Program-made: the position numbers and the translations under genes
The notes under the pieces: model-generated
Seen by the model: the letters and a program-made list of their open reading frames with translations, nothing else
Told to the model about the DNA's origin: nothing
Database searches by the model: none
In this document: positions 1 through 48,133 of the stretch, piece after piece
Numbering within the stretch: position 1 is the first letter of the stretch
How the letters are laid out: each line of letters starts with the position of its first letter
Assembly (NCBI GenBank): GCA_035505375.1
Contig: DATJQV010000033.1
Span: 1-48,133, forward strand
Source: a bacterium
GTDB lineage: Bacteria > Hydrothermota > Tepidihabitantia > Tepidihabitantales > Tepidihabitantaceae
Length of the DNA stretch: 48,133 nucleotides
Direction: 5' to 3'

Positions 1-100
1 GAGCGATGAGCATGCTGTTTTCCACCCGTAGCTGAAGGACTCGCGGCGAACTCAGACTTCCCCGCATCCGAGCCCGGCTGACGCAAGGCGCGTGCTGGCC

Positions 101-245
101 CGCAAGTTCGCCGACTTGGCCCTCTACGGCCCCGACCGCCAGCTCGGACACCCTTGGCCGGTTTCGGTTCGGCAATTCTGCATTCTGGTTTCTGGACTCT
201 GAATTCTGAATTCTCCGAAGTCCCCCACCCGCCCTCGACGGACTG
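101..245. repeat. Direct repeat, copy A
   Basis: This ~145 bp stretch recurs at 1375-1519 at a constant offset of 1274 and with no indels, and only scattered substitutions. The first half reads as the tail of a decayed reading frame (ARKFADLALYGPDRQLGHP). The second half is a 7-nt periodic patch at 174-217 with units such as ttctgca, ttctggt, ttctgga and ttctgaa. The two copies bracket the HepT/MntA pair. The rest of 1-407 (1-100 and 246-407) holds nothing I can recognise. Confidence 0.85.
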
Positions 246-407
246 GCCGCCAACCCCGGCGCAAGTATCCCGCTTGACGCGCGGTCGCCTGGGCTTGAGC
301 TTGCAGCTTGATGCTCGCGGCTGTGACGAAGTCACGCGGGGGGTGATTTCAGGGACCAGACGGGCAGTCTGCTAGACCAACCGCCGTCGCGAGTCGGGAC
401 CCTGCTT

Positions 408-743
408 CTACTCGTCGAGAATGCGCTGGACCTGCTCGGTGAGAACCGGCAGCTTGTTCTGGACAACATCCCAGACGATGTCCATGTCGATGCCGAAGTA
501 GTCGTGGACCAGGATGTCCCGCAGTCCGGCTATCTTCTTCCACTCGACCTCGGGGTGGTCGCTCTTTGTCTCCGGCGGCAGCTTCTTCACTGCCTCCCCG
601 ATTATCTCGAGGTTCCGGACGACGGCGTCGCGTGTGCGCCTGTCTTTACCCAAGTCGTCCTTGCTCATGCCCGCGACGAACTCGCGTGCCGCTCCTGCGG
701 CCTCGAGAGTATCATCGAGATAGACCCTAGAGTCCCGGCGCAT
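408..743 (-). CDS. hepT: HepT-like ribonuclease toxin (DUF86)
   Basis: This 111-residue protein is a HepT/DUF86 family member, the toxin half of the HepT/MntA system. The family are HEPN-fold ribonucleases that cleave RNA as dimers. The diagnostic HEPN motif R-x4-H-x-Y is present near the C-terminus as RDILVHDYFGID, with the Arg, His and Tyr all intact, so the protein looks active. In characterised pairs the motif Tyr is the residue AMPylated by MntA. Length is typical for the family. Its ATG lies inside the end of mntA (17 nt overlap), so the two are translationally coupled and share the promoter upstream of mntA. Identification is firm; activity is inferred from the motif. Confidence 0.93.
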   Translation of the reverse strand: MRRDSRVYLDDTLEAAGAAREFVAGMSKDDLGKDRRTRDAVVRNLEIIGEAVKKLPPETKSDHPEVEWKKIAGLRDILVHDYFGIDMDIVWDVVQNKLPVLTEQVQRILDE

Positions 744-1026
744 GGACAGCCTCGGCCAGAATCGGCTCGCGGAGCCGCGGCTTCACGGCATCCCTGGGCA
801 CAAGGTCAACCGGCCGGCCGAGCAAGCCCTCGAGAAAGAACTTCAGGTCCATGTAGTTGTCAAACGTCTTGCGGTCGAACTCGACAAGGAAGTCCAAATC
901 GCTCCCCGGCGTGGCCTCATTGCGCACGGCCGACCCGAACAGCGCCAGACTCCGCACACCAAACGACCGAATCCGGTCCCGGTTTCTGGCCAGAAGTTCC
1001 AACACTTCGCTGCTCATTCGTGTCAC
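727..1026 (-). CDS. mntA: MntA-like nucleotidyltransferase antitoxin
   Basis: This 99-residue protein is a minimal nucleotidyltransferase of the MntA type. The catalytic motif GS-x10-D-x-D is visible as GSAVRNEATPGSDLDF, and a further acidic residue follows in the next strand. MntA antitoxins transfer AMP to the HEPN toxin HepT and silence it. The gene is first in the operon, before hepT. I take the GTG at 1026 as start because a TATAAT box ends only 6 nt upstream, which would put the transcript start on the start codon (leaderless). The alternative ATG at 1017 removes three residues and has no clear Shine-Dalgarno sequence. Confidence 0.92.
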   Translation of the reverse strand: MTRMSSEVLELLARNRDRIRSFGVRSLALFGSAVRNEATPGSDLDFLVEFDRKTFDNYMDLKFFLEGLLGRPVDLVPRDAVKPRLREPILAEAVHAPGL

Positions 1027-1032
1027 GAAGTC

Positions 1033-1060
1033 ATTATAGCGCCATCCAGCCGGTTGTCAC
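1033..1060 (-). promoter_or_regulatory. Promoter of mntA-hepT (leaderless)
   Basis: On the minus strand GTGACA (1060-1055) is followed by a 16 bp spacer and a perfect TATAAT (1038-1033). The GTG start of mntA at 1026 begins 6 nt after the -10 box, where transcription is expected to begin, so the mRNA is probably leaderless. Confidence 0.75.
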
Positions 1061-1215
1061 CCCGTTCAGGCCGACGGAATCGACCCGTACCTCACGTCCG
1101 ACGCGGTTCATGATGCTCTGCCGCAGGCAGGTGCCATCCGATGGCTCAACCGCGGATGGTGTCATCGGTCACGAGGCAGGCGAAAGCATCGGAAGTGAAC
1201 CACAAGACTTGGTAA

Positions 1216-1431
1216 GAAACCCGCAGCGGCTATGCGCCGAGGTCGGCGAGTGGACTAGCCGGACGCTGGCTCACATCGCTGGTCAGCGCGGCCTGCGACA
1301 CGCTGTCCGGGACGCCGGAGCGCGAGAAGGTTCTCGAATAGGCGCTCAAAGAACGCGGAGACAAAGACCTCGCCCGCAGGTTCGCCACACCGGCCCTGGA
1401 CGGCTTGGACCGACAGCTCAGACACCCTTAG
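1216..1431 (+). pseudogene. Decayed reading-frame remnant
   Basis: The frame from 1216 to the stop at 1429-1431 is open except for an amber codon at 1339-1341. It reads on as ALKERGDKDLARRFA and DGLDRQLRHP. The tail matches the reading frame in direct-repeat copy A (…ARKFADLALYGPDRQLGHP), so both look like remains of one protein family's C-terminus. I do not recognise the family. No start codon or ribosome binding site is evident, and the remnant is probably not expressed. Confidence 0.4.
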
Positions 1432-1519
1432 GCGGTTTCGGTTTGGCAATTCTGCATTCTGGTTTCTGGACTCTGACTTCTGAATTCTCCGAAGTCCGCC
1501 ACCCGCCCTCGACGGCTTG
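1375..1519. repeat. Direct repeat, copy B
   Basis: This is the second copy of the repeat at 101-245, including the same 7-nt periodic ttctgga-type patch at 1448-1491. It lies between the mntA promoter and the promoter of the large secreted-protein operon. With the remnant above and the two promoters it accounts for most of the 665 bp gap between mntA and the next gene. Confidence 0.85.
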
Positions 1520-1644
1520 GACCGACAGCTCCGCCGCGAGCAGCTCATTTGCGGATTGCGCTGGCGCGTGCTGCCGCTTTTCGGGATCTGGGGAGGAGAA
1601 GAGCGGGAGCTTCGCTTACGCACTCCAAGGCTGTCGCCTGAACA

Positions 1645-1672
1645 TTGACAAGGCGCGGGGGAGGCAGATAAT
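1645..1672 (+). promoter_or_regulatory. Promoter of the secreted-protein operon
   Basis: TTGACA (1645-1650), a 16 bp spacer and GATAAT (1667-1672) precede the gene at 1692. Transcription should start near 1680, leaving a very short leader that holds the Shine-Dalgarno GGAGG at 1683-1687. It is the only good promoter I see before the nine-gene run ending at 20426. Confidence 0.65.
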
Positions 1673-1691
1673 CAGACGTCCCGGAGGTGTC

Positions 1692-4049
1692 ATGAAGTAC
1701 TGTTTCGCGCTGCTCACCGCGAGCTGTCTGCTGTCCGCCGTCCATGCCCAGTGGCTGGAGAAGACTGTCTATCTGCCGGATTCGTTCGGCGGCTTGGGAA
1801 TGCCGAACTGCCTGGCCTATGATGTCACCGACAACCGGGTCTTCGTGGCCGGGGCGCTCACGCGGACGATTCTCGTCCTCGACGGGACGGATAGTCGTCG
1901 CTTAGGTCGGGTTCCGTTCCAGGCCGATATCCGCGCTCTCTGCTATAACCCTCTCAGCGACAAGATATACGCGGCCGCTGCGGACCGGAACGTGGTTGCG
2001 GTGGTTGACGCGGCCACAATGCACGTGGCCGAGACCATACCGACCGGGACCGAACCCTGTGCGTTCGCGTACAGCCCGACGTCGAACAGAGTCTTTTGCG
2101 TGAACACACTCAGTCATGACGTGACTGTGATTGACGGCGCGGGAGACAGCGTGGTCGCGACCGTGCCGGTCGGCGAGAACCCGTCCGCGATATGCTGGAA
2201 CCCGGCCCGCAATGTGGTCTACGTCGCCAACTCGAACAGCAACGACGTGAGCGTGATTGACGCGGCAGTCGATAGCGTGATCACGACAATTGCCACCGGC
2301 TACGTGCCGTCCGGCCTGGTGTACAACCCGGACCTGAACCGGCTGTACGAGGCTGATTTCGCCTCCGGTGCGGTGACCGTGATCGACGGCCTGGCGGATA
2401 GGGTACTTACGACCATCCCCGGCGGGACGTCGCCGAAGCGGCTATGCTACAACTCAACGAACCGCAAGGTGTACGTGACGGACCAGGACAATGACATGAT
2501 GGTCATCGACTGCACGGCCGACACGCTGCTGAGAGATGTCAACTGCTACGCGGGCGACGTCACCTACAACGCATCCGACAACCGCATCTACGCGGCCGAC
2601 GGACACGGGATAGCAATGATTGATGGGGCGACGGATGCAGTGCTGGCCGAGACAGGCATCGGCTACAACACGGTGGCTCTGTGTCTGGCCGATTCGGGCA
2701 GGCGGGCATTTGCAACCGCAGACGGGGACGGCGTCGTCGGCATCCTTGACTGCGCGACCGACTCCCTGATAGCCGCGATCAGCACCGAGGTGCGACTCTC
2801 GGCGTTCTGTCTCAATCTGGTCGGGAACAAGGTCTACTGCGCCGACTCCAGCGGCAAGGCGGTCACGGTGATTGACGGCGGGACCGACACTATCAGCGCG
2901 GTTATTCCGGTCGGGCCTCGCCCGGTTGCGCTCCTTCACGACCCGGTCGGGAACAAGGTTTATTGCTCTAACTCCGGGGACGACCACACGCCGGCAACCG
3001 TCACCGTTATTGACGGAGCGGGTGACAGCGTGCTGCGGACGATAGAGATCGGGTCGGGCTACGTCATAGGAGGGCAGGCGCTCTGCCTGGGTCCTGCCGA
3101 CAATCGGGTGTACGCCGGCGTCTATTCGGACAATGCCGTAGCCGTCGTGGACCCGGCCGCCGATACGGTCATCGCGAAGATGCAGGCGGGCGGCAACCCG
3201 GTAGCGCTCTGTTATGGCCCGGCCCACAACTACGTGTATGCCGGCATCCGCGGTTCAGCGGTTGGCGTCTTCGACTGCGGCCAGAACGTCATGATTGCCA
3301 AGCTGACGACCACCGGGACCCCGGTCGCCCTGGTTTACGATTCGGCGGGCGCCAAGGTCTACACCGCGAACGGCAGCTCCGGTGTGGTCAGCGTCATTGC
3401 CGGCGAAAGGCCGGCAGTCATTACCGAGATAAAGGCCTGTAGTTGGGCATCCGCCATCTGTCTGAGCACCAAAGAGAACCGGGTCTACTGCGCAGACCAG
3501 GAGGCCAGCGAGGTAGCAGTGATTGACGCCTCCGCCAACTCGGTCATAGCACACGTGCCGGTCGGCAACCAGCCGAGCGCCCTCTCCTACGACTCCTCCA
3601 ACGATTACGTCTACTGCGCGTGCCGGGGCAGCAACGATGTGTACGTGATTGACTCTCATCGGGACACCGTGGTTAAGCATATCGGCGTCGGCGCTGAGCC
3701 TTTCGCGCTCGTCTGGAATCCGACTGCGCTGCGGACGTACGTCTTGAACTACGCCGGTGCAAGCGTGTCGGTTCTCCGGGATAGCCTGCATCCGGGAGTG
3801 GAGGAAATGGCGAATGCCGAACGCCGAATGTCGAATGGCGGCGCGACGGTCATACGGGGAGTGCTGAAATTGGCGAATGGCGACTGGCGAATGGCGACTG
3901 GCGAACTGCTGGACATCAGCGGGCGGAAGGTTCTGCAACTGCATGACGGTGCCAACGACGTCAGCCGCCTCAGTCCGGGGGTCTATTTCGTGCATTCGAC
4001 AATCGACAATCGGCAATTGAAAATGACCAAGGTCGTAGTTGCGAGGTAG
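1692..4049 (+). CDS. Secreted YVTN-type beta-propeller protein with sorting domain
   Basis: This 785-residue exported protein starts with a signal peptide (MKYCFALLTASCLLSAVHA, cleavage before Q) and consists mainly of ~42-residue YVTN/YncE-type propeller repeats with the pattern VYVAN…VSVID and a hydrophobic-P-S-A turn. The C-terminus (SGRKVLQL … LSPGVYFV) resembles a short T9SS-type sorting domain. I chose ATG 1692 because GGAGG precedes it and the signal peptide begins there; the frame is open back to 504, but that part overlaps mntA/hepT and has no coding character. Two 7-nt periodic patches (3807-3840 and 3871-3908) are read in frame in the linker before the sorting domain, and a third (3997-4020) lies in the tail. 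No ligand or enzymatic role can be read from the sequence; surface display or adhesion is a guess. Confidence 0.88.
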   Translation: MKYCFALLTASCLLSAVHAQWLEKTVYLPDSFGGLGMPNCLAYDVTDNRVFVAGALTRTILVLDGTDSRRLGRVPFQADIRALCYNPLSDKIYAAAADRNVVAVVDAATMHVAETIPTGTEPCAFAYSPTSNRVFCVNTLSHDVTVIDGAGDSVVATVPVGENPSAICWNPARNVVYVANSNSNDVSVIDAAVDSVITTIATGYVPSGLVYNPDLNRLYEADFASGAVTVIDGLADRVLTTIPGGTSPKRLCYNSTNRKVYVTDQDNDMMVIDCTADTLLRDVNCYAGDVTYNASDNRIYAADGHGIAMIDGATDAVLAETGIGYNTVALCLADSGRRAFATADGDGVVGILDCATDSLIAAISTEVRLSAFCLNLVGNKVYCADSSGKAVTVIDGGTDTISAVIPVGPRPVALLHDPVGNKVYCSNSGDDHTPATVTVIDGAGDSVLRTIEIGSGYVIGGQALCLGPADNRVYAGVYSDNAVAVVDPAADTVIAKMQAGGNPVALCYGPAHNYVYAGIRGSAVGVFDCGQNVMIAKLTTTGTPVALVYDSAGAKVYTANGSSGVVSVIAGERPAVITEIKACSWASAICLSTKENRVYCADQEASEVAVIDASANSVIAHVPVGNQPSALSYDSSNDYVYCACRGSNDVYVIDSHRDTVVKHIGVGAEPFALVWNPTALRTYVLNYAGASVSVLRDSLHPGVEEMANAERRMSNGGATVIRGVLKLANGDWRMATGELLDISGRKVLQLHDGANDVSRLSPGVYFVHSTIDNRQLKMTKVVVAR
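3807..3908. repeat. In-frame 7-nt periodic patches
   Basis: At 3807-3840 the unit is cgaatgN/cgaacgN. At 3871-3908 the units alternate tggcgaa and tggcgac. Both repeat at 7 nt and are translated as part of the linker in front of the sorting domain. Confidence 0.8.
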
Positions 4050-4058
4050 GGAAGAACG

Positions 4059-6881
4059 ATGAGAACAACTGAGAGCAGAGGACGGATTCAAGGACTCCAG
4101 GGTTCAAGGGGGCCAGCGCCGGATTCCAATCGGTGTTCATCAGTGTTCATCTGTGGTTTCCCGTTTCGTGTCCTTCGTGTTTTCGTGGCTTCGATGCATG
4201 TTCTGGGAGTTGTCTGCGCGGCGGTGGTCGTGTGCATCGGGACCGCTTCGGCGGATTGGGTCACGGCCACGGTGCCCGCAGGACATCAGCCCGGGGCCGT
4301 GGCGGTAAACCCGGTCACCAACAAGGTCTACATCGTGAACTCCACATACGATAGCAGCACGGTTACGGTAATCGACGGCGCGACCAATGACACAGCCACG
4401 GTGGCCGTCGGCTACTATCCGTTTGCCGCAGCCGTGAACCCGGTTACGAACAAGGTCTACGTCACAAACTCCGCCGACGCCACCGTGACGGTGATTGACG
4501 GCGCGACCAACAGCGCTACCTCAGTGGCAGCCGGCTACTACGCCGGGGCCGTGGCGGTGAACCCGGTCACCGACAAGATATACGTCGCCAATGCCGCCGG
4601 CAGCGATGTGACGGTAATCGACGGCGCAACCAACGACACGGCCACTGTAGCCGTCGGCTCATATCCCCGTGCCGTGGCGGTGAACCCGGTTACTAACAAG
4701 ATATACGTCGTGAATCTGGACAGCAACAGCGTTACCGTAATCGACGGTGCGACCAACGCCACGACCACGGTGTCGGTGGACTCGAGCCCAATTGCCGTGG
4801 CGGTAAACTCGGTCACCAACAAGATCTATGTCGTGAACTACGACGGCGGCAGTGTCACGGTAATAGATGGTGCGACCAACGCCACCGCCACGGTCCCCGT
4901 TGGCTCGCTGCCCAATGCCGTGGCGGTGAACCCGGTCACCAACAGAATCTACGTCGCGAACAGCAACAGCCACAATGTGACGGTCATCAACGGTGCGACG
5001 AATGATACGACAACAGTGCCCGTCGGTTCACACCCTGGTGCCGTGTCAGTGAACCCGGTTACCAACAAGGTCTACGTCGCGAACGGCGATGGCAGCGATG
5101 TTACAGTGATCGACGGCGCGACCGATGATACGTCCACAGTGCCGGCAGGCTCGAATCCCTGTGCGGTGGCGGTGAACCCGGTTACCAACAAGGTCTACGT
5201 CGCGAACAACGGCAGGAATAATGTGACGGTCATTGACGGTGCGACCAATGCCACTGCCGCGATATACGTCGGCTCATACCCGAGGGCAACGGCCGTGAAC
5301 CCGGTCACCAACAATCTCTACGTCGTGAACTACGATAGCAGCAGGGTCACAGTGGTCAACGGCACGACCAGTGACACCGCCACGATAGCCGTGGGCTTGC
5401 ATCCGGCGGCCGTGGCGGTGAACCCCGTTACCAACAAGATCTATGTGGCGAACAGTGGCAGCAACAACGTGACGGTGATAGACGGCGCGACGAACGGCAC
5501 AGCCGTCTTCCCCACTGGCGCGAACCCCGACGCCGTGGCGGTGAACCCGGTCACCAATGAGGTCTACGTCGCGAACAGCAGCAGCGACAATGTTACGGTA
5601 ATCGATGGTGCGACCAACGCCACAGACACCGTGTCAGTCGGCTTACATCCCGGCGCCGTGGCGGTGAACCCGGTGACTAACAAGGTCTACGTCGTCAACA
5701 ACAACAGCAGCAACGTGACGGTCATCGACGGCGCGACCAACGACACAGCCACCGTGTCGGTCGGAGCGCATCCCAGTGCCGTGGCAGTGAACTCGGTTAC
5801 CAACAAGGTCTACGTCGCGAACAACAACAGCAACAACGTGACGGTCATCGACGGCATGACCAACGCCACGGCTACGGTGACCGCTGGCACGATTCCATAT
5901 GAAGTGGCGGTGAATCCTGCTACCAACAACATCTACGTCGTCAACCGCTACAGCAACAACGTGACGGTGATCCACGGAGCCACCAACGCCAAGACCACAG
6001 TGGCCGCGGGCGCAGAGCCGCTTGCCGTGACGGTGAATCCGGTCACCAACAAGATTTATGTCGCGAACTCCGGCAGCAACAACGTAACGGTCATCGACGG
6101 CGCGACGAACGCCACAACCAGCATTGCTGCGGGGACGACACCCTCGGGGATCGCAGTGAACCCGGTTACCGACAAGATATATGTCACGAACAGCGGCAGC
6201 GATAGCGTGACGGAGGTGACGGAGGTGCCGACCAACGATACCAAGGTGCGTGCCCTCTGGAACCCGCTGCCTGGGGATACGACCTCGCACGGGCGTGTGG
6301 TTCTGGATGGCCGAAGCGTGAACCGCTTGTCGCCGGGCCGTGCCGCTATGATGGGTGTGCTGAACTGCATCGGGACAGCGCAACTGCCCTGGAACTGGGC
6401 GTATGTGACCGGCGGGGGCGGCACTGATTCGCTTTCCTGGTCGTACAACTGGGGAACCGATTCGCTGATTGCGGGCGAGAACTTCGTCTGCTGTGTGCCG
6501 CTCGATGCTCAGGCCGCGACCACGAACAACCTTGGGCTCGGCTCACCATTCACGGGCAACCTTGAGGTGCACCCGGTGTATCGGGTTGGATTTGCCAGCG
6601 GGGTCGAGGAGAGCCGCGGGCCACAAGCCGTAAGCTGCAAGCCACAAGCCACGATCGTGCGCGGCGTCCTGTTCCTGCCGCGGGACATGACCGAAATCCG
6701 CCCGGGGATTTCGGATCGTGTCCCAAGGCCAGTGCTGCTCGACGCCAGCGGGCGCAAGGCGCTCGGCTTGCACGCCGGCGCGAACGACGTGCGGTCGCTG
6801 GCTCCCGGCGTATACTTTGTGCGGAAGGCACAAGTGCAAGCCCAAGCACAAGCTGTCCGGAAGGTGGTGGTCACAAGGTAG
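4059..6881 (+). CDS. Secreted 16-repeat YVTN beta-propeller protein
   Basis: This 940-residue protein has 16 near-identical propeller units of 41 residues (123 bp) with the core AVNPVTNKVYVAN and VTVIDGATN. A non-repetitive domain of ~120 residues follows (WNPLPGDTTSHGRV onward), then a sorting-type tail (LLDASGRKALGL, APGVYFVRKAQ). The signal peptide begins only at Met46 (MHVLGVVCAAVVVCIGTASA). The first 45 codons consist of two repeat phrases found elsewhere in intergenic DNA. ATG 4059 keeps the 9-nt junction and GGGAAG ribosome site of its operon neighbours; ATG 4194 would give a clean signal peptide but has no Shine-Dalgarno. The linker carries a 7-nt agccaca-type patch (6620-6653) and a dispersed palindrome (6682-6724). 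It is a close paralogue of the next gene. Confidence 0.87.
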   Translation: MRTTESRGRIQGLQGSRGPAPDSNRCSSVFICGFPFRVLRVFVASMHVLGVVCAAVVVCIGTASADWVTATVPAGHQPGAVAVNPVTNKVYIVNSTYDSSTVTVIDGATNDTATVAVGYYPFAAAVNPVTNKVYVTNSADATVTVIDGATNSATSVAAGYYAGAVAVNPVTDKIYVANAAGSDVTVIDGATNDTATVAVGSYPRAVAVNPVTNKIYVVNLDSNSVTVIDGATNATTTVSVDSSPIAVAVNSVTNKIYVVNYDGGSVTVIDGATNATATVPVGSLPNAVAVNPVTNRIYVANSNSHNVTVINGATNDTTTVPVGSHPGAVSVNPVTNKVYVANGDGSDVTVIDGATDDTSTVPAGSNPCAVAVNPVTNKVYVANNGRNNVTVIDGATNATAAIYVGSYPRATAVNPVTNNLYVVNYDSSRVTVVNGTTSDTATIAVGLHPAAVAVNPVTNKIYVANSGSNNVTVIDGATNGTAVFPTGANPDAVAVNPVTNEVYVANSSSDNVTVIDGATNATDTVSVGLHPGAVAVNPVTNKVYVVNNNSSNVTVIDGATNDTATVSVGAHPSAVAVNSVTNKVYVANNNSNNVTVIDGMTNATATVTAGTIPYEVAVNPATNNIYVVNRYSNNVTVIHGATNAKTTVAAGAEPLAVTVNPVTNKIYVANSGSNNVTVIDGATNATTSIAAGTTPSGIAVNPVTDKIYVTNSGSDSVTEVTEVPTNDTKVRALWNPLPGDTTSHGRVVLDGRSVNRLSPGRAAMMGVLNCIGTAQLPWNWAYVTGGGGTDSLSWSYNWGTDSLIAGENFVCCVPLDAQAATTNNLGLGSPFTGNLEVHPVYRVGFASGVEESRGPQAVSCKPQATIVRGVLFLPRDMTEIRPGISDRVPRPVLLDASGRKALGLHAGANDVRSLAPGVYFVRKAQVQAQAQAVRKVVVTR
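4083..4193. repeat. Dispersed repeat phrases inside a 5' coding end
   Basis: 4083-4110 has an 8-nt period (ggattcaa, ggactcca, gggttcaa). About 4132-4193 contains repeated tgttcat/tcgtgt phrases of the kind also seen near 30408-30535 and 42246-42266. Together they separate the start codon from the signal peptide of the propeller gene. Confidence 0.6.
6682..6724. repeat. Dispersed palindrome, copy 1
   Basis: Two ~18-19 nt arms, starting GGGACATGACCGAAATCC and ending in TGTCCC, pair with one bulge around a short loop. An identical copy is at 9406-9448 and a related one lies in recF at 31407-31446. It is read in frame just before the sorting domain. Confidence 0.8.
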
Positions 6882-6890
6882 AGAGGAACC

Positions 6891-9602
6891 ATGAACGCAA
6901 TGAAGGGACATCCACTCGGAATGTTGATGGTCTGCGCGGCGGTGGTCGTTTGCGTCGGAACCGCTTCAGCGGATTGGGTCACGACCACAGTGGCCTTAGG
7001 AAACTCCCCCAATACCGTGGCGGTGAACCCGGTCACCAACAAGATCTATGTCGCGAGCTACGACTTCACCTACGCTAGAAGCAGTCTCATGGTCATCGAC
7101 GGCACGACTAACGATACGACCACGGTGCTCGTGGGCTCATATCCTGTTGGCGTGTCAGTGAACCCAGTCACCGACAAGATCTATGTCGCGGACCTCTTCG
7201 GTAACGATGTCACGGTGATCGACGGCGCGACTAATGACACAACCGCCGTGGCCACCGACTCATATCCCACTGCTGTCGCAGTGAACCCTGTCACCAACAA
7301 GGTTTACGTCGCGAACCAGCGCAGCAATAGTGTCACGGTGATCGACGGCGCGACCAATGCCACAACCACCGTGGCTGCCGACTCATATCCCGGTCATGTG
7401 TCAGTGAACCCGGCCACCGACAGAATCTACGTCGCGAACTACGGCAGCAGGAGCGTCACGGTGATCGACGGCGCGACCAACGATACGGCCACCGTGGCGG
7501 TGGGCTCACATCCCGCGGCCATGGCGGTGAACCCGGTGACCAACAAGGTCTACGTCGCGAACTCCGGAAGCAAGAGCGTCACGGTCATCGACGGTGCGAC
7601 CAACGCCACAACCACGGTAACCGTGGATTCGAGTCCGTTTGACGTGGCGGTGAACCCGGTCACCAACAAGATCTACGTCGCGAACGTCTACGGCAACAAT
7701 GTGACGGTCATCGATGGCGCGACCGGCAGCACGACCACCGTGGCCGTCGGCAAGTGGCCTACCGCGGTCGCGGTGAACCCGTTGACCAACAAGATTTACG
7801 TCACGAACGAAGGCAGCAGCAACATGACCGTTATCGACGGCGCGACAAACGAAACAACGACGGTGCCTGCAGATTCAATCCCCACTGCAGTGGTGGTGAA
7901 CCCCGTTACCAATAAGGTGTACGTGGCGAACTACAGCGGCGACGATGTGACCGTGATTGATGGTGCATCGAATACCACGACCGCAGTGCCGGCAGACTCA
8001 AGTCCTTCTGCCGTGGCAGCGAACCTGATAACCAACAGGATCTACGTCGCGAACAGCAGCAGTAACACTGTCACAGTCATCGATGGAGCGTCCAATGACA
8101 CGGTCACCGTGGCAGTCGGCTTGCATCCCAATGCCGTGGCAGTGAACCCGGTCATGAACAAGGTCTACGTCGCGAACAGCAACAGCAGTAACGTGACGGT
8201 CATAGACGGAGTGACCAACATGACGACGACGGTGTCGGCAGACTCAAGTCCCTCAGCCGTCGCGGTGAACCCGGTTACCAGCAAGGTTTACGTCGCGAAC
8301 CTCAACAGCAATAATGTGACGGTCATAGACGGGGCGACCAATGATACTACCATGGTGACCGCGGGTTCGCATCCCAGCGCCGTGGCGGTGAACCCAGTTA
8401 CCAACAAGGTCTACGTCGCGAACCTCAGCAGTAACAATGTGACGGTCATAGACGGGGCGACCAATGATACTACCACGGTGACCGCGGGCTCACATCCCAG
8501 CGCCGTGGCGGTTAACCCGGTCACCAACAGAGTCTACGTCGCGAACAACAACAGCAACAACGTGACGGTCATCGACGGCGTGACCAACGCCACGGCAACG
8601 GTACCCGCTGGCTCGATTCCGTATGCGGTGGCGGTGAACCCGGCCACCAACAGGATTTATGTCGCCAACCGCTACAGTAACAACGTGACGGTGATCCACG
8701 GAGCCACCAACGCCAAGACCACGGTGGCCGCGGGCGCAGAGCCGTTTGCCGTGACGGTGAATCCGGTCACCAACAAGATTTACGTCGCGAATTCCGGCAG
8801 CAACAACGTGACGGTCATCGACGGCGCGACGAACGCCACAACCAGCATTGCTGCGGGGACGACACCCTCGGGGATCGCAGTGAACCCGATCACCGACAGG
8901 ATCTATGTCGCGAACAGCGGCAGCGATAGCGTGACGGAGGTGACGGAGGTGCCGACCAACGATACCAAAGTGCGTGCCGTCTGGAACCCGCTGCCTGGGG
9001 ACACGACCTCGCACGGGCGTGTGGTCCTGGATGGCCGAGGCGTGAACCGCTGGGCGCCGGGCCGCACGACGATGATGGCTGTACTGAACCGAGTCGGGAC
9101 GGTGCAGTTGCCCTGGAACTGGGCGTATGTGATTGGCGGGGGCGGCACTGACTCGATGTCATGGTCGTACAACTGGCGTAGCGACTCGCTGATTGCTGGC
9201 GAGAACTTCGTCTGCTGCGTGCCGCTTGAAGCTCAGGCCGCGACCGCCAACAACCTCGGTCGGGGGACGCCGTTAGCGGGCAACCTTGAAGTGTACCCGG
9301 TGTATCGGATTGGATTTGCCAGCGGAGTCGAGGAAACGATGAACGAGGAACGAGGAACGATGAACGTGGCGGCGACCATCGTGCGCGGCGTCCTGTTCCT
9401 GCCGCGGGACATGACCGAAATCCGCCCGGGGATTTCGGATCGTGTCCCAAGGCCAGTGCTGCTCGACGCCAGCGGGCGCAAGGCGCTCGACCTCCGGCCC
9501 GGCTCGAACGACGTGCGGTCGCTGGTCCCCGGCGTCTACTTCGTGCATTCGGCAGTCGACAATCGGCAATCGAAAATGACCAAGGTCGTGGTAACGAGGT
9601 AA
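6891..9602 (+). CDS. Secreted 16-repeat YVTN beta-propeller protein (paralogue)
   Basis: This 903-residue protein is the paralogue of its upstream neighbour, with the same order: signal peptide (MLMVCAAVVVCVGTASA, preceded by ten residues), 16 propeller units of 41 residues, the ~120-residue WNPLPGDTTSHGRV domain and a sorting tail (LLDASGRKALDL, VPGVYFVHS). ATG 6891 follows GAGAGGAAC at the usual 9-nt spacing from the previous stop. Units 14-16 and the region after them are almost identical at DNA level to the previous gene, while earlier units differ, which points to gene conversion or a recent recombination over the 3' half. A 7-nt gaacgag-type patch (9333-9368), the palindrome (9406-9448) and a tail patch (9556-9580) are all read in frame. 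Confidence 0.9.
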   Translation: MNAMKGHPLGMLMVCAAVVVCVGTASADWVTTTVALGNSPNTVAVNPVTNKIYVASYDFTYARSSLMVIDGTTNDTTTVLVGSYPVGVSVNPVTDKIYVADLFGNDVTVIDGATNDTTAVATDSYPTAVAVNPVTNKVYVANQRSNSVTVIDGATNATTTVAADSYPGHVSVNPATDRIYVANYGSRSVTVIDGATNDTATVAVGSHPAAMAVNPVTNKVYVANSGSKSVTVIDGATNATTTVTVDSSPFDVAVNPVTNKIYVANVYGNNVTVIDGATGSTTTVAVGKWPTAVAVNPLTNKIYVTNEGSSNMTVIDGATNETTTVPADSIPTAVVVNPVTNKVYVANYSGDDVTVIDGASNTTTAVPADSSPSAVAANLITNRIYVANSSSNTVTVIDGASNDTVTVAVGLHPNAVAVNPVMNKVYVANSNSSNVTVIDGVTNMTTTVSADSSPSAVAVNPVTSKVYVANLNSNNVTVIDGATNDTTMVTAGSHPSAVAVNPVTNKVYVANLSSNNVTVIDGATNDTTTVTAGSHPSAVAVNPVTNRVYVANNNSNNVTVIDGVTNATATVPAGSIPYAVAVNPATNRIYVANRYSNNVTVIHGATNAKTTVAAGAEPFAVTVNPVTNKIYVANSGSNNVTVIDGATNATTSIAAGTTPSGIAVNPITDRIYVANSGSDSVTEVTEVPTNDTKVRAVWNPLPGDTTSHGRVVLDGRGVNRWAPGRTTMMAVLNRVGTVQLPWNWAYVIGGGGTDSMSWSYNWRSDSLIAGENFVCCVPLEAQAATANNLGRGTPLAGNLEVYPVYRIGFASGVEETMNEERGTMNVAATIVRGVLFLPRDMTEIRPGISDRVPRPVLLDASGRKALDLRPGSNDVRSLVPGVYFVHSAVDNRQSKMTKVVVTR
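9406..9448. repeat. Dispersed palindrome, copy 2
   Basis: Identical in sequence to the palindrome at 6682-6724 and at the same place in the paralogous gene. Arms begin GGGACATGAC and end GTGTCCC. Confidence 0.8.
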
Positions 9603-9611
9603 GGGGGAGAT

Positions 9612-11945
9612 GTGAGACTCATCGCTTCTCTGCTGTTCCTGAGCTGCATCGTGTCGCTCGCGCTCGGCCAGTGGATTGAGACAACCATACGATTGCCGGA
9701 CTCCACGTCCAAGCTGGATAGTATCCGTATCATGCAGTATCACTCTCCGAACCGGACCGTCTACGTCGGCGGCAAGCACAAGCTGGTCGCCGTCGATGCC
9801 TTGACGCATAGGTTCCTGGCATGGATTACGCTGCCCGATTCGCCCCCGCCCATGGACATAGTGTGCAGCAGCACGGCCAGCAACCGGCTGTACTGCGCGC
9901 CACTCTCCAGGGAGTCGGTCTGGGTGGTGGACTGCGCTACCAACGGTCCTCTCAAACCCGTCCCGTTGCGCGCCCGCGTGCAGGCGATGTGCTACGCCGC
10001 TGGGCCGAACAAGGTCTACGCGGCCTGCCCGCCGGACAGCGTGGTCGATGTGATTGACTGCGCGACCGACAGCGTGGTGGCAATAAAGGTCCTATCCTGG
10101 CCCTCGGCGCTCTGCTACAACCCGGAGCTGAACCGCATCTACGTTACCAAGTCAACCTCCGACGAGGTTGCCGTCATCGACTGTGGCGCAGACACGGTAA
10201 TCAGCACCATCTGGGTACGTGGTGTCGAGCCTACCGCCATCGGCTATGACTCGGCGACCAATTGCGTGTACACGCTTAACTACACGAGCGCCACTTCGTC
10301 GATCATTGACTGCGCGAGTGACACCGTGATTCGCGTCGTCCCGGTAGACGCCAAGCCCGACAGGGTGGTGGTCGGGCCTGATGGCAAGGTCTACTGCGGC
10401 GGGTATGACGACTCGGTCGTGACCGTGGTCGAGCCACATGGGACAAGGACAGTCCCGGTTGGGCTGCATCTGTCGAGCATGAGCTTTGACCCCATCAGCC
10501 GGAAGGTCTCTTGCGCCTTGTCGGATTCGGACGTCGTGGTCATCGACGCCGTCGGCGACACCGTCGTGGCCCGTGTCCGGGCGGGTGAAGACCTGCGGCT
10601 GGTCTGCTACGACCCGGTGGATACGAGCACGTGGGCGACCAGCGCGGACGGAGCCATGGTCGGCATCATTGACGATGGGACAGACTTGCTCATCGACGCG
10701 CTCCTGTTCGGTTCCTTTGCTCCCAGGAATCTGTGCTACAATCCTGCCAACGACCGTCTCTACTGCCTGGGTCGGGGTCTGGCGGTTATTGCCTGTGATT
10801 CCAACCAGGTAGTGGGGATATTGCCGGTCGGCGGAACGGCGGACTCGATGATCCGGAACCCGGTCAACAACAGGCTCTACTTCAGCAGCCCGGCGGAGAA
10901 CACAGTGTCCATTCTCGACTGCGCGAGCGATACCATCATGGCGACTGTGGAAGCCGGCCAGTCGCCAGACGCAATGTGCTGTAGCGCTGATGGGAAGGTT
11001 TACGTGACAATCGGCGGGGGCGTCGCGGTCATCGACCCCGACGGTGACTCAGTCCGGAAGGTCGTGCCGACGCCTTACGACCCAAAGACGCTCTGCTACG
11101 ACCGCACCGACAACCGGGTCTACGCCGGCCTGGATAGCGGCAGGCTGGTGAGCGTTATTGATGTGGTCCGTGATTCAGTTCTGAAGAACGTGCCGGTCTC
11201 GGTGTCCTGCGACAAGGTCTGCTGGAACCAGAACCACGATAAAGTCTACGTGTCCGGGTCCTCAGACACGTCCGTGGTGGTCATCGATTGCGCCGGTGAC
11301 ACCGTTCGCAGTAGCCTGAGCGTGCAGACCTTCGCACCGCTGACCACGTACAGCGATTCGGCCAGTGACAGGGTGTTCGTTTCCGACGGTGACCTGCTAT
11401 ATGCCATCAACCCGGCGGCCGATACTCTGAACGGGGGGGTAGGCGTGGGGCACGTGGCGGGCATTGTCGACAACGGACAATCGGGCGGTGCCAACCGGCT
11501 TTACTGCGCCGAAACTGGGAACCGGGAGTTGTGCGTGACTAACGGTACAGGCGATGCCATAATACGCAGGGTCCCAATGGGGGTGAACTCAACTGTCTTG
11601 GCTTGGAACCCGGCTCACTGGTGGGTCTACGCGCTGGACCCTTATAGTCCCAGCATTGTCGTGGTGAGTGATACGATGCTCGGCATAGAGGAGACTGAGC
11701 CGCGAGTCCAAAGCCACAAACTTGAGGCGACAATAGTGCGGGGAGTGCTGGTGCTTGACGCAGTGTACAGTAGACAGAAGACAGGATACAGCGCCGAGCT
11801 GCTGAATATCACGGGGCGGAAGGTGATGGACCTGAGCACGGGGGCCAATGTTGTTCGGGCGCTGGCACCGGGCGTGTACTTTGTGAGGGAAGCCCAAGCG
11901 CAAGCTCAAGCCCAAGCGGTTCGCAAGGTCGTGGTCATGAGGTAA
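9612..11945 (+). CDS. Secreted YncE-like beta-propeller protein
   Basis: This 777-residue exported protein has a signal peptide (MRLIASLLFLSCIVSLALG, cleavage before QW) and many degenerate ~42-residue propeller repeats with the pattern N-x-VY and V-x-VIDCA-x-D. It is closer in style to the protein at 1692 than to the two 16-unit proteins. The GTG at 9612 follows GGGGGAGAT and keeps the 9-nt junction. The C-terminus has the sorting-type block (LLNITGRKVMDL, LAPGVYFVREAQ) followed by a (QA)n tail. A 7-nt cagtaga-type patch at 11761-11793 is translated in frame as the linker to that block. Function beyond a secreted repeat protein cannot be read. Confidence 0.87.
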   Translation: MRLIASLLFLSCIVSLALGQWIETTIRLPDSTSKLDSIRIMQYHSPNRTVYVGGKHKLVAVDALTHRFLAWITLPDSPPPMDIVCSSTASNRLYCAPLSRESVWVVDCATNGPLKPVPLRARVQAMCYAAGPNKVYAACPPDSVVDVIDCATDSVVAIKVLSWPSALCYNPELNRIYVTKSTSDEVAVIDCGADTVISTIWVRGVEPTAIGYDSATNCVYTLNYTSATSSIIDCASDTVIRVVPVDAKPDRVVVGPDGKVYCGGYDDSVVTVVEPHGTRTVPVGLHLSSMSFDPISRKVSCALSDSDVVVIDAVGDTVVARVRAGEDLRLVCYDPVDTSTWATSADGAMVGIIDDGTDLLIDALLFGSFAPRNLCYNPANDRLYCLGRGLAVIACDSNQVVGILPVGGTADSMIRNPVNNRLYFSSPAENTVSILDCASDTIMATVEAGQSPDAMCCSADGKVYVTIGGGVAVIDPDGDSVRKVVPTPYDPKTLCYDRTDNRVYAGLDSGRLVSVIDVVRDSVLKNVPVSVSCDKVCWNQNHDKVYVSGSSDTSVVVIDCAGDTVRSSLSVQTFAPLTTYSDSASDRVFVSDGDLLYAINPAADTLNGGVGVGHVAGIVDNGQSGGANRLYCAETGNRELCVTNGTGDAIIRRVPMGVNSTVLAWNPAHWWVYALDPYSPSIVVVSDTMLGIEETEPRVQSHKLEATIVRGVLVLDAVYSRQKTGYSAELLNITGRKVMDLSTGANVVRALAPGVYFVREAQAQAQAQAVRKVVVMR
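11761..11793. repeat. In-frame cagtaga-type 7-nt patch
   Basis: Units cagtgta, cagtaga, cagaaga and caggata follow one another at 7 nt. The same family occurs at 15184-15216, 20241-20274, 20437-20469, 21180-21236 and 21524-21557. Confidence 0.8.
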
Positions 11946-11954
11946 GGAGGCAAC

Positions 11955-13661
11955 ATGAGATTCTCGCCAATGCTCTTCATCCTCGGCTGCCTGCTGCTGG
12001 CGGGAGGAGTCCAGTTTTGTGTAGCCGCCGGCCAGGCGCAAGCTACCCCGAGTCCGGCGCGAGCGGCGCTCGGACAAATGAGCCGGGCAGAGCGGAAGAA
12101 CTCGAGCATATCCGTGGAGTTTGAGACGTCTGACAGCGAGGTTGTTCTACTCGGTCGCGAGGTCGAACATCTGTGGAATGCTGGCCAGTATGACGAGGCG
12201 TTGGCGCGGCTCGACAGCCTTGAGGCCACGGTCGGCCATGTGGCCATCGGCAACTCCTGGCGCAAGCCCGTGCCTACGCTTGAGACAACCCTCTGGGGAA
12301 GGGACGTCCGCATCGGTAACCGCGATTCGCTGGTGCAACTGGCCTTCGACGGCCAAGCTGCAAGCGGCAACCTCTTTGTGGCCCTTCGCCCCGGCAGCGG
12401 CTATCCACACTTCTCGGTGTGCGTGTCAACCGACAGCGGTGCTACTTGGGAGGAGACATTCACGTGGAACGGGAGCCCTCCGACGTCGATTGCCGGCCAC
12501 GTCGTCACGGACCATTTCTATGTTGCTTACAACTCGCCGGGAGAAGACCCGCAGCACATCCGGTTGCGACGGTTCCGGTGCAGCGACGGCTCGGCCGACA
12601 CTTTCCACAACGGCGACGTCTGGGTAATCCCCTGCACACTGGCGGTAGCCGATACGATGAAAGAGGTGTCGCTGAGCTCAAGCGGGTGGCTCAATATGGG
12701 CTGGCTGTACATGGCCGCAATCGCATCTGACGGCAGCGTTTGGTACGGCTATTGCAATGTCGGCAACGGGACGTGGTCCCGGTACCCGACGGGGATCACC
12801 TCGGGGGCATCGCAGGGCATCGATCTTGACTTTATCTGGTACTCTGACTCATCCCACCTTTTTCTTTCTTACTATGATACGAGTGATACGCTGCGGATAT
12901 GCACCTGGATAGGCGGGGGCTTCACTCAGCGTTTCTCGCTGCTCACGGGCACGGGCAACTCGACCAGTCTCTCAGGTTGCCACGATACTGTCGTCTGCGT
13001 CTACGAGGACGGTATTTCCTCACCGCACCAGATCCGATACGCCATCAGTTACGACAATGGGTACACGTGGACGACCGGCACGTTGAGCAGCGTCGACACC
13101 GCCGCGGAAGCGCCTGCGGTCGCGCCCTGCACGCTCGGCGTGCTCGCGGCCGTGTACCGGCACGAGGGTACGACACGCGAGTTGCGGTTCCGCCGGCGTA
13201 TCGGCAGCGGGCCTTGGAGCGACCCGGTTTCGATCGCGGACAACGAACCGTACTGGAGCCGGCCGGGGATCGAGTGCCTGGACGCGAGCGGCGTGTGCGG
13301 GGTCGCGTACCTCTCCAATACCATCCCGGTTGTGCGAGGAGCCTACTACAATCGTAGCGATTGGGTGTATGGCATTGCCGAGCAGCGCCGGCTCGCTGTC
13401 GACGAGAACATCCTGAGCGTCTTCCCGAATCCGCTCTCGGGCCTTGGTCAACTGACCTACACGCTGAACCGAGCCTCTGACCTGCGGATGCGAGTTTATG
13501 ACCGCGCCGGGCGCGCTGTGCTGACGCTCTTCGACGGCCGGAGCCCGGGCGGCAGGCAGTCGCTCGGGCTCAACGCTGCGGGCGTCGCGCCCGGGGTCTA
13601 CTTCATCCGGGCAGAGGCCGATGGCAGGGCATTGACAGTACCGGTGACGGTCGTAAAATAG
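11955..13661 (+). CDS. Secreted BNR/Asp-box protein, paralogue 1 of 5
   Basis: This 568-residue exported protein is the first of five tandem paralogues. After the signal peptide comes a conserved N-terminal block of ~90 residues (AERKNSSISVEFE, EVEHLWNAGQYDEAL, VGHVAIGNSWRKPVP) that I cannot assign. A propeller-like region with BNR/Asp-box motifs (STDSGATWEETF, SYDNGYTWTTGTL) follows. It differs from the other four in its end: a full-length, standard T9SS type A-like sorting domain (VFPNPLSG … APGVYFIRAE) without any repeat-derived linker. That suggests it is the ancestral form. AGGAGG 7 nt before ATG 11955 supports the start. Asp-box folds occur in sialidases and many non-enzymatic proteins, so no enzyme activity is claimed. 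Confidence 0.85.
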   Translation: MRFSPMLFILGCLLLAGGVQFCVAAGQAQATPSPARAALGQMSRAERKNSSISVEFETSDSEVVLLGREVEHLWNAGQYDEALARLDSLEATVGHVAIGNSWRKPVPTLETTLWGRDVRIGNRDSLVQLAFDGQAASGNLFVALRPGSGYPHFSVCVSTDSGATWEETFTWNGSPPTSIAGHVVTDHFYVAYNSPGEDPQHIRLRRFRCSDGSADTFHNGDVWVIPCTLAVADTMKEVSLSSSGWLNMGWLYMAAIASDGSVWYGYCNVGNGTWSRYPTGITSGASQGIDLDFIWYSDSSHLFLSYYDTSDTLRICTWIGGGFTQRFSLLTGTGNSTSLSGCHDTVVCVYEDGISSPHQIRYAISYDNGYTWTTGTLSSVDTAAEAPAVAPCTLGVLAAVYRHEGTTRELRFRRRIGSGPWSDPVSIADNEPYWSRPGIECLDASGVCGVAYLSNTIPVVRGAYYNRSDWVYGIAEQRRLAVDENILSVFPNPLSGLGQLTYTLNRASDLRMRVYDRAGRAVLTLFDGRSPGGRQSLGLNAAGVAPGVYFIRAEADGRALTVPVTVVK

Positions 13662-13715
13662 CGAGGTAACAGAAGTGTCGCTGCTCAATCCGATGTGTTC
13701 GGTGCAGGAGGCAGC

Positions 13716-15389
13716 ATGAGCAGGATAGCGGTAGTCACAGTCCTAGCGATGGTGGCATGTGCGTTCGCCTCGGAGGCACAAACGGCCCCGACCCCGGCGA
13801 GGGCCTTCTTTGTGCAGATGACCCAGGCTGAACGGAAGAACTCGTGCATCTCCGTGGAGTTTGAGAGTCCTGACAGCGAGGCGATCCTGCTGGGCCACGA
13901 GGTCGAACGTCTGTGGAACGGCGGTCAGTATGACGAGGCATTGCTGCAACTCGGCAACCTGGAGGCTCGCGTCGGGCACGTGGCCATCGGCAATTCTTGG
14001 CGCAAGCCGGTGCCGACGCACCAGACTATTCTCTGGGGAAGGGACGTCCGTGTCGGCAACCGAGATTCACTTCTGGAGCTTTCCTTCCCCGCCAGTGACA
14101 TTAGCGGAAGCCTATTTGTGGCCCTCCGCCACGGTCACGGGCCCGCCTACTACTCGGTCTGCATGTCGGCCGATAGTGGCGCTACGTGGGAGGAGACGTT
14201 CACTTGGGTCGGGAGCCCAGTTACATGCTTTGATGCGGGGCTACTCCAAACCCACTTCTATGTTGCGTACTACTCCCCCGGGGAGAACGCCCAGCAGGTT
14301 CGGCTGCGGCGGTTCCTGTGCAGTGACGGTTCGCTCGACGAACTCAGCAACGGTGACATGTGGGTTGCCGCCTGCACGCTTGATATTGGGGATACGGCAA
14401 GGGAAGTGTCGCTCATCTCCAGCGGGAGCGGCTTCCTGTTCATCACCACCCTCGTTTCTGACGGCAGCGTGTTGTTGAGCATGTCCACTGCGGACGCGGT
14501 GTCGTGGGTCAAGTGGTCGACGGGAATCACCTCGGGCGCTAGCAACGGTCTCGATGGTACCTACAATCTGGGAGACGTCCGCACTTCGGTCTTGTTATCC
14601 TATGTGGACGCGACCGACACCCTGCGCATCTATGGCGGGACAAACACAAGCTTCACTCAGCGCCTTGCGCTCTTCTGCGGGACGGGCGAACTAACCAGCA
14701 TCTCAGGAAACTACAAAGACGTCATCTGCGCGTACGAAGATGCGTCGACCTCACCCCAGAGGGTCCGCTACGCGGTCAGCACCGACGGCGGTGATACATG
14801 GACGACGGGCACACTTAGTGACACAAGCATCGCTGCGGACGCGCCCGCAGTCACGGCGCCCTATCTTACCGGCGGGTTCACGGCTGTGTACCGTTGTCGC
14901 ACTCCGACCTGCGAGCTGCTATGCCGTTCGGGTCAATACAACGGGACATGGTACTCGCCACATTCGGTTGCTGATTACGAGCCAAACTGGAGCCGCCCGG
15001 GAGTCAGGGAGGTAGTGAGGAACGTACTCGGGGTCGTATGCCTGTCAGACACAATCCCAGTCGTCCGCGGGGCCTACTTCGACCGGAGCGACTGGGTGTA
15101 TGGCATTGCCGAGCAGCGGCTGCCCCAGACCTCAAGCCGCCCGTCGCTGGCCACCATCGTCCGCGGAGTGCTGGTGCTCGGCGCAGTAGACGGTAGACAG
15201 CAGACAGCAGGCAGGGGAGCACCGTCCGACGGGGGCCGTTGCGGCCAACTTCTGAATGCAGCAGGTCGGAGCGTGATGGAACTGCATGCTGGCGCGAATG
15301 ACGTGCGAGGACTAGCGCCCGGGGTGTACTTTGTGAGAGAAGCACAAGCTCAAGCGCAAGCGGTCCGGAAGATAGTCCTCACTAGATAG
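13716..15389 (+). CDS. Secreted BNR/Asp-box protein, paralogue 2 of 5
   Basis: This 557-residue paralogue has the shared order: signal peptide, the AERKNSCISVEFE to NSWRKPVP block, an Asp-box propeller (SADSGATWEETF, STDGGDTWTTGTL), a conserved DRSDWVYGIAEQ segment, a repeat-derived linker, and the short sorting block (APGVYFVREAQ, QA-rich tail). I chose ATG 13716 because AGGAGG at 13706-13711 is correctly placed; an in-frame GTG at 13695 would add seven residues before the signal peptide. The gap to the previous gene is 54 nt, the only wide junction in this operon. The linker is encoded by a cagtaga-type 7-nt patch at 15184-15216. Confidence 0.87.
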   Translation: MSRIAVVTVLAMVACAFASEAQTAPTPARAFFVQMTQAERKNSCISVEFESPDSEAILLGHEVERLWNGGQYDEALLQLGNLEARVGHVAIGNSWRKPVPTHQTILWGRDVRVGNRDSLLELSFPASDISGSLFVALRHGHGPAYYSVCMSADSGATWEETFTWVGSPVTCFDAGLLQTHFYVAYYSPGENAQQVRLRRFLCSDGSLDELSNGDMWVAACTLDIGDTAREVSLISSGSGFLFITTLVSDGSVLLSMSTADAVSWVKWSTGITSGASNGLDGTYNLGDVRTSVLLSYVDATDTLRIYGGTNTSFTQRLALFCGTGELTSISGNYKDVICAYEDASTSPQRVRYAVSTDGGDTWTTGTLSDTSIAADAPAVTAPYLTGGFTAVYRCRTPTCELLCRSGQYNGTWYSPHSVADYEPNWSRPGVREVVRNVLGVVCLSDTIPVVRGAYFDRSDWVYGIAEQRLPQTSSRPSLATIVRGVLVLGAVDGRQQTAGRGAPSDGGRCGQLLNAAGRSVMELHAGANDVRGLAPGVYFVREAQAQAQAVRKIVLTR

Positions 15390-15395
15390 GGAGGC

Positions 15396-17048
15396 ATGAT
15401 GATTTTCCCGGCCGTGCTCTTGGTCTATTGCTGCCTGGTATCGATGGCAGGTGCGCGCGCAAGCGTAGAAGCCAGCCGGCAGCAGACAGCCCCGAGTCCG
15501 GTGCGGGCCTTCTTTGTGCAGATGAGCCAGGCAGAGCGGAAGAACTCAAGCATATCCGTAGAGTTCGAGAGTTCTGACAGTGAGGCGATCCTGATGGGCC
15601 GCGAGGTCGAGCGACTCTGGAACGGCGGCCAGTATGACGAGGCCCTGGTGCAACTCGGCAACCTGGAGACGCGTGTCGGGCACGTGGCCATCGGCAATTC
15701 CTGGCGCAAGCCGGTGCCGACCATCGAGAATGCGCTATGGGGGAGCGATGTCCGTATCGGGAACAGAGATTCGCTCTTGGATCTCGCCTTCGATCATGGT
15801 GGTAATGGTGATCCTATCCCCGTCCTCTTCGTGGCCCTCCGCCACGGCCACGGGCCCGAGTACTACTCGGTCTGCATGTCGACCGATGGTGGCGCCACTT
15901 GGGTAGAGACGTTCACGTGGGCCGGGAGTCAGGTTACGTCACTTGACGCGGGGTCACTCTACACGCACTTCTATGTCGCTTACTACGCTCCCGGGGAGAA
16001 CGCCCAGCAGGTCCGGCTGCGGCAGTTCCTGTGCAGTGATGGTCTGGCCGACGAATTCAGCAACGGTTCCATGTGGGTTGCGCCCTGCACGTTGGATGTG
16101 GGGGATACGGCAAAGGAAGTGGCGTACGCCTCCGGCATCGCCGGCTGGCAGTTCATCGCAACCACCGTATCTGACGGTAGCGTGTTGCTCCGTCGGGGTG
16201 GCACGGACGGGGTGTCGTGGTACAAGTCGTCGACGGGAATCACCTCGGGCGCCAGCAGGGGCCTCAGTTGCACCTACGATCTGGGAGGATCATACGGCGT
16301 GTGGATGTCCTATCTCGACGCGACCGACACCCTGCGTATTACCCGCGCCGGCTACGGTCCACTTGCGTTTGCACCTTTCTGCGGGCCGAGCGGACGGACC
16401 TGCATCTCAGGACTCTTCGGCCACATCATCTGCGCGTACGAGGATGCGTCGACCTCTCCCCAAAGGGTCCGCTACGCGGTCAGCAACGACCGCGGTGATA
16501 CATGGACGACGGGCACCCTCAGTGACACTGGAATCGCCGCGGAGGCGCCCGCAGTCACGGCAATTAGCTCCGCGTTCGCGGTCGTGTTCCGGCAGGAGAG
16601 TTCAACTCCCGATCTGTGGTACTGCTGGCGCGCGGACACCGGGTCCTGGTATCTCTCAGATTCATTTGTCGACCACGAGCCATATTGGAGTCGCCCGGGG
16701 ATCAAGTACGTGGGCCCGGGCTACGGGATCGTCTACCTGTCCGATACCAGCCCGGTCGTGCGCGGGGCCTACTTTGAGCGTACTTATTGGCCGGCGATTG
16801 CCGAACAGCGGCGGACCCAGGCGAACAGCCGGACGTCGCTGGCCACGGTCGTTCGGGGCAGGCTGGTTCTACCGCAAGCTGCAAGCCACAAGCCACAAGC
16901 CGCAAGCCTCCTGGATATCTCGGGCAGAAGCGTGCTCTGCTTGAAGCCGGGCGCGAATGATGTGGCCAGGCTTGCTCCCGGCGTGTACTTTGTGAGAGAG
17001 GTCCAAGCACAAGCCCATGCAGTCCGGAAGGTCATTGTTGCGAGGTAA
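15396..17048 (+). CDS. Secreted BNR/Asp-box protein, paralogue 3 of 5
   Basis: This ~550-residue paralogue repeats the family plan: signal peptide, the AERKNSSISVEFE/EVERLWNGGQYDEAL/NSWRKPVP block, an Asp-box propeller (STDGGATWVETF, SNDRGDTWTTGTL), a conserved SDTSPVVRGAYFER segment and a short sorting block (LLDISGRSVLCL, LAPGVYFVREVQ). Two ATGs are adjacent (15396 and 15399); GGGAGG at 15389-15394 overlaps the previous stop and is better spaced for the second. The linker is an agccaca-type 7-nt patch at 16873-16908, a different repeat family from the one at the same place in paralogue 2. Function is unknown beyond a secreted propeller. Confidence 0.87.
   Translation: MMIFPAVLLVYCCLVSMAGARASVEASRQQTAPSPVRAFFVQMSQAERKNSSISVEFESSDSEAILMGREVERLWNGGQYDEALVQLGNLETRVGHVAIGNSWRKPVPTIENALWGSDVRIGNRDSLLDLAFDHGGNGDPIPVLFVALRHGHGPEYYSVCMSTDGGATWVETFTWAGSQVTSLDAGSLYTHFYVAYYAPGENAQQVRLRQFLCSDGLADEFSNGSMWVAPCTLDVGDTAKEVAYASGIAGWQFIATTVSDGSVLLRRGGTDGVSWYKSSTGITSGASRGLSCTYDLGGSYGVWMSYLDATDTLRITRAGYGPLAFAPFCGPSGRTCISGLFGHIICAYEDASTSPQRVRYAVSNDRGDTWTTGTLSDTGIAAEAPAVTAISSAFAVVFRQESSTPDLWYCWRADTGSWYLSDSFVDHEPYWSRPGIKYVGPGYGIVYLSDTSPVVRGAYFERTYWPAIAEQRRTQANSRTSLATVVRGRLVLPQAASHKPQAASLLDISGRSVLCLKPGANDVARLAPGVYFVREVQAQAHAVRKVIVAR
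16873..16908. repeat. In-frame agccaca-type 7-nt patch
   Basis: Units gcaagct, gcaagcc, acaagcc, acaagcc and gcaagcc follow at 7 nt. The same family is at 6620-6653 and, in the variant agccgtN, at 20371-20401 and 31217-31247. Confidence 0.8.
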
Positions 17049-17057
17049 GGAGCAGAC

Positions 17058-18743
17058 GTGAGATTAGCATCAACACTCTTGGCTCTTGGTTTCCTATTCT
17101 CGATAGCAACCGCTCAGTCGCACGACAAGACCATCCAGGCACAGGCGGCTCCGACATCGGCTCGGGTTGCACTGGAGCAGATGAGCCTGGCAGAGCGGAA
17201 GAATTCGAGCATATCCGTGGAGTTCGAGACGTCTGACAGCGCGGCGATCCTGCTGGGCCACGAGGTCGAGCGACTTTGGAACGGCGGCCACTGTGACCTG
17301 GCTCTGTCGCAACTCGACAGCCTAGAGGCTCGCGTTGGGCACGTTGCCATCGGCAACTCCTGGCGCAAGCCTGTGCCGACCATCGACAAGGCGCTATGGG
17401 GTGGCGACGTCCGCATAGGCAACCGGGATTCTCTTCTGGGTCTTGCCATCGACTACGACTTTCGAGGCTGCCTCCTTGCGGCCCTTCGCCACGGACACGG
17501 GCCCGAGGGGTTCTCGGTGTGCAGGTCGTCCGATCAGGGCGCCACCTGGGCAGAGACGTTCGCCTGGTTCGGGAGCCAAGTCACGTCTCTTGATGCCGTC
17601 GTCCTCTTTCCCTCTTTCTTCTATGTCGCGTACCACTCACCGGGAGAGGATGCTCAGCAGGTGCGACTGCGGCGGTTCCTCGTTAGTGATGGTTCGGCCA
17701 ATGAGTTCGACGTGGGATCCTGGTGGGTTGCGGCCTGTACGCTGGATTTGGGGGACACGGCAAGGGAAGTGTCGCTCGTCACCGGCGTCGTGAACCTGTA
17801 CATCACCACCATCCTGTCTGACGGTAGCCTGGGGCTCAGTTGGGACAGCGGAGGTGACGCATCGTGGCACAAGCTGCCGACAGGTGTCGACTCGGGCGCG
17901 AGCAGGGGCCTCGACTGCAACTGGAGATGGGGAGGGCCCATCGGAGGATACCTGCTGCTCTCATATCTGGACGCAACCGACACCCTGCGCATCCTTCGCT
18001 GGGTTTCGAGTGGCTTCGCTCAGCGTTTCGCGCACTACTGCGGGCCGAGTGAGTTGACCAGCTTGGACGGATACGGGGACAGAGTCGTTTGTGCCTACGA
18101 AGACGGGACTTTCTCACCTCGGCGGGTCTGCTGCGCGCTCAGCTATGACAGTGCAGCTACGTGGACCACTGCTACACTTAGCGACACTGAGGTCGCCGCT
18201 GAGGCACCCGCGATTGCCATGTACGGGCCTGGGTTCGGGGCCGTGTTTCGCCATGACTCGCCAACTCCTGAGTTGCGGTTCCGCCTGTGCCCCGACAGTT
18301 GGCCTTGGAGCGACCCAGTTTCGATCTCGGATAATACGTCGTTCTCGGGCCGTCCGGTCATCAAGCATCTGTCCTATAGCCAACTCTATCACTCCGATTT
18401 ATTCGCTGTCGCGCACATGTCAGATACCAGCCCGGTCGTGCGCGGGGCCTACTTTGTTCGCGACTGGGTGTATGGAATTGCGGAGCAGCGCCGGGCTCAG
18501 GCCGCAAGCCGCGCATCCCTGGCCACCCTCGTCCGCGGCGTGCTGTTCCTGCCGAAAATGGGGACTGTACCTTCAGGGACTGTCCCCACTTTCGGCCCCT
18601 CGCTGGTGGATATGAGCGGCCGCAAGGTGCTCGACCTTCACCCCGGCGCGAATGACGTGCGAAGACTAGCGCCCGGAGTGTACTTCGTGAGAGAAGCACA
18701 AGCTCAAGCACAAGCAATCCGGAAGGTCATTGTTACGAGGTAA
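17058..18743 (+). CDS. Secreted BNR/Asp-box protein, paralogue 4 of 5
   Basis: This 561-residue paralogue has signal peptide (MRLASTLLALGFLFSIATA), the shared N-terminal block, an Asp-box propeller region, WVYGIAEQ and a short sorting block (LVDMSGRKVLDL, LAPGVYFVREAQ). GTG 17058 follows AAGGAG with a 5-nt spacer. Its first ~150 bp are nearly identical to those of the next gene (17058 versus 18753), while the middle parts differ, which suggests recent duplication or conversion of the 5' end. The linker before the sorting block is encoded by a different repeat, a ggggactgt/gactgtcccc phrase at 18553-18594, so the peptide reads KMGTVPSGTVPTFGP. One Asp-box has Gln for the usual Ser/Asn context (SSDQGATWAETF). 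Confidence 0.87.
   Translation: MRLASTLLALGFLFSIATAQSHDKTIQAQAAPTSARVALEQMSLAERKNSSISVEFETSDSAAILLGHEVERLWNGGHCDLALSQLDSLEARVGHVAIGNSWRKPVPTIDKALWGGDVRIGNRDSLLGLAIDYDFRGCLLAALRHGHGPEGFSVCRSSDQGATWAETFAWFGSQVTSLDAVVLFPSFFYVAYHSPGEDAQQVRLRRFLVSDGSANEFDVGSWWVAACTLDLGDTAREVSLVTGVVNLYITTILSDGSLGLSWDSGGDASWHKLPTGVDSGASRGLDCNWRWGGPIGGYLLLSYLDATDTLRILRWVSSGFAQRFAHYCGPSELTSLDGYGDRVVCAYEDGTFSPRRVCCALSYDSAATWTTATLSDTEVAAEAPAIAMYGPGFGAVFRHDSPTPELRFRLCPDSWPWSDPVSISDNTSFSGRPVIKHLSYSQLYHSDLFAVAHMSDTSPVVRGAYFVRDWVYGIAEQRRAQAASRASLATLVRGVLFLPKMGTVPSGTVPTFGPSLVDMSGRKVLDLHPGANDVRRLAPGVYFVREAQAQAQAIRKVIVTR
18553..18594. repeat. In-frame ggggactgt repeat with inverted parts
   Basis: The phrase cgaaaatggggactgtacc is followed by the inverse-like gggactgtccccactttcgg, forming a hairpin-capable unit. 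The reverse complement of the first phrase recurs in intergenic DNA at about 21850-21872, and a related aaccgtccccac phrase is near 46700. Confidence 0.7.
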
Positions 18744-18752
18744 GGAGCAGAC

Positions 18753-20426
18753 GTGAAACTGGCATCAACACTCTTGGCTCTTGGTTTCCTATTCTCGATA
18801 GCAGCCGCTCAGTCGCACGACAAGACCATCCAGGCACAGGCGGCTCCGACATCGGCTCGGGTCGCACTGGAGCAGATGAGCCAGGCGGAGCGGAAGAACT
18901 CGTGCATATCCGTGGAGTTTGAGACGGCTGACCGGGATGCCATCCTGCTTGGCCATGAGGTCGAACGTCTGTGGAACGGCGGCCAATTCGACGAGGCCCT
19001 GACGCAACTCGGCAACCTTGAGGCGCGGGTCGGGCACGTGGCCATCGGCAACTCCTGGCGCAAGCCGGTGCCGACCATCGACAAGGCGCTATGGGGTGGC
19101 GACGTCCGCATCGGCAACCGCGACTCGCTCCTGTCCCTTGCTTTCGACATCGACCGTTTGACCGGCCACGTCTTTGCAGTTCTCCGCCACGGCAGCGGAT
19201 ATCCGCACTTCACGGTCTGCATGTCAACCGACAGCGGCGCTACCTGGGCCGAGACATTCAGCTGGAGTGGGAGTCCGCCCACGTCGCTCGACGCGGCGGT
19301 GCTGGCCAACCGCCTCTATGTTGTGTATAACTCGCCGGGAGAAGACCCTGAGCACATCCGGTTACGGCGGTTCCTGTGCAGCAATGGTCAGGCCGACAGC
19401 TTCCAGGGCGGTGGAACCAACGTCGTTCCCTGCACGCTGAGTGTCGGCGACACGATGAAGGAAGTTGCGCTTGCCACCAACCCGAACGACAACCGTCTGC
19501 ATATCATCGCCATTGTGTCGGACGGCAGCGTGCTGGCGAGCGTCGCTGATGCGAATGCGGTCTCGTGGACTACGCAGTTGACTGGAATCACCTCGGGCGC
19601 TCGCAGCGGCCTGGATGCAACTGATGACCAGTGGTCGGACGATGAACACGTGGTCTTCTCCTACTGCGATGCGAGCGACACCATGCGGGTCTACGACGGA
19701 AACGGGCCACTGCTGGCACAACCGGCCGGTTCCGGCGCTCTGACCAGTATCTCGGCCTATTTGGACACTATCATCTGCGTGTACGAAGATGAAACGTCTT
19801 CACCTTACAGAGTTGGCTGCGCCACTAGCGTCGATGGCGGGGACACCTGGACGGTGAGCACACTCAGCGACACAGGCATGGCTGCGAACGCGCCCGCAGT
19901 CACGGTACGCGGCGGCGTCGCGGCGTTGTTCCGGCAGGACTCGACGACTGCGGGTATCTCCCCGACTCCCGGCCTGCGATTCCGCCAGCACACGGACAGC
20001 GGGCCTTGGAGCGACCCGGTTTCGGTTGCGGACCACGAACCGTACTCAAACCGTCCCGGAATCGCGTACTTGGGCGCGGGCATGTTCGGTGTCGCGTACC
20101 TGTCCGATACCAGTCCGGTCGTGCGCGGGGCCTACTTTGACCGGAGCGATTGGGTCTACGGAATCGAGGAATTGCCGAGTGTCGATTGGCGAATGACGAA
20201 TAGCGCAGCGACTATCTTCCGCGGCGTGCTCGTGCTCGGAGCAGTAGGTAGTAGACAGCAGACAGTAGACAGGGCGGAGTTACTGGACGCGGCGGGGCGG
20301 AGAGTGATGAACCTGAGAGCCGGCGCGAATGACGTAAGTCGGCTGGCTCCGGGCGTCTACTTCGTGCGGGCTGCAAGCCGTGAGCCGTCAGCCGTAAGCT
20401 GTTACAAGGTCGTGGTGACGAGGTGA
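18753..20426 (+). CDS. Secreted BNR/Asp-box protein, paralogue 5 of 5
   Basis: This 557-residue paralogue closes the operon. It has signal peptide (MKLASTLLALGFLFSIAAA), the shared N-terminal block, an Asp-box propeller (STDSGATWAETF, SVDGGDTWTVSTL), a DRSDWVYGIEE segment and the sorting block (LLDAAGRRVMNL, LAPGVYFVRAA). GTG 18753 follows AAGGAG at the operon's usual spacing. Three separate repeat patches are read in frame at its end: a cgaatNN patch near 20190-20210, a cagtaga patch (20241-20274) and an agccgtN patch (20371-20401) that replaces the (QA)n tail of its sisters. The stop codon is followed at once by another cagtaga patch. Role beyond a secreted propeller is unknown. Confidence 0.87.
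   Translation: MKLASTLLALGFLFSIAAAQSHDKTIQAQAAPTSARVALEQMSQAERKNSCISVEFETADRDAILLGHEVERLWNGGQFDEALTQLGNLEARVGHVAIGNSWRKPVPTIDKALWGGDVRIGNRDSLLSLAFDIDRLTGHVFAVLRHGSGYPHFTVCMSTDSGATWAETFSWSGSPPTSLDAAVLANRLYVVYNSPGEDPEHIRLRRFLCSNGQADSFQGGGTNVVPCTLSVGDTMKEVALATNPNDNRLHIIAIVSDGSVLASVADANAVSWTTQLTGITSGARSGLDATDDQWSDDEHVVFSYCDASDTMRVYDGNGPLLAQPAGSGALTSISAYLDTIICVYEDETSSPYRVGCATSVDGGDTWTVSTLSDTGMAANAPAVTVRGGVAALFRQDSTTAGISPTPGLRFRQHTDSGPWSDPVSVADHEPYSNRPGIAYLGAGMFGVAYLSDTSPVVRGAYFDRSDWVYGIEELPSVDWRMTNSAATIFRGVLVLGAVGSRQQTVDRAELLDAAGRRVMNLRAGANDVSRLAPGVYFVRAASREPSAVSCYKVVVTR
20241..20401. repeat. In-frame cagtaga and agccgtN patches
   Basis: 20241-20274 has units gcagtag, gtagtag, acagcag, acagtag. 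20371-20401 has gcaagcc, gtgagcc, gtcagcc, gtaagct. Both are 7-nt periodic and translated. Confidence 0.8.
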
Positions 20427-20469
20427 GCGGCAGAGGGCAGTAGACAGTAGGCAGTAGACAGCAGACAGG
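20405..20469. repeat. Gene-tail plus cagtaga repeat, copy 1
   Basis: The end of paralogue 5 (…gtggtgacgaggtga) plus a cagtaga-type patch at 20437-20469 reappears as gttgtaacgaggtga plus a longer cagtaga patch at 21149-21236. The two copies bracket the DUF4258/DUF2283-like pair. Confidence 0.7.
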
Positions 20470-20483
20470 GCGCGGGCGGGCGG

Positions 20484-20512
20484 TTGACTTCAGGTGAAGC
20501 GCAACCTATACT
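20484..20512 (+). promoter_or_regulatory. Promoter of the DUF4258/DUF2283 pair (leaderless)
   Basis: TTGACT (20484-20489), a 17 bp spacer and TATACT (20507-20512). The GTG start at 20519 begins 6 nt later, so the mRNA is probably leaderless. Confidence 0.78.
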
Positions 20513-20518
20513 GGCAGC

Positions 20519-20851
20519 GTGAGTATGGACAGCAGGCAGCCCGAGACCGCATTCAGCGCCCTGACGCCGCTGGACTTCTCGGTCAGCGTCTCACGCGACC
20601 GCTGGAATCTCATCACCTCACTTAAGCATCCGGCAATGAGCGGTCGAGAGGCGGAAGTCCAGGCGGTCCTGCAAGGCCCGGACGAAGTGAGGCGCAGCCG
20701 ACGGGATGAGAGTGTGCTGCTTTTCTACAAGCTTGAACGGCCGGGACGCTGGCTCTGCGCCGTGGTCAGGCGCGCCGTGCAGAACGGTTTCCTGATTACG
20801 GCCTACCCCACTGATGCAGTGAAGGAAGGTGAACGCATATGGGTCAAGTGA
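20519..20851 (+). CDS. DUF4258-like small protein, probable toxin-like partner
   Basis: This 110-residue protein resembles the DUF4258/PBECR-like group that is commonly encoded before a DUF2283 protein: a KHPAMSGREAEVQAVL segment, then DEVRRSRRDESVLLFY, then a C-terminal FLITAYPTDAVKEGERIW. The arrangement of a conserved His-Pro, Arg-Ser-Arg and a terminal T-A-Y strand is like small RelE/barnase-like nuclease folds, so a toxin role is plausible but not shown. Start GTG 20519 fits the leaderless promoter; the in-frame ATG 20525 is the alternative. It overlaps the next gene by 13 nt, indicating coupled translation. Confidence 0.75.
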   Translation: MSMDSRQPETAFSALTPLDFSVSVSRDRWNLITSLKHPAMSGREAEVQAVLQGPDEVRRSRRDESVLLFYKLERPGRWLCAVVRRAVQNGFLITAYPTDAVKEGERIWVK

Positions 20852-21051
20852 AGGTATTCTACGATCGTGCCGGGAACACCCTTACGGTCTGGTTCGGTGA
20901 CAGGCAGGACGAGTTCGTCAGCGAGGAAACGGGTGAAGAGGTCGTGCTGATGAAGGACCGGGCCGGCCGGGTCATTGGCTTCGAGAAGCTGAATTTCGTC
21001 GTGCCGGCGCCCGAACGGCTCCAGGTTGCCTTTGAGGCTGTCGGCGCCTAG
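20839..21051 (+). CDS. DUF2283 family protein
   Basis: This 70-residue protein matches the DUF2283 family: VKVFYDRAGNTLTVWFG near the N-terminus, a charged middle (EEVVLMKDRAGRVIGFEKL) and a hydrophobic end. Family length is about 60-75 residues, so it is complete. AAGGAAGGTG precedes ATG 20839, which lies within the 3' end of the upstream gene. DUF2283 genes often stand next to DUF4258 genes, an arrangement like toxin-antitoxin pairs; the biochemical role is not established. I am fairly sure of the family and unsure of the function. Confidence 0.82.
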   Translation: MGQVKVFYDRAGNTLTVWFGDRQDEFVSEETGEEVVLMKDRAGRVIGFEKLNFVVPAPERLQVAFEAVGA

Positions 21052-21129
21052 TCCCTGGATAAGTCATTCATCCAGCAACAAGCCTGAACGACCCTTCGGG
21101 AACGTCTGACATCTCCTGCCTCCGACGCG

Positions 21130-21236
21130 CCCGCCGGGATTCCGGGACGTGAAGAAGGCGGTTGTAACGAGGTGAGCCGCAAGTAGGCAGTAGACAGTAG
21201 GTAGTAGACAGTAGACGATAGACAGCTGACAGGGCA
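21130..21236. repeat. Gene-tail remnant plus cagtaga repeat, copy 2
   Basis: The frame reads …GFRDVKKAVVTR and stop at about 21130-21175, like the KVVVTR-stop ends of the secreted-protein genes, although no such gene is present here. A cagtaga-type 7-nt patch follows (21180-21236). It mirrors 20405-20469. Confidence 0.6.
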
Positions 21237-21237
21237 G

Positions 21238-21257
21238 GGGCGGGCGAAAGCCCGCCC
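21238..21257 (+). terminator. GNRA-loop hairpin, possible terminator
   Basis: GGGCGGGC, loop GAAA and GCCCGCCC form a perfect 8-bp stem. Only a weak T-rich stretch (ttggttct) follows, so termination is uncertain. It lies after the DUF2283 gene and the cagtaga patch. Confidence 0.4.
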
Positions 21258-21405
21258 TTGGTTCTGCGGAGTGGAGGATCGGGGGCAGATGCGGCGAATC
21301 CCATAACTCTGAGGGGTAGCGCAGGAAGCGGGTCTCCGGGCTATGTGCCTGTGGCTTGTGGCTCACGGCAGACAGCCCTCGGCGGGCGGGAAGTAGTCAC
21401 GGCGG

Positions 21406-21429
21406 GAATGAGACGAGTTTGTCTCATTC
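21406..21429. repeat. Perfect inverted repeat
   Basis: GAATGAGAC and GTCTCATTC flank a 6-nt loop (gagttt). There is no T-tract after it. Its role is unknown; a protein binding site or RNA hairpin are both possible. Confidence 0.6.
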
Positions 21430-21582
21430 GTCCAAGTCGGCGTCTCGGTGTATCTGCTTGTGGCTTGTGGCGTTAGGCTTCAGGGCGCGAAACTGACATC
21501 CCCACCCGGGGGATTACCCCGCGGATAGTAGACAGGATTCAGTATACAGTTGACAGGGAGGTTACCTCCACCGCAATTCCCG

Positions 21583-21750
21583 GATGAACCTCCACCGGAA
21601 TTCGCCGGGTTGCTCTACCGGTTCCTCTCCGGGTTGGTCGGAGCGTTACGGCCCGAGTAAGTCCGCGGGTTCCTGTCCGGGTTGCTCCCGAGTAAGCTCC
21701 GACCGTTGTCCTCTAGATTGCTCGGAGAATTGCTTCCCGGAGAACTGGTT
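21583..21750. repeat. Degenerate 12-nt periodic array D1
   Basis: About 13 units with the core GGGTTGCTC/GGTTCCTC recur every 12 nt, with one 11/13-nt jitter near 21690-21706. On the minus strand one frame reads as tetrapeptides of the SNPD/RNPR/SNSP kind. No start codon with a ribosome site is evident on either strand. Confidence 0.65.
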
Positions 21751-21786
21751 CCATGGAGTGCCGGGAAATGAGGGACACTCCCAGGA

Positions 21787-21835
21787 GGGACACGTCCACG
21801 GAGCGACGCGGAGCACCGCGTCGCGGATGTGTCCC
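21787..21835. repeat. Imperfect palindrome of the GGGACA…TGTCCC class
   Basis: GGGACACGTCCACGG … CGACGCGG and CCGCGTCGCGGATGTGTCCC form an imperfect hairpin. It shares its outer bases with the palindromes at 6682, 9406 and 31407, but the inside differs. A phrase at about 21850-21872 is the reverse complement of the ggggactgt repeat at 18553. Confidence 0.6.
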
Positions 21836-22014
21836 CGGCGCTTGCCAGCGCGGTACAGTCCCATTTTCGCAGAGAGCCGCGTGCCGTTCCGGAAAAGCGG
21901 CAACTCTGCTGCCGTACTCCAAAGGCCTGACTGTCATCTATACGTAGCGGTGCGCCGGTTGGAAGCCACAATTCTGCCGCCCAGTGGGCGGCCCAGGGAC
22001 CGCTCCCCCGGTTG

Positions 22015-22350
22015 CGTCTGCCGATACAGCACGAGGTACAACTAACCTTACAACTACAGGTACTTCAAGACGAACAACTTGCCGAACAACAACACGAACA
22101 ACTTCTGGTACTTCTTGTGGAACAACTTCTCGAACTTCTCGCTATTCAACTCCGCGAGCAACTTCTTGCACAAGTCGAGACACAGCTTGCTACACGGCTG
22201 AAGACACATGTGCTTATGCAAGCGACTACGCAACTGAGGATACTTCTGCCGGTACTTCCTGAGGAACAACTAGAGGTACATCTTGAGACACAAGTGCGGC
22301 TTCGGTGCCAGGTTGAGGTCAAGACCAGGGAACAGGTTGAGGTTAAGGTT
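22015..22350 (+). repeat. Degenerate 12-nt periodic array D2, 28 units without indels
   Basis: Twenty-eight consecutive 12-nt units (for example CAACTTCTCGAA at 22123, CAACTCCGCGAG at 22147, CAACTTCTTGCA at 22159) keep an exact register with substitutions only. In the plus frame they read as tetrapeptides rich in Q, L and E (EQLL, AQVE, TQLA). An open frame covers 22012-22413 but starts with TTG and lacks a convincing Shine-Dalgarno. It is either a decayed or an unusual small coding region. With D1, the hairpins and a 7-nt patch at 22449-22499 it fills the 1.5 kb gap before the M20 gene. Confidence 0.8.
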
Positions 22351-22448
22351 GAGGGGGCGGGGTCCGATTCACGTGCGCCCGTCTTCCGCTGCAAGGCAAG
22401 CCGTTCGGCTTGACTCGCGGCGGGATTTCGAGAATCATCTCTGGAGAA

Positions 22449-22499
22449 AATGACCAAGTCCCAATTCCCAATGCCCAATCAAGCCCGAATGCCCAATGG
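22449..22499. repeat. 7-nt periodic cccaatN patch
   Basis: Units cccaatt, cccaatg, cccaatc recur at 7 nt after the phrase aatgaccaagtc. The reverse complement of the same phrase and patch is at 34434-34497, before another peptidase gene. Confidence 0.75.
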
Positions 22500-22537
22500 A
22501 TCGGCCCTTTGGTTTGCTTGCCCCAGGAGGAGTAACG

Positions 22538-23773
22538 ATGTGGAACGAAGCTGATTTCAAGAGAATCCGAGAGCAGATTGGGCGGCTTGAGCCGGAGATG
22601 GTCGAGATGCAGCGCCGGCTGGTCGCGCTGCCGGCTATCAGTCCGGTATCAGGCGGTGAGGGCGAGAAAGCCAAGGTCGAGTACCTGGCCGAGCTGCTGC
22701 GGTCGTGGAAGCTTGAGGTTACCGAGTACCGAGCGCCGGACGAACGTGTGCCGTGCGGCTATCGTCCAAGCTTGACCGCCCGGCTGAGAGGCCGAAAGCA
22801 ACGGCCCGTGCTCTGGCTGATGACACACGTCGATGTCGTGCCGGCCGGACCGAGGGACCTGTGGCAGAGCGAACCGTTCGAGGCACGGGTCGAAGGCGGC
22901 CGCGTCTACGGCCGCGGCACGGAGGACAACCAGCAGGAAATGGTGGCATCATGTTTCGCGGTCAAGGCGCTGCTCGACCTCGGTCTGGTTCCCCAGACGG
23001 ATGTTGTCCTGATGCTGGTCGCGGATGAGGAGAACGGCTCGGACTACGGCGTGGGCTGGCTGCTGGAGCATCACGACCTCTGCAAGCCCGACGACATCGT
23101 AGTCGTGCCGGACGCCGGGAATGAGGCGGGCACGCTGCTCGAGGTCGCGGAGAAGTCGATTGCGTGGGTGAAGTTCACAACCCTCGGCCGGCAGGCGCAC
23201 GGCTCGACGCCGCATCACGGCAACAACGCACATCGGGCCGGCGCGCGTCTGCTGCTGCGGCTCGACGAGCAACTGCATGAACGCTACAACGGGAAGGACG
23301 GCCTGTTCTCGCCTCCGATTTCAACCATGGAGCCAACCAAGAAGGAGGCGAACGTCCCGAACGTCAACACGATTCCCGCCGAAGACGTCTTCTACTTCGA
23401 CTGCCGGATGTTGCCGCAGTATAAGTTGACCGATTTGCTGGAAGACATGAAGCGCATCGCCGCCGGGGTTGCGGCCGAGTTCAAGGTTGATATCAAGGTT
23501 GAGCCGGTCCAGATGGCGCAGGCGGCGCCGCCGACGTCACCTGACGCTCCGGTCGTCCGGATGCTGGCTGATGCGGTCCGCAACGTCTACGGTGGCGAGC
23601 CCTTCACGCAGGGAATCGGCGGCGGCACGGTGGCAGCGCTGTTCCGCCGGCGCGGTATACCGGCAGTCGTGTGGGGCCGCAACGAGGGACAGGCTCACAA
23701 GCCCAACGAGTACTCGGTCATTGCCGACATGGTAGGCAACGCCGCGGTCTATGCTCACCTGATGGGGCAGTAG
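22538..23773 (+). CDS. M20 family dipeptidase
   Basis: This 411-residue protein is an M20 (ArgE/DapE/carnosinase-like) metallopeptidase, expected to bind two Zn ions and cleave dipeptides in the cytoplasm. Visible motifs: THVDVVPAG (His ligand and catalytic Asp), YGRGTEDNQQ (bridging Asp), ADEENGSDYG (catalytic Glu-Glu), PDAGNEAG (Asp ligand), the dimerisation-domain HGSTPHHGNNAH, and AHKPNEY (final His ligand). The set is complete and the length is normal for a PepV/Sapep-like enzyme, though substrate cannot be fixed. ATG 22538 follows AGGAGGAG; an upstream in-frame ATG at 22496 lies in a repeat patch and lacks a ribosome site. Confidence 0.93.
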   Translation: MWNEADFKRIREQIGRLEPEMVEMQRRLVALPAISPVSGGEGEKAKVEYLAELLRSWKLEVTEYRAPDERVPCGYRPSLTARLRGRKQRPVLWLMTHVDVVPAGPRDLWQSEPFEARVEGGRVYGRGTEDNQQEMVASCFAVKALLDLGLVPQTDVVLMLVADEENGSDYGVGWLLEHHDLCKPDDIVVVPDAGNEAGTLLEVAEKSIAWVKFTTLGRQAHGSTPHHGNNAHRAGARLLLRLDEQLHERYNGKDGLFSPPISTMEPTKKEANVPNVNTIPAEDVFYFDCRMLPQYKLTDLLEDMKRIAAGVAAEFKVDIKVEPVQMAQAAPPTSPDAPVVRMLADAVRNVYGGEPFTQGIGGGTVAALFRRRGIPAVVWGRNEGQAHKPNEYSVIADMVGNAAVYAHLMGQ

Positions 23774-23777
23774 CCGG

Positions 23778-23833
23778 ACGAATTTCGAATGGCGAATGGC
23801 GAATGACGAATCAAGACCGAACCCCGAATGGCC
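23778..23833. repeat. 7-nt periodic cgaatgg patch
   Basis: Units cgaattt, cgaatgg, cgaatgg, cgaatga, cgaatca follow the M20 stop codon. The family is the same as the in-frame patch at 3807-3840. Confidence 0.75.
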
Positions 23834-23908
23834 AAACGCCGGGTCGGAGTGCGGTTGGACATCAGAGCCTTCGAGCTTCGGACTTCTGCACCGCGCCGCC
23901 GTCCTTTC

Positions 23909-23937
23909 TTGACTCAGCGGCGGGCAGTCAGTAGATT
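23909..23937 (+). promoter_or_regulatory. Promoter of the 23946 gene (leaderless)
   Basis: TTGACT (23909-23914), a 17 bp spacer and TAGATT (23932-23937). The ATG at 23946 begins 8 nt after the -10 box, consistent with a leaderless mRNA. Confidence 0.72.
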
Positions 23938-23945
23938 TTTCCCAG

Positions 23946-24317
23946 ATGGACTCATCTTCACTCGGCCTGCTGCGCCAGTTCGTGGACCTCGACCGCGCCG
24001 AAGTTGTGGACGCGCGCGCGACCGGAGGCGAGGTCATCAAGATTCCCCTGATGCAGCAAGTCCTGCCCATGCACGCCTTGGGCGTTGTGGCGGACAACCT
24101 CGCTTGGTTTCTTGAACAGGTGACGGGCCGTGGCTACCAGAAGGCTGAGGAAGTGTATGACATCGGGTACACGGTGCGCGAACCCGGCCACCAGGCCTAT
24201 GGCATGAAAGTCACCGCCGAGGCCAACACCGTGATTGTTGCCCGAGTGGCATTGCTGGAAGACGATACCATCTTCCACCGGTACGTAGACTACCTACACA
24301 CCGGCGTCCTGCTCTAG
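23946..24317 (+). CDS. Conserved-looking small protein of unknown function
   Basis: This 123-residue protein is probably cytoplasmic: there is no signal peptide or membrane segment. I do not recognise a family. It has a mix of helices and strands and no obvious metal or nucleotide motif; a VDARATGGEVIKIPLMQQVL segment precedes a likely helix (ALGVVADNLAWFLEQV), and the end is strand-like with VIVARVALLEDDTIFHRYVDYL. The start is supported by its placement 8 nt after a good -10 box. It stands alone, convergent with the BatA-like gene that ends 13 nt downstream on the other strand. Confidence 0.75.
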   Translation: MDSSSLGLLRQFVDLDRAEVVDARATGGEVIKIPLMQQVLPMHALGVVADNLAWFLEQVTGRGYQKAEEVYDIGYTVREPGHQAYGMKVTAEANTVIVARVALLEDDTIFHRYVDYLHTGVLL

Positions 24318-24329
24318 TCTTTAACCCAA

Positions 24330-26246
24330 CTAGAAAGCCAGCAGCAGCAGTTCCGCGGCGAAGGCGAATGCTGCGAGCCAGAGCAACACCGGAGACAGGT
24401 CGGATGATTGGCGATTGGCGATCGGCGATTGGCGATCGGCGGAAACAGGCAGGACCTGATAGCCAAGCGTCTTGAGTGAATCTGCCGGGAAAGGCGACAG
24501 GTCGCCCTCGGCGGCAAGGACATTGACAGCATACGGCCGGTCGTCGACCAGATAGATGCCGGGTTGCTGGGTCCGGGTCAGCGCGATCTCGGCACGTCCG
24601 GCTCCCGGTTCGGGTGTCTGGCTCAAGCGACCAGCCGGCGTCGAAACCGTGACCGGACCCGAACCGCTGACCGGCGCGTGGATTGTATCTCCGACAAGAT
24701 ACTCGGCGCGCAGCGGTCCGCTGGTAAGGTAGAGCAGAGTCCGGTGGAGCAGCGGCACGAACGGAGCTTTGAACACGAGGTCGGTGAAGTCTGGCACGGC
24801 AGTGAACGCCCACAGGACGAGGCGGCCGTTCTCCGCATCCAACATCAGCGGCTCGCCATCCGATAGCCGCGCAAGAACCCGGGCCCCGGCCGGGTCCAAC
24901 CGGGCATGAGTGAAGAAACGCGCTGACGACAGGCCGGCAGCACCGATGATATCCATCACAGGATGGGTCGTGTCCACCGAGACAACCGAGACGAATCCGG
25001 CGGGTTGCGACAATCCGTGAAACCGGATGCGTCCGGCCAGCAGCGACGAATCCGCGGGAGCATTACCGAACATCACCAGGGCCGAGCCGCCGGACTGAAG
25101 GAAGAAGTCGAGCCGAGTCCAGTCGGGTCGGCTGAGCGCGGCAGCATCGGTGACGACGACTGCCCCGAACCGGCGCGGGTCGTAGCGGCCGAAATCGGTC
25201 GCGGCAACTGTGGTCAGACTGAAGACCGACGAAGAGTCCGCACCAAGCGCGTCGACCAGATACCGCGCCGGGGCGGCGGGCGATTCCACCACTAGCACCG
25301 AGATGCGCTGCGGCTGGTATGCCGCGAGCCAGCGCGTGTTGTCCGCTTCGAGCGAATCGCCGCGCAGTTCCACCTTCGCGACGTGATACCCGGAATCGGT
25401 GAGCGCGGTCTCAAAGGTCACGGTCGCGGACGAGTGCGGCTTGATGGCGACGGCCTGCTCCTCGTGGTGGTCACCGAGGGTCAGAACCGCGGTACGCGTT
25501 GCCGGGTGCGGGCCGTAGTTGGCGAAGTCAGCCTTGATGCGCGTCGCCCGGCCCGCGACCGGGAAACGTTCCTCGGTGTAGAGCCGGGTAACGCCCGCGT
25601 TGTCCGCATCCGGCGGAGCGACCGCGGCGAGCAGGACCGGTACGTCAGCCGGCGGTCGCCAGTTGGAGGGCATCGCGCGGGCCTGCAGGTCGGTAACGAC
25701 CGCGACATCAGCGTGTGCGGGCCGGGCGAACTCGACCGCACGCCTCAAAGCGGGCTCCAGTATCGCCGCGGAATAAGACGGCTTCAGCGAGTCAAGCACG
25801 GGCAGCAGCGTACCCGGCGTCTGCCACTGCAAACCGGAAACCGGCAACTGGTCACTCGCCCTGGCAAGCGCAGCCCGTCGCCCCGGCCCCAGCGAACCGA
25901 TGAGTTCCCGCGCTGCTGCAATCGCCCGCTGCCATTGCGGCCCCATGCTGTACGAGTCATCGAGCACGACAATCAGGTCGTTCGACCGGCCGAGTCCGGG
26001 CAGGCGGTGCCGGACATAGGGCCGGGCCAGCGCGAGCAGCAGCGCGAGCAGTGCGAGTGTGCGGAAGATAAGCAGCAGCAACTCCTTCAGCCGGAGCCAC
26101 GAGAACCGTTCGCGCCGGACGGTCGTGAGCAAGAGCAGCGACGGAAACTCAGCACGCCTGAGCCGCAGGCGACTGAGGATGTGAATGACGACAGGAATCG
26201 CGGCCAGCGCGGCGAGCGGCAAGAGAGAGGGCGCTGAGAAACCCAT
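24330..26246 (-). CDS. BatA-like membrane protein with von Willebrand A domain
   Basis: This 638-residue membrane protein starts with the aerotolerance-regulator/BatA N-terminal domain (LPLAALAAIPVVIHILSRLRLRR, then a second membrane helix). A von Willebrand A domain follows with an intact MIDAS start (VVLDDSYSMG). The rest is a long predicted extracytoplasmic part and a final membrane helix (LLWLAAFAFAAELLLLAF). It is encoded just after the DUF58 gene on the same strand, the usual pairing in MoxR/Bat-type loci, but no MoxR ATPase is seen in the window. A 7-nt cgattgg/cgatcgg patch (24404-24441) is translated in the linker before the last membrane helix. No good ribosome binding site precedes ATG 26246. 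Confidence 0.85.
   Translation of the reverse strand: MGFSAPSLLPLAALAAIPVVIHILSRLRLRRAEFPSLLLLTTVRRERFSWLRLKELLLLIFRTLALLALLLALARPYVRHRLPGLGRSNDLIVVLDDSYSMGPQWQRAIAAARELIGSLGPGRRAALARASDQLPVSGLQWQTPGTLLPVLDSLKPSYSAAILEPALRRAVEFARPAHADVAVVTDLQARAMPSNWRPPADVPVLLAAVAPPDADNAGVTRLYTEERFPVAGRATRIKADFANYGPHPATRTAVLTLGDHHEEQAVAIKPHSSATVTFETALTDSGYHVAKVELRGDSLEADNTRWLAAYQPQRISVLVVESPAAPARYLVDALGADSSSVFSLTTVAATDFGRYDPRRFGAVVVTDAAALSRPDWTRLDFFLQSGGSALVMFGNAPADSSLLAGRIRFHGLSQPAGFVSVVSVDTTHPVMDIIGAAGLSSARFFTHARLDPAGARVLARLSDGEPLMLDAENGRLVLWAFTAVPDFTDLVFKAPFVPLLHRTLLYLTSGPLRAEYLVGDTIHAPVSGSGPVTVSTPAGRLSQTPEPGAGRAEIALTRTQQPGIYLVDDRPYAVNVLAAEGDLSPFPADSLKTLGYQVLPVSADRQSPIANRQSSDLSPVLLWLAAFAFAAELLLLAF
24404..24441. 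repeat. In-frame cgattgg/cgatcgg 7-nt patch
   Basis: Units gattggc, gattggc, gatcggc, gattggc, gatcggc recur every 7 nt. On the coding (minus) strand they encode the linker peptide SADRQSPIANRQSS. Confidence 0.8.
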
Positions 26247-26252
26247 CAGCTA

Positions 26253-26373
26253 AGAAAGGACAAAGGACGAAGTGGTAGGGACAAAGCAACCCGGAAAGAG
26301 GAAAGGACAAAGGCGACCCGTCCGACTTTCACCGCTTTGTCCTTTCCTGCTTGCTTTGTCCTTTGTCCTTGAT
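26253..26373. repeat. aaaggac 7-nt patches with a 13-bp inverted repeat
   Basis: Units aaaggac, aaaggac and variants recur at about 7 nt. GGAAAGGACAAAG (26300-26312) and CTTTGTCCTTTCC (26335-26347) form an inverted repeat with a 22-nt loop. It lies in the 144-nt gap between the two minus-strand genes; an RNA hairpin there could affect coupling or processing. Confidence 0.7.
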
Positions 26374-26390
26374 ACTTCGTACTCTTCTCC

Positions 26391-27284
26391 CTACCGCATT
26401 CGGCTGCGTCTCTCCAGGTATGAGAACAGCGCTCGGTCGAACGGCGTGTCGGTCGTTACCCGGTGATAGTCAATCGCGGCCTCGCGGCAGCCGCGCTCGA
26501 ACGTGGCGAAGAACCGGTCGAAGTCCTTCTGATACTGCTCGCGCAGCACGCGTGGGTCAACGGTCAGTTCGCGGCCGGTCTCCATGTCCCTGAGCACGAC
26601 CGGGTTGCGGAACGCGAACTCGCGCTCGTTCGGGTCCTGGATGTGGAAGACCAGCACCTCGTGCTTCTTGTGCCGGAAGTGGCGCAGCGCGGTCAGCACG
26701 GCCTGCGGCTCATCCCACAAATCCGACATGATAATGACGAGGCCGCGGCGCTTCACCCGTTCGGCCAGTTGATGGAAGGTGCCGGCGATGTTCGTATCGC
26801 CGCCGGGCTTCACGGCCGCGAGTTGGCGCAGGAGCGCATTCAGATGAGCAGGCGTGCTGCGCGGCGGCACGTAGGTGTTTATCTTGTCCGAGAAGGTGAT
26901 GAGACCGGCCGAGTCTTTCTGGTGCAATAGCAGGTAGGCGAGGCTCGCGGCAAGGCAGTTTGCGTACTCGAGCTTGGTGACCTTCCCGGTCGTGTAGGCC
27001 ATCGAGCCCGACGCATCGAGGACGAGGTAGGCACGCAGGTTGGTCTCTTCCTCGTACTCGCGGATGACGAACCGGTCGGTCTTGGCGTAGACCTTCCAGT
27101 CAATCCGCTTCGGCTCGTCGCCGGGCATGTACGGCCGGTGCTCGGTGAACTCGACCGAGAAGCCCTTGTATGGAGAACGGTGCAGGCCGGCGAGGAAACC
27201 CTCGACCACCAGCCGCGCCTTCAGGTCGATGCCCTTCAGCTTGGCGACGACTTCGGGTTTCAGAAAGCGCGTGGTATCAGGCAC
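26391..27284 (-). CDS. DUF58 domain protein
   Basis: This 297-residue protein is a DUF58 family member, the usual partner of MoxR ATPases and BatA-type proteins. The family hallmark is present: a short basic N-terminus (KGIDLKARLVVEGFLAGLHRS), GFSVEFTEHRPYMPGDEPKRIDW, then a von Willebrand-like domain with DASGSM (MIDAS), TFSD and MSDLWD. Length matches the family. The GTG at 27284 is preceded by TAGACT 8 nt upstream and TTGCGG 16 bp further, so the transcript may be leaderless. It is followed by the BatA-like gene on the same strand. Role in envelope assembly is inferred from the family, not from this sequence. Confidence 0.92.
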   Translation of the reverse strand: MPDTTRFLKPEVVAKLKGIDLKARLVVEGFLAGLHRSPYKGFSVEFTEHRPYMPGDEPKRIDWKVYAKTDRFVIREYEEETNLRAYLVLDASGSMAYTTGKVTKLEYANCLAASLAYLLLHQKDSAGLITFSDKINTYVPPRSTPAHLNALLRQLAAVKPGGDTNIAGTFHQLAERVKRRGLVIIMSDLWDEPQAVLTALRHFRHKKHEVLVFHIQDPNEREFAFRNPVVLRDMETGRELTVDPRVLREQYQKDFDRFFATFERGCREAAIDYHRVTTDTPFDRALFSYLERRSRMR

Positions 27285-27292
27285 GGGCCACT

Positions 27293-27320
27293 AGTCTACC
27301 GCAGAACGCAGCATCCGCAA
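27293..27320 (-). promoter_or_regulatory. Promoter of the DUF58 gene (leaderless)
   Basis: On the minus strand TTGCGG (27320-27315), a 16 bp spacer and TAGACT (27298-27293) precede the GTG at 27284 by 8 nt. Confidence 0.55.
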
Positions 27321-27365
27321 ACGCGGCACGAGTCCTGACTTGTTTGGCACGGTGAGTCTCGCTGG

Positions 27366-27393
27366 TTGACACTGCCAAGGTGGCAGTTAAACT
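27366..27393 (+). promoter_or_regulatory. Promoter of the YCF48-like gene
   Basis: TTGACA (27366-27371), a 16 bp spacer and TAAACT (27388-27393). GGAGGAG follows at 27407-27413, so this one has a normal short leader with a ribosome binding site. Confidence 0.7.
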
Positions 27394-27416
27394 GACTTAG
27401 ATAACCGGAGGAGTTT

Positions 27417-29552
27417 CTGAGACGCGTTGTGCTGTTCGCGGTCTGCGTCATCGCGGCGACAGCGGCCGCCGCGCAATGGCATTACCTGTCCGGCGGCAAG
27501 CTGTCGGGCATATCAAGCGTCGGCAGCTTTGTCTGGGCAGTCGGGCAGGATGGCCTGTTTTTCTATTCGGAGGACAACGGTCAGCACTGGCGTCGAGTTC
27601 CCCGATTCACCACCCGCAATCTCGTTGATGTCGAGTTCTGGGACCAGAGCCTTGGGCTTGTCACTGCCGAGGGTGGTATCGTATATCGTACTACCGACGA
27701 TGGCGCCAGGTGGGATTCGATGAACGTCCCACATAGCGGAAACCGAATTCGCTGGTTGTCAGCTTCCAGTGTCTACATCGCCGCCCGCGACAGTTCGTTC
27801 CTTCTGCGATCCAACGATGCAGGGCTGACCTGGTACCAATGGTATCCCCCGGGACATCCTTGGTTCTTGGATACGCTACACGGCTGGGCAGGCCAGTGCG
27901 ACTCCGTGATGAGTACGCGAAATGGGGGCGTGAGTTGGGTGGGTCGCGGTAATCTACCCAACCCCGACTGGGTGATTGCGTGCGACGAATTCGGATTTGC
28001 CGATACACTTACTGGCATCTGTGGCTTTGAGCAGGACTATGGTGAACCGCACAACCCGGACCCACACTACTACTGCTGGGCCGCGACTGCGGATGGTGGC
28101 GGGAGTTGGGCATCTCTCTCGTCTGTCAACCAATCGCCTATCCGTGGCTGCGATGTGGCTTCCAATGGCCGTGTGTTTGCGCTTGAGGAGAAGCGTTGCG
28201 GCTGGTATCAATATGGTGGGCTGAATTGGGTCAGTTTTAGCCGAACACAGTCGCTCTACGACGTACACGCAGTCCGTGGTGACTGCGCGTGGATCTGCGG
28301 TTGCGGAGGTGCCGTATGGAAGTCACCTGACGGCGGCCAGACTTGGCAATTGTGCCGGGCTTCGAATGGCACTATCTTGAGCAACGTGCAGTTCTCAGAT
28401 AGCACGCACGGCTGGGCATCTGGCTACGGCGGCCTTGTTCTGAAGACCACTGATGCCGGCCGGTCATGGAGCGATGTCTCGGTGTCCGTGAGCTGGGGTT
28501 ATCCATACACAAGCATCGCCGCGATCAACAGCACGACCGCTGTCTGTTGCCTTGGATACAGCCGATATACCGAGATGGGCTACTATTGGTATGGCTACTT
28601 CGCCGCATTGCGCACGTCCGACGCCGGCGTGTCGTGGGACACTACGCGTTTCGTAGACATGCAGAACGACTGGGACGGCCCGATCGGCTCCTCCAGGATA
28701 GCTCGCCAAGGTGGTCACCTGTGGCATGCAGGGCTGCGTACGCCCAATGGCAACTCTCTGCGCAGCACCGACGGTGGCGTGACGTGGCTGGACATGGACA
28801 CCTTGGGCGTCGTCTCGGACAGGCAAGAGCCGTATGACATCAGCTTCGTCGACACGCTTCATGGCTGGGCCATTGACTCGCGCAAGGACATCCGTCTCAC
28901 GGCCAACGGCGGCGACTCGTGGACCATCATCGCGACGGGTCTCAACGTGAAGCGCCTGAAGATGACGACTCTGACCACCGGCTGGGCGATCTCCGATTCA
29001 GAGTTGTTCAAGACCACTGACGGCGGGGTTACCTGGGAGGGCGCAGTTGCTGATAGCGGGCTGCAGGCAATCGCCTTCTGCGACTCGAGTCACGGTGTGA
29101 TAGTCGGCCTGCACGGCCTGATTCTCCGTACCAGTGACGCGGGGCAGACATGGGTGAGGGACTCAAGCGAATTCACGTCCGACTTCTATGACGTGTGTAT
29201 GCTCGACAGCACCCATGCTTGGGCAGTAGGGCAGTATGGCCTCGTGCTGGGTTTCGGCGACTGGGCGATAGGCGTGAACGAGGCAGGCGAGCATGTCAGT
29301 CCGCGCGGGCGGCCCTTCGCCGTTTCAGTGCGGCCGAATCCGTGCCGGGTTCGAGCGACTGTCGAGTTCTCAAGTCCGCTGTCCAAGCCGACGCAGGTGA
29401 AGCTGGTCGATGCTGCCGGACGCGTGAGGCAGGCAGTCTCGGTGCGAGCCGGGGCGCGATATTTGGACCTCGACATGCGTGACACTCCGAGCGGAGTCTA
29501 CTTCGTCCACACGGGCGCAGTCCCTGCTGTCCGTCTCGTGGTCCAGCACTAG
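27417..29552 (+). CDS. Secreted YCF48-like (BNR-type) propeller protein with sorting domain
   Basis: This ~711-residue exported protein contains many YCF48/BNR-type repeats with the pattern W-AVG … STD-GG-TW (for example SEDNGQHWRRV, STDGGVTWLDM, TTDGGVTWEGA) and ends with a full sorting domain (VRPNPCRVRATVEF … SGVYFVHTG). The best start is not ATG or GTG: GGAGGAG at 27407-27413 points to CTG 27417, giving RRVVLFAVCVIAATAAAA as a normal signal peptide. The GTG at 27429 would lose the basic n-region and leave the Shine-Dalgarno 15 nt away. Sister genes in this window start GTGAGA or ATGAGA, so a CTGAGA start is plausible. Function is unknown; YCF48 itself is a photosystem factor, but these repeats are common in secreted proteins. 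Confidence 0.85.
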   Translation: MRRVVLFAVCVIAATAAAAQWHYLSGGKLSGISSVGSFVWAVGQDGLFFYSEDNGQHWRRVPRFTTRNLVDVEFWDQSLGLVTAEGGIVYRTTDDGARWDSMNVPHSGNRIRWLSASSVYIAARDSSFLLRSNDAGLTWYQWYPPGHPWFLDTLHGWAGQCDSVMSTRNGGVSWVGRGNLPNPDWVIACDEFGFADTLTGICGFEQDYGEPHNPDPHYYCWAATADGGGSWASLSSVNQSPIRGCDVASNGRVFALEEKRCGWYQYGGLNWVSFSRTQSLYDVHAVRGDCAWICGCGGAVWKSPDGGQTWQLCRASNGTILSNVQFSDSTHGWASGYGGLVLKTTDAGRSWSDVSVSVSWGYPYTSIAAINSTTAVCCLGYSRYTEMGYYWYGYFAALRTSDAGVSWDTTRFVDMQNDWDGPIGSSRIARQGGHLWHAGLRTPNGNSLRSTDGGVTWLDMDTLGVVSDRQEPYDISFVDTLHGWAIDSRKDIRLTANGGDSWTIIATGLNVKRLKMTTLTTGWAISDSELFKTTDGGVTWEGAVADSGLQAIAFCDSSHGVIVGLHGLILRTSDAGQTWVRDSSEFTSDFYDVCMLDSTHAWAVGQYGLVLGFGDWAIGVNEAGEHVSPRGRPFAVSVRPNPCRVRATVEFSSPLSKPTQVKLVDAAGRVRQAVSVRAGARYLDLDMRDTPSGVYFVHTGAVPAVRLVVQH

Positions 29553-29656
29553 CCAGCTAGCCTGCCCTCCACCAGCGTCTACGGCCTTGGCGCGATGGCG
29601 TCGAACACTTCTGTGCGGATTCTCGACAGCACGGCAGGGTCCGAGCCGCGGCAGAA

Positions 29657-29755
29657 CACGGAGGAAGGAAGACGGAGGCGAGAGAAGGAGAGAGGACTGA
29701 GGAATGAGGAGAGAGGAATCCGGGAAGAGGACCGAGGTCGGAGGATGGAGGATTC
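29657..29755. repeat. 7-nt periodic gaggNNN patch, ~14 units
   Basis: Units ggaggaa, ggaagac, ggaggcg, gagagag, gactgag, gaatgag, gaccgag, gtcggag and gatggag recur at exactly 7 nt, the longest 7-nt patch in the window. Before it, 29553-29656 holds nothing I recognise; after it, 29756-30015 has no gene. Confidence 0.75.
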
Positions 29756-30015
29756 GCGTCCGGACCTGAGGACGATGTTCCGAGCAGGGAAGGAGAAGTC
29801 GGGTTTGGCCCGATTTGGCCTTGCATCAGTCTGGATGTTGTTCGCGCGCGGGTCGGAGTCAAGGCCAGCGCGCAAGTGGATTTCGAGATCAGCGAGAGGG
29901 CAAAAAGAACTGAGGACTTAGTGACTCCAGCCAATCGAGCGTAACTCAATTGCTCTCGGTCGGTTAAGCACTGTCGAGTCGCGGAGAATCCGCATATAGG
30001 GGTCGCCCGGGGGCT

Positions 30016-30303
30016 AGCCTTCGAAGGAGCATTCGAAGAAGCCATGAAACAAGCCTTGAAATGAGCTTTGAGCTGAGCTTTCAGAAGAACTTTGACGCGA
30101 GCTTTCGTCGGAGCTTTGAGGCAAGCGATGCGAGAAGCGATGCGCTGAGCCTTGAAACGAGCGATGCGCGAAGCGATGTGGCGAGCGCTGAAACGAGCGA
30201 TGTGATAAGCGATGAAGTAAGCTCTCGAGTTAGATTTCTTGGGAGCTTTGAAGGGAGCTCTCTGCCGAGCTTTCAGAGGAGCTTCTAACGGCGCATTCAG
30301 CGG
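30016..30303. repeat. Degenerate 12-nt periodic array D3, 24 units without indels
   Basis: Twenty-four 12-nt units with the core AGCNNTGANNNG (for example AGCTTTGAGCTG at 30064, AGCGATGCGCGA at 30160, AGCTTTGAAGGG at 30244) keep an exact register. On the minus strand every fourth residue of one frame is Ala (KAQL, KAHF, IASR, IARF); on the plus strand every fourth is Ser. Neither strand shows a promoter or ribosome site. It lies between the YCF48-like gene and recF. Confidence 0.8.
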
Positions 30304-30308
30304 CATTT

Positions 30309-30535
30309 TCGATTGCCGATTGTCGAGTGTCGATTGGCGGGAGTCGCAGGGCGGTTGTCCGCTTGTCGACTGGCAAGTGCTGCCCGCGACGACGCCAGAA
30401 CCGGATTCGATTCGGGACTCAATCTGCGTCCATCTGCGGGATCTGTGGATAGTCTGGTCCGAGCCTTGGCGAACTTGGCGTCTTGGCGGTTCTCACATCT
30501 GTGCCATCTGCGTCATCTGCGGTTTATCCTCTCCG
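30309..30535. repeat. Mixed dispersed phrases upstream of recF
   Basis: 30309-30349 is a 7-nt cgattgN patch. From about 30408 to 30535 there are repeated phrases such as atctgcgtc, atctgtgcc, catctgcgg and cttggcgNN of the same type as at 4132-4193. A single TGTGGATAG (30444-30452), one base off a DnaA box, lies inside them and is not convincing as an origin element. Confidence 0.6.
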
Positions 30536-30542
30536 GCCCGGC

Positions 30543-30570
30543 TTGATTGAGGAGCGGTTTCCGCTAGATT
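30543..30570 (+). promoter_or_regulatory. Promoter of recF (leaderless)
   Basis: TTGATT (30543-30548), a 16 bp spacer and TAGATT (30565-30570). The GTG of recF at 30576 begins only 5 nt after the -10 box. Confidence 0.65.
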
Positions 30571-30575
30571 GAGGC

Positions 30576-31928
30576 GTGGCGCTAGCGAGCATCAGTTTGC
30601 GAGGTTTCAGGAATCTCGAACCTACATCCGTCGACTTCGCCGAGGGCTCGAACTACCTGTTCGGGCCGAACGGCGCGGGGAAGACGAACCTGCTTGAGGC
30701 AATCCACTACTTGGCCATCGGCCGGTCGTTCCGCCGATGCCCGGATGCGGAGCTGCTCGGATTCGGCAGGGACGTGCTCGTCGTCTCCGGAAAGGATGAG
30801 AGTGGCGAGCGGGCCGAGATAAGGTTTGACGGCCGCGAGAAGCGGATACTGAGAAACGACATCCCGGTGGACAAGTTGTCGGAGTACTTTGGGTGGCTGC
30901 CCGTGGTCGTGCTGCTGCTGGAGGATATCGAGCTGGTGAAGGGCGCGCCGGGAATCAGGAGAAGCTTCCTCGACATGGCCATATCGAAGGCGGAAGGAGG
31001 AGACAAGTCAAAAGCCAAAAGCCCAGAGCCAAGAGCCAACGGCAAGGGCAGGACGAAGTTAGAAGCTAGAAGCGAGAGTCTGGAAGCTAGAATGGCTGAG
31101 ACGGAAGGCGAAGGGCGAACGGCGAGAGGCGGAATGCGCGACGAGGAAAAGAGTTACATCGCGCTGATCGCCGGGTACCGAAGGGCTGTCAGCCAATACA
31201 ATCGCCTTCTGGAGCGGTCAGCCGTTAGCCGTGAGCCGTTAGCCGACTTGGCAGCTTGGGAGGAGGAGTTGGTGCTGTCGGGCGTGCCAGTGTATGAGTC
31301 GCGGCTGGCGAAGGTAGGTGAACTGCTTGAGAACGCGGTGAAACATTATGAGCGGTTGGCAGGACATGGGGCGATGTTCAGCTACAGGTCGAGTGTCGAG
31401 AACATCGGGACACGATCCGAATCCTCGAAGGATTCGGTCATGTCCCTCGCTGACGCATTCCGGCAGAGGTTGGCGGCAACGCGCGAGCGGGCGCGGGCCC
31501 TCGGACACGCGTTGGTCGGGCCGCATCGGGATGACATCAGAATCGCGCGGGGCGACCGCGAGTTACGGAAGTTCGGCTCCGTCGGCGAGCAGCGGCTGGC
31601 CGGCATCGCCTTGCGGTTGGCCGAGGCGGACATGATTCTCTCCGCAGGCAGGCAACGGCCGGTGTTTCTGCTGGACGAGGTCGCGTCAGAGCTGGATGAG
31701 CAGCGGAGCCGGATGGTGCTCGCGATGGTGGCGGAGAGAGGGCAGATGGTGTACGCAGCAGCGAGAAGAATGCAGGATTCAAGGATTCGAGGATTCAAGG
31801 ATTCTAGTGACGCGGACTCGTGCCGGGATAGCTCTGTTTCACTTGACCCCTCGAATCCTGGACCCCTTGATTCCTTTGGCGGAAAGGAATTCCATGTCGA
31901 GGCAGGGAAGGTCTCGGAGCTTTCGTAG
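30576..31928 (+). CDS. recF: DNA replication and repair protein RecF
   Basis: RecF is an SMC-like ATPase that loads RecA at gaps. This copy has the Walker A GPNGAGKTN near residue 29-37, LLLEDIELVKGAPGIRRSFLD (family block), and the C-terminal ABC signature region (GEQRLAGIALRLAEADMI) and Walker B (FLLDEVASELD). At 450 residues it is ~80-90 longer than usual. The extra length is four in-frame repeat insertions: near residues 145-190 (7/8-nt aaagcca and gaagcta patches), 214-224 (agccgtt patch), 278-291 (GGGACA…TGTCCC palindrome) and 400-435 (aggattca patch). All are in segments between conserved blocks or in the tail, so function could be retained. GTG start fits the leaderless promoter. It overlaps dciA by 35 nt. 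Confidence 0.93.
   Translation: MALASISLRGFRNLEPTSVDFAEGSNYLFGPNGAGKTNLLEAIHYLAIGRSFRRCPDAELLGFGRDVLVVSGKDESGERAEIRFDGREKRILRNDIPVDKLSEYFGWLPVVVLLLEDIELVKGAPGIRRSFLDMAISKAEGGDKSKAKSPEPRANGKGRTKLEARSESLEARMAETEGEGRTARGGMRDEEKSYIALIAGYRRAVSQYNRLLERSAVSREPLADLAAWEEELVLSGVPVYESRLAKVGELLENAVKHYERLAGHGAMFSYRSSVENIGTRSESSKDSVMSLADAFRQRLAATRERARALGHALVGPHRDDIRIARGDRELRKFGSVGEQRLAGIALRLAEADMILSAGRQRPVFLLDEVASELDEQRSRMVLAMVAERGQMVYAAARRMQDSRIRGFKDSSDADSCRDSSVSLDPSNPGPLDSFGGKEFHVEAGKVSELS
31008..31135. repeat. In-frame repeat insertion in recF (arm region)
   Basis: 31008-31050 has 7-nt units aaagcca, aaagccc, agagcca, agagcca. 31054-31093 has gaagcta/gaagcga units, and 31100-31135 has ggcgaa/ggcgag phrases. 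All are read in frame. Confidence 0.75.
31217..31247. repeat. In-frame agccgtt 7-nt patch in recF
   Basis: Units agccgtt, agccgtg, agccgtt, agccgac. The same family as the in-frame patch ending the gene at 20426. Confidence 0.75.
31407..31446. repeat. Dispersed palindrome, copy 3 (inside recF)
   Basis: Arms GGGACACGATCCGAATCC and GGATTCGGTCATGTCCC pair with one bulge around a 5-nt loop. It is the same class as the palindromes at 6682-6724 and 9406-9448 and is translated as GTRSESSKDSVMS. Confidence 0.8.
31773..31876. repeat. aggattca 8-nt patches in opposite orientations in the recF tail
   Basis: 31773-31807 has aggattca, aggattcg, aggattca, aggattct (8 nt). About 31850-31876 has the reverse-oriented cctcgaat, cctggacc, ccttgatt. 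The pair can fold back and is translated as the tail of RecF. Confidence 0.7.
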
Positions 31929-32220
31929 CGTAGGTAGCGTGCTGCCACGCGTCCTGAAGGGGTTGAAGCTCGACAAGGTGCTGGCCTCGCAGCGGGCCGT
32001 GACGCTTTGGCCGGAGATAGCCGGGCCGAAAACCGCCGCACACACGCGCGCGCTTGAGGTGGATGGCAGCACCCTCGTGGTTATCGCCGACAGCCAGGCG
32101 TGGATGACGCAGCTCCGGTTCCTGAAGCCGCAACTGCTGAGGAAGATCGAGACGCGCATGGGAGCGGGGTTGGTCAGCGACGTACGATTCGTGCTCGGAC
32201 GCGCACGCACCGCGCATTGA
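31894..32220 (+). CDS. dciA: DciA (DUF721) replicative helicase loader
   Basis: This 108-residue protein is a DciA/DUF721 member, the helicase-loading protein found between recF and gyrB in many bacteria without DnaC/DnaI. The typical opening (GSVLPRVLKGLKLDKVLAS, then VTLWPEIAG, then AHTRALEVDGSTLVVIADS and WMTQLRFLKPQLL) is present. GGAAAGGA precedes ATG 31894, which lies inside the 3' end of recF. The position between recF and gyrB supports the call. Its start lies just after the repeat-derived tail of recF, so that tail also contains its ribosome binding site. Confidence 0.9.
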   Translation: MSRQGRSRSFRSVGSVLPRVLKGLKLDKVLASQRAVTLWPEIAGPKTAAHTRALEVDGSTLVVIADSQAWMTQLRFLKPQLLRKIETRMGAGLVSDVRFVLGRARTAH

Positions 32221-32308
32221 TTCCTCACGCCCATGCCTCTCCTCAGTGAGTAGAGGGAGAGCGAAGCGAGGGTGAAGATGATAAGCAAGGACAGACCAGC
32301 ATTCAGAA

Positions 32309-32340
32309 ACCAGAGACGAGAATGCAGAGTCGCAGAAACG
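32309..32340. repeat. 7-nt periodic gcagaaN/ccagaga patch
   Basis: Units related to the reverse complement of the ttctgca/ttctggt patches at 174-217 and 1448-1491. It lies in the 191-nt gap between dciA and gyrB. Confidence 0.6.
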
Positions 32341-32375
32341 AGCCGGGATGCCGGCCTACAGAGGCGAAATTGAGC

Positions 32376-32403
32376 TTGATTATTAGGCGTCAGAGAGTAT
32401 CAT
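32376..32403 (+). promoter_or_regulatory. Promoter of gyrB (leaderless)
   Basis: TTGATT (32376-32381), a 16 bp spacer and TATCAT (32398-32403). The ATG of gyrB at 32412 begins 8 nt after the -10 box and has no Shine-Dalgarno. Confidence 0.68.
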
Positions 32404-32405
32404 AA

Positions 32406-34304
<1,899 letters not shown>

Positions 34305-34325
34305 CGACCAACGGTCGCTATACGT

Positions 34326-34497
34326 AATTTCTAATTCCCAATTCCTAATTCCCAACGAACCAGGAAATGACCGAGGATGAATTCCTGATTGCCAGTCCCT
34401 AATCAATGAGGAAATGACGAAGCACCAATCCGGCTCGCCTTTCGGTCATTGGTCATTGAGAATTGATTGGTCATTAGGAATTGAGACTTGGTCATTG
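34326..34497. repeat. 7-nt periodic cctaatt/ccaattc and tcattgN patches
   Basis: 34326-34357 has units ctaattc, ccaattc, ctaattc, ccaacga. 34434-34497 has tcattgg, tcattga and gaattga units whose reverse complement matches the patch at 22449-22499. They fill the 256-nt gap between gyrB and the M42 gene. Confidence 0.75.
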
Positions 34498-34560
34498 AAG
34501 CCGAGGACCGTAAGAACAGCCTATTGAGGGACAGCATAACTTCATAACCGGGAGGCAAAT

Positions 34561-35628
34561 GTGGCTGACAGAAAACTTCTGCGTGAACTGACCGAGGCGT
34601 TTGGACCGTCGGGTTTTGAGACCGAATCGGCGAACATCATGGCGCGGGAACTTGCCGGCGCGGGCAAGGTCGCCCGCGACGGCCTGGGTAGCGTTGTCTG
34701 CAAGGTCGCCGGCTCGTCCGAGCGGCCGCGCATCATGGTGTCGGCGCACATGGACGAAGTCGGGTTTATGGTGAAGTCCATCACCACCGATGGCTATGTC
34801 AGATTCCTGCCGATCGGTGGCTGGTGGCCGCAGGTGCTGCTCGGCCAGCGCGTGCTGGTGCGGACCCGCAAGGGCGATTTCCCCGGGGTCATCGGTTCGA
34901 AAGCGCCGCATGAATTGTCCGATGAGGAGAAGAAACAACTGCCGGATATCGACCGGATGTTCATCGACCTGGGCTGCGCCGAGGGGTTCGACGTCAAGAT
35001 GAAACTCGGCGTGCGTCCCGGCGACCCGATCGTGCCGGTATCACCTTACGTCGAGCTCGGTAAGAACCTGATGATGGCCAAGGCGTGGGACGACCGCGGC
35101 GGCTGCGGGATCGTGATTGAGACCGCCCGGGCGCTGGAGGGGAAGAAGCACCCGAACACCGTCTTCCTGGTGGGCAGCGTGCAAGAGGAAGTCGGCCTGC
35201 GCGGGGCGCGGACCGCGGCCGAGGTGGTGCAGCCGGACGTGGCGCTGGCGCTCGACGTTTCGCTCTGCTACGAGCACCCGGACAAGGCTCGTAAGGGCGT
35301 GACCGAGCGGCTGGGCAACGGCGCCGCCATCCTCGTCCACGACAGCACGATGATTCCCAATACGCGGCTGCGCGACTGGGTGATTGACCTCGCTGAGAAG
35401 AAGCGCATCAAGTACCACCTGACGACCGTGCGCGGCGGGTATGACACAGGCGTTATTCACATCCATCGTTCGGGTGTGCCGTCGCTCGCCATCGGCTGGC
35501 CGACCCGTTACATCCACGCCCACACCGGCATCATCTCCGCAACGGACTACGACGCGACCGTAAAACTCCTGACCGCCATCATCGAGAACCTCGATGAGGC
35601 GGTCAGTAAGAGTCTGCGGTCTTTCTAG
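34561..35628 (+). CDS. M42 family aminopeptidase
   Basis: This 355-residue protein is an M42 (glutamyl aminopeptidase/TET-type) metallopeptidase; family members form dodecamers that trim peptides in the cytoplasm. Motifs: SAHMDEVGFMV (His ligand and catalytic Asp), AWDDRGGCG (bridging Asp), QEEVGLRGA (catalytic Glu pair), LDVSLCYEH (Asp ligand) and RYIHAHTG (final His ligand). All are intact. The GTG at 34561 lies 5 nt after GGGAGG. Its stop codon is immediately followed by the stop codon of the converging pilC gene, leaving no intergenic base. No transcription terminator is visible. Confidence 0.94.
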   Translation: MADRKLLRELTEAFGPSGFETESANIMARELAGAGKVARDGLGSVVCKVAGSSERPRIMVSAHMDEVGFMVKSITTDGYVRFLPIGGWWPQVLLGQRVLVRTRKGDFPGVIGSKAPHELSDEEKKQLPDIDRMFIDLGCAEGFDVKMKLGVRPGDPIVPVSPYVELGKNLMMAKAWDDRGGCGIVIETARALEGKKHPNTVFLVGSVQEEVGLRGARTAAEVVQPDVALALDVSLCYEHPDKARKGVTERLGNGAAILVHDSTMIPNTRLRDWVIDLAEKKRIKYHLTTVRGGYDTGVIHIHRSGVPSLAIGWPTRYIHAHTGIISATDYDATVKLLTAIIENLDEAVSKSLRSF

Positions 35629-36867
35629 CTAATGCGTTCCGTAGCCGCCACCTGACCCGAAGCTGGTCAGGATCGACAGGTACGGCATGATGATGGCGAT
35701 GATCAGGAAGATGACGCCGATACCCATGAAGAGAATCATTATCGGCTCGATCATCGCGGTCAGGTTCTTGACCGCGTACTCGACTTCCGAGTCGTAGTAG
35801 TCCGATACCTGTTTGAGCATCTCGTCCAGAGCACCTGATTCCTCGCCGGTCGCAACCATCTGAACTACCATGACCGGGAACACGCCGAGCTCCCGCATCG
35901 GCGCGGCCAGGCCGCGACCGCGGCGGACCGACTCCGACAGCTTGTCGACCGCTGCGCCCATGTAGGAATTGCCGACGGTCTTGGCAACCAGGCCCAGGCT
36001 GCGCAGGATGGGCAGTCCCGTGCGGTCCAGGGTTTCGAACATCCGCGCGAACCGCGAGAGCGCCATCTTGTAAAAGATGGGCCCGAATACCGGTATCCGC
36101 AGCTTAAGCCGGTCCCACCAGAGGCGTCCGGCCGCCGTCCGGATGAACAGGTAGAACAGGATCGCGGTACCGGCGACGAGCAGCAGGAGGATGTACCAGA
36201 AGTGGGACATGAAGTTCGTGAAGGCGATGAGGATCTTCGTCGGCAGCGGCATCTTGCCGCCCACCTGAGTGAGCAGCATGGTGAACTTCGGCAGCACGAA
36301 CGTCGCGAGTACGACGATGGCGCCGACGAAACCCACCATCAGGATGATAGGATAGCGCATCGCCGCGCCGACGTCCGACCCCAGCTTGCGATCGTGCTCC
36401 AGCAGCAGCGAGAGACGGTCGAGGATGTCGTCCAACACACCGCCCGTCTCGCCGGCCCAGATGGAGTTGACGTAGATCTCGTTGAAAACCCGGGGGTGTT
36501 TGGACATCGCCGCCGAGAGCGCGGTACCGCCCATCAGGTCTTTGCGGATCGCGTCGAGCGCGCGGGCGAGCGGCTTGGCCTTGGTCTGGGCCTGCAGCGC
36601 GCCGATGGCCGAGAGCATCGGCAGGCCGGCGCGGTGCAGGGTCACGAACTGCCGGGTGAAGTTGATGAGGTCAACCGGCTTGGTTCGCTCGAAGAAGCGG
36701 CCGATGTCGATGCTGATGTTGGCCGACTTCTTTTCCTCGCGGATCGTAATGGGCACGTACTGAAACGAGTCGAGGCGTTCGACGATCGTGTTGATGTCGC
36801 CGCCCTCGAGTGTGCCGGATATGATCTTACCTTCTTTGTCGCGGACTTTGTAGCGGAATACTGGCAT
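35629..36867 (-). CDS. pilC: Type IV pilus inner-membrane platform protein PilC
   Basis: This 412-residue protein is PilC/GspF, the inner-membrane platform of type IV pilus or type II secretion machines. Two GspF domains are visible (RQFVTLHRAGLPMLSAIGAL and FARMFETLDRTGLPILRSL, each with a following helical repeat) along with three membrane segments (VGFVGAIVVLATFVLPKF, ILLLLVAGTAILFYLFI, and PIMILFMGIGVIFLIIAI). Length is usual. It is directly downstream of pilB (17-nt gap) and read after it. ATG 36867 follows GAGGAGCG. Whether it serves pili or type II secretion cannot be told from two genes; I use the pilus name because of the PilB-like ATPase. Confidence 0.93.
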   Translation of the reverse strand: MPVFRYKVRDKEGKIISGTLEGGDINTIVERLDSFQYVPITIREEKKSANISIDIGRFFERTKPVDLINFTRQFVTLHRAGLPMLSAIGALQAQTKAKPLARALDAIRKDLMGGTALSAAMSKHPRVFNEIYVNSIWAGETGGVLDDILDRLSLLLEHDRKLGSDVGAAMRYPIILMVGFVGAIVVLATFVLPKFTMLLTQVGGKMPLPTKILIAFTNFMSHFWYILLLLVAGTAILFYLFIRTAAGRLWWDRLKLRIPVFGPIFYKMALSRFARMFETLDRTGLPILRSLGLVAKTVGNSYMGAAVDKLSESVRRGRGLAAPMRELGVFPVMVVQMVATGEESGALDEMLKQVSDYYDSEVEYAVKNLTAMIEPIMILFMGIGVIFLIIAIIMPYLSILTSFGSGGGYGTH

Positions 36868-36884
36868 ATCCTTCGCTCCTCTAG

Positions 36885-38486
36885 TTACTCAGTCCGTTCG
36901 GCTTCATCCATCAGTTCTTCGATGGTGGTGACGCCGGAGACGACCTTGGAGATGCCGTCTTCCCAGAGCGTCTTCATGCCGAACTCACGGGCCAGCGCGC
37001 GAATGGCGGCGGTCGGCGGCCGCGTGACTATCATCTCGCGGAGGCGGTCGTTGATCTTCATCACTTCGAAAATACCGATTCGGCCCCGGTAGCCGGTGTT
37101 ACGGCACCGTTCGCAACCTTTGCCCCGGTAGAACTTGGTACCGGGCGGCAACTCCAGTTCCTCAAGCAGCTTGGCCGGCGGGTCGTAGTCTTCCTTGCAC
37201 TTCGGGCAGATCTGCCGCACCAGCCGCTGCGCGACCGTGCCTTCCATGGCGGACGCGACCAGGAATGGCTCGATACCCATGTCGATGAGACGGGTGACGG
37301 TGCCCGGTGCGTCGTTGGTGTGGATGGTCGAGAACACGAGCTGGCCGGTCAGCGCGGCGCGGATGGCGACGCCGGCCGTCTCGCCGTCACGGATTTCGCC
37401 GATAAAGATGCAATCCGGGTCCTGACGGAGAATGTGCCTCAGGCCCACCATGTAAGTATACCCGGCCCGCTCGTTGACCATGGACTGACAGACCTTGTCC
37501 ATGTCATACTCGATCGGGTCCTCGATGGTAATGATGTTCTTGTCGCCGGAACGGATCTCGCCCAGGATGGCGTACACGGTCGTGGATTTGCCCGCGCCGG
37601 TCGGGCCGGTCACGAGGATGACGCCGTGCGGCTTGGCGATCATCTCTCGCATGAGGACCGCCGTTTCGCCCTGCAGGCCGAGCTCGTCGAGGGAGAGCAG
37701 GCGTAGCCGGTCAAGGATACGCATGACCACTGTCTCGCCGTAGGTTGTCGGGAATGTCGATACGCGGAAGTCGATCTCGCGGCCGTCGACCAGGGCGCCG
37801 TAGCGGCCGTCCTGAGGAAGACGCTTCTCGGCGATGTTCATGCGCGACATGATCTTGATACGAGAGACGACGGCAAGCTGCAGCGCCTTCTTCGGAGAGA
37901 CAATGGGGTGGAGGATACCGTCGATGCGGTACCGGACCGTGAGGCCTTCCCGTGTGGGTTCGATGTGAATGTCGGACGCGCGCTCGCGGACCGCGCGGAT
38001 GATCATCTGGTTCACCCACCGGACGACGGGGGCCTCGGAGGCCATTTCCTCGAGCTTGCTAGGCGCCGCCGCCTGTTCGAGCTCGGCGGCCGTGCCCTCT
38101 TCTTCCTCGGGCAGGTCGTCGAGGCTCATCGATTCCGGTTCATCAGGCAGGTCGGCTGTCTGGGCCGTCGAAATGTACTGGTTGAGCGCTTCCTGCAGGT
38201 CGGAGTCTCGGCAGACCATCGGTTCGACCTCCATGCCGGTCATGCGGCGCACTTCGTCGACGTTGAAGATGTCGCCCGGGTCGACGAATGCCGCCGCCAG
38301 CGTGTTGCCGGCACGGAAAAGCGGGATGACCTGTCTCGTGCGCATGAACTGCTCCGGGAACATCTGCAGTACCTCGGAGTCGATCTTGAAGTTCGTCAGG
38401 TCAACAAAGGGCACACCGTAGCGCTGCGCGAGTGCCGCGCCGGACTCTCCGCCACCGGGGCCTTGCTTCTGCTTGTCTTCAGGCAT
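36885..38486 (-). CDS. pilB: Type IV pilus assembly ATPase PilB
   Basis: This 533-residue protein is a PilB/GspE extension ATPase. It has an N-terminal MshEN-like domain, a linker rich in Glu, then the ATPase core with Walker A GPTGAGKST near residue 293, Asp box IEDPIEYDM, Walker B EIRDGETAGVAIRA region and a C-terminal tetracysteine zinc site (CPKC … CERC, residues ~423-480). Length and order are normal. ATG 38486 is preceded by GGAGG, which lies inside the five extra codons of the longer frame starting at GTG 38501, so the shorter start is preferred. pilC follows 17 nt later. A strong hairpin sits in its leader. Confidence 0.94.
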   Translation of the reverse strand: MPEDKQKQGPGGGESGAALAQRYGVPFVDLTNFKIDSEVLQMFPEQFMRTRQVIPLFRAGNTLAAAFVDPGDIFNVDEVRRMTGMEVEPMVCRDSDLQEALNQYISTAQTADLPDEPESMSLDDLPEEEEGTAAELEQAAAPSKLEEMASEAPVVRWVNQMIIRAVRERASDIHIEPTREGLTVRYRIDGILHPIVSPKKALQLAVVSRIKIMSRMNIAEKRLPQDGRYGALVDGREIDFRVSTFPTTYGETVVMRILDRLRLLSLDELGLQGETAVLMREMIAKPHGVILVTGPTGAGKSTTVYAILGEIRSGDKNIITIEDPIEYDMDKVCQSMVNERAGYTYMVGLRHILRQDPDCIFIGEIRDGETAGVAIRAALTGQLVFSTIHTNDAPGTVTRLIDMGIEPFLVASAMEGTVAQRLVRQICPKCKEDYDPPAKLLEELELPPGTKFYRGKGCERCRNTGYRGRIGIFEVMKINDRLREMIVTRPPTAAIRALAREFGMKTLWEDGISKVVSGVTTIEELMDEAERTE

Positions 38487-38512
38487 AGACGCCTCCTTCA
38501 CGGTCGGGCGTA

Positions 38513-38533
38513 CTGCCGGCTATTCGCCGGCAG
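38513..38533. repeat. Hairpin in the pilB leader
   Basis: An 8-bp stem (CTGCCGGC / GCCGGCAG) with a 5-nt loop lies 26 nt upstream of the pilB ATG on the minus strand. It has no T-tract. It may affect ribosome access or mRNA stability. Confidence 0.6.
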
Positions 38534-38579
38534 GATTCGGAAATTACGGACGAATAAGGATGGACCCACATCGCTGTTC

Positions 38580-38609
38580 ATTATACATACCATGCCGGTC
38601 ACGCGTCAA
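38580..38609 (-). promoter_or_regulatory. Promoter of pilB-pilC
   Basis: On the minus strand TTGACG (38609-38604), an 18 bp spacer and TATAAT (38585-38580). The leader would be about 85 nt and carries a hairpin and a Shine-Dalgarno, unlike the leaderless promoters nearby. Confidence 0.6.
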
Positions 38610-38662
38610 GCTATTTCAAGCAGCGTGTTGCCGTCGAAAGTCCTGCCTCCGGCCGGGATCGT

Positions 38663-38690
38663 TTGACTAGGACCGCATCTGGTCTATACT
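38663..38690 (+). promoter_or_regulatory. Promoter of the BrxD-like operon (leaderless)
   Basis: TTGACT (38663-38668), a 16 bp spacer and TATACT (38685-38690). ATG 38700 begins 9 nt after the -10 box. It diverges from the pilB promoter. Confidence 0.75.
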
Positions 38691-38699
38691 CAAAGGCTT

Positions 38700-39542
38700 A
38701 TGGAAGGACTTGTTGAGCTGCTGCAGTCCCTGAGCCGTCAGTCGCAGAAGCTGGCCCGACAGCTTGTCACGTACCGGAGTCTCCTCGCCCAGCCGATGGA
38801 GAAAGTCCACGCTCGGGCCAGCGCTATCGCCGAGCTGGGTGCCGCTGTCCAGGCCTTCCCCGATGCCGAGGTCCGGCAGCGAATGCTCGACTGGCTCCGG
38901 GCGGAGTCGGAGGCGATTGAGCAGAGCCGGGCCGAATTCCGGTTCCAGTTCGGACGCCAACTGGTGTCCGGGCTTGAAGGATCCGGGATGGCGGTGAGCG
39001 GGCAACTGCCCCTGCTGCGGGTCGGGCTGTTCACTTTGCGGACCGACTTCGACGCGGGCACGGCGACCATCTACTGGGGACCGGAGATCGAGAAGTTGAA
39101 GTCCGGCATCGCGCTCGCCCCGACGGAACTGGCGGCGACGCTCCGGAAGTGGAACGACCGCCTGCGGCAGAAGTCGGTACCGCCCGACCGGCTGCTTTCA
39201 CTGTCGCATCGCGCGTATCAGCGGGTCTGCACTTTCAAGGGTCTGGGCGAGGGAACCCGGGTTTTCCTGCTCGACCTGCTGTCGGAGCTGGTCGTCCTGA
39301 TGCAGCCGGAGAGCTTCCGGCTGAACCCGGCGCGGGAGAAGTTCGTCGAGTATCCGCGTGTCCGGTTCAGCTACGACCTGTTCCGGTTGAAGCAGGCCGG
39401 CGCGTATGCGGTTGGTGAGGTGCAGTTGAAGCTGCACGTTGCCAACTTCGACGCCACGACCGAGAAGGCGAAGGCGCTCTGGGTTCCGGACAGCGAAGAG
39501 GGTGGCGGCACGCACTACTCCTACATTTCGTTCGGCAGGTAG
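38700..39542 (+). CDS. Unknown 280-residue protein, first gene of the ATPase/helicase operon
   Basis: I do not recognise this protein. The first ~85 residues look helical and coiled-coil-like, rich in Q, R, L and E (LQSLSRQSQKLARQL, ARASAIAELGAAVQAF). A strand-rich part follows (LPLLRVGLFTLRTDF, GTATIYWGPEIEKL), then a helical segment and a C-terminal strand (FDATTEKAKALWV). There is no signal peptide, membrane segment, Walker motif or nuclease motif I can see. It is separated from the next gene by one base and is read from a leaderless promoter, so it is a constant partner of the two ATPases here. It may bind DNA or scaffold them; this is a guess. Confidence 0.8.
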   Translation: MEGLVELLQSLSRQSQKLARQLVTYRSLLAQPMEKVHARASAIAELGAAVQAFPDAEVRQRMLDWLRAESEAIEQSRAEFRFQFGRQLVSGLEGSGMAVSGQLPLLRVGLFTLRTDFDAGTATIYWGPEIEKLKSGIALAPTELAATLRKWNDRLRQKSVPPDRLLSLSHRAYQRVCTFKGLGEGTRVFLLDLLSELVVLMQPESFRLNPAREKFVEYPRVRFSYDLFRLKQAGAYAVGEVQLKLHVANFDATTEKAKALWVPDSEEGGGTHYSYISFGR

Positions 39543-39543
39543 A

Positions 39544-40842
39544 ATGAGCGAAGAACGCGTCGCGACGCCGATGGAGAGACAACTGGCCCTGGCCATAGTG
39601 AACAAGCTCGGCTCGACCGGCACGCCGCCGGAGTTCGGCATCGAGCACTTCACGGTCGGGCTGGAGCCGTACCTGCGGGTGCTCGAAGATGAGTATCTCA
39701 ACGGTATCCTGAAGTTCAATCTGTCCAGTTTCAAGCTGATAACCGGCAACTACGGCGGCGGCAAGACTCACTTTCTGTACACGGTCCGGAATCTCGCGTT
39801 CCGGCACAACTACTGCGTCGCCTACGTCGGCCTCAATCCGACCGAGTGCCCGTTCGACAAGCTGGAGCTGGTCTACAAGAGCATCGCCGCCAACCTGATT
39901 GCGCCGCGGCCCGCCGACGCGCCGACCGCGGTCTGGGACAAAGGCATCGAATCCGTGGTCAGGAAGTGGCATGACGATCAGCGCAAGCTGCACGACCGGA
40001 CCGACAACCTGCGCAAGTACCTCGAGACCCTGCCGACTACCGAGAGCACGAGCTTCAGCAACGCCGCGCGGGGTGCATTCGCCAGCCTGCTGGCTGAGGA
40101 CGGCGAGGGGTTCAACGACGTCGTCCAGTGGCTCAAGGGGGAGGACGTATCCCGAGAAGTGCGGGCAATGCACCGGATCTCCGAACGGATCGACAAGGCG
40201 ACGGCGTTCCGCGTGCTCCGCTCGCTCATCCAGTGGGTGCATGCCATCGGCTACACCGGGCTGGTGCTGCTGTTCGACGAAGCCGAGCGCGGCATGTCCA
40301 TTTCCTCGTCGCGCGACAAGCGCCGGGCCCTGGACAACCTGCGGCAATTGGTGGACGAATGCGGCAACTCGCGACTGCCCGGGGCGATGGTTTTCTACGC
40401 CGTGCCGGACGAAAACCTGCTGCTTGAAGGTTCGGGCGGAGTCTACGAAGCACTGAAGCAGAGGCTGCGCACGACCCTCAACGAAACGAACCCGGTCGGC
40501 GTGCGCATCAACCTCGAGGATCTGGGAATCGAGCCGGCCGAGTTCCTCGGGCGCCTCGGCGAGCGGCTGGCCGTCCTGTTTGGCGACGCCTACGAGGTGC
40601 AGCTGCCCGAGGAGAAACGCGGCGCCATCGTGCGGACGCTGGCGGAGTTGGCCGCCTCAGCCTTCGCGTTCGACGTCGGGTACCGCCGGCTCTTTGTCGT
40701 CAGCGTGCTGGAGGCGTTCCATCAGCTTCGCGCCAAGCCGACGCTCGAGTTCGGCCGGAAGGAAGCGGAGAAGCTGCTGCGCGTGACCACCCAGCGCCTT
40801 GAGGTGGCCGACAAAGAGCAGGTCGAAAAGGAAGAGTTCTAG
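39544..40842 (+). CDS. BrxD-like P-loop ATPase (DUF2791 type)
   Basis: This 432-residue ATPase resembles BrxD-type (DUF2791) proteins of BREX systems. Walker A is GNYGGGKT (residues 68-75), followed by HFLYTVRNLAFRHNYCVAYV and the Cys/Pro strand NPTECPFDKLELVYKSIAANL. Walker B is LVLLFDEAE (residues 240-248). A later stretch of conserved NLRQLVDECGNSRLPGAMVF and YEALKQRLRT is AAA-like. BrxD is an ATP-driven subunit in BREX type 2-like loci, where it occurs with a helicase. ATG 39544 starts one base after the previous stop. Identification to the DUF2791 group is by eye; a profile search would confirm it. Confidence 0.8.
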   Translation: MSEERVATPMERQLALAIVNKLGSTGTPPEFGIEHFTVGLEPYLRVLEDEYLNGILKFNLSSFKLITGNYGGGKTHFLYTVRNLAFRHNYCVAYVGLNPTECPFDKLELVYKSIAANLIAPRPADAPTAVWDKGIESVVRKWHDDQRKLHDRTDNLRKYLETLPTTESTSFSNAARGAFASLLAEDGEGFNDVVQWLKGEDVSREVRAMHRISERIDKATAFRVLRSLIQWVHAIGYTGLVLLFDEAERGMSISSSRDKRRALDNLRQLVDECGNSRLPGAMVFYAVPDENLLLEGSGGVYEALKQRLRTTLNETNPVGVRINLEDLGIEPAEFLGRLGERLAVLFGDAYEVQLPEEKRGAIVRTLAELAASAFAFDVGYRRLFVVSVLEAFHQLRAKPTLEFGRKEAEKLLRVTTQRLEVADKEQVEKEEF

Positions 40843-40889
40843 GCGCGGCCGCAGTCGGAATCCAGAAAACGGAAGCTGAAGCCGCAGGC

Positions 40890-42245
40890 ATGACCGAACC
40901 GGTACGGGATCGCCGGCGCCGTCTGGTGTCGCACCCGGTGTTCGGCGAAGGGGAGATTCTAGACAGCCGCTGGCACGGGACCGAACTGCTGGTCCACTTC
41001 CAGAGCGGGTTGCGGCTGTGGCTCCCGACTCAGCGGGTGAGGCTGCTATCCAACATCGGCGATTTCGTCCCGGGCGAGGCGCAACCCGCGCTGGTCGAGA
41101 TCGACACCATCCAGGCGCGCCGGATGATCGAGGCTTTCCGGCTCGGGATCGTACCCCACCAGGACGTCGAATCATTCACCTTCGGTCGCGAGAAGCCCAT
41201 CGCCGTGCTGGACGCAGCCCTTGAGAGTCTCGCGCGCGGACAGGGCGACGTGTTCATGGTTGAGGGGGAGTACGGTTCGGGCAAGACCCACCTGCTGGAA
41301 TACGTGCATCACCGGGCGTTGGCTTCGGGGATGGCCACGAGCCTTGTCCAGTTCGACCCGGCCGAAGTGAGCCCCCACCGGCCGAAACGCGTTTACCGCG
41401 AAGTCGTGCACAACCTGCGTTACATCAAGGACGCGACCGAGCACGGGTTCCGCGACCTGTTGCGCAGCGGGACCGCGCTGGACATGGCGGACCATGTATT
41501 CCTCGGGCCGGTGCTGGCGAAGCTCGGCAGGATTGACGCCGGCCACCAACAGAGCGAGGTCTTCTGGCAGTGGATAGAGGGAGAGAGCACCAAGGAGTAC
41601 GCGACTGAACAGAAGAGCCCGTTCCGAGTCAAGGGCGGCCAGCGGATACCGGCGCTGTACGACTTCTCGACCGCCGCCGACCTGTACTGCAACATCCTCT
41701 CCGGCATGAGCTGGATGGCCCGGGAACTGGGGATGAAAGGGCTTGTGCTGCTGGTGGATGAGGCCGAAACGGTGACCCATCTCTGGGACATCATGTATCT
41801 TGCCAAGAGCGTGAACTTCATGGACGGACTGGTGCGGACCGCGCAGAACGACCCGGACTTGAAGCGCATCAACGACCGGATGGTCCATAACCAGGTGCGA
41901 CCGGTGCCGTACATCTACCGGGATCCGTCGCTGCTCCTCGTCTTCGCGACCACGCCCAGTCCCTATGACTACGCCTACATCAAGCTGGCGAACCGCATCA
42001 AGCACCGGGTCGAGCTCGAGCCCTTGGAGGACAAGGCGCTGCTCGACGCCTTCTCTACGATGGTGATGATCTACCGGCGGGCGTACCCGGATTTCACCAT
42101 CTCAGACCTGGACCAGAAGAGGCTGCTGCGCGAAGCCTCCCGCCGGAACATCGAAGGGGTACGCGCCTTCATCAAGTTCTCGGTCGAGGCGCTCGACGTG
42201 ACGCGGCTCCGGGCGCAGGGCGTGCTGCCCCAGAACAAAGACTGA
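40890..42245 (+). CDS. Second BrxD-like ATPase with N-terminal SH3-like domain
   Basis: This 451-residue ATPase has a Walker A GEYGSGKT (residues 126-133) followed by HLLEYVHHRALASGMATSLV and a BrxD-like DPAEVSPHRPKRVYREVVHNLR. Walker B is LVLLVDEAET (residues 286-292). Before the ATPase it has a ~45-residue domain (SHPVFGEGEILDSRWHGTEL) like the SH3/Tudor-type fold at the C-terminus of UvrD/PcrA helicases; the fold is inferred from the HPVFGEG pattern. The gene follows its neighbour by 47 nt. It differs in sequence from the preceding ATPase apart from the P-loop core, so two non-identical BrxD-like subunits act here. Confidence 0.8.
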   Translation: MTEPVRDRRRRLVSHPVFGEGEILDSRWHGTELLVHFQSGLRLWLPTQRVRLLSNIGDFVPGEAQPALVEIDTIQARRMIEAFRLGIVPHQDVESFTFGREKPIAVLDAALESLARGQGDVFMVEGEYGSGKTHLLEYVHHRALASGMATSLVQFDPAEVSPHRPKRVYREVVHNLRYIKDATEHGFRDLLRSGTALDMADHVFLGPVLAKLGRIDAGHQQSEVFWQWIEGESTKEYATEQKSPFRVKGGQRIPALYDFSTAADLYCNILSGMSWMARELGMKGLVLLVDEAETVTHLWDIMYLAKSVNFMDGLVRTAQNDPDLKRINDRMVHNQVRPVPYIYRDPSLLLVFATTPSPYDYAYIKLANRIKHRVELEPLEDKALLDAFSTMVMIYRRAYPDFTISDLDQKRLLREASRRNIEGVRAFIKFSVEALDVTRLRAQGVLPQNKD

Positions 42246-42267
42246 CACGGACGAACACGGACCGACA
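42246..42267. repeat. Dispersed cacggac phrase between two operon genes
   Basis: acacggac, gaacacggac and gaccgaca phrases, reverse complements of the gtgttcat/tcgtgt phrases near 4132-4193, fill the 22-nt gap before the helicase start. Confidence 0.45.
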
Positions 42268-44313
42268 GTGACTGAGCGCGAGATTCGCGCAGCCCTGAAG
42301 CGGACGTGGACGCCGTTCTTCTCACGCTTCGGCCGGCTGACCGAGGTCCAGGTCAAATCCATCCCGGTGATACTCGAAGGTCGGAACCTCGTGGTCATAT
42401 CGCCGGCCGCATCGGGCAAGACCGAAGCCGTGGTCGCGCCGGCGGTCGAGCGGCTGTTGCCGGACCGGCGTGACCGGTTCTCGATACTCTACGTGTCGCC
42501 AACCCGCGCCTTGGTCAACGATCTGTTTCGCCGGCTGTCCGAGCCGCTTCAATACCTTGAACTGGCGCTTGCCCGCAAGACCGGGGACCACCCGGCGATC
42601 GACGAGTCAAAGCTCCCTTTCATGCTGATTACTACTCCGGAGTCGTTCGATTCACTCCTTTGTCGCCATACCCGGATATTCAAAGAGCTATCGGCTGTGA
42701 TACTCGACGAACTGCATCTACTGGATAACACGCCGCGCGGAGACCAGTTGCGCGTGCTGCTCGAACGGCTGCGGCTGGTAAACGCCGGTATCCGGTACTA
42801 CGCCTTGTCGGCCACGATTGACGACCTCGACATCGGCTCGCGCTACTTTCCCGATCCGGTTGTGGTCCAGGTGCCGGGTCGTCGCGAGATAGATGAAGAT
42901 CTGATACCGATGGGCGATGGCTGGCCCGAGCGCGTGGTGGACGAACTGCGGAAGCGCGACTGCCGAAAGGTGCTCTGTTTCTTCAATGCCCGCTCGTACG
43001 CGGAGGAATACGCGAAGCTGCTCAACCGCCCGCCATTCACGAATCGGGTCTGGGTGCACCACGCCAGCCTTACCCGGGAGGCGCGGGAAGGCGTCGAGGC
43101 GACGATGAACCGGGAGAAGACCGGGCTGCTCTGCTGCACGTCCACACTCGAACTGGGAATCGACATCGGTGACATTGACGGCGTGGTGCTCGTGCGGCCG
43201 CCGTTCAATGTCTCGTCGCTGCTGCAGCGGATAGGGCGGGGCAATCGCCGGCGCCAGTCCAACCTGCAGGCGTTCGGGCTGTACCTGAATCCATGGGAGA
43301 AGTTCCTGTTTGAGACGATGTTTGAATGCGCCCGCGAGGGACGGCTGTACGAGAAGAGCTACACGCCGGCGCTGTCGGTGATACCGCAGCAGGTCTGCTC
43401 GTACCTGTTCCAGCGCCGGCGCATCGGTACAACCTGGGAATCGGTGCGGAAAGTCCTGCGGCCGCTTGCGGGCGGCGATGCGCCGATTGACCGGGCGTTC
43501 CGGCAGATGATCGACTCGGGTGAGGTCGTGGCGCAGCGGCCGGGAATCTACTTCAACGGCCCGACTACCGAGCAGCGGGTCGAAACCGGCAAGGTCCACT
43601 CAAACATTCAGGACAAGACTTTCGGCACCTACGACGTGCACGACATCACGACCGGCCGGCAAATCGGCGCGGTCTTCTTCGTATTCCATCACTTCGTACT
43701 GGCCGGACGCTCGTGGGAGCTGGTCGAGCATCGCGAGAAAGAGAAGAAGATAATGGTGCGGCCGCTGGCCGCGGTTTCGTCCAACACGAAGGTCTTCGAA
43801 GGGACGGGAACCGGCGGCTATTCGTACCGACTCGCGCCGGTGCTGAAGGCGCGGCTCTTCCCGGCCCTCGCGCCGAACCAGTTTCCCTACTTCCGGGACG
43901 GCAACCAACTGCTGTTCGTACACCTTCTGGGCTCGACCTACGGCTACATCCTGTCCGAGGCGCTGAGCGCGCAGGGCCGGGACACGAGCGACATGGACGG
44001 CAAGCTCTTCGTTCTTTCCGGCAGCAAGCCCGAAGCGAAACCGAAGACATTCCCGGCCCCCAGCCTGTCAGCGGTCCGGGACGTGGTCAGCGGGAGCCTG
44101 TTTCGGCTGGAGGACAGCCTTGGCTCCGGGGCGTTCTTCCGTTCTCTGCCCGAGGAGTTGCAGATTGAGGACCACCTCCTGACGCTCGATGTCCGCGGCC
44201 TGCTCGAGTTCCTCAAAGGACTGGAGCCGGTGGAGTTGCCGGCGGAGGAAGTGACCGCGCAGATGAGGCGGCACCTGGGCGGCAATGCCCAATTGCCAAT
44301 TCCCAGTTCCTAA
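42268..44313 (+). CDS. Lhr-type DEAD/DEAH-box helicase (BrxHI-like)
   Basis: This 681-residue protein is an SF2 helicase close to Lhr/BrxHI. Motif I is SPAASGKTEA (near residues 45-54), Ia YVSPTRALVND, II ILDELHLLD (residues 144-153), III SATIDDL, IV CFFNARSYAEEY, V STLELGIDIGDIDGVV and VI QRIGRGNRR (near residues 320-328). After the helicase core is a ~350-residue C-terminal part. GTG 42268 follows a short gap with no clean ribosome site. In BREX type 2-like loci BrxHI accompanies BrxD; here it follows two BrxD-like ATPases. Its 3' end runs into a 7-nt cccaatt patch, which encodes the last residues (GGNAQLPIPSS). Confidence 0.88.
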   Translation: MTEREIRAALKRTWTPFFSRFGRLTEVQVKSIPVILEGRNLVVISPAASGKTEAVVAPAVERLLPDRRDRFSILYVSPTRALVNDLFRRLSEPLQYLELALARKTGDHPAIDESKLPFMLITTPESFDSLLCRHTRIFKELSAVILDELHLLDNTPRGDQLRVLLERLRLVNAGIRYYALSATIDDLDIGSRYFPDPVVVQVPGRREIDEDLIPMGDGWPERVVDELRKRDCRKVLCFFNARSYAEEYAKLLNRPPFTNRVWVHHASLTREAREGVEATMNREKTGLLCCTSTLELGIDIGDIDGVVLVRPPFNVSSLLQRIGRGNRRRQSNLQAFGLYLNPWEKFLFETMFECAREGRLYEKSYTPALSVIPQQVCSYLFQRRRIGTTWESVRKVLRPLAGGDAPIDRAFRQMIDSGEVVAQRPGIYFNGPTTEQRVETGKVHSNIQDKTFGTYDVHDITTGRQIGAVFFVFHHFVLAGRSWELVEHREKEKKIMVRPLAAVSSNTKVFEGTGTGGYSYRLAPVLKARLFPALAPNQFPYFRDGNQLLFVHLLGSTYGYILSEALSAQGRDTSDMDGKLFVLSGSKPEAKPKTFPAPSLSAVRDVVSGSLFRLEDSLGSGAFFRSLPEELQIEDHLLTLDVRGLLEFLKGLEPVELPAEEVTAQMRRHLGGNAQLPIPSS

Positions 44314-44324
44314 CGAATCACCAG
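44280..44324. repeat. Inverted-repeat arm left of the four-helix-bundle gene
   Basis: This arm (gcaatgcccaattgccaatt, then cccagttcctaacgaatcacc) is the inverse of 44786-44839 (attcgttaggaattaggaatt, gggcattgg), with scattered mismatches. Both are made of 7-nt units such as cccaatt and cctaatt. The two arms bracket 44334-44774. Confidence 0.72.
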
Positions 44325-44333
44325 TGAGGAGAA

Positions 44334-44774
44334 ATGGCCGGGGACGGCTTGATTCACGGCGGCATGGCGCTAGAATCCGCAACTGTGAATGGGCCGAAAC
44401 CGAAGACCGCACGGTTTGACCTCGAAGAGCGAACCGCGAAGTTCGGCTCCGACATCATACGTTTTGCGAAAACCATCCCCGACACACCGGTAGCGCGGCC
44501 GCTGGTCTCGCAACTGGTACGGGCCGCGACCAGCGTCGGTGCCAACTACTGTGAAGCGGACGATGCGGAATCTCGAAAGGACTTCCTGCACAAGTTGGGA
44601 ATCTGCAGGAAGGAGGCGCACGAGACCAAGCACTGGCTGAGGATGGTCGTGGTTGCTGCTCCTGAGCTTCGGGCAGAGGGCCGCGCGCTCTGGCGGGAAG
44701 CACGCGAACTGAACCTCATCTTCAACGCCATCATTCGGAACACTCGCGCGAAATCAGCCGATGACGCCGAGTAG
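44334..44774 (+). CDS. Four-helix-bundle protein (S23 / 23S rRNA intervening-sequence type)
   Basis: This 146-residue protein matches the S23/four-helix-bundle family first found encoded in 23S rRNA intervening sequences. The family pattern is visible from residue ~35: KFGSDIIRFAKTIPDTPVARPLVSQLVRAATSVGANYCEAD, then ESRKDFLHKLGICRKEAHETKHWL. The start is uncertain: GAGGAG is only 2 nt from ATG 44334, and ATG 44364 would also keep the family core. No rRNA gene is nearby, so this is a stand-alone copy; such genes are common as mobile-looking singletons in uncultivated bacteria, and their role is unknown. It is bracketed by inverted 7-nt patches. Confidence 0.85.
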   Translation: MAGDGLIHGGMALESATVNGPKPKTARFDLEERTAKFGSDIIRFAKTIPDTPVARPLVSQLVRAATSVGANYCEADDAESRKDFLHKLGICRKEAHETKHWLRMVVVAAPELRAEGRALWREARELNLIFNAIIRNTRAKSADDAE

Positions 44775-44785
44775 GACACGTCCAT

Positions 44786-44839
44786 TGCTCGTTGCGTCAT
44801 TGGTGCATTCGTTAGGAATTAGGAATTGGGCATTGGTTA
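44786..44839. repeat. Inverted-repeat arm right of the four-helix-bundle gene
   Basis: Inverse of 44280-44324, made of 7-nt units ggaatta, ggaattg and ggcattg. It ends just before the glycosyltransferase start. Confidence 0.72.
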
Positions 44840-44855
44840 TTCCCTTCACCATCTG

Positions 44856-46037
44856 ATGCGTCGTCTCCTGGTCGTTGCCTACTACATGCCTCCGTTGGGG
44901 CTGAGTGGCGTGATGCGGGTGACCAAGCTCTGCAAGTTCCTGCCCGAGGCAGGCTGGAAGCCGTTGATACTCACCGTCAAGCCCGTTGCCTATTACCACT
45001 ACGACCCGCGCCTGCTCGACGACCTGAAGTCTTCTCGCATCTACCGGACCGAGAGCGTCGACCCGAACCGGCTGCTCAATCTTATCCGGACCAAGGCGAA
45101 GAAGCTGGCGCCGGCGATGTCCCACCGGCTCGGCGCCGGGCCACGGCGGCTCAACTACCTGCTGTTTCCCGACTCCAAGGTCGGATGGCTGCCGTTCGGT
45201 TCGGTCGCGGGCCGGCACATTGTCGACCGCGAGAAGCCCGCGGCCATATTTGCCTCCGCGCCGCCCTACACTGCTCTGCTGCTCGGAGTGCGGCTCAAGG
45301 CCCATGCCCACGTGCCGCTGGCGCTGGACTTCCGCGACCCCTGGCCGGCCGGATTTGCGCTGCCGCCGCGGCACCAGCGGACTGCTTTGCGACGGCTCCG
45401 CCGCTACCTCGTCGGCCACTCGGACCTCGTTCTGGCCGTTAATCACGGCACGGCACGAGCGGTCGGGCCACGCTGCGAGCTGCTGGAGAATGGTTTTGAC
45501 CCGACCGACTTCGAAGTTGAGCCGGCCAAGCTCGATGGGTTCAGCGTCGTCCACGTCGGCAACCTCTGGCAAAATCAGGCCGAGGTCGCGTCCCTGGTCG
45601 CGGCCCTGCGGGCGCGGCCCGAGGCGAAGCTCTACCTGGCGGGCAGGGTGGACCGCGAGACCCAGCGCCGGTTCGAGCACGACCCGCAGGTGCGTCTGCT
45701 CGGCGTCCTGCCGCACAAAGAGGCCTGCGCGCTCATGAAAGGCGCGGGCGCACTGCTCTACATCGGCAAGCCCGCTCAGCCGGTCGGCATCAAGCTGTAC
45801 GAGTACCTGGGTGCGACGCGGCCGATTGTCGTGTGGGGAGAAGGTTCGGAGGAGGCGGCACGGCTCGTGACCGAAGCCGGCGCGGGAGTTGCCTGCGGGA
45901 TTGACGACGGGAAGCTGGCCGCAGCGCTGGACGACATGCAGAAGGACCCGGCGCGGTTCGCCCAGACGAGCCGGGACCGGTTCAACCGGCGCTCTCAGGC
46001 GCGCTGGCTCGCGGACCGACTCGAATCTCTGATCTAG
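44856..46037 (+). CDS. GT4-type glycosyltransferase
   Basis: This ~393-residue protein is a GT-B fold glycosyltransferase of the GT4 type. The N-terminus (MRRLLVVAYYMPPLGLSGVMRVTKLCKFLPEAGW) has the usual small-residue loop, and the C-terminal half has FSVVHVGNLW, KLYLAGRV, VRLLGVLPHKEACALM and the nucleotide-sugar site GIKLYEYLGATRPIVVWG with its E-x7-E spacing. No signal peptide. Acceptor and donor cannot be told; no neighbouring sugar genes are in the window. The in-frame ATG at 44826 lies in a repeat arm, so ATG 44856, which gives the standard RRLLVV start, is preferred; no clear ribosome site. Confidence 0.9.
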   Translation: MRRLLVVAYYMPPLGLSGVMRVTKLCKFLPEAGWKPLILTVKPVAYYHYDPRLLDDLKSSRIYRTESVDPNRLLNLIRTKAKKLAPAMSHRLGAGPRRLNYLLFPDSKVGWLPFGSVAGRHIVDREKPAAIFASAPPYTALLLGVRLKAHAHVPLALDFRDPWPAGFALPPRHQRTALRRLRRYLVGHSDLVLAVNHGTARAVGPRCELLENGFDPTDFEVEPAKLDGFSVVHVGNLWQNQAEVASLVAALRARPEAKLYLAGRVDRETQRRFEHDPQVRLLGVLPHKEACALMKGAGALLYIGKPAQPVGIKLYEYLGATRPIVVWGEGSEEAARLVTEAGAGVACGIDDGKLAAALDDMQKDPARFAQTSRDRFNRRSQARWLADRLESLI

Positions 46038-46194
46038 CCGTCCACGGTCGATGACCATCAGAAGTGAGGCTGGAGCGTTCCGGTCCGGACGTACACAATT
46101 GCACTGGGAGATTCGTGGGAAGCGGGGATGTCCGTCGCCAGGCTCGGCGGAAAGTCGCGACGCAAGGGGCCTGGGTCCTGTATTCGCCGGTGTG

Positions 46195-46392
46195 GACGCA
46201 TGTGTCCCGGACCGCGTCGCGAACTGCGCAGCAACGAGTGCGAGTAGCTGTTCGCGACGCTGGGCCGCGAGTTCCTCGCTAGGCCGTTCCGGTCGTTGTC
46301 CCTGAAATTCTTCACCGCATCGTTCCCGGTGACGTTCGACGCGAAGCTCGAGTGATTGCGTCCTCCGGAGTGTCTCGCGAGATTCAGTCACA
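46195..46392 (-). repeat. Degenerate tetrapeptide-coding array D4, homologous to D2
   Basis: On the minus strand one frame reads as tetrapeptide-like units (GEEF, QGQR, PERP, SEEL, AAQR, REQL, LALV, AAQF). Its REQLLALVAAQFATRSGTH matches REQLLAQVETQLATRLKTH of array D2 on the plus strand at 22150-22205. Third-codon-position changes dominate among the shared residues. No start with a ribosome site was found. The rest of 46038-47009 holds a cgaagtg-type 7-nt patch (46600-46630) and the promoter below. Confidence 0.65.
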
Positions 46393-46833
46393 GACCAGGG
46401 GGGAGGCATAGGAGGGGCCGGGACGGTGAGTGCGAGTAGAGCATTGAGAATATGGAAGTTAGGACCGATTTCGGCCATCGGCCGGATGTGTGCTATACTA
46501 CACATGTGCCTTCTTGAATTGTCCCCCCGGGGATTGGAGGCGCACAAGCGCCATTGACCATTCAAGTCCCAAGGCCGGATGCCCGGGTCCTGGTCCGGAG
46601 CAAAGGGCGAAGTGGCAAGGGCGAAGTACCAACAATCCGGACAAGGCACATGCACGCAGTCCTTCCCGGGCATTCGCACTTTCTCGGTTGCTTTGTCTTT
46701 GGGAACCGTCCCCACGTCGACTGCTCATGGGACCGGGCGTTTGGGCGTCCTGGCTTCTGATCTTCGACCTGACTCCACGCGCCGGGAATTCTGTGGCTGA
46801 CGCTGTCTCGGGTTTGGGGCGGCAACCCTATCG

Positions 46834-46861
46834 TTGACAGGCAGGGGTGAGGGGTTATACT
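46834..46861 (+). promoter_or_regulatory. Promoter of the 47010 gene
   Basis: TTGACA (46834-46839), a 16 bp spacer and TATACT (46856-46861). The leader would be about 140 nt, and GGAGG precedes ATG 47010, so this one is not leaderless. I see no clear regulatory structure in the leader. Confidence 0.75.
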
Positions 46862-47009
46862 CATAAGTTGCCTACTGCTCCGCTATTGTGGCCGGCGCAA
46901 GAAAGGGCTCTCCAGACGGGGCGCTCGCGCCAGCATCGGGCTGGAACCGACAGGGGCCGCCGGCAACAGAAAGTTACCCACAAAAGAAAGGGCAGTTAAA
47001 GGAGGAAGA

Positions 47010-48133
47010 ATGAGCGTTGTAAATCGGCGCAACGCAGCAGTGATCGGCAGCTTGGTGCTGCTCTGCTCACTGAGTTTCGCGGGCTGGACACCACTTGTCT
47101 CGGGCACTACGAACGCCCTGTATTCGGTCTGTTTTCCCGCGGGCACACAGGTCGGATACGCGGTCGGTGTCGGCGGCACCGTCTTGAAGACCACTGACGG
47201 AGGCACCACCTGGACGGCGGAGTCCTCGGGTGCCATCGGCCAGTTGAACTCGGTTTTTTTCAACGACAACAATAACGGTGTTGCCGTCGGCAACCGAGGG
47301 ACGATAATCAAGACTACTGACGGCGGAGCAACATGGACGAAGCCCACGTCCGGTGTCACCTACCCGCTGACCTATGTGGGGTTTCCCGGGAAAGGTCAGA
47401 CCGGATACATCGGGGTGAACCACGTGGACAGCCTCGCTTCGGCTCTAAAGAGCACGGACGGCGGCTCTACCTGGTCGTCGTTGCCAGCCGGCGGAGTCAT
47501 GGACAAGGGATACGGCGCCTATTTCGCGACCGTCAACAACGGCATCATTTTTGGTTACTCCGGTCTCTGCCTCGGGACCACTAACGGCAGCACTTTTGCG
47601 CACGACCAGAGCTGGTTCCACAACGGGCCCATCGTGGCCGCAGCGGCTTCGCCGACCACGCCCACGAAGGCTTACCTCATCGGCAACGACGAGACCCTGG
47701 GCATGGGCGTCATCCGGAACACGATGTCCTTTCCGCCCTCACTGTGGGACACGGCGATGACGGGGCCGTATCCGGCCGCCCCGGTTGCCTACTACGGCAT
47801 AACATTCGCGACCGACAGCTTCGCGTACGTCTGCGGTGCCGGTGGGTTCATCGGCGTGACGAATACCCCCACCAATGTCACTGCCACCAGCACGCCCGGA
47901 GTCACCGGCGCGGTTAACGGCCTCTCCTTCCCCAGTGCCGATACCGGCTATGCAGTCGGCGAGGGCGGCATGATTCTCAAGACCACTGACGGCGGCAGGC
48001 CGTGGGCGCCGGGCGTGGCCGAAGGCAAAGCTCCGGTGGTACCGCGGGCAGGGCTCAGGGTCCTGTCCAATCCCGGACGTTACGGCATATCGGTTCACTC
48101 GGACGCGAACGTTCCGCTGACCGTGTTCGACGC
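47010..48133 (+). CDS. Secreted YCF48-like propeller protein (3' truncated by window)
   Basis: The gene is cut by the window end after 374 codons. It starts with a signal peptide (RRNAAVIGSLVLLCSLSFAG, cleavage before W) and has YCF48/BNR-type repeats (GYAVGVGGTVLKTTDGGTTW, GVAVGNRGTIIKTTDGGATW, LKSTDGGSTWSS, YAVGEGGMILKTTDGGRPW). At ~340 a new segment begins (GLRVLSNPGRYGISVHSD … LTVFD), which looks like the beginning of a sorting domain. ATG 47010 has GGAGG at 47001-47005. It resembles the protein at 27417 in repeat type but not in detail, and has its own promoter. Confidence 0.9.
   Translation, partial: MSVVNRRNAAVIGSLVLLCSLSFAGWTPLVSGTTNALYSVCFPAGTQVGYAVGVGGTVLKTTDGGTTWTAESSGAIGQLNSVFFNDNNNGVAVGNRGTIIKTTDGGATWTKPTSGVTYPLTYVGFPGKGQTGYIGVNHVDSLASALKSTDGGSTWSSLPAGGVMDKGYGAYFATVNNGIIFGYSGLCLGTTNGSTFAHDQSWFHNGPIVAAAASPTTPTKAYLIGNDETLGMGVIRNTMSFPPSLWDTAMTGPYPAAPVAYYGITFATDSFAYVCGAGGFIGVTNTPTNVTATSTPGVTGAVNGLSFPSADTGYAVGEGGMILKTTDGGRPWAPGVAEGKAPVVPRAGLRVLSNPGRYGISVHSDANVPLTVFD

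Follow-up and report, generated by a model that had tools for sequence, protein, structure and literature searches.

The 12-base array D2, at positions 22015 to 22350 of the window (the whole 48,133-nucleotide stretch analyzed here, contig C33 of a 3.6 Mb genome, G000), is one copy of a dispersed element, composed of a head of about 88 bases (21937-22023) followed by roughly 25-28 tandem 12-base units. The element is multi-copy and confined to a single genus of uncultured WOR-3 bacteria, and the evolution of its array is constrained with a period of 12 bases. Tentatively, and with a confidence that stops a little short of even, we put forward that the array is a multi-site recognition platform for a putative reader, and forms the body of a non-coding, probably non-autonomous element. 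Dispersed intergenic repeats and tandem arrays of short units are already known in bacteria; the combination of a head, a strict 12-base register, phase constraint and an array-wide phase switch is apparently undescribed, and open-licence PMC papers yielded no description of 12-base intergenic arrays or of WOR-3 repeats.

Structure of the Array and Its Head

The preliminary description had reported 28 units of 12 nt in exact register, every unit being different, and both points hold: we found no shift of register and no identical pair among the 28. The identity of D2 with itself is 0.51 at lag 12, 0.53 at lag 24, 0.50 at lag 36 and 0.47 at lag 60; 1000 dinucleotide shuffles, scored at lags 2 to 30, gave no value above 0.35. 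The units, whose consensus is CAACTTCAGGTA, are mutually about half identical, and are so diverged that Tandem Repeats Finder reports 22050-22114 only. Periodicity extends from about 21960 to about 22355, the ends at 22015 and 22350 being somewhat arbitrary. Colinearity with other copies stops near 22302, so that the shared array comprises 24 units in the register of the preliminary description (22015-22302, plus strand). The last four units (22303-22350, plus strand) are specific to the window copy and, judging from the sequence and the alignments of the closest copies, look like a GAGGTT-type sub-repeat.

Similarity among copies starts upstream of the array, in the conserved head ACAATTCTGCCG...AGTGG.CGGCCCA, which in the window (21937-22023, plus strand) matches our head model with E = 6.5e-19. 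At its 5' end the head alignment places a short near-palindrome, CTATACGTAG (21938-21947, plus strand; family form CTAYATGTAG), and further on the sequence contains a perfect hairpin, GCCGCCC AGT GGGCGGC (21976-21992, plus strand). Across the family, CCG/CGG arms enclose a loop that occurs in either orientation: 44 copies carry orientation A, 16 the inverted orientation B and three neither or an unclear one, in a set of 63 whose first copies came from a pattern favoring one loop orientation. On a tree built from the array only, the loop switched orientation at least nine times. This inversion suggests hairpin structure at the DNA level in the head.

Distribution of the Element

The closest copies lie in the same genome, on contigs C41 and C29 (94-96% identical), with weaker ones on C2 and C14. 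Window positions 21848-22294 are 93.8% identical to C41, diverging from 22294, and positions 21848-22259 are 96.4% identical to C29, diverging from 22259. The alignments thus include an upstream stretch common to these three copies (21848-21937, plus strand), and similar sequence is found 5' of copies L022, L026 and L042. With up to three mismatches, the head pattern occurs five times in G000, is present in four of the five other genomes of the genus and was found in none of the other 144 genomes searched. A scan of named genomes with the exact pattern returned seven stretches, all from candidate division WOR-3. A sequence-only model of 88 positions (R1), built from 26 heads, gave 124 matches at E <= 0.01 in all six genomes of the genus (13, 34, 14, 24, 24 and 15 in G000 to G005, respectively). 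When 120 genomes were searched with an E cut-off of 0.001, matches appeared in seven: the six of the genus and, weakly, one of the same family (G014). Copies occupy unrelated sites within one genome, as befits a dispersed non-coding repeat element, and the orthologous site upstream of an M20 peptidase gene lacks the element in all five relatives within the genus.

For comparisons among copies, the first 27, obtained with the orientation-favoring pattern, were joined by 40 picked from the 124 model matches, mostly high-scoring ones. Four were dropped before the 63-copy alignment: L031 (unrelated sequence after the head), L157 (at the end of a contig), L175 (with a truncated array) and L185, whose array is not colinear. 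The last of these, on contig C12 of G000, has a head of the kind found in the T-type copies described below, followed by a different, T-rich array. In several copies of G001 (L027, L037, L041, L149, L150 and L152) a run of AGTCAAA heptamers replaces the first units, with the register kept.

Register and Phase

Maintenance of the register had been taken to suggest either coding constraint or a process that copies in multiples of 12, and the second proposal is borne out by the copies. Between fixed anchors, the array measures 258, 270, 282, 294 or 306 bases, and is thus equal modulo 12, in 61 of the 63; the exceptions are L166, which lies beside a contig end, and L169, which is one base longer. 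In the first 26 copies we inferred at least eight array indels, each 12 or 24 bases long, as compared with 1253 array base changes, and the head of the same copies has 1-base indels within 288 changes. Non-coding tandem DNA has kept a strict 12-base register through more than 2000 inferred base changes.

A neutral minisatellite, in which slippage makes units and substitution decays them while rare small indels and in-register recombination keep the register, is a rival explanation of this pattern. Length changes by whole units in minisatellites and VNTR loci, as it does here, one array unit of L022 having been locally multiplied; near-identical copies share the array only in part and diverge inside it. 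Furthermore, of 24 arrays drawn from several families, 22 are in phase between their halves (one has a one-base shift and one is ambiguous), so that low indel rates may be general, and the base-change spectrum of the array is not odd when compared with fourfold sites. Template-switch mutagenesis, which we considered for the base differences within the array, is not needed for D2, given that C-G changes are commonest at fourfold sites too; the inversion of the head loop is nonetheless clear.

Against neutral decay stands, in the first place, the dependence of rate on phase. Among 56 C-type copies (excluding five T-type copies, L166 and L169), the mean changes per column counted on a tree, at phases 1 to 12 in the register of the preliminary description, were 6.5, 7.6, 7.0, 4.3, 10.0, 11.5, 9.1, 13.1, 7.4, 6.5, 7.7 and 10.0, an approximately threefold difference, after control for base, between the slowest phase (4) and the fastest (8). 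When rates were permuted within consensus base, the observed spread was reached in none of 2000 trials. The 26-copy set has the same phase dependence, with signal, among periods 5 to 24, at 6 and 12 and smaller at 24, 9 and 18. Exchange of units between positions could in part make the variable phases seem faster than they are, but leaves phases that are uniform across units unexplained.

The second observation is a switch at a single phase along the whole array. Five T-type copies (L167, L170, L172, L178 and L186, from three genomes) have T at phase 4 in 19-24 of 25 units, a phase at which C-type copies have C in 66%, G in 26% and T in 6%. The other eleven phases are nearly equal in composition in the two types, and in a comparison of individual units the T-type arrays are about as similar to C-type arrays as a C-type control is. 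Both types coexist in G000 and G003, making a genome-wide mutation bias unlikely. The five copies group together as a clade in both the head tree and the array tree; the switch may be one event and counts as a single instance. A change of one phase over 19-24 units in one clade, with eleven phases left as they were, is difficult to reconcile with a neutral minisatellite, as is the rate difference, and also sets D2, with its units only half identical, apart from known minisatellites and VNTR loci. We consider the neutral explanation unlikely on the whole, although far from negligible.

The recognition platform that we favor would fit these observations as follows. The element behaves as if something reads its units one by one; the 12-bp unit may be a site bound many times over by a putative oligomerizing DNA-binding protein, an RNA-binding one being less likely. 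With binding as an oligomer, the gain or loss of a unit would do little harm, and a shift of phase would be harmful. Different letters at one phase among subfamilies might then reflect different putative readers. If such a reader exists, co-evolution between a multi-site DNA target and its binder would be naturally recorded in these arrays in unusually rich form.

Coding Potential

The alternative proposal, a coding constraint on D2, is contradicted by stops in all six frames across copies, by the codon-position pattern and by the absence of a Pfam match. As a tetrapeptide-repeat gene, D2 would have in its favor an open frame of 133 codons in the window copy and array indels that are multiples of three; the latter are, however, multiples of 12 and not merely of 3. 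The plus frame that had been singled out (EQLL, AQVE, TQLA) contains 17 stops in 26 copies, with at least one in 15 of them and some at the first codon, and is interrupted in 42 of the 63 copies. All five T-type copies have 4-9 stops in this frame. By frame, the stop-free copies number 21, 11, 6, 14, 4 and 4 of 63, none of the six frames being open across every copy. In the same frame, columns at codon positions 1, 2 and 3 average 3.58, 5.17 and 4.87 changes (26 copies): the second position is the fastest and the first the slowest, where a protein would be expected to have the third fastest and the second slowest. A search of D2 against Pfam gave no matching family. A column-shuffle null for stop codons produced both deficits (40 vs 66 in one minus-strand frame) and excesses between frames, and we do not count it as evidence. 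Stops and frameshifts in all frames among relatives had been named in advance as the outcome that would speak against coding constraint; the stops are there, but frameshifts are almost absent. For the family taken together, a gene for tetrapeptide repeats is already refuted, and we accord it next to no probability.

Transcription and Folding

Transcription into a non-coding RNA, the 12-base units of which would bind protein or pair with other RNAs, is a further explanation, and one that we regard as rather improbable. The conserved head with its hairpins is in keeping with an RNA, and two of ten predicted head pairs are changed on both sides; the covariation is nevertheless weak, with a term of only -0.54, and an inverted head loop would alter an RNA loop. 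The array itself does not fold beyond chance: neither strand of D2 exceeds unit-order or column shuffles (z of -0.2 and 1.8 against the latter). Additionally, the only promoter-like site that we found is 3' of the array (22410-22438), the longest right-hand ORF is co-directed at 13 of 27 loci, a crude measure, and an Rfam search gave nothing credible. Another array family of the same genome, of TGACTCGCCGAG type, does lend the idea some support by folding strand-specifically beyond column-shuffled controls. Its arrays (L044:7169, L048:4113, L054:5853 and L056:9907) fold more strongly than the shuffles, most of them on one strand, with z of -5.7, -3.4, -2.5 and -2.2. AT-rich promoter-like sequence lies directly 5' of these arrays.

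Mobility and Comparison with Known Systems

Spread of the element between sites might be that of a non-autonomous repeat, or might come about as copies recombine and undergo gene conversion with one another. A clean empty site accompanied by a target duplication was found neither at the orthologous sites nor in two comparisons of G004 with G005; in these two, where element ends and target duplications were sought, flanking synteny is broken. Y1 transposases are present in all six genomes of the genus, with 4-7 genes each. We rejected them as the mobilizing agent, as the Y1 flanks carry other termini. Among 20 Y1 loci none has a convincing head, core matches being weak, so that the association expected of RAYT/REP pairs was not observed; for three of the 31 Y1 genes a head is located no more than 2 kb away, a proximity that we judge weak. 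Many of the Y1 genes at L187-L206 are flanked by REP-like termini (GGGGACAC.../...GTGTCCC).

REP/BIME and MITE-like elements are mobilized by Y1 (RAYT) or other transposases. As in our case, they are short, non-coding, dispersed and hairpin-bearing, with tens of copies and a genus-restricted distribution. They are not known, however, to have a tandem 12-base body, and here the termini flanking Y1 differ and no target duplication was seen. The iteron and centromere arrays parC and tubC, which are bound by ParR and TubR, resemble D2 in their in-phase direct repeats of about 11-12 bp, read in that case by an oligomerizing protein. Yet a replicon has one or a few of them, each made up of few units and adjoining a protein gene, unlike the 13-34 copies per genome found here without an identified adjacent gene.

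The STRR sequences of cyanobacteria are intergenic direct repeats of heptamers, and the 7-base unit of that class is not that of D2, the identity of which at lag 7 is 0.22, a background level. Excerpts from a study of Beggiatoaceae (PMC4679880) describe sets of TAACTGA as intergenic direct repeats with 7-base units, mostly in 2-6 copies per set. Such heptamer repeats, thought according to the same excerpts to be regulator binding sites, share with D2 an intergenic, non-coding position, short tandem units and many loci per genome. D2 differs from what is described there: its units are 12 bases long, their 25-28 copies are diverged and colinear in order, and a conserved head precedes them.

Short tandem units that all differ might also recall the guide arrays of CRISPR or TIGR systems. 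TIGR arrays, in the excerpted account of them (PMC12045711), consist of two repeats in alternation, with spacers of 9 nt, and have a Nop-domain protein as a neighbor. D2 does not have this arrangement of alternating repeats, spacers and a Nop-domain Tas protein: unique spacers are absent, the differences between units are inherited colinearly from copy to copy, and the Nop family (PF01798) was detected in none of the six genomes of the genus. We thus view a guide array as extremely unlikely.

Other Arrays in the Genome

G000 holds many further 12-base arrays of unrelated consensus. In a 437 kb sample (the window and 20 stretches), non-random in that contigs were taken for their query matches, 21 regions reach an identity of 0.52 or more at lag 12 across 144 bases. 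Other lags are represented by six regions at lag 7, two at 14 and single ones at 6, 8, 9 and 28, those at 24 and 36 being harmonics of 12. Similar arrays are present in sampled stretches of G001, G003, G004 and G005, mostly chosen around heads. Contigs C66, C4 and C32, about 232 kb of the G000 sample, contain seven 12-base arrays, which by extrapolation would amount to about a hundred per genome. A single ancestry for all of them was rejected: of 40 arrays, 14 fit the D2 unit profile, whereas the other 26 fall outside it, one of them (of GAGCAACCCGG type) marginally. More speculatively, and in our opinion doubtfully, the genus might possess a set of about a hundred phased 12-bp arrays per genome, in several unrelated unit classes, each a platform for its own putative reader, with one-letter phase switches tracking reader specificity as a chromosome-wide array code, of which the papers searched gave no description. 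The occurrence of several unrelated 12-base classes in one genome raises the question of what sets the number 12.

The window itself includes a second 12-base array, of GAGCTTTGAAAC type (29974-30344), and units of this type follow the D2-like head of L185. Some 250 bases away from D2 lies a minus-strand array of period 12/24 and GAGCAACCCGGA type (21534-21772), roughly complementary to D2; similar arrays occur at L051:11742 and L055:6937. Heptamer arrays (AGTAGAC, GATTGGC and TGGCGAA types) were noted in spacers at 21182-21225, 24406-24441, 3871-3905 and elsewhere. Finally, the window positions 4290-6213 and 7091-8937 hold genes with about fifteen 123-base repeats, which apparently encode beta-propeller repeat proteins.

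Follow-up and report, generated by a model that had tools for sequence, protein, structure and literature searches.

A conserved four-gene set of WOR-3 bacteria that pairs two BrxD-like ATPases with a helicase and may serve in genome maintenance

The DNA analyzed here (the window) is a 48,133-nt stretch of bacterial contig DATJQV010000033.1. Open reading frame calling placed four co-directional genes at positions 38700–44313 of its forward strand, separated by gaps of 1, 47, and 22 nt: P1 (38700–39542, 280 aa), P2 (39544–40842, starting with ATG at 39544, 432 aa), P3 (40890–42245, 451 aa), and P4 (42268–44313, 681 aa). The gene layout and the Walker A, DELH, and QRIGRGNRR motifs described below are all present as reported in an earlier note on this DNA. 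By consensus scan alone, a promoter-like site (TTGACT-16-TATACT; 38663–38690, forward strand) lies directly upstream of P1 and another, for the divergent pulE gene, lies at 38609–38580 on the reverse strand; the region scanned contains 4 such sites compared to 0.8 expected. The flanking genes encode no PglX or nuclease adjoining the operon, and the module itself includes no nuclease, methylase, or toxin.

P1 is the hallmark of the set and represents a new protein family. It consists of long N-terminal helices, a central beta-sheet with the motif GQxPxLRxGxFT..DF..G.A..FGPEIEK, and a conserved C-terminus with the motif VATFDAT.DK..LW.P.NE.GEGT.YSYISF. Searches of Pfam and NCBIfam gave no match, and the confident AlphaFold (AF2) model (pLDDT 90.5) matched nothing among PDB and viral folds at E ≤ 0.001. 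An enzymatic function was considered and rejected on the grounds that there is no fold match and that the invariant residues form no clear catalytic set. The family is present in 58 of the 147 genomes of the phylum, and the WOR-3 proteins align with plasmid-encoded P1s at an hhalign profile score of 85 (decoy maximum, 21.9).

The relationship to BrxD and BrxHI that the earlier note suggested was borne out by Pfam and PADLOC, and profile searches assigned neither ATPase to an unrelated housekeeping family. P2 and P3 match PF10923 (BrxC_BrxD) with 152 and 96 bits, respectively, and both are recognized by the PADLOC BrxD and SngB models (133 and 72 bits, respectively, for P2). Their scores against NCBIfam BREX_BrxD (NF033438), 131 bits for P2 and 97 bits for P3, are well below its cut-off of 350. 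The Walker A motif of P2 is GNYGGGKT (residues 68–75; 39745–39768, forward strand), with a core that is invariant in the alignment, and its Walker B motif is LLFDEAE; the Walker A motif of P3 is GEYGSGKT (residues 126–133; 41265–41288, forward strand). The PF10923 matches and intact Walker A and Walker B motifs identify ORC/Cdc6-like AAA+ proteins of the BrxC/BrxD group, and AAA+ fold matches of the P3 AF2 model (pLDDT 83) include the Orc1/Cdc6 structures 2qby and 2v1u. In the ATPase tree P2 and P3 are both outside the BrxD clade, and all P3s are located on one side of a single branch (support 95/91). The two ATPases are distinct, as had been claimed, and their separate lineages fit a hetero-oligomeric loader. 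P3 is a second BrxD-like ATPase lineage with no counterpart in BREX or Shango.

P3 usually carries an N-terminal domain resembling the Tudor domain of PcrA/UvrD; related mobile plasmid versions are without it. In the window this Tudor/SH3-like domain spans residues 11–53 (VSHPVFGEGEILDSRW...VHFQSGLRLWLP; 40920–41048, forward strand), and DSSP analysis of the AF2 model describes it as a five-stranded barrel. The Tudor sub-profile, with the pattern V.H..FG.G..V...V.F, weakly matches the C-terminal Tudor chains of UvrD/PcrA (7egt, E 0.0025; also 7egs, 6yi2, and 4c2t), and a comparison of Pfam PF21196 with P3 N-termini placed no member above the cut-off (best weak match, E 0.097). The domain is situated at the C-terminus of an SF1 helicase in PcrA/UvrD, whereas in P3 it is at the N-terminus of an ATPase. 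The PcrA domain binds RNA polymerase (PMC5397179, PMC8318588). PcrA with a Tudor domain occurs less often in operon-positive genomes (2 of 63) than in operon-negative genomes (24 of 84), an anticorrelation with a Fisher p of 4e-5 when counted by genome and 0.08 when counted by family. Strict replacement of PcrA/UvrD by the operon was not upheld, given the latter value and the fact that operon-positive genomes of families f9 and f10 have PcrA that lacks a Tudor domain. Replacement of Mfd was ruled out by strong Mfd-profile matches in nearly all WOR-3 genomes, the weakest of which are RecG-sized.

P4 contains the Pfam DEAD and Helicase_C domains along with SF2 motifs, as in SF2 helicases of the Ski2/Lhr-like type. 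Motif II is DELH (residues 147–150; 42706–42717, forward strand), in which Asp147, Glu148, and His150 are invariant in the alignment, and motif VI is QRIGRGNRR (residues 320–328; 43225–43251, forward strand), in which almost every position is invariant. The PADLOC scores were 220 bits for BrxHI and 207 bits for SngC, and the score against the NCBIfam ligase-associated helicase was 192 bits, below the cut-off of 850. In the helicase tree the P4 clade is separate from BrxHI plus SngC with support of 100/100. The best sequence matches among solved structures include the RNA-acting SF2 enzymes Slh1 and Brr2 and the Lhr-type DNA helicases 5v9x and 7lhl; P4 shares the SF2 core of the Lhr-type helicases but is shorter and is encoded in an operon with AAA+ partners. 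The matches to Slh1 and Brr2, and the likeness of the P3 domain to one that binds RNA polymerase, would suit an RNA-directed machine: P4 would act on RNA or ribonucleoprotein to remodel it, perhaps in a transcription-coupled way, and the AAA+ pair would be the remodeller. The closest relatives of P4 (BrxHI, SngC, and Lhr-type helicases), however, are described as DNA-acting and its AAA+ partners belong to the ORC/Cdc6 type, and we consider an RNA-directed function quite improbable.

The module had been suggested to be an undescribed one, which is borne out, and its gene order is conserved. The order P1-P2-P3-P4 is found in nearly all WOR-3 loci long enough to show it, as well as on two plasmids from other phyla and in seven further genomes that do not belong to the phylum. 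Of 63 WOR-3 genomes holding any of the four genes, 60 contain at least three, and pairwise co-occurrence gave Fisher p values of 1e-25 to 1e-35 with kinship ignored. In family f37 and genome G103 the genes are on separate contigs yet still occur together in the genome, which indicates co-retention rather than merely co-transfer. Every genome of families f1–f5, f9, and f10 that is at least 90% complete has the full or partial set, nearly always in a single copy, and P1 identity follows GyrB identity (Pearson 0.93, Spearman 0.77, n = 54). Inheritance in several WOR-3 families is vertical and near-universal. Compared with a sister species, dN/dS was 0.18 for P1 and 0.08–0.09 for P2–P4; the P2–P4 range of 0.07–0.11 equals the 0.11 of the neighbouring pulE. 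P2–P4 are under housekeeping-like purifying selection and P1 evolves somewhat faster. Conservation of the order in dozens of genomes, together with purifying selection on the genes, leads us to conclude that the arrangement is more than chance. The set is missing from families f6–f8, which belong to the same class, and from more than half of the phylum, and thus it is not essential to bacteria generally. Second copies occur, and in the trees distant WOR-3 sequences are intermixed with those of other phyla, both signs of some horizontal transfer. A literature search, with many subscription papers outside its scope, found no description of the module, a result that does not in itself prove novelty.

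The genes beside the WOR-3 operons encode a RecF/SMC-N protein, GyrB, PulE/F, peptidases, glycosyltransferases, and transporters; in genome G204, gyrA and a GyrB-like ORF are the neighbours. The class of G204 contains one genome. No defence genes were found beside WOR-3 copies, unlinked genes included. The mobile copies are placed differently: an Aulosira (cyanobacterial) plasmid copy is directly behind the PglZ-BrxD-BrxHI genes of BREX-2, and a Desulfomonile plasmid copy is near AbiE toxin-antitoxin genes. The proximity to known defence systems that the earlier note thought worth checking holds for the plasmid copies and fails for those of WOR-3, and a defence role for the mobile relatives is plausible.

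These observations bear on whether the whole set is a dedicated antiphage system, in which, as in Shango or BREX-2, a loader-helicase would sense invading DNA or unwind it, and which WOR-3 would have kept for a long time as a core defence. Its closest homologues are BrxD, SngB, BrxHI, and SngC, the plasmid contexts just described point the same way, and in genome L128 a fusion joins the helicase to an SF1 helicase module, the two being separated by a segment that is possibly nuclease-like. Against this reading are the near-universal, single-copy vertical retention and housekeeping-like rate in WOR-3, the lack of defence neighbours there, the survival of the genes in f37 and G103, where they are unlinked, and the absence of a nuclease, methylase, or toxin from the module; furthermore, a tblastn search of a phage collection with P3 gave no match. 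Scanning viral contigs with plasmid P3 gave no lead. We view a dedicated antiphage system as possible but doubtful. Defence or DNA maintenance had been offered as the two roles; for the WOR-3 copy, with its vertical inheritance, single copy, and ordinary neighbours, the former is not supported and the latter fits better.

Our preferred reading, on which we are about evenly divided, is that the four proteins form a machine of helicase and loader, encoded on the chromosome and probably devoted to genome maintenance in WOR-3, whose mobile cousins are associated with defence. Whole WOR-3 lineages retain the set with hardly an exception, and it is therefore probably a cellular maintenance machine. 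We infer that P2 and P3, as paralogous ORC/Cdc6-like AAA+ ATPases, most likely assemble into a mixed oligomer that would act on the SF2 helicase P4 by loading it onto DNA (or an RNA-DNA hybrid) or by activating it there. P1 would be an adaptor or scaffold that has a new fold and no enzymatic role. P3 may use its Tudor-like domain to dock the machine on a partner, for which RNA polymerase is the first candidate. In WOR-3 the task would be one of chromosome maintenance, for example the removal of repair intermediates or of conflicts between transcription and replication, and not dedicated defence against phages, and the Tudor-less relatives would move on plasmids and probably serve in defence. 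Several considerations weigh against maintenance: the nearest characterised relatives of P2–P4, BREX-2 and Shango, are defence systems; plasmid copies lie by BREX-2 and AbiE genes; the set is missing from much of the phylum and shows signs of some horizontal transfer; the Tudor match is weak; and a defence system that became fixed long ago could be conserved to the same degree.

If this is a maintenance machine, the ATPase-helicase parts of BREX-2 and Shango would have a relative in the chromosomal core, and the origin of antiphage helicase modules from housekeeping machines, or the reverse, becomes testable. Should the mobile versions prove protective against phages, they would constitute a new defence system, unlisted as such in PADLOC 2.0.0. 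In both cases the set contributes the P1 family, confidently modelled but matching no known fold; P3, as a second lineage of BrxD-like ATPases; and a naturally occurring loader of two ATPases in which the use of BrxHI-type helicases can be studied. More tentatively, it may belong to an unrecognised class of cellular helicase-loader machine with a core role in genome maintenance in whole lineages, possibly docked to RNA polymerase through the P3 Tudor domain, and be the kind of housekeeping source from which the BrxD-BrxHI and SngB-SngC antiphage modules arose, or their domesticated product.

Among known systems, BREX type 2 similarly places an ORC/Cdc6-like ATPase beside an SF2 Ski2/Lhr-like helicase in like gene order, and BrxD has been proposed as an ORC/Cdc6-type ATPase and possible loader of BrxHI (PMC12839542). 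Shango (SngABC), which the earlier note left out, is just as closely related to the ATPase-helicase part: it is a compact operon of a first protein, a BrxD-like ATPase, and a BrxHI-like helicase, whose SngB and SngC models in PADLOC match P2 and P4, respectively. Shango has been tested against phages as a defence system (PMC10250203), and the helicase clade that the Hachiman paper defines by antiphage function includes both SngC and BrxHI (PMC12278908). This kinship of P2–P4 could suggest a BREX-2 or Shango locus that has been reduced or split and whose other components act in trans. However, PglX, PglZ, BrxC/PglY, and PglW are all missing from the flanks, P2 and P3 are the only PF10923 proteins in a genome-wide search, and the sole PglZ-domain protein of the source genome is a PorX-like response regulator-PglZ (WOR-3 PglZ matches are mostly PorX-sized), which rejects a reduced BREX-2 and agrees with the stand-alone character claimed for the locus. 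A Shango with divergent SngA was likewise rejected: SngA is a TerB_N/TerB_C protein, whereas P1 has no match to Pfam TerB and an hhalign probability of 0.2% against four SngA proteins. Together with the missing P3 counterpart, the unreached BrxD equivalog cut-off, and the position of P4 outside BrxHI plus SngC, these results largely refute a split locus, which we consider very unlikely. SngB and SngC form their own clades that exclude P2, P3, and P4, and P4 is homologous to BrxHI but outside its clade. The P1–P4 set differs from Shango in its first protein and in having two ATPases rather than one, and from BREX type 2, which also has one ATPase, in its second ATPase and extra P1, its lack of PglX, PglZ, PglW, and PglY, the Tudor domain of P3, and vertical chromosomal inheritance in WOR-3.

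Four genes on the plus strand at 38700-44313, separated by gaps of 1, 47, and 22 nt as the earlier note had described, encode P1 (280 aa), P2 (432 aa), P3 (451 aa), and P4 (681 aa) in a metagenome-assembled genome of WOR-3 (Caldifarciminota/Stahlbacteria), whose closest named relatives in GTDB nearly all bear the label candidate division WOR-3. P1 matched no Pfam family, P2 and P3 were both assigned to Pfam BrxC_BrxD and were BrxD/SngB-like in PADLOC at scores far below the NCBIfam BrxD equivalog cut-off, and P4 is a DEAD/Helicase_C SF2 helicase, BrxHI/SngC-like in PADLOC; these profile searches agree with the families proposed at first reading. A promoter-like site (consensus match only) lies directly 5' of P1, with a divergent one ahead of pulE. 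The operon neighbors are genes for a RecF/SMC-N protein, gyrB, an M42 peptidase, PulE/F, and a glycosyltransferase in the window, and for a gingipain-type peptidase, MgtE, a symporter, and an ABC transporter in WOR-3 family f10. Between P4 and the glycosyltransferase gene, a four-helix-bundle protein of the 23S rRNA-intervening-sequence family is encoded (44334-44774), seen at that place only within the genus of this genome. BatA and DUF58 genes (Pfam; 24330-27284) lie ∼12 kb upstream of the operon.

The earlier note had also claimed that BREX partners are missing, and this was upheld: P2 and P3 are the genome's only proteins with PF10923, and the sole PglZ protein (G000:C62:1796-3304, locus L099) joins a response regulator to PglZ, the domain architecture of PorX, a regulator of type IX secretion, rather than of a BREX protein. 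PglZ domains, carried by ∼500-residue proteins, are near-universal across the phylum; such single matches of ∼500 aa in most WOR-3 genomes are a pitfall if BREX is called from PglZ alone.

The four-gene order, which the earlier note proposed to seek elsewhere, recurs across WOR-3, in seven outside genomes, and on two plasmids. Among 30 GTDB loci with a P3 relative, nearly all that were sufficiently long kept the order P1-P2-P3-P4. The genes were carried, nearly always in single copy, by 58 (P1), 58 (P2), 63 (P3), and 56 (P4) of 147 phylum genomes, with all four in 49/147 and at least three in 60/147 (Fisher values for co-occurrence ignore kinship); partial sets mostly reflect fragmented assemblies, such as G109, with P3 at contig base 5. 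The set was present, fully or partly, in every genome at least 90% complete of families f1-f5, f9, and f10, and f6-f8 of the same class are without it. The helicase gene is unlinked in f3, and in f37 and one f5 genome (G103) the genes lie at separate places (P1 / P2-P3 / P4) yet co-occur; the sample is mostly metagenome assemblies, and artefacts may account for some of the absences and split loci, although five f37 genomes agree on the separation. P1 identity drops with GyrB identity (Pearson 0.93, Spearman 0.77, n=54). Compared with a sister species, P1 had a dN/dS of 0.18 and P2-P4 had 0.08-0.09; in a comparison with another species, P3 and P4 gave 0.07-0.11 and pulE gave 0.11. Near-universality, GyrB tracking, and dN/dS are core-gene features; an old, fixed defense system could share them. 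Second, divergent operon copies were seen in two genomes already holding one, G075:C72 (L101) and G282:C59 (L123); the former falls with family f21, indicative of transfer or contamination.

A P1-profile search across 390 genomes gave matches in seven outside the phylum, and all seven (G204, G282, G189, G233, G264, G263, and G347) hold P1-P2-P3-P4 in order. G282 has two loci, the second (L123) with its P4 cut off by the contig end and directly adjoined by genes (L123:4652-7621) that resemble the BatA and DUF58 genes of the window by eye, and in G204 (5 Mb, single contig) the operon is near gyrA and a GyrB-like ORF. The operon is also present near AbiE genes on plasmid pDESTI.01 of Desulfomonile tiedjei and, on plasmid3 of Aulosira laxa NIES-50 (L097:1-10296), directly behind the alkaline phosphatase-domain (PglZ-like), BrxD, and BrxHI genes of a BREX-2 locus, giving two BrxHI-type helicases and three BrxD-type ATPases in tandem. 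In G263, L128:5811-10696 encodes a P4-like helicase, its motif I upstream of the called start, fused to a nuclease-like segment and an SF1 AAA_11/AAA_12 helicase (∼1,600 aa total). Pfam backs the helicases, not the nuclease, and the middle segment resembles a PD-(D/E)XK/Cas4-type nuclease by eye; the fusion is possibly an effector-bearing form of the system.

The AF2 model of P1 (pLDDT 90.5) had no match at E≤0.001 among PDB or viral models and, judged against these, provisionally represents a new fold. That of P3 (pLDDT 83) shows an AAA+ core, with Orc1/Cdc6 structures among its matches. Walker A and B are retained in both P2 and P3, and by these motifs the two are unlike a typical active/dead ATPase pair. 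A five-stranded barrel spans P3 residues 11-53, and a profile of it first matched UvrD/PcrA C-terminal Tudor chains in the PDB (E 0.0025); P3 is without this domain on pDESTI.01, on the Aulosira laxa plasmid, and in G263. Tudor-bearing PcrA/UvrD occurs, phylum-wide, mostly in operon-negative WOR-3 genomes; PcrA of operon-positive f9/f10 genomes is ∼645 aa without Tudor, and f1-f3 have mostly diverged PcrA or weak matches. This anticorrelation, based on a reading of match ends and uncorrected for kinship, is suggestive and fades at the family level.

Heteromeric loaders are found in the ORC/Cdc6 group. The analysis establishes the genetics and the protein families; for complex formation, loading, substrate, and role, we infer, by analogy with these loaders and with the proposed BrxD-to-BrxHI loading (PMC12839542), that P2 and P3 would form a mixed ATPase assembly placing or activating P4, with P1 as a putative adaptor of the machine. 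The Tudor-like domain of P3 may target it, and RNA polymerase, which the PcrA C-terminal Tudor domain binds (PMC5397179, PMC8318588), is the first candidate partner; such targeting would fit a role in clearing conflicts or in repair where DNA is transcribed. A use in defense would fit the plasmid type, which lacks the Tudor-like domain and lies among defense genes. The earlier note's reading of an undescribed defense or DNA-maintenance module holds as to a conserved set, with no description found in the literature searched (coverage incomplete); for this copy, its core-gene features make genome maintenance somewhat more likely than defense.

In the helicase tree, which like the ATPase tree is unrooted with several long-branched rows, P4 proteins of WOR-3, other genomes, and plasmids form one side of a 100/100 branch, and BrxHI (100/99) and SngC (100/98) lie together opposite them. 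The f1-f5 and f10 P4s form one clade (100/100) whose internal order follows taxonomy; those of f21, f27, f35, and f37 are mixed among other phyla, indicating that some horizontal transfer occurred. In the ATPase tree, all P3 proteins (16/16) fall on one side of a branch (95/91), and P2 groups with BrxD and SngB. A Shango locus on a Sulfitobacter faviae plasmid (L132:6015-8433) is directly followed by a gene for a PD-(D/E)XK nuclease protein, which may be an effector partner of Shango. An enriched P1 profile (WOR-3 and other genomes) matched the plasmid P1s at a probability of 97.5% and a score of 85, against a maximum of 21.9 for 40 column-shuffled decoys; identity of P1 with SngA was ruled out by profile comparison (probability 0.2%). 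Since the plasmid P1s match this profile while SngA does not, P1 is the hallmark common to these loci, and they are distinct from Shango. We conclude that P1-P4 make up a new variant, with four components, within the BrxD/BrxHI/Shango superfamily.
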